Shown: in pieces, positions 1 through 10,505 of the stretch
How the letters are laid out: every line of letters begins with the position of its first letter
Position numbering within the stretch: the stretch's first letter is position 1
The notes under the pieces: model-generated
The model's database searches: none
What the model was told of the DNA's origin: nothing
Seen by the model: the letters and a program-made list of their open reading frames with translations, nothing else
Position numbers and translations under genes: made by a program
Origin: Nitrospirota bacterium
GTDB taxonomy: Bacteria > Nitrospirota > Nitrospiria > Nitrospirales > Nitrospiraceae
Reading direction: 5' to 3'
Length of the DNA stretch: 10,505 nucleotides
Assembly (NCBI GenBank): GCA_004296865.1
Contig: SCVQ01000236.1
Span: forward strand, 1 to 10,505

Positions 1-2
1 CC

Positions 3-911
3 GGCCTCCCGGCTCCGCAGACCTTGGTCCTGGCCATGCGGCAGGGAGGGGGCGGTGGGAGCCTCGCTCCGGCCAAGCCGGCGGTCAAGACTTACCAGTT
101 CGACGATGTGGATCAGGTCCCCGTGGCGGCAGCCGGATTCCAACGTCCCCAGACCCACCTCATCGCCGTTGGTATCAGTGCCTACCGGGACCCGCAGATC
201 CCGGCGCGGAAATACGCCGCACGGGATGCGGAACTCGTGGCCGCCTACTTCCAGTCGGTGGGAGGCGTGCCGGCCGCCAACCTGCGCGTCTTGCAGGACC
301 GCAAGGCCTTGCGGCCGGACATCGAGGAGGCGCTTTTCGATTGGCTGCCGACGCGCGTGACCGCGGAGTCCACCGTCATCCTGTACTTCTCGGGTCAGGC
401 GCTGGTTGGACCGTCCGGCGAGACCTATCTGGTGCCCTATGAAGGCAGCGGCACGTCGGCGTCACGCCTCTACCCTCTCAAGGACATCCAGGCTGCGCTG
501 GCCAAGCTGAAGGCCCGCCACACCCTCCTCATCTTTGACGGCGCGGTGGGACAGCTCGGCAAGAACGGGCGATCGAAGCCGGCGGCGCCGCTGTGGGACA
601 GCGGGGGAGGGAATCTCGTCAAGCTCATCGGGACCACCGGCCTCCGCTCAGGCCTCGAACCGGCACAGATGCGACACGGGCTCTTTACGTATTACCTGTT
701 GAGTGGGCTGAAAGGCGAGGCGGATGCCGACCATAACGGGGAAGTCACGCTGGGCGAACTGGCGACCTTTCTGAATCAGACAGTGCCGGTTGCCGCAAGG
801 AGCCACTTCAACCAGGAGCAGCGCCCCCTGGTCTTGCCGCCCCTCTCGCCGACGAACACGATGGCCGCCCTGCCCCTGACCAGAACCGCAGCCCAGGCCA
901 ACAGCCGATAA
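3..911 (+). CDS. Caspase-fold (peptidase C14-like) protein, C-terminal part, likely catalytically inactive; 5' end outside window
   Basis: The frame is open to the left edge, so this is the C-terminal part of a longer protein. A TTG at 24 and an ATG at 36 are internal candidates but have no convincing ribosome site. Numbering residues from the TTG, the caspase-like fold begins at about residue 44 (HLIAVGISAYRD), followed by the KYAARDAELVAAYF helix. Strand VILYFSG (118-124) should end in the catalytic His of an SGHG motif, but reads SGQA (Gln125). Strand TLLIFDG (167-173) should carry the catalytic Cys of DACFSG, but reads DGAVGQ (Ala174). The later HGLFTYYLLSGL segment (218-229) is typical of bacterial C14 proteins. 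An EF-hand-like loop follows at 234-245. The fold is therefore retained while both catalytic residues are absent. I infer a regulatory, scaffolding or binding role. The gene ends 30 bases before a terminator hairpin. Confidence 0.8.
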   Translation, partial: GLPAPQTLVLAMRQGGGGGSLAPAKPAVKTYQFDDVDQVPVAAAGFQRPQTHLIAVGISAYRDPQIPARKYAARDAELVAAYFQSVGGVPAANLRVLQDRKALRPDIEEALFDWLPTRVTAESTVILYFSGQALVGPSGETYLVPYEGSGTSASRLYPLKDIQAALAKLKARHTLLIFDGAVGQLGKNGRSKPAAPLWDSGGGNLVKLIGTTGLRSGLEPAQMRHGLFTYYLLSGLKGEADADHNGEVTLGELATFLNQTVPVAARSHFNQEQRPLVLPPLSPTNTMAALPLTRTAAQANSR

Positions 912-941
912 GTTCAGACTTCAGGAACCGGACGACGACAA

Positions 942-978
942 AAAAAGGCAGAGGGGAGAACATCCCCTCTGCCTTTTT
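942..978. terminator. Bidirectional rho-independent terminator between convergent genes
   Basis: A perfect 10-bp GC-rich stem, GGCAGAGGGG (947-956) with CCCCTCTGCC (964-973), encloses a 7-base loop. It is flanked by an A tract (941-946) and a T tract (974-978), which extend the pairing by 5 A-T pairs. It therefore has a U-tract when read from either strand. It lies 30 bases after the caspase-fold gene stop and 28 bases after the stop of the oppositely oriented cytochrome gene, so it most likely terminates both. Confidence 0.93.
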
Positions 979-1006
979 AACACAGATTCTCGTCAGCGAT
1001 CGAAAA

Positions 1007-1456
1007 CTACTCGGCAGCCTTGCAGAAGCTCCGCTCGTAGTTGATGATCGTCCAGGCTTCTTCTTCGTTGATCGCGGCAGGAATGAGGGGCACCATACCG
1101 GTGCCGGCGCTGCCATTCTTGATCACCCAGAACAGCTCGCCGTCCTTCCGCTTCTTGTGGAATTTGCAATTCGTGAAGTCCCGCGGGCTCGGGTTCAGGA
1201 TCTGGCCGGCCGGGCCATTGCCCTTGCCTTCCTTGCCATGGCAGTTGAAGCAGGTGCCCTTGCCCTCGAACAACGCCTTCCCCTTGGCGATATTCTCCGG
1301 GGTGTTCGCGACCGGGTTCTTCATGGCCTTCGCATCGGCGATCTGGTCAGCCGGCACTCTCGGCTTCAGCGGATCCCTCTCCTCAGCCACAGCGACGGTG
1401 GCGGTGACGAACATCAGCGCGGCCAAGAGGCCGATCGACTTAGGAACATACCGCAT
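1007..1456 (-). CDS. Secreted class I monoheme cytochrome c
   Basis: A 149-residue periplasmic electron carrier. The start at 1456 is chosen because a near-perfect Shine-Dalgarno site sits 5 bases upstream and the protein then begins with a classical signal peptide (residues 1-24, MRYVP..., hydrophobic core, likely cut after AVA). An in-frame ATG at 1492 would place the ribosome site inside the gene. The heme attachment motif is CFNCH (Cys69, Cys72, His73), followed by GKEGKGNGPAG. Met121 in GSAGTGMVPL is the likely sixth heme ligand. Two further cysteines (97 and 145) may form a disulfide that ties the C-terminal helix to the middle of the domain. The gene has its own promoter and shared terminator, so it is probably a separate transcript. 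The redox partner cannot be told from the window; no oxidase or reductase subunit lies nearby. Confidence 0.92.
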   Translation of the reverse strand: MRYVPKSIGLLAALMFVTATVAVAEERDPLKPRVPADQIADAKAMKNPVANTPENIAKGKALFEGKGTCFNCHGKEGKGNGPAGQILNPSPRDFTNCKFHKKRKDGELFWVIKNGSAGTGMVPLIPAAINEEEAWTIINYERSFCKAAE

Positions 1457-1461
1457 CACAG

Positions 1462-1470
1462 CTCCTCCTT
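1462..1470 (-). promoter_or_regulatory. Strong ribosome binding site of the cytochrome c gene
   Basis: Read on the - strand this is AAGGAGGAG, 5 bases before the ATG at 1456. It decides the start in favour of 1456 over the in-frame ATG at 1492. It is preceded by a T7-A6 run (1471-1483) that forms a near-perfect AT palindrome next to the site. Confidence 0.85.
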
Positions 1471-1523
1471 TTTTAAAAAAACCGAACTTCATAATGAAGA
1501 CCGGCGTCCCCCAAGGCGGCCGA

Positions 1524-1553
1524 AATATAGCAACGCCTCCTCCCGCTTGTCAA
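1524..1553 (-). promoter_or_regulatory. Sigma70-type promoter of the cytochrome c gene
   Basis: On the - strand there is a perfect -35 box TTGACA (1548-1553), an 18-base spacer, and a -10 box TATATT (1524-1529), one mismatch from consensus. Transcription would begin near 1517, giving a leader of about 60 bases before the ATG at 1456. A second TTGACA lies at 1559-1564, eleven bases further upstream, but has no -10 box at the right distance. This is the best promoter match that I noticed by eye in the window. Confidence 0.72.
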
Positions 1554-1625
1554 GGACATGTCAAAACGCCCCCAAGTGGCCGTATTGCCCATCCGCCTAG
1601 CTCCTCCCACAGTCTTGACGGCCCC

Positions 1626-2489
1626 CTATGCCGACGCCAGACGGCGCAGCAGGCCGTCAAGTAGCGCCGCCACCGAATCCGCCCGGCTCTCGGCCACGGC
1701 CACCACCTGGGGGTGGCCGACGCGACCGTCCAGCGCCGCGCCGGACCGATTCGTAATCAGAGCCAGCCCCAGCACGCGCAGCTTGAGCGCGCGGGCCACG
1801 ATCACCTCCGGCACGACGGACATGCTGACGGCTTGCGCCCCCAACCGCCGGAGCATCTCCGCCTCCGCTGCGGTTTCGTAGGTCGGCCCGGCCACCGCCG
1901 CCAGAACCCCGCGGCGGATGGACAGGCCCGACGCCCCGGCCACCTGCTCGGCAATCTCGAGGAGCGCCGGATCGTAGGCCTGGGCCATTTCGACAAACCC
2001 GGATACCCTGATCCCGCTCCGCCCCGCCGGCGCTCCCTTTGCCGGCCCCGTTCTCATGAGAGGATTGTCGCCCATCAAGTTCAGATGATCTTCGATCAAC
2101 ATGAGCGTCCCCGCCTCGGCCTCGTCAAGCGACCCGGCGGCACAGGTGACGATGAGCGTCCGCACCCCCAATGCGGCCAGCACCGCGACGGGATGGGTCA
2201 CGGTGGCAAGCGCCACGCCTTCGTAGCGATGTGCCCGACCCTGCAAAATGGCCACGCAGGCCCCCTCGCGCTCCGTCAGGACCAATCGGCCGGCATGTCC
2301 TTCCACCGAACAGACGGGAAACCCGGGGATGTCCGCGTAAGGGATTGCCGCAAGAATCGGGGGACGCTCGGCAAAACTTCCCAAGCCTGAACCAAGGATG
2401 ATGCCGACGGCTGGACGGGCGGGCAATCGCGCGCGCAGGTATTCGACGGCCTGCGTGACCACATCGTGCGGGGGAAGCGACTCCGTCAT
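1626..2489 (-). CDS. punA: Purine nucleoside phosphorylase, trimeric PNP/MTAP family
   Basis: A 287-residue cytoplasmic enzyme of purine salvage that splits (deoxy)guanosine and inosine with phosphate into base and (deoxy)ribose-1-phosphate. Landmarks match human/PunA-type PNP. GSGLG (33-37) and QGRAHRYEG (83-91) supply phosphate and ribose ligands (Ser34, Arg85, His87, Tyr89). GPTYET (201-206) holds the purine-binding Glu205. VSMSVVPEVIVA (221-232) holds Met223 and Ser224. LITN (244-247) holds Asn247, the residue that makes trimeric PNPs prefer 6-oxopurines. His259 matches the ribose 5'-OH ligand. Deviations from the family are Ser for Gly before Met223 and Cys116 in place of the usual Asn before AAG. 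The start is forced because an in-frame stop lies two codons upstream of the ATG, yet there is no good Shine-Dalgarno. The gene follows rodZ with a 78-base gap. Gene symbol is by family analogy. Confidence 0.9.
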   Translation of the reverse strand: MTESLPPHDVVTQAVEYLRARLPARPAVGIILGSGLGSFAERPPILAAIPYADIPGFPVCSVEGHAGRLVLTEREGACVAILQGRAHRYEGVALATVTHPVAVLAALGVRTLIVTCAAGSLDEAEAGTLMLIEDHLNLMGDNPLMRTGPAKGAPAGRSGIRVSGFVEMAQAYDPALLEIAEQVAGASGLSIRRGVLAAVAGPTYETAAEAEMLRRLGAQAVSMSVVPEVIVARALKLRVLGLALITNRSGAALDGRVGHPQVVAVAESRADSVAALLDGLLRRLASA

Positions 2490-2531
2490 GAATTACTGAA
2501 CACGTGTGACCGGGCCGGCCTTCACAACCAT

Positions 2532-2549
2532 TGCCTCACGTGCCTCACG
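2532..2549. repeat. Two direct copies of a 9-base TCAC-containing unit between rodZ and the PNP gene
   Basis: TGCCTCACG occurs twice in tandem (2532-2540 and 2541-2549) in the 78-base gap. It shares the TCACG core with the heptamer arrays at 5217-5248 and 7213-7259. Nearby CACGTGTGAC (2501-2510) carries the same core in inverted form. The rest of the gap shows no clear promoter or terminator. Confidence 0.6.
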
Positions 2550-2567
2550 CCCAAGAACAGGGGCCGC

Positions 2568-3521
2568 TCACCGTTTGAGTAGGATGTCGCGGGCGACTTT
2601 TCCGCTCGGGCCGAATGGCCCTTGCGGTTTTCCATTGAGTTCGACACGGACCCCACCGGCATTGCCAAGGGTCAGCATGAAGCGGTCCGTCGCCGTCCAT
2701 CTCATCCGTTCTCCCGGACGGAGCAGCGCCTCGTGGGGGCTGGCGCCATCCACTTGCACGACCACCCAACTCACTTCGGTCGCTTCAAGATCCAACGCCA
2801 AGGGAGCCTCACGGCCTCCCCTCCCGTCCGAAGGCAATCCTCCCAAGGGTTCGCTCGAGGAGGACGCCAAGGGAACGGACTCGACCGGCTTGGCCGCAGA
2901 GCCCCCGGCCGGCTCCGGCGTCGCGGGAGCGGGATGGCTGTCTGCAGCGCCCGAGGGCGGCGCATGCTCCGTTCGTTCAGCCCCATGCCCCCCCATGGAG
3001 GGTTCCTGAGACGGCCGTGGAGCCGGTGTCCCCGTGCTGCCCGGCACGGCCTTCCCGGTGGAAGGCGGCAGGGCCTTCGTCGAGGACTGCGGTTCCACCA
3101 CCTGACGGCTCGGCGCGACGGCGGACTGCTCACGGTTCAAGAGCAAGATCAACCCGAGCACGGCCACCGCCGCCGCCGCGATCACCACCTTGCGATTGGC
3201 TTGTTTGCGCCGCTCATCCTCGAGCTGCCTCACCCGCAGACGATCCAGTTCCGACTGCTTGTTGTAGAATACCCCTGCCGACTCCACGAAGCGGCGCATG
3301 GCATCTTCTTCGTCCAAGCCCAAGGACCTGGCATAGGACCGCACGAACCCCTTGGCGAACACTTGTTCCGGCAGTTTGGCGAAGTTGCCTTCTTCGAGGG
3401 CCTTGAGGAAGTCCGGATGGATGCGGGTCTTGGAAGCCACCTCATCCACGGTCAAGCCTTTGGTCTCGCGGACCTGTCTGAAAAAATCGCCGACGGATTC
3501 GTTTTCCATAGTGATAGCCAT
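2568..3521 (-). CDS. rodZ: RodZ-like transmembrane HTH protein (HTH_25, DUF4115)
   Basis: A 317-residue bitopic membrane protein with the RodZ/YmfM architecture. A cytoplasmic Xre-type HTH domain occupies residues 8-80 (VGDFFRQVRETKGLTVDEVA, then the diagnostic GFVRSYARSLGLDEED). A basic juxtamembrane segment (92-111) precedes a single membrane helix at about 111-128. A long Pro/Ser/Gly-rich linker (about 132-238) follows, then a C-terminal beta-rich DUF4115 domain (239-317). RodZ anchors MreB to the membrane in rod-shaped bacteria; that role here is inferred from the family. The start at 3521 lies 3 bases after the pilF stop, with AGGGG almost touching it. An ATG at 3509 has the same AGGGG 12 bases upstream and is the alternative. 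The tight spacing indicates translational coupling to pilF. Confidence 0.88.
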   Translation of the reverse strand: MAITMENESVGDFFRQVRETKGLTVDEVASKTRIHPDFLKALEEGNFAKLPEQVFAKGFVRSYARSLGLDEEDAMRRFVESAGVFYNKQSELDRLRVRQLEDERRKQANRKVVIAAAAVAVLGLILLLNREQSAVAPSRQVVEPQSSTKALPPSTGKAVPGSTGTPAPRPSQEPSMGGHGAERTEHAPPSGAADSHPAPATPEPAGGSAAKPVESVPLASSSSEPLGGLPSDGRGGREAPLALDLEATEVSWVVVQVDGASPHEALLRPGERMRWTATDRFMLTLGNAGGVRVELNGKPQGPFGPSGKVARDILLKR

Positions 3522-3524
3522 CCC

Positions 3525-4205
3525 CTAGTGCTTCAACCGTTCCAGTAACTTCTCCGCCTCGGCTGCGTATGGCCCATCCTTGTCCAGTTCGGCCACCCGC
3601 GTCAGCATCTCACGTGCCTTGGCATCATACCCCAACCGGTAATAGGCCCGGCCGAGTTCGAGATGGACCATCCCCGACGGCACGTTGGGGGGACTGACCA
3701 ACAACGCGTCCTCGAGCGCTTGAGCGGCGCCGTTCATGTCGCCTTCATGGGCCAAGGCCCGCCCCAAATTAAACCACGCGACGTCCGGGGTCGCGTAGAG
3801 CGGGTTGTTCAGCGCCCGCCGGTAGGCGCGGATGGCCTCCTGCCAGCGATCCTGCTGCGCGAGCACCTGTCCCAAATACGCATGGGCTTCCGAATACTCC
3901 GGACTGATCCGCAGGACCGTCCGGAACTGCTCTTCGGCCAGCTGGTACTTGCCCTGCATGGCGTAGATGTGCCCCACATAGTAATGCGCATCCCGGTGGC
4001 CGGGGTCTTCCTGGATCGCCTTCTGGAACGAAACGAAGGCCTCCTGGCGATTGCCGTCCAGATTGGCCACGCCCTCCCGATAATACCCGTCGGCCTTCTT
4101 CAGCTTTTCCTCGGCCGTGCACCCGATCATCACGCACACAAGACAGCCGACCAGGGCCCAGCGGGGCGCGCGCGACCGTCCGACGATTCCCCTCACGACG
4201 GTCAT
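3525..4205 (-). CDS. pilF: PilF/PilW-type TPR lipoprotein
   Basis: A 226-residue exported TPR protein. From the ATG at 4205 it has a basic N-terminus and a hydrophobic stretch ending in a lipobox-like MIGC (Cys29), so it is probably lipid-anchored. The rest is about five TPR-like repeats from residue 38 to 225. The sequence NPLYATP (134-140) is a signature I associate with PilF/PilW, the lipoprotein that promotes PilQ secretin assembly in type IV pili. Neighbour rodZ supports this: pilF-rodZ are adjacent in gammaproteobacteria. The stop of the upstream kinase gene is 4 bases before this ATG, and no Shine-Dalgarno is evident, which suggests coupled translation. A TTG at 4226 is in frame and would overlap the kinase gene; I prefer the ATG because the signal peptide then has normal length. 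No pilus gene is visible here, so a general outer-membrane TPR role remains possible. Confidence 0.82.
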   Translation of the reverse strand: MTVVRGIVGRSRAPRWALVGCLVCVMIGCTAEEKLKKADGYYREGVANLDGNRQEAFVSFQKAIQEDPGHRDAHYYVGHIYAMQGKYQLAEEQFRTVLRISPEYSEAHAYLGQVLAQQDRWQEAIRAYRRALNNPLYATPDVAWFNLGRALAHEGDMNGAAQALEDALLVSPPNVPSGMVHLELGRAYYRLGYDAKAREMLTRVAELDKDGPYAAEAEKLLERLKH

Positions 4206-4209
4206 GCGA

Positions 4210-5124
4210 TTAGACAAGGTCCTCAAAATGCGTCAGCCGCTTGAATTCGCGGAAGCGGGCCTCGATCTCTTTGTAGTCGAGCGCGCGCAGACGGTCGAGG
4301 CTGAAGGCCTCCACCGTAAACGAAGCCATGACGCTGCCAAAAATGATGGCCTGGCGGATGCCCTCGTCCGACAAGTTTCCGGTCGCCCCCAGGTAGCCCA
4401 TGAAGCCCCCCGCAAAGGTATCGCCGGCCCCGGTGGGGTCCTTCACTTCCTCCAACGGAAAGGCCGGGGCCCCGAAAGTCTGCTTGCGGTTGAACAGCAG
4501 GACTCCGTATTCCCCCCGCTTGACGATGAGATGCTTCGGCCCCTTCGCCAGGATGTCCTTGGCGACCTGAACGAGGTTGGAATGCCCGCCGAGCGCGCGC
4601 GCTTCCCCGTCGTTGATCACCAGCACGTCCACTTCCTTGAGCGTCCGCCAGAGCGCCTCCCGTTTCCCCTCGATCCAGAAATTCATCGTATCACAGGCGA
4701 CCAGTTTTGGACGATGCACCTGCCGCAAGACGTCGAGCTGCAACTCCGGATCGATGTTGCCCAAAAACAGCAGGTCGGGGGAACGGTACTGCTCGGGAAT
4801 CTTGGGCCGGAAGGTTTCGAACACGTTCAAACGGGTATCGAGCGTGTGGGCCTCGTTCAGTTGGTGGGTGTACTCCCCCTTCCAGCGGAACGTCTCCCCC
4901 TTCCGCCGCTCGAGCCCCGCCAGGTCGATGCCGCGGCTCTTGAGAAACTTCAGGTGCGGCTCCGGAAAATCCTCTCCCACAACCGCGATCAGGTCCACCT
5001 CCGTGAAGTAACTGGCGGCGGTCGCAAAATAGGTTGCCGACCCGCCCAGTACTTCGCTGGCTTCCCCGAAGGGAGTCCGGACCGTATCCAGCGCGACCGA
5101 CCCCACGACCAGCAGCTTCCCCAT
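4210..5124 (-). CDS. PfkB-family (ribokinase-like) sugar or nucleoside kinase
   Basis: A 304-residue cytoplasmic kinase. The start at 5124 fits the domain start (MGKLLVVGSVALDTV) and has AAGG 8 bases upstream; an in-frame GTG at 5181 would add 19 residues encoded by repeat sequence and is unlikely. PfkB landmarks are GGSATYFA (27-34) near the substrate site and DPTGAGDTFAGGF (229-241), which holds the anion hole and catalytic base Asp235. The middle carries ACDTMNFWIEGKRE (143-156) and INDGEARALGG (170-180). The family phosphorylates sugars or nucleosides with ATP; the substrate cannot be read from the sequence. It lies directly after mtnP and two genes before a purine nucleoside phosphorylase, which makes a product of nucleoside or methylthioadenosine salvage a reasonable guess. 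Adenosine, ribose or an unrelated sugar are all possible. Confidence 0.87.
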   Translation of the reverse strand: MGKLLVVGSVALDTVRTPFGEASEVLGGSATYFATAASYFTEVDLIAVVGEDFPEPHLKFLKSRGIDLAGLERRKGETFRWKGEYTHQLNEAHTLDTRLNVFETFRPKIPEQYRSPDLLFLGNIDPELQLDVLRQVHRPKLVACDTMNFWIEGKREALWRTLKEVDVLVINDGEARALGGHSNLVQVAKDILAKGPKHLIVKRGEYGVLLFNRKQTFGAPAFPLEEVKDPTGAGDTFAGGFMGYLGATGNLSDEGIRQAIIFGSVMASFTVEAFSLDRLRALDYKEIEARFREFKRLTHFEDLV

Positions 5125-5151
5125 TCCTACTACCTTTCCGTTAAACGTTGC

Positions 5152-5190
5152 TCGTGAAACGTGACGTGTTTGGAAGCACACGTTTCACGA
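5152..5190. repeat. 12-bp perfect inverted repeat just upstream of the kinase gene
   Basis: TCGTGAAACGTG (5152-5163) and CACGTTTCACGA (5179-5190) are perfect complements separated by 15 bases. An alternative inner pairing, ACGTGT (5165-5170) with ACACGT (5178-5183), also exists. The arms share the GTGA/TCAC core of the heptamer family. The element ends 27 bases upstream of the kinase start codon at 5124. It lacks a T-run, so it is not a typical terminator. It could be an operator, an mRNA hairpin, or simply a product of repeat turnover. Confidence 0.75.
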
Positions 5191-5216
5191 CGGTTTCGCC
5201 TGCCATTGTATACTCA

Positions 5217-5248
5217 TCACGCTTCATGCACGACGCGTCACGCCTCAC
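5217..5248. repeat. Degenerate 7-base repeat array overlapping the mtnP stop codon
   Basis: On the + strand TCAC-like cores recur every 7 bases at 5217 (TCAC), 5224 (TCAT), 5231 (CGAC), 5238 (TCAC) and 5245 (TCAC). On the - strand this reads as CGTGANN units. The last codons of mtnP (Asn-Arg-Glu-Ala-stop) lie inside the array, and its TGA stop is part of the unit at 5238. The array continues into the 113-base gap before the kinase gene. No clear promoter is seen in that gap; TATACAAT on the - strand near 5208 lacks a -35 box. Confidence 0.7.
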
Positions 5249-6125
5249 GGTTTTTCAGGTGCCGGGCCAGCAACAGGCCCAGACGTTTGCGCGTCGCCTG
5301 CGGAATCGCTTGCGGCGCAGTCAGGACGGCGTGCTCCAGCGCCGTCGCGCAGAGGCAGGCCCTCGGCTCCGCCGCCACCGACAACGCAGCCCGGATGATG
5401 CGCTTGGCCAGCGCCACATTGTTCTTGAGCGTGGCGATGATCGCGTCCACCGAGACCGACTCCTCCGTGGCATGCCAGCAGTCATAGTCCGTCGGGAGCG
5501 CCAGCGTGGCGTAACACACTTCCGCTTCCCGGGCCAGCTTGGCCTCGGGCAGATTGGTCATCCCGATCACATCCACTTCCCACCGGCGATAGAGCAGCGA
5601 CTCCCCGCGGCTCGAAAATTGGGGGCCTTCGATGCAGAGGTAGACTCCGCCGCGATGGACCATGACGCCGGCGCCCTGAGCCGCCTTGAACAAGGCCCCC
5701 GACAACCGCGAGCAGATCGGGTCGGCAAACGCCACGTGCGCGACGACGCCCTGTTCGAAAAAGGTCCCAATCCGGCGCTTGGTCATGTCGATAAATTGGT
5801 CGGGCAGCAACACGTCGCCCGGCCTCACAGCCTCCTTCATGCTCCCCACCGCGCTCACGGAAATGATCCGCGTCACCCCCACCGACTTCAACGCGTAGAT
5901 ATTCGCCCGATAGTTGATCTCGCTCGGCGTGATTCGATGGCCGCGTCCATGCCGCGAGAGAAACGCCACCTTCACGCCGTCGATCGTGCCCAAGATCAGG
6001 GCATCCGACGGCCGTCCGAAGGGCGTCGCGGGGCGGACTTCCCGCACCCGCTCCAAGCCTTCCATTTCGTAGAGGCCGCTCCCCCCGATGATCCCGATCT
6101 CTGCTTGCGCTCGTCGTATTGCCAT
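5238..6125 (-). CDS. mtnP: S-methyl-5'-thioadenosine phosphorylase (MTAP)
   Basis: A 295-residue cytoplasmic enzyme that converts 5'-methylthioadenosine plus phosphate into adenine and methylthioribose-1-phosphate, the first step of methionine and adenine salvage from polyamine or other SAM-consuming reactions. Family motifs run in order: IGIIGGSGLY (10-19), RHGRGH (58-63), PSEINYRANIYA (67-78), SAVGS (91-95), CIEGPQFSSRGE (164-175), DVIGMTN (185-191) with ribose-contacting Met189, and TDYDCWH (212-218). Asp213 and Asp215 correspond to the adenine-specifying aspartates of MTAP and separate it from the PNP at 1626-2489. The ATG at 6125 has GGAG 5 bases upstream. It follows miaA after 41 bases and precedes the PfkB kinase gene. 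The last codons and stop lie in a heptamer repeat array, so the extreme C-terminus may vary between strains. Activity on 5'-deoxyadenosine is also possible. Confidence 0.93.
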   Translation of the reverse strand: MAIRRAQAEIGIIGGSGLYEMEGLERVREVRPATPFGRPSDALILGTIDGVKVAFLSRHGRGHRITPSEINYRANIYALKSVGVTRIISVSAVGSMKEAVRPGDVLLPDQFIDMTKRRIGTFFEQGVVAHVAFADPICSRLSGALFKAAQGAGVMVHRGGVYLCIEGPQFSSRGESLLYRRWEVDVIGMTNLPEAKLAREAEVCYATLALPTDYDCWHATEESVSVDAIIATLKNNVALAKRIIRAALSVAAEPRACLCATALEHAVLTAPQAIPQATRKRLGLLLARHLKNREA

Positions 6126-6166
6126 CGTCGCTCCGCACGGCTCCTTTCTCGCTACGCCTCCGGTCG

Positions 6167-7198
6167 TTACCCCGCCGCCACCGCCGTCTTTTCGTCGCCA
6201 CAGCCGACCCGCGTGGACAAGCCCGCGAGAAACTGTTTCACCAGGTCCAGGAGCCTGACCGACACCTTTTCCAAGGACTCCTGATCGCCGATTTCCATCC
6301 AGGTCACCCCCGGCTCTTTGCGAAACCAGGTCATCTGGCGCTTCGCGAAATGGCGGGTGTCCCGTTTGAGCAGCCGGACCGCCTCCTCATAGGGATAGTC
6401 CCCGGCCAGGTATCCTGCGATCTGCCGATACCCAAGCCCCTTCATGGAACCCCGGTCCCGCCCGTAGCCCTTCTCCAACAGTCCACGGGTTTCCTGGACC
6501 AATCCCTTGGCCAACTGCTCGTCAACCCGCTCGTCGATCCGCCGATAGAGTGCGGCGCGGTCCCTCGTCAGGCCGATCAGCAAGGAGGCAAACGGGGTTT
6601 CGGCAAAGGCGTGACGGCGGTGCGACTCCGACAGCGGATGGCCTGAGAGATGATGCACTTCCAAGGCCCGGATGATCTTCACATGGTCGTGGGGATGCAG
6701 CCGTTCGGCCGACTCCGGATCGACGCGAGCCAGCTCATGGTGGAGATACTCCGCTCCATTCACACGCGCTTCACCGACCAGCCGTTCACGAAAGCTCCAA
6801 TCGGCCGGGGGGCCGTTCCACAAGCCATGCAGCAACGTCCTGACGTAGAGGCCGGTCCCTCCGACCACCAAGGGAATTTTGCCTTGGCCGTACAGACGCT
6901 CGATCTCACGCAGGGCCTGCCGCCGGTACGCCCCCACATTGAACGGCTGATCCGGCTCCACCAGGTCGATCAACCGGTGCGGCACGCCCAGTCGTTCCTC
7001 CAGGCTCGGCTTATCCATCCCGATGTCCATGCCGCGATAGACCTGCCGGGAATCGGCCGTGAGCACGTCGGTGCCCAGGACTTTCGCCAGCAAGACAGCG
7101 ACCCGGCTCTTTCCGACCGCCGTCGGTCCCACCAGGGCGATCAGCGGCCTCAGAGAAGTGACCAGTGACACGTGACGGGTAACAGGTGCCTGGCTCAT
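6167..7198 (-). CDS. miaA: tRNA dimethylallyltransferase
   Basis: A 343-residue cytoplasmic enzyme that transfers a dimethylallyl group to N6 of A37 in tRNAs reading UNN codons. Visible motifs are the P-loop GPTAVGKS (24-31), ADSRQVYRGMDIG (48-60) with catalytic Asp49, VVGGTGLY (111-118) with Thr115 near the target adenine, KIIRALEVHHLSGHPLS (174-190), and RHFAKRQMTWFRKE (282-295) for tRNA contact. The usual GTAKP after the second motif reads GMDKP, a mild deviation. The ATG at 7198 is preferred, with a purine-rich GAAGAAGAG upstream; a GTG at 7237 is in frame and would add 13 residues. Residues 5-15 (PVTRHVSLVTS), before the P-loop domain, are encoded by a heptamer repeat array. The gene follows mutL, as in enterobacteria, after a 57-base gap. 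Confidence 0.95.
   Translation of the reverse strand: MSQAPVTRHVSLVTSLRPLIALVGPTAVGKSRVAVLLAKVLGTDVLTADSRQVYRGMDIGMDKPSLEERLGVPHRLIDLVEPDQPFNVGAYRRQALREIERLYGQGKIPLVVGGTGLYVRTLLHGLWNGPPADWSFRERLVGEARVNGAEYLHHELARVDPESAERLHPHDHVKIIRALEVHHLSGHPLSESHRRHAFAETPFASLLIGLTRDRAALYRRIDERVDEQLAKGLVQETRGLLEKGYGRDRGSMKGLGYRQIAGYLAGDYPYEEAVRLLKRDTRHFAKRQMTWFRKEPGVTWMEIGDQESLEKVSVRLLDLVKQFLAGLSTRVGCGDEKTAVAAG
7158..7189. repeat. Heptamer repeat array inside the 5' coding region of miaA
   Basis: On the + strand GTGA-like cores recur every 7 bases at 7158, 7165, 7172 (all GTGA), 7179 (GTAA) and 7186 (GTGC). It is translated within miaA as residues of an N-terminal extension before the conserved P-loop strand. 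Its orientation is opposite to that of the array at 7213-7259, so the two arms can pair around the miaA start codon. Confidence 0.75.
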
Positions 7199-7212
7199 GC
7201 TTCGCTCTTCTT

Positions 7213-7259
7213 CCACATCCGACTCGTCACTCCTCACGCATCACCCGTCACGATCTCAC
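7213..7259. repeat. Heptamer repeat array at the mutL-miaA junction, overlapping the mutL stop
   Basis: On the + strand TCAC-like cores recur every 7 bases at 7213 (CCAC), 7220 (CGAC), 7227, 7234, 7241 and 7248 (all TCAC), then once more at 7256 with an 8-base step. The TGA stop of mutL (7256-7258) is part of the last unit, and a possible GTG start of miaA (7235-7237) lies in another. GTGACGGGT (7172-7180) and ACCCGTCAC (7243-7251) form a 9-bp perfect inverted repeat between the two arrays. Confidence 0.78.
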
Positions 7260-9121
7260 GCCCGACCGAAAATCTTGGCCAACTCGTTTGCTGGAAAGCG
7301 AAGCGCGATGCGACGGCCATGCGGGCACGTCATCGGCAAGCCTTCTTCGACCCAGTCCTCGATCAACTGCTTGCTTTCCGCCAGGTCCATCGCGCGGCCC
7401 GCCCGGACAGCCGAATGACAGGCCAGCGAAGCCAAGACGGGCCTGACGCGCACGTCGAGGGAAGACGCGGCATTCCACTCCGACAGGTCGTCCAAGAGGT
7501 CCTGCAGCAACGCCGGATAGTCCAGGTGGCCGAGCAAAGCCGGCACCGCGCGAATCACGAACGCGGAGGCGCCGAACGGTTCGATCACGAGGCCCAGCTT
7601 CTCCAGGTCGCTCACGTGTCGCTGGAGCAGCGCGGCTCCATGAGGCGGCAGCTCGACCGGCTCCGCGATGAGCAAGGGCTGCGACGCCACCCCCTGCGTC
7701 AGCCAAGCCCGCCACAAGCGCTCGAACAAGACCCGTTCATGCGCGGTGTGCTGATCGATCACCTGCAATTCCGATCCGACCTGCGCGACCAGAAACGTGC
7801 GGCTCACCTGCCCCAACGGAACGACCTCGCTGCCGACCCCAGGTCGATAGGTCTGCAGCGGTTCGTAAAGCCCCGGCGCTTCAGCCGGATCGGCGCTGGC
7901 GGACCCGCCCGCTATCCCTTGGGACAGGGCCATCTGTCTGGCGCCTCTCGCCCAGTCGTAGTCCGACCTGGGGGCCGCCGACGAAAGGCTCTGCCCCTCC
8001 CCAACCAGCCACCCTGCCGGCCTGCCCGAGCCGGCCCAGGCCTCATGCGACCCGGCCAAGCCGGACGACGCGTCTGCCATCGACCCGGCGGCCCGACCGT
8101 CCATCGGCGCCGACGCCTGCCCACCCAATGCCCCCCTGATCGCCTGTCGCACCGTCTGATGGACCAAGTCCTGATCGGCAAACCGGACTTCGCGTTTCGT
8201 CGGATGCACATTGACGTCAACCCGCTCCGGATCCACTTCCAGAAACAGCACGTAGCGGGGATACCGTCCTTTGGCAAGGAATGAGCCATAGCCATCGGAG
8301 ACCGCATGGGCGACCGTCGCATTCTTGACCGCCCGGCGATTGACGAACAACTCCTGGGGGGTCCGTCCCGCCCGCGTCTGCGCTGCATCGACCGTCACGC
8401 CCTCGAGGCGCAGGCCTGGCCGCTCAGCCCGGACCTCCACCATGTGTGCCATCACCTTCATGCCATAGACCTGGAGCATGCGGTCCCGACTCGATGAGAC
8501 GGCGGCATAGTCGAACACCTCTTGCCCGTTGTGCTTGAGCCGAAACTGCACCAGCGGCCAAGCCAGGGCCGCCTGCTGGACCACCTGACAGATGTGAGAG
8601 AACTCGGTCGCCGCCGACTTCAAAAACTTCTTGCGGGCCGGCGTATTGAAGAACAGGTCCGCCACTTCGATCTGCGTCCCCGGAGCCGCCGCCGACTCTT
8701 CCGCCGCAGTGACGGCACCGACCGTCACCCGCACCGAGGTACCGACCGGCTCGTGCCGGCAAGCCGTGACCAGCCGGACCTTCGAGACCGCCGAGATGCT
8801 GGGCAACGCTTCGCCGCGAAACCCCAGGGTCTTGATCGACCAGAGATCCTGCTCGGAGCGCAACTTGCTCGTGGCATGGCGCTGGAAGGCCAACTGGGCA
8901 TCGCTCCGCCCCATGCCCTCGCCGTCATCCGTGACCTTGATCAGCCCGCGCCCGCCGTCGGTCACCTCAACCGTGATCCGGCGGCTCTCGGCATCCAGGC
9001 TGTTGTCGATCAATTCCCGCACCACGGCAGCCGGCCGTTCCACCACTTCGCCGGCGGCAATACGGCTGACCAGGTCGCCCGGCAAGACCCGGATTTTCCC
9101 AAGGCTGCTCGCCACGCTCAT
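7256..9121 (-). CDS. mutL: DNA mismatch repair protein MutL, endonuclease type
   Basis: A 621-residue cytoplasmic mismatch-repair ATPase that links MutS recognition to strand incision. The N-terminal GHKL ATPase domain shows RIAAGEVVERP (20-30), RELIDNSLDA (35-44) with catalytic Glu36 and Mg-binding Asn40, DDGEGM (65-70), RHATSKL (81-87) and TLGFRGEALPSISAVS (98-113), followed by VDVNVHPTKREVRF (301-314). A low-complexity Gly/Ala/Ser linker (about 335-430) leads to the dimerisation domain. There the metal-binding endonuclease motif is DQHTAHERVLFE (456-467), with Thr where Ala is usual. ACHSAVRA (567-574) and CPHGR (599-603) complete the nuclease site. These motifs imply nicking by MutL itself, as in bacteria without MutH. 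The ATG overlaps the cpoB stop in ATGA, so translation is coupled. Confidence 0.97.
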   Translation of the reverse strand: MSVASSLGKIRVLPGDLVSRIAAGEVVERPAAVVRELIDNSLDAESRRITVEVTDGGRGLIKVTDDGEGMGRSDAQLAFQRHATSKLRSEQDLWSIKTLGFRGEALPSISAVSKVRLVTACRHEPVGTSVRVTVGAVTAAEESAAAPGTQIEVADLFFNTPARKKFLKSAATEFSHICQVVQQAALAWPLVQFRLKHNGQEVFDYAAVSSSRDRMLQVYGMKVMAHMVEVRAERPGLRLEGVTVDAAQTRAGRTPQELFVNRRAVKNATVAHAVSDGYGSFLAKGRYPRYVLFLEVDPERVDVNVHPTKREVRFADQDLVHQTVRQAIRGALGGQASAPMDGRAAGSMADASSGLAGSHEAWAGSGRPAGWLVGEGQSLSSAAPRSDYDWARGARQMALSQGIAGGSASADPAEAPGLYEPLQTYRPGVGSEVVPLGQVSRTFLVAQVGSELQVIDQHTAHERVLFERLWRAWLTQGVASQPLLIAEPVELPPHGAALLQRHVSDLEKLGLVIEPFGASAFVIRAVPALLGHLDYPALLQDLLDDLSEWNAASSLDVRVRPVLASLACHSAVRAGRAMDLAESKQLIEDWVEEGLPMTCPHGRRIALRFPANELAKIFGRA

Positions 9122-9924
9122 CGCAGTTCGGCCAATTTGCCCTTGGCCAGCTTGGCCTCGGGGGACGTGGGATATTCCTCGATCACCCGCTTCAAAAACG
9201 CGCGGGCCTTGAGGACATCCCCGCCTTCGACCGCCGTCACGCCCACCTTGAACAGGGCCGGTGCGACCTTCTCGCCCTTCGGATACTCGTTGATGACTCG
9301 CTCAAAGGATTGAGCCGCCCGCGTGAAGTCTTTGGTGCCGTAATAGGACTCGCCCAGGAAGTACAACGCATCGGCGGTTTTGGCGGTCGACGGGAAATCG
9401 TTCAGGAACCGCTGGAACCCCTCGATCGACATCGCATAACGACCTTCCATGTAGTCATTGTAAGCCAGGTTGTAGGCCGAGGTCGGGCTGATACTGGGCG
9501 TCCCAGGCATCATGGGAGGCGGCTCGGGCAGAGAAGGCAACCTGGCCGGCTTGGACTGACGCGACGGCTCGCCGTCGGGCAGATCGCTCGCAGCCGGGGC
9601 CACCGGATAGGTCTCCGAGCGACGAGCCAACCGGCCCTCCAATTCCTTGAACCGATCTTCGAGCTGTTGCATGCGCAGCCGGAGACTGTCGATGTCCTTC
9701 GACTCCCGCCCCGACGGCTTGGCCTCCAACTTCGCCTCGAGAGACTTGATCCGATTCTGGATCCCTTCGTCCCGTTCGCGGTCCTGCTCCTGAGCCTTGA
9801 CGACATCGCGAAGGTCATTCCGCAAATCTACGAAGTCGGCATGCATGGCGCAGCCCGTAGAGGCCGCCGCCAACACCGCACACATGAAGAAACAGGCTCG
9901 AGGAAATCGATCGGTCCTGTGCAT
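9118..9924 (-). CDS. cpoB: CpoB/YbgF-like Tol-Pal-associated TPR lipoprotein
   Basis: A 268-residue exported protein. From the ATG at 9924 a signal sequence ends in a lipobox-like STGC (Cys25), so it is probably lipid-anchored, unlike the soluble periplasmic E. coli CpoB. A charged coiled-coil region follows (33-67 and 76-103), then a Pro/Ser-rich linker (106-147). A C-terminal domain of three TPRs (149-267) carries the YbgF pattern: AYNLAYNDYMEGRYAMSIEGF, ALYFLGESYYGTKDF, then AKLAKGKLAELR at the end. CpoB connects outer-membrane constriction by Tol-Pal with septal peptidoglycan synthesis; that role is inferred from the family. AGG lies 7 bases upstream of the ATG, inside the end of the preceding gene, whose stop is 4 bases away. 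The stop overlaps the mutL start. A longer in-frame start near 10053 would run through the preceding gene and is rejected. Confidence 0.87.
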   Translation of the reverse strand: MHRTDRFPRACFFMCAVLAAASTGCAMHADFVDLRNDLRDVVKAQEQDRERDEGIQNRIKSLEAKLEAKPSGRESKDIDSLRLRMQQLEDRFKELEGRLARRSETYPVAPAASDLPDGEPSRQSKPARLPSLPEPPPMMPGTPSISPTSAYNLAYNDYMEGRYAMSIEGFQRFLNDFPSTAKTADALYFLGESYYGTKDFTRAAQSFERVINEYPKGEKVAPALFKVGVTAVEGGDVLKARAFLKRVIEEYPTSPEAKLAKGKLAELR

Positions 9925-9928
9925 AGTC

Positions 9929-10505
9929 TTACCTGGGTTGCTTGAGTTGCGCCAACTTATCCAAGGCCTTGTCGGCCTCGGGGCTCTTGGGATAAGCATC
10001 CACGACCTGCCGCAGCGCCGCCGAGGCGCGCCCGCTGTCTTTGAGCGCCGCATACGCGAACCCTTTTTTCAACAACGCGGCCGGCACTTTCTCGCTCGTC
10101 GGATACATCAGCTTGACGCGATCGTACGCGTCGATCGCCCGCGCGTACTCCTTGTTCCCATAGTAGCATTCCCCCATCCAGTACTGCGCGTTGGACGCCA
10201 ATTCGGAGGTCGGATGTTGCGCGAGGAACTGGGAGAAGCCCTGCAACGCGCCGCTCAAATCTCCCCGTTTGAATTTCTGCATGGCACGGTCGTAGTCCTC
10301 GCGTGGGTTGGAGGACGCCGGACCTGCCGCCCCGGGTTGAGCGCGCTCCGGCCGTGCAGCCCCGGCCGATTCCTGCACCGACGCCTCGGCCGATCCTGAG
10401 GCGGCTTGAACCGGTTGCGCGGCCGACTTCGCCGACTCCTCGTCGGACAATGCCGCATCCGGCTGCGACGGCGCCTCCGGCCTTGCGACCAGGCGCGGCG
10501 CCTTG
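9929..10505 (-). CDS. Second CpoB/YbgF-like TPR protein, C-terminal part; 5' end outside window
   Basis: The frame is open to the right edge (191 residues visible), so the N-terminus is missing; a TTG at 10450 is only an internal codon. The first ~65 visible residues form a Pro/Ala/Ser/Glu-rich linker without predicted fold. A three-TPR domain follows (EDYDRAMQKFKRGDLSGAL, AQYWMGECYYGNKEYARAI, then KALDKLAQLKQ near the end) and closely parallels the C-terminal domain of the next gene. The two look like tandem paralogues. The stop lies 4 bases before the cpoB start, so the pair is probably co-translated. Whether it starts with a signal peptide, lipobox or another domain, and whether tolB or pal lie upstream, cannot be seen. 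Confidence 0.8.
   Translation of the reverse strand, partial: KAPRLVARPEAPSQPDAALSDEESAKSAAQPVQAASGSAEASVQESAGAARPERAQPGAAGPASSNPREDYDRAMQKFKRGDLSGALQGFSQFLAQHPTSELASNAQYWMGECYYGNKEYARAIDAYDRVKLMYPTSEKVPAALLKKGFAYAALKDSGRASAALRQVVDAYPKSPEADKALDKLAQLKQPR

Follow-up and report, generated by a model that had tools for sequence, protein, structure and literature searches.

A pseudo-caspase domain at the C-terminal end of a putative Nitrospirota lipoprotein family: a lost catalytic dyad beside retained S1 aspartates

Introduction

Caspase-like proteins that lack the catalytic His-Cys dyad have been described in prokaryotes as pseudo-orthocaspases, which, according to the sections of Klemencic et al. 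(2019; PMC6426788) cited here, retain the S1 aspartates and contain no p10 domain as judged by that study's own p10 profile; the cyanobacterial representatives mostly carry Tyr and Ser at the two dyad positions and have no other domain. The string 'Nitrospir' does not occur in the main text of that paper. In TbMCA2 (Asp95 and Asp211) and in MALT1 (Asp365 and Asp462), the corresponding excerpt of PMC4357240 describes paired aspartates that are part of the S1 pocket accommodating a basic P1 residue. For the Nitrospirae, an excerpt of Asplund-Samuelsson et al. (2012; PMC3501461) puts Cys-His conservation among metacaspases at only 57%, so that C14 proteins of this phylum without the dyad were already counted in 2012.

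Here, we analyze a caspase-like domain encoded at the edge of a 10,505-nucleotide stretch of Nitrospirota DNA (hereafter the window), which is contig C122 of the 2.7-Mb genome G000 (613 contigs). A first-pass annotation, made from the letters of this stretch alone, had proposed a pseudo-caspase acting as a decoy, scaffold, or binding module. We consider it likely that the domain, which forms the C-terminal part of a lipoprotein-type protein conserved in one Nitrospirota family, serves as a non-enzymatic binding or scaffolding module of the cell envelope; the computational analyses show this architecture and a fold with neither the dyad nor a cysteine.

A caspase fold with both catalytic positions replaced

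The window scores 24.6 bits against the PF00656 profile, above its cut-off of 21.4; the nearest orthologue lies just under it at 20.7 bits, and 35 of the 48 members of A1 match the profile at E-values up to 5. The predicted model of the window protein has a caspase fold, with the MALT1 paracaspase as top fold match at 14% identity; sequence searches of the PDB with the window ORF and with profile A2 returned no match. Against the EACC1-associated caspase model NF047832, the window reaches 48.1 bits, below the NCBIfam cut-off of 140. The gene is present only as its 3' part because the contig begins there (Table 1).

Table 1. Features of the pseudo-caspase gene and its convergent neighbor in the window
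Feature	Positions	Strand	Remarks
Pseudo-caspase lipoprotein-type gene, 3' part (302 codons + stop)	3..911	+	87% identity to the C-terminal end of L002's 735-codon frame
Probable end of Ig-like domain and low-confidence linker, residues 1-36	3..110	+	
Caspase-fold domain, residues 46-295	138..887	+	PF00656 match to residues 55-275; structure-aligned range 46-295
Asp75, aligned with metacaspase S1-pocket Asp (TbMCA2 Asp95 type)	225..227	+	Asp in 119/120
Gln132 (CAG), catalytic His position, inside SGQA	396..398	+	by alignment
Asp179, aligned with second S1-pocket Asp (TbMCA2 Asp211 type)	537..539	+	Asp in 120/120
Ala181 (GCG), catalytic Cys position, inside DGAVGQ	543..545	+	by alignment
HGLFTYYLL segment, residues 225-233	675..701	+	intact; its His in 120/120
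EF-hand-like loop DADHNGEVTLGE, residues 241-252	723..758	+	Asp241 and Glu252 each in 120/120
Convergent c-type cytochrome gene, part of the kept synteny	1007..1492	-	

When aligned with homologues that have an intact His-Cys (H/C) dyad, the codons of Gln132 and Ala181 fall on the His and Cys columns, which bears out the earlier reading of SGQA in place of SGHG and of DGAVGQ at the cysteine motif. The Cys column is further anchored to Cys276 of the yeast metacaspase Yca1, where the C276A mutant chain has Ala and the wild type Cys; this anchoring runs through A3, a profile built from 13 intact relatives, with L093, L091, and L081 left out. The annotation's residue numbers, 125 and 174, denote the residues on the dyad columns, but they were counted from a TTG at position 24, which is not the true start because the gene starts on another contig; the residues are 132 and 181. 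The HGLFTYYLL segment is, as had been stated, intact.

An active C14 peptidase or metacaspase has a catalytic His and Cys, where the window has Gln132 and Ala181. The annotation had also named, as a finding that would overturn it, a different His-Cys pair placed for catalysis; there is no such pair, because the ORF contains no cysteine at all. The domain thus corresponds to a pseudo-orthocaspase in having a p20-like region without the dyad and with the S1 aspartates retained, and differs from the cyanobacterial Tyr/Ser (YS) type in its Gln/Ala (Q/A) pair; no Tyr occurs in the His column of the 119 listed homologues described below. A sequencing error, against which the annotation had already argued, is very unlikely, since an orthologue from another genome, 87% identical, carries the same Q/A pair.

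Architecture of the full-length protein

The missing 5' part, which the annotation had suspected of defining the role, could be read from orthologues and partly from G000 itself, where contig C259 ends within a 147-residue start of the pseudo-caspase gene that shares 81% identity with the L002 protein; the C259 and C122 pieces leave a gap of about 210 residues. The orthologues read share one architecture: a signal with a lipobox-like Cys is followed by a ~180-residue domain, then by a CARDB/NEW3-like Ig domain, and last by the caspase fold. Stop-to-stop frames span 614-773 codons in most of the 30 fetched orthologues, the shorter ones being those of G032 (356), G005 (535), and the window.

The CARDB/NEW3-like assignment comes from Pfam, with E 3e-5 for the best member and most members below the curated cut-offs. 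The end of this Ig-like domain probably reaches into the window, a strand at 360-367 of the orthologue model P0001 corresponding to about residues 6-13 of the window's frame; the Pfam range of the domain itself stops upstream of these residues, and the window model has pLDDT 45-58 across residues 1-30. A lipobox pattern that we take to be the PS51257 core is found in 80 of the 120 proteins, in 102 when Trp is allowed at -2, and in 53 under a stricter pattern; some of the remaining proteins look N-terminally cut. From these sequence features, we infer that the dead caspase protein is exported and of lipoprotein type.

The N-terminal domain, modeled within the full-length protein rather than folded alone, may resemble the DUF330 protein 2iqi_B (Foldseek E 1.1e-5, TMt 0.59), the single such match among the 50 Foldseek rows listed. 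Matches to the caspase domain fill the list obtained with the full-length model, so that the N-terminal domain may well have a different fold. The PqiC/DUF330 family does not appear among the 25 Pfam families listed, out of 28, for the 48 members, and we treat this model-based likeness as a lead.

Distribution of the family and variation at the dyad

Sequence searches found 406 homologues, of which 120 were listed and examined, and 119 of these reach the dyad site (P0062 falls short). In the His column, these 119 have Q in 73, L in 29, H in 14, E in 2, and D in 1; in the Cys column, they have S in 39, I in 27, A in 21, G in 16, P in 6, T in 6, V in 3, and M in 1, with Cys in none. One homologue, P0075, combines a His in the His column with a cysteine that sits a single residue ahead of the Cys column. 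Among 120 domains including the window's, 117 lack any cysteine, and three have one. The annotation had asked whether Gln and Ala are conserved as a subfamily; as a pair, they are not: the loss is kept across homologues while the substituting residues vary. This variation also bears on the idea that the protein is an enzyme still active through another nucleophile, for which the 39 homologues with Ser at the Cys position could be cited; Ser is paired with His in only one of the 119, the window itself has Gln/Ala, and both positions vary, making such an enzyme highly improbable.

A sample of 245 genomes of the phylum comprised 62 from the window's own family and 183 others. Close matches (E 1.2e-63 or better, identity at least 46%) occur in 57 of the 62, a count made by similarity, with the dyad read in part of them, and one that assumes no member of the family among the 151 unlisted no-match genomes; those no-match genomes that are listed all stand at a greater distance. 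Two close matches occur in G212, the match in G006 lies in a short frame of 250 codons, and in G194, a further genome of the window's family, there is an incomplete copy of the window type that reads Q/M. Outside the family, 12 of the 183 genomes have matches with E of at most 1e-30, the best of them no stronger than 7.2e-55, and the four of these that were read are all H/C. Genomes of f2, another family of the order, are absent from the rows listed in this search; three f2 genomes retrieved by the orthologue search each encode a dead form (N/S, S/A, N/S). The sequences thus point to a real, long-kept pseudo-caspase family and not a lone oddity.

A probable single ancestral loss and purifying selection

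We selected 61 caspase-like domains by hand and built a tree from their alignment after removing the dyad and adjacent columns. Three dead clades, namely the window type, a paralogue of R/S or R/T type, and the form of f2, join in one clade of 33 rows (99/94), their branching order having support of 83/18. The sister clade of 17 rows is H/C throughout (91/89). The minimum number of dyad-state changes is two, one for the dead clade and one for a separate TPR-type clade that has kept His and lost Cys. A 68-row tree concurs, placing 43 dead rows together (98/94). In both trees, the root was set by hand on the TPR-type group, and long branches meet there, which calls for caution. The sampling takes in only six of the 120 listed homologues and leaves out L029, the partial L037, L039 (the window), the duplicates L040, L041, L042, L046, and L049, the second ORFs in L064 and L050, and ten of the 29 loci L081-L109; the 68-row tree omits 19 more long or redundant rows. 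Most simply, the dyad was lost once, in an ancestor common to the window type and its two sister clades.

The window gene is under purifying selection, as shown by dN/dS against L002 of 0.15 (NG86) and 0.09 (YN00) over 301 codons; other pairs give 0.18-0.24 (NG86). A decaying pseudogene or an assembly error, as might be suspected from a gene split across two contigs and from the short G006 frame, is next to inconceivable given this dN/dS of 0.15, the long open frames of most relatives, the second genome with the same residues, and the expected neighbors on both contigs. Alignment, predicted structure, tree, and conservation thus all uphold the pseudo-caspase proposed at first pass.

The other dead forms deserve separate mention. 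The R/S- or R/T-type paralogues (L072:970-3453 on G000:C70, L007, L013-L017, L019-L023, and L025-L028) have a similar architecture, and their replaced dyad is almost fixed, unlike that of the window type; among 15 R/S paralogues compared, 13 contain a pair of cysteines at other places in the domain, and in seven loci, the paralogue adjoins a UbiA-like prenyltransferase gene, named by eye. The f2 form (L116, L117, and L118) is N/S or S/A. In the TPR-type family, L001 (G000:C272:3143-3817) and L100-L103 keep His and have Gly, Ala, or Pro for Cys; TPR repeats were found in L001. A further dyad-less caspase-like protein, L133/L139 (G007:C7:285022-285669), carries Q/P in a 516-codon frame.

Fixed positions and a proposed binding role

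Of 234 positions ranked by conservation in the window family, the Cys position comes only 218th and the His position 154th. Asp75 and Asp179 are nearly or wholly invariant among the listed homologues (Table 1). Alignment with Yca1 and AtMC4 places them in the NDA/NDV and DSC motifs, whose aspartates we take to be the S1 positions of TbMCA2 and MALT1. His225, Trp198, and Glu219 are as invariant as these aspartates; Trp198 is common to the window type and the R/S paralogues and absent from the seven intact relatives compared. In the EF-hand-like loop, Asp241 and Glu252 are each present in four of the seven intact relatives compared, and the Pfam EF-hand match reaches only E 0.14. In two R/S paralogues, L115 and L123, Glu replaces Asp179.

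We propose that the dead caspase cleft would retain its acidic S1 residues for an Arg or Lys side chain, as in metacaspases and paracaspases, and would most likely grip a basic peptide or protein segment without cleaving it, a putative holding function suggested because the acidic S1 residues and a possible Ca2+ loop are kept. The Ig-like and N-terminal domains would position the dead caspase in the periplasm or on the membrane. A bolder version, which we regard as speculative and rather unlikely as a whole, would make the family envelope lipoproteins that read Arg- or Lys-bearing peptides or protein ends in the periplasm as a sensor or adaptor, the dyad having drifted while the pocket and calcium loop stayed fixed.

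Asp75 and Asp179 may instead be retained for folding and not for binding. The Glu of L115 and L123, the displaced cysteine of P0075, and the cysteines of the R/S paralogues also weigh against the proposed role. In its full form, this alternative makes the caspase fold a structural spacer, a stable domain only, with acidic residues that serve folding or calcium binding; the invariance of the loop residues Asp241 and Glu252 and the equal invariance of His225, Trp198, and Glu219 fit it. We nevertheless judge the spacer unlikely, as both S1 aspartates are fixed while the adjoining dyad varies freely.

Caspase-like proteins in the same genomes

A dead domain could also act in the manner of c-FLIP, pairing with an active C14 paralogue to restrain or activate it. 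From 24 relatives, we fetched 29 C14 loci (L081-L109) with 30 ORFs, of which 25 are H/C and four of TPR type without Cys; H/C-intact C14 proteins are thus present in related genomes (25 of the 29 loci). In G025, moreover, an H/C-intact caspase-like protein (L119:3049-3873 and 5004-6788) lies beyond the neighboring cytochrome gene from the dead one, and a regulator role is therefore possible there; such a neighbor is no general pattern across loci.

Against this, five of the 24 genomes (G000, G004, G007, G026, and G036) have a single PF00656 match, of TPR type without Cys. The PF00656 search was a loose first pass that overlooked the window's own weak domain, and the five genomes were therefore searched again with an H/C-intact relative; none of the 16 matches, among them the Q/P protein on G007:C7, has an intact dyad, a result that holds for assemblies listed as 96-100% complete. 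Further PF00656 matches beyond the 29 loci lie outside the dyad reading, except those re-listed in this second search. G000 itself, 96% complete, has three caspase-like matches, the window (Q/A), C70 (R/T), and C272 (H/G), none of them intact or with the catalytic Cys, so that an active partner in the same cell was not found among them and a decoy for the cell's own caspases is unlikely. We therefore hold the c-FLIP-like reading to be improbable, and a regulator role unlikely as the general function. Of the annotation's suggestions, a decoy or scaffold for real metacaspases finds no support in G000, whereas a binding module for another partner stays the best reading.

Two side observations concern other C14 proteins: G012 and G020 have 15 PF00656 matches each, and in G002, of the window's genus, L097:1303-3474 combines an intact caspase and an FGE-sulfatase domain in one protein.

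Genomic neighborhood

A carbamoyltransferase-family gene is divergent from the dead caspase in 10 of the 11 window-type loci with upstream flank, the eleventh having an overlapping frame in its place from ORF picking, and in two of four additional loci. Beyond it, all 11 loci have a gene of ~500-565 codons, membrane-like by eye, and seven have a family-2 glycosyltransferase, some of the remaining loci being short contigs. From the opposite side, a c-type cytochrome gene converges in nine of these loci and in the window; the expected neighbors are present on both C259 and C122. Pfam gave no names for the membrane-like gene L074:6847-8541, for L074:11192-11998, or for the gene beside the C70 paralogue. 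The neighborhood is a stable chromosomal synteny and not a mobile defense island. The kept neighbors are divergent or convergent and form no operon with the dead caspase, and therefore name no partner.

Elsewhere in the window, two nucleoside phosphorylase-type genes, 1626-2489 and 5238-6125 (-), adjoin RodZ, PfkB-, MiaA-, and MutL-like genes in an ordinary housekeeping region, where Pfam confirmed only 1626-2489 and RodZ, and the remaining genes were named by eye.

Comparison with known systems

The family amounts to a clean natural experiment, in which catalysis was lost, most simply once, and fold and pocket were long kept beside an H/C-intact sister clade. It makes the role of bacterial pseudo-caspases testable through one gene of a nitrogen-cycle lineage, and it warns against taking a C14 or 'caspase family' label to mean a cell-death protease.

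The nearest intact relatives, at 36-40% identity, are H/C-intact proteins from Desulfobacterota and Elusimicrobia (L008-L012, L018, and L024) as well as from further families within the phylum (L110-L113), which differ in their intact SGHG or AGHG and DSCFSG motifs. L012, the sole intact relative scanned with Pfam, has CARDB domains; by eye, the N-terminal region of L012 and L024 differs from that of the dead family. The MALT1 paracaspase is similar in its caspase domain adjoining an Ig domain (as given in structure titles) and in its acidic S1 pocket, but it is an active human protease. MALT1 is also not known to be a secreted lipoprotein.

Literature searches for a lipoprotein pseudo-caspase, and for CARDB in combination with caspase or Nitrospir, listed nothing on point. 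As far as the literature searches and the cited passages extend, what is new is the lipoprotein-type architecture, the loss common to the dead clades, and the free dyad set against a fixed pocket. Compared with the pseudo-orthocaspases in the cited sections of PMC6426788, the family is alike in its p20-like domain without the dyad and in its two conserved S1 aspartates; unlike the cyanobacterial forms described there, it has mostly Gln or Leu at the His position and any of eight residues at the Cys position, and a lipoprotein-type signal, an N-terminal domain, and an Ig-like domain precede its caspase fold. Where the excerpt of PMC3501461 gives a count of dyad-lacking Nitrospirae proteins, the present work adds a family, a tree, and a locus.
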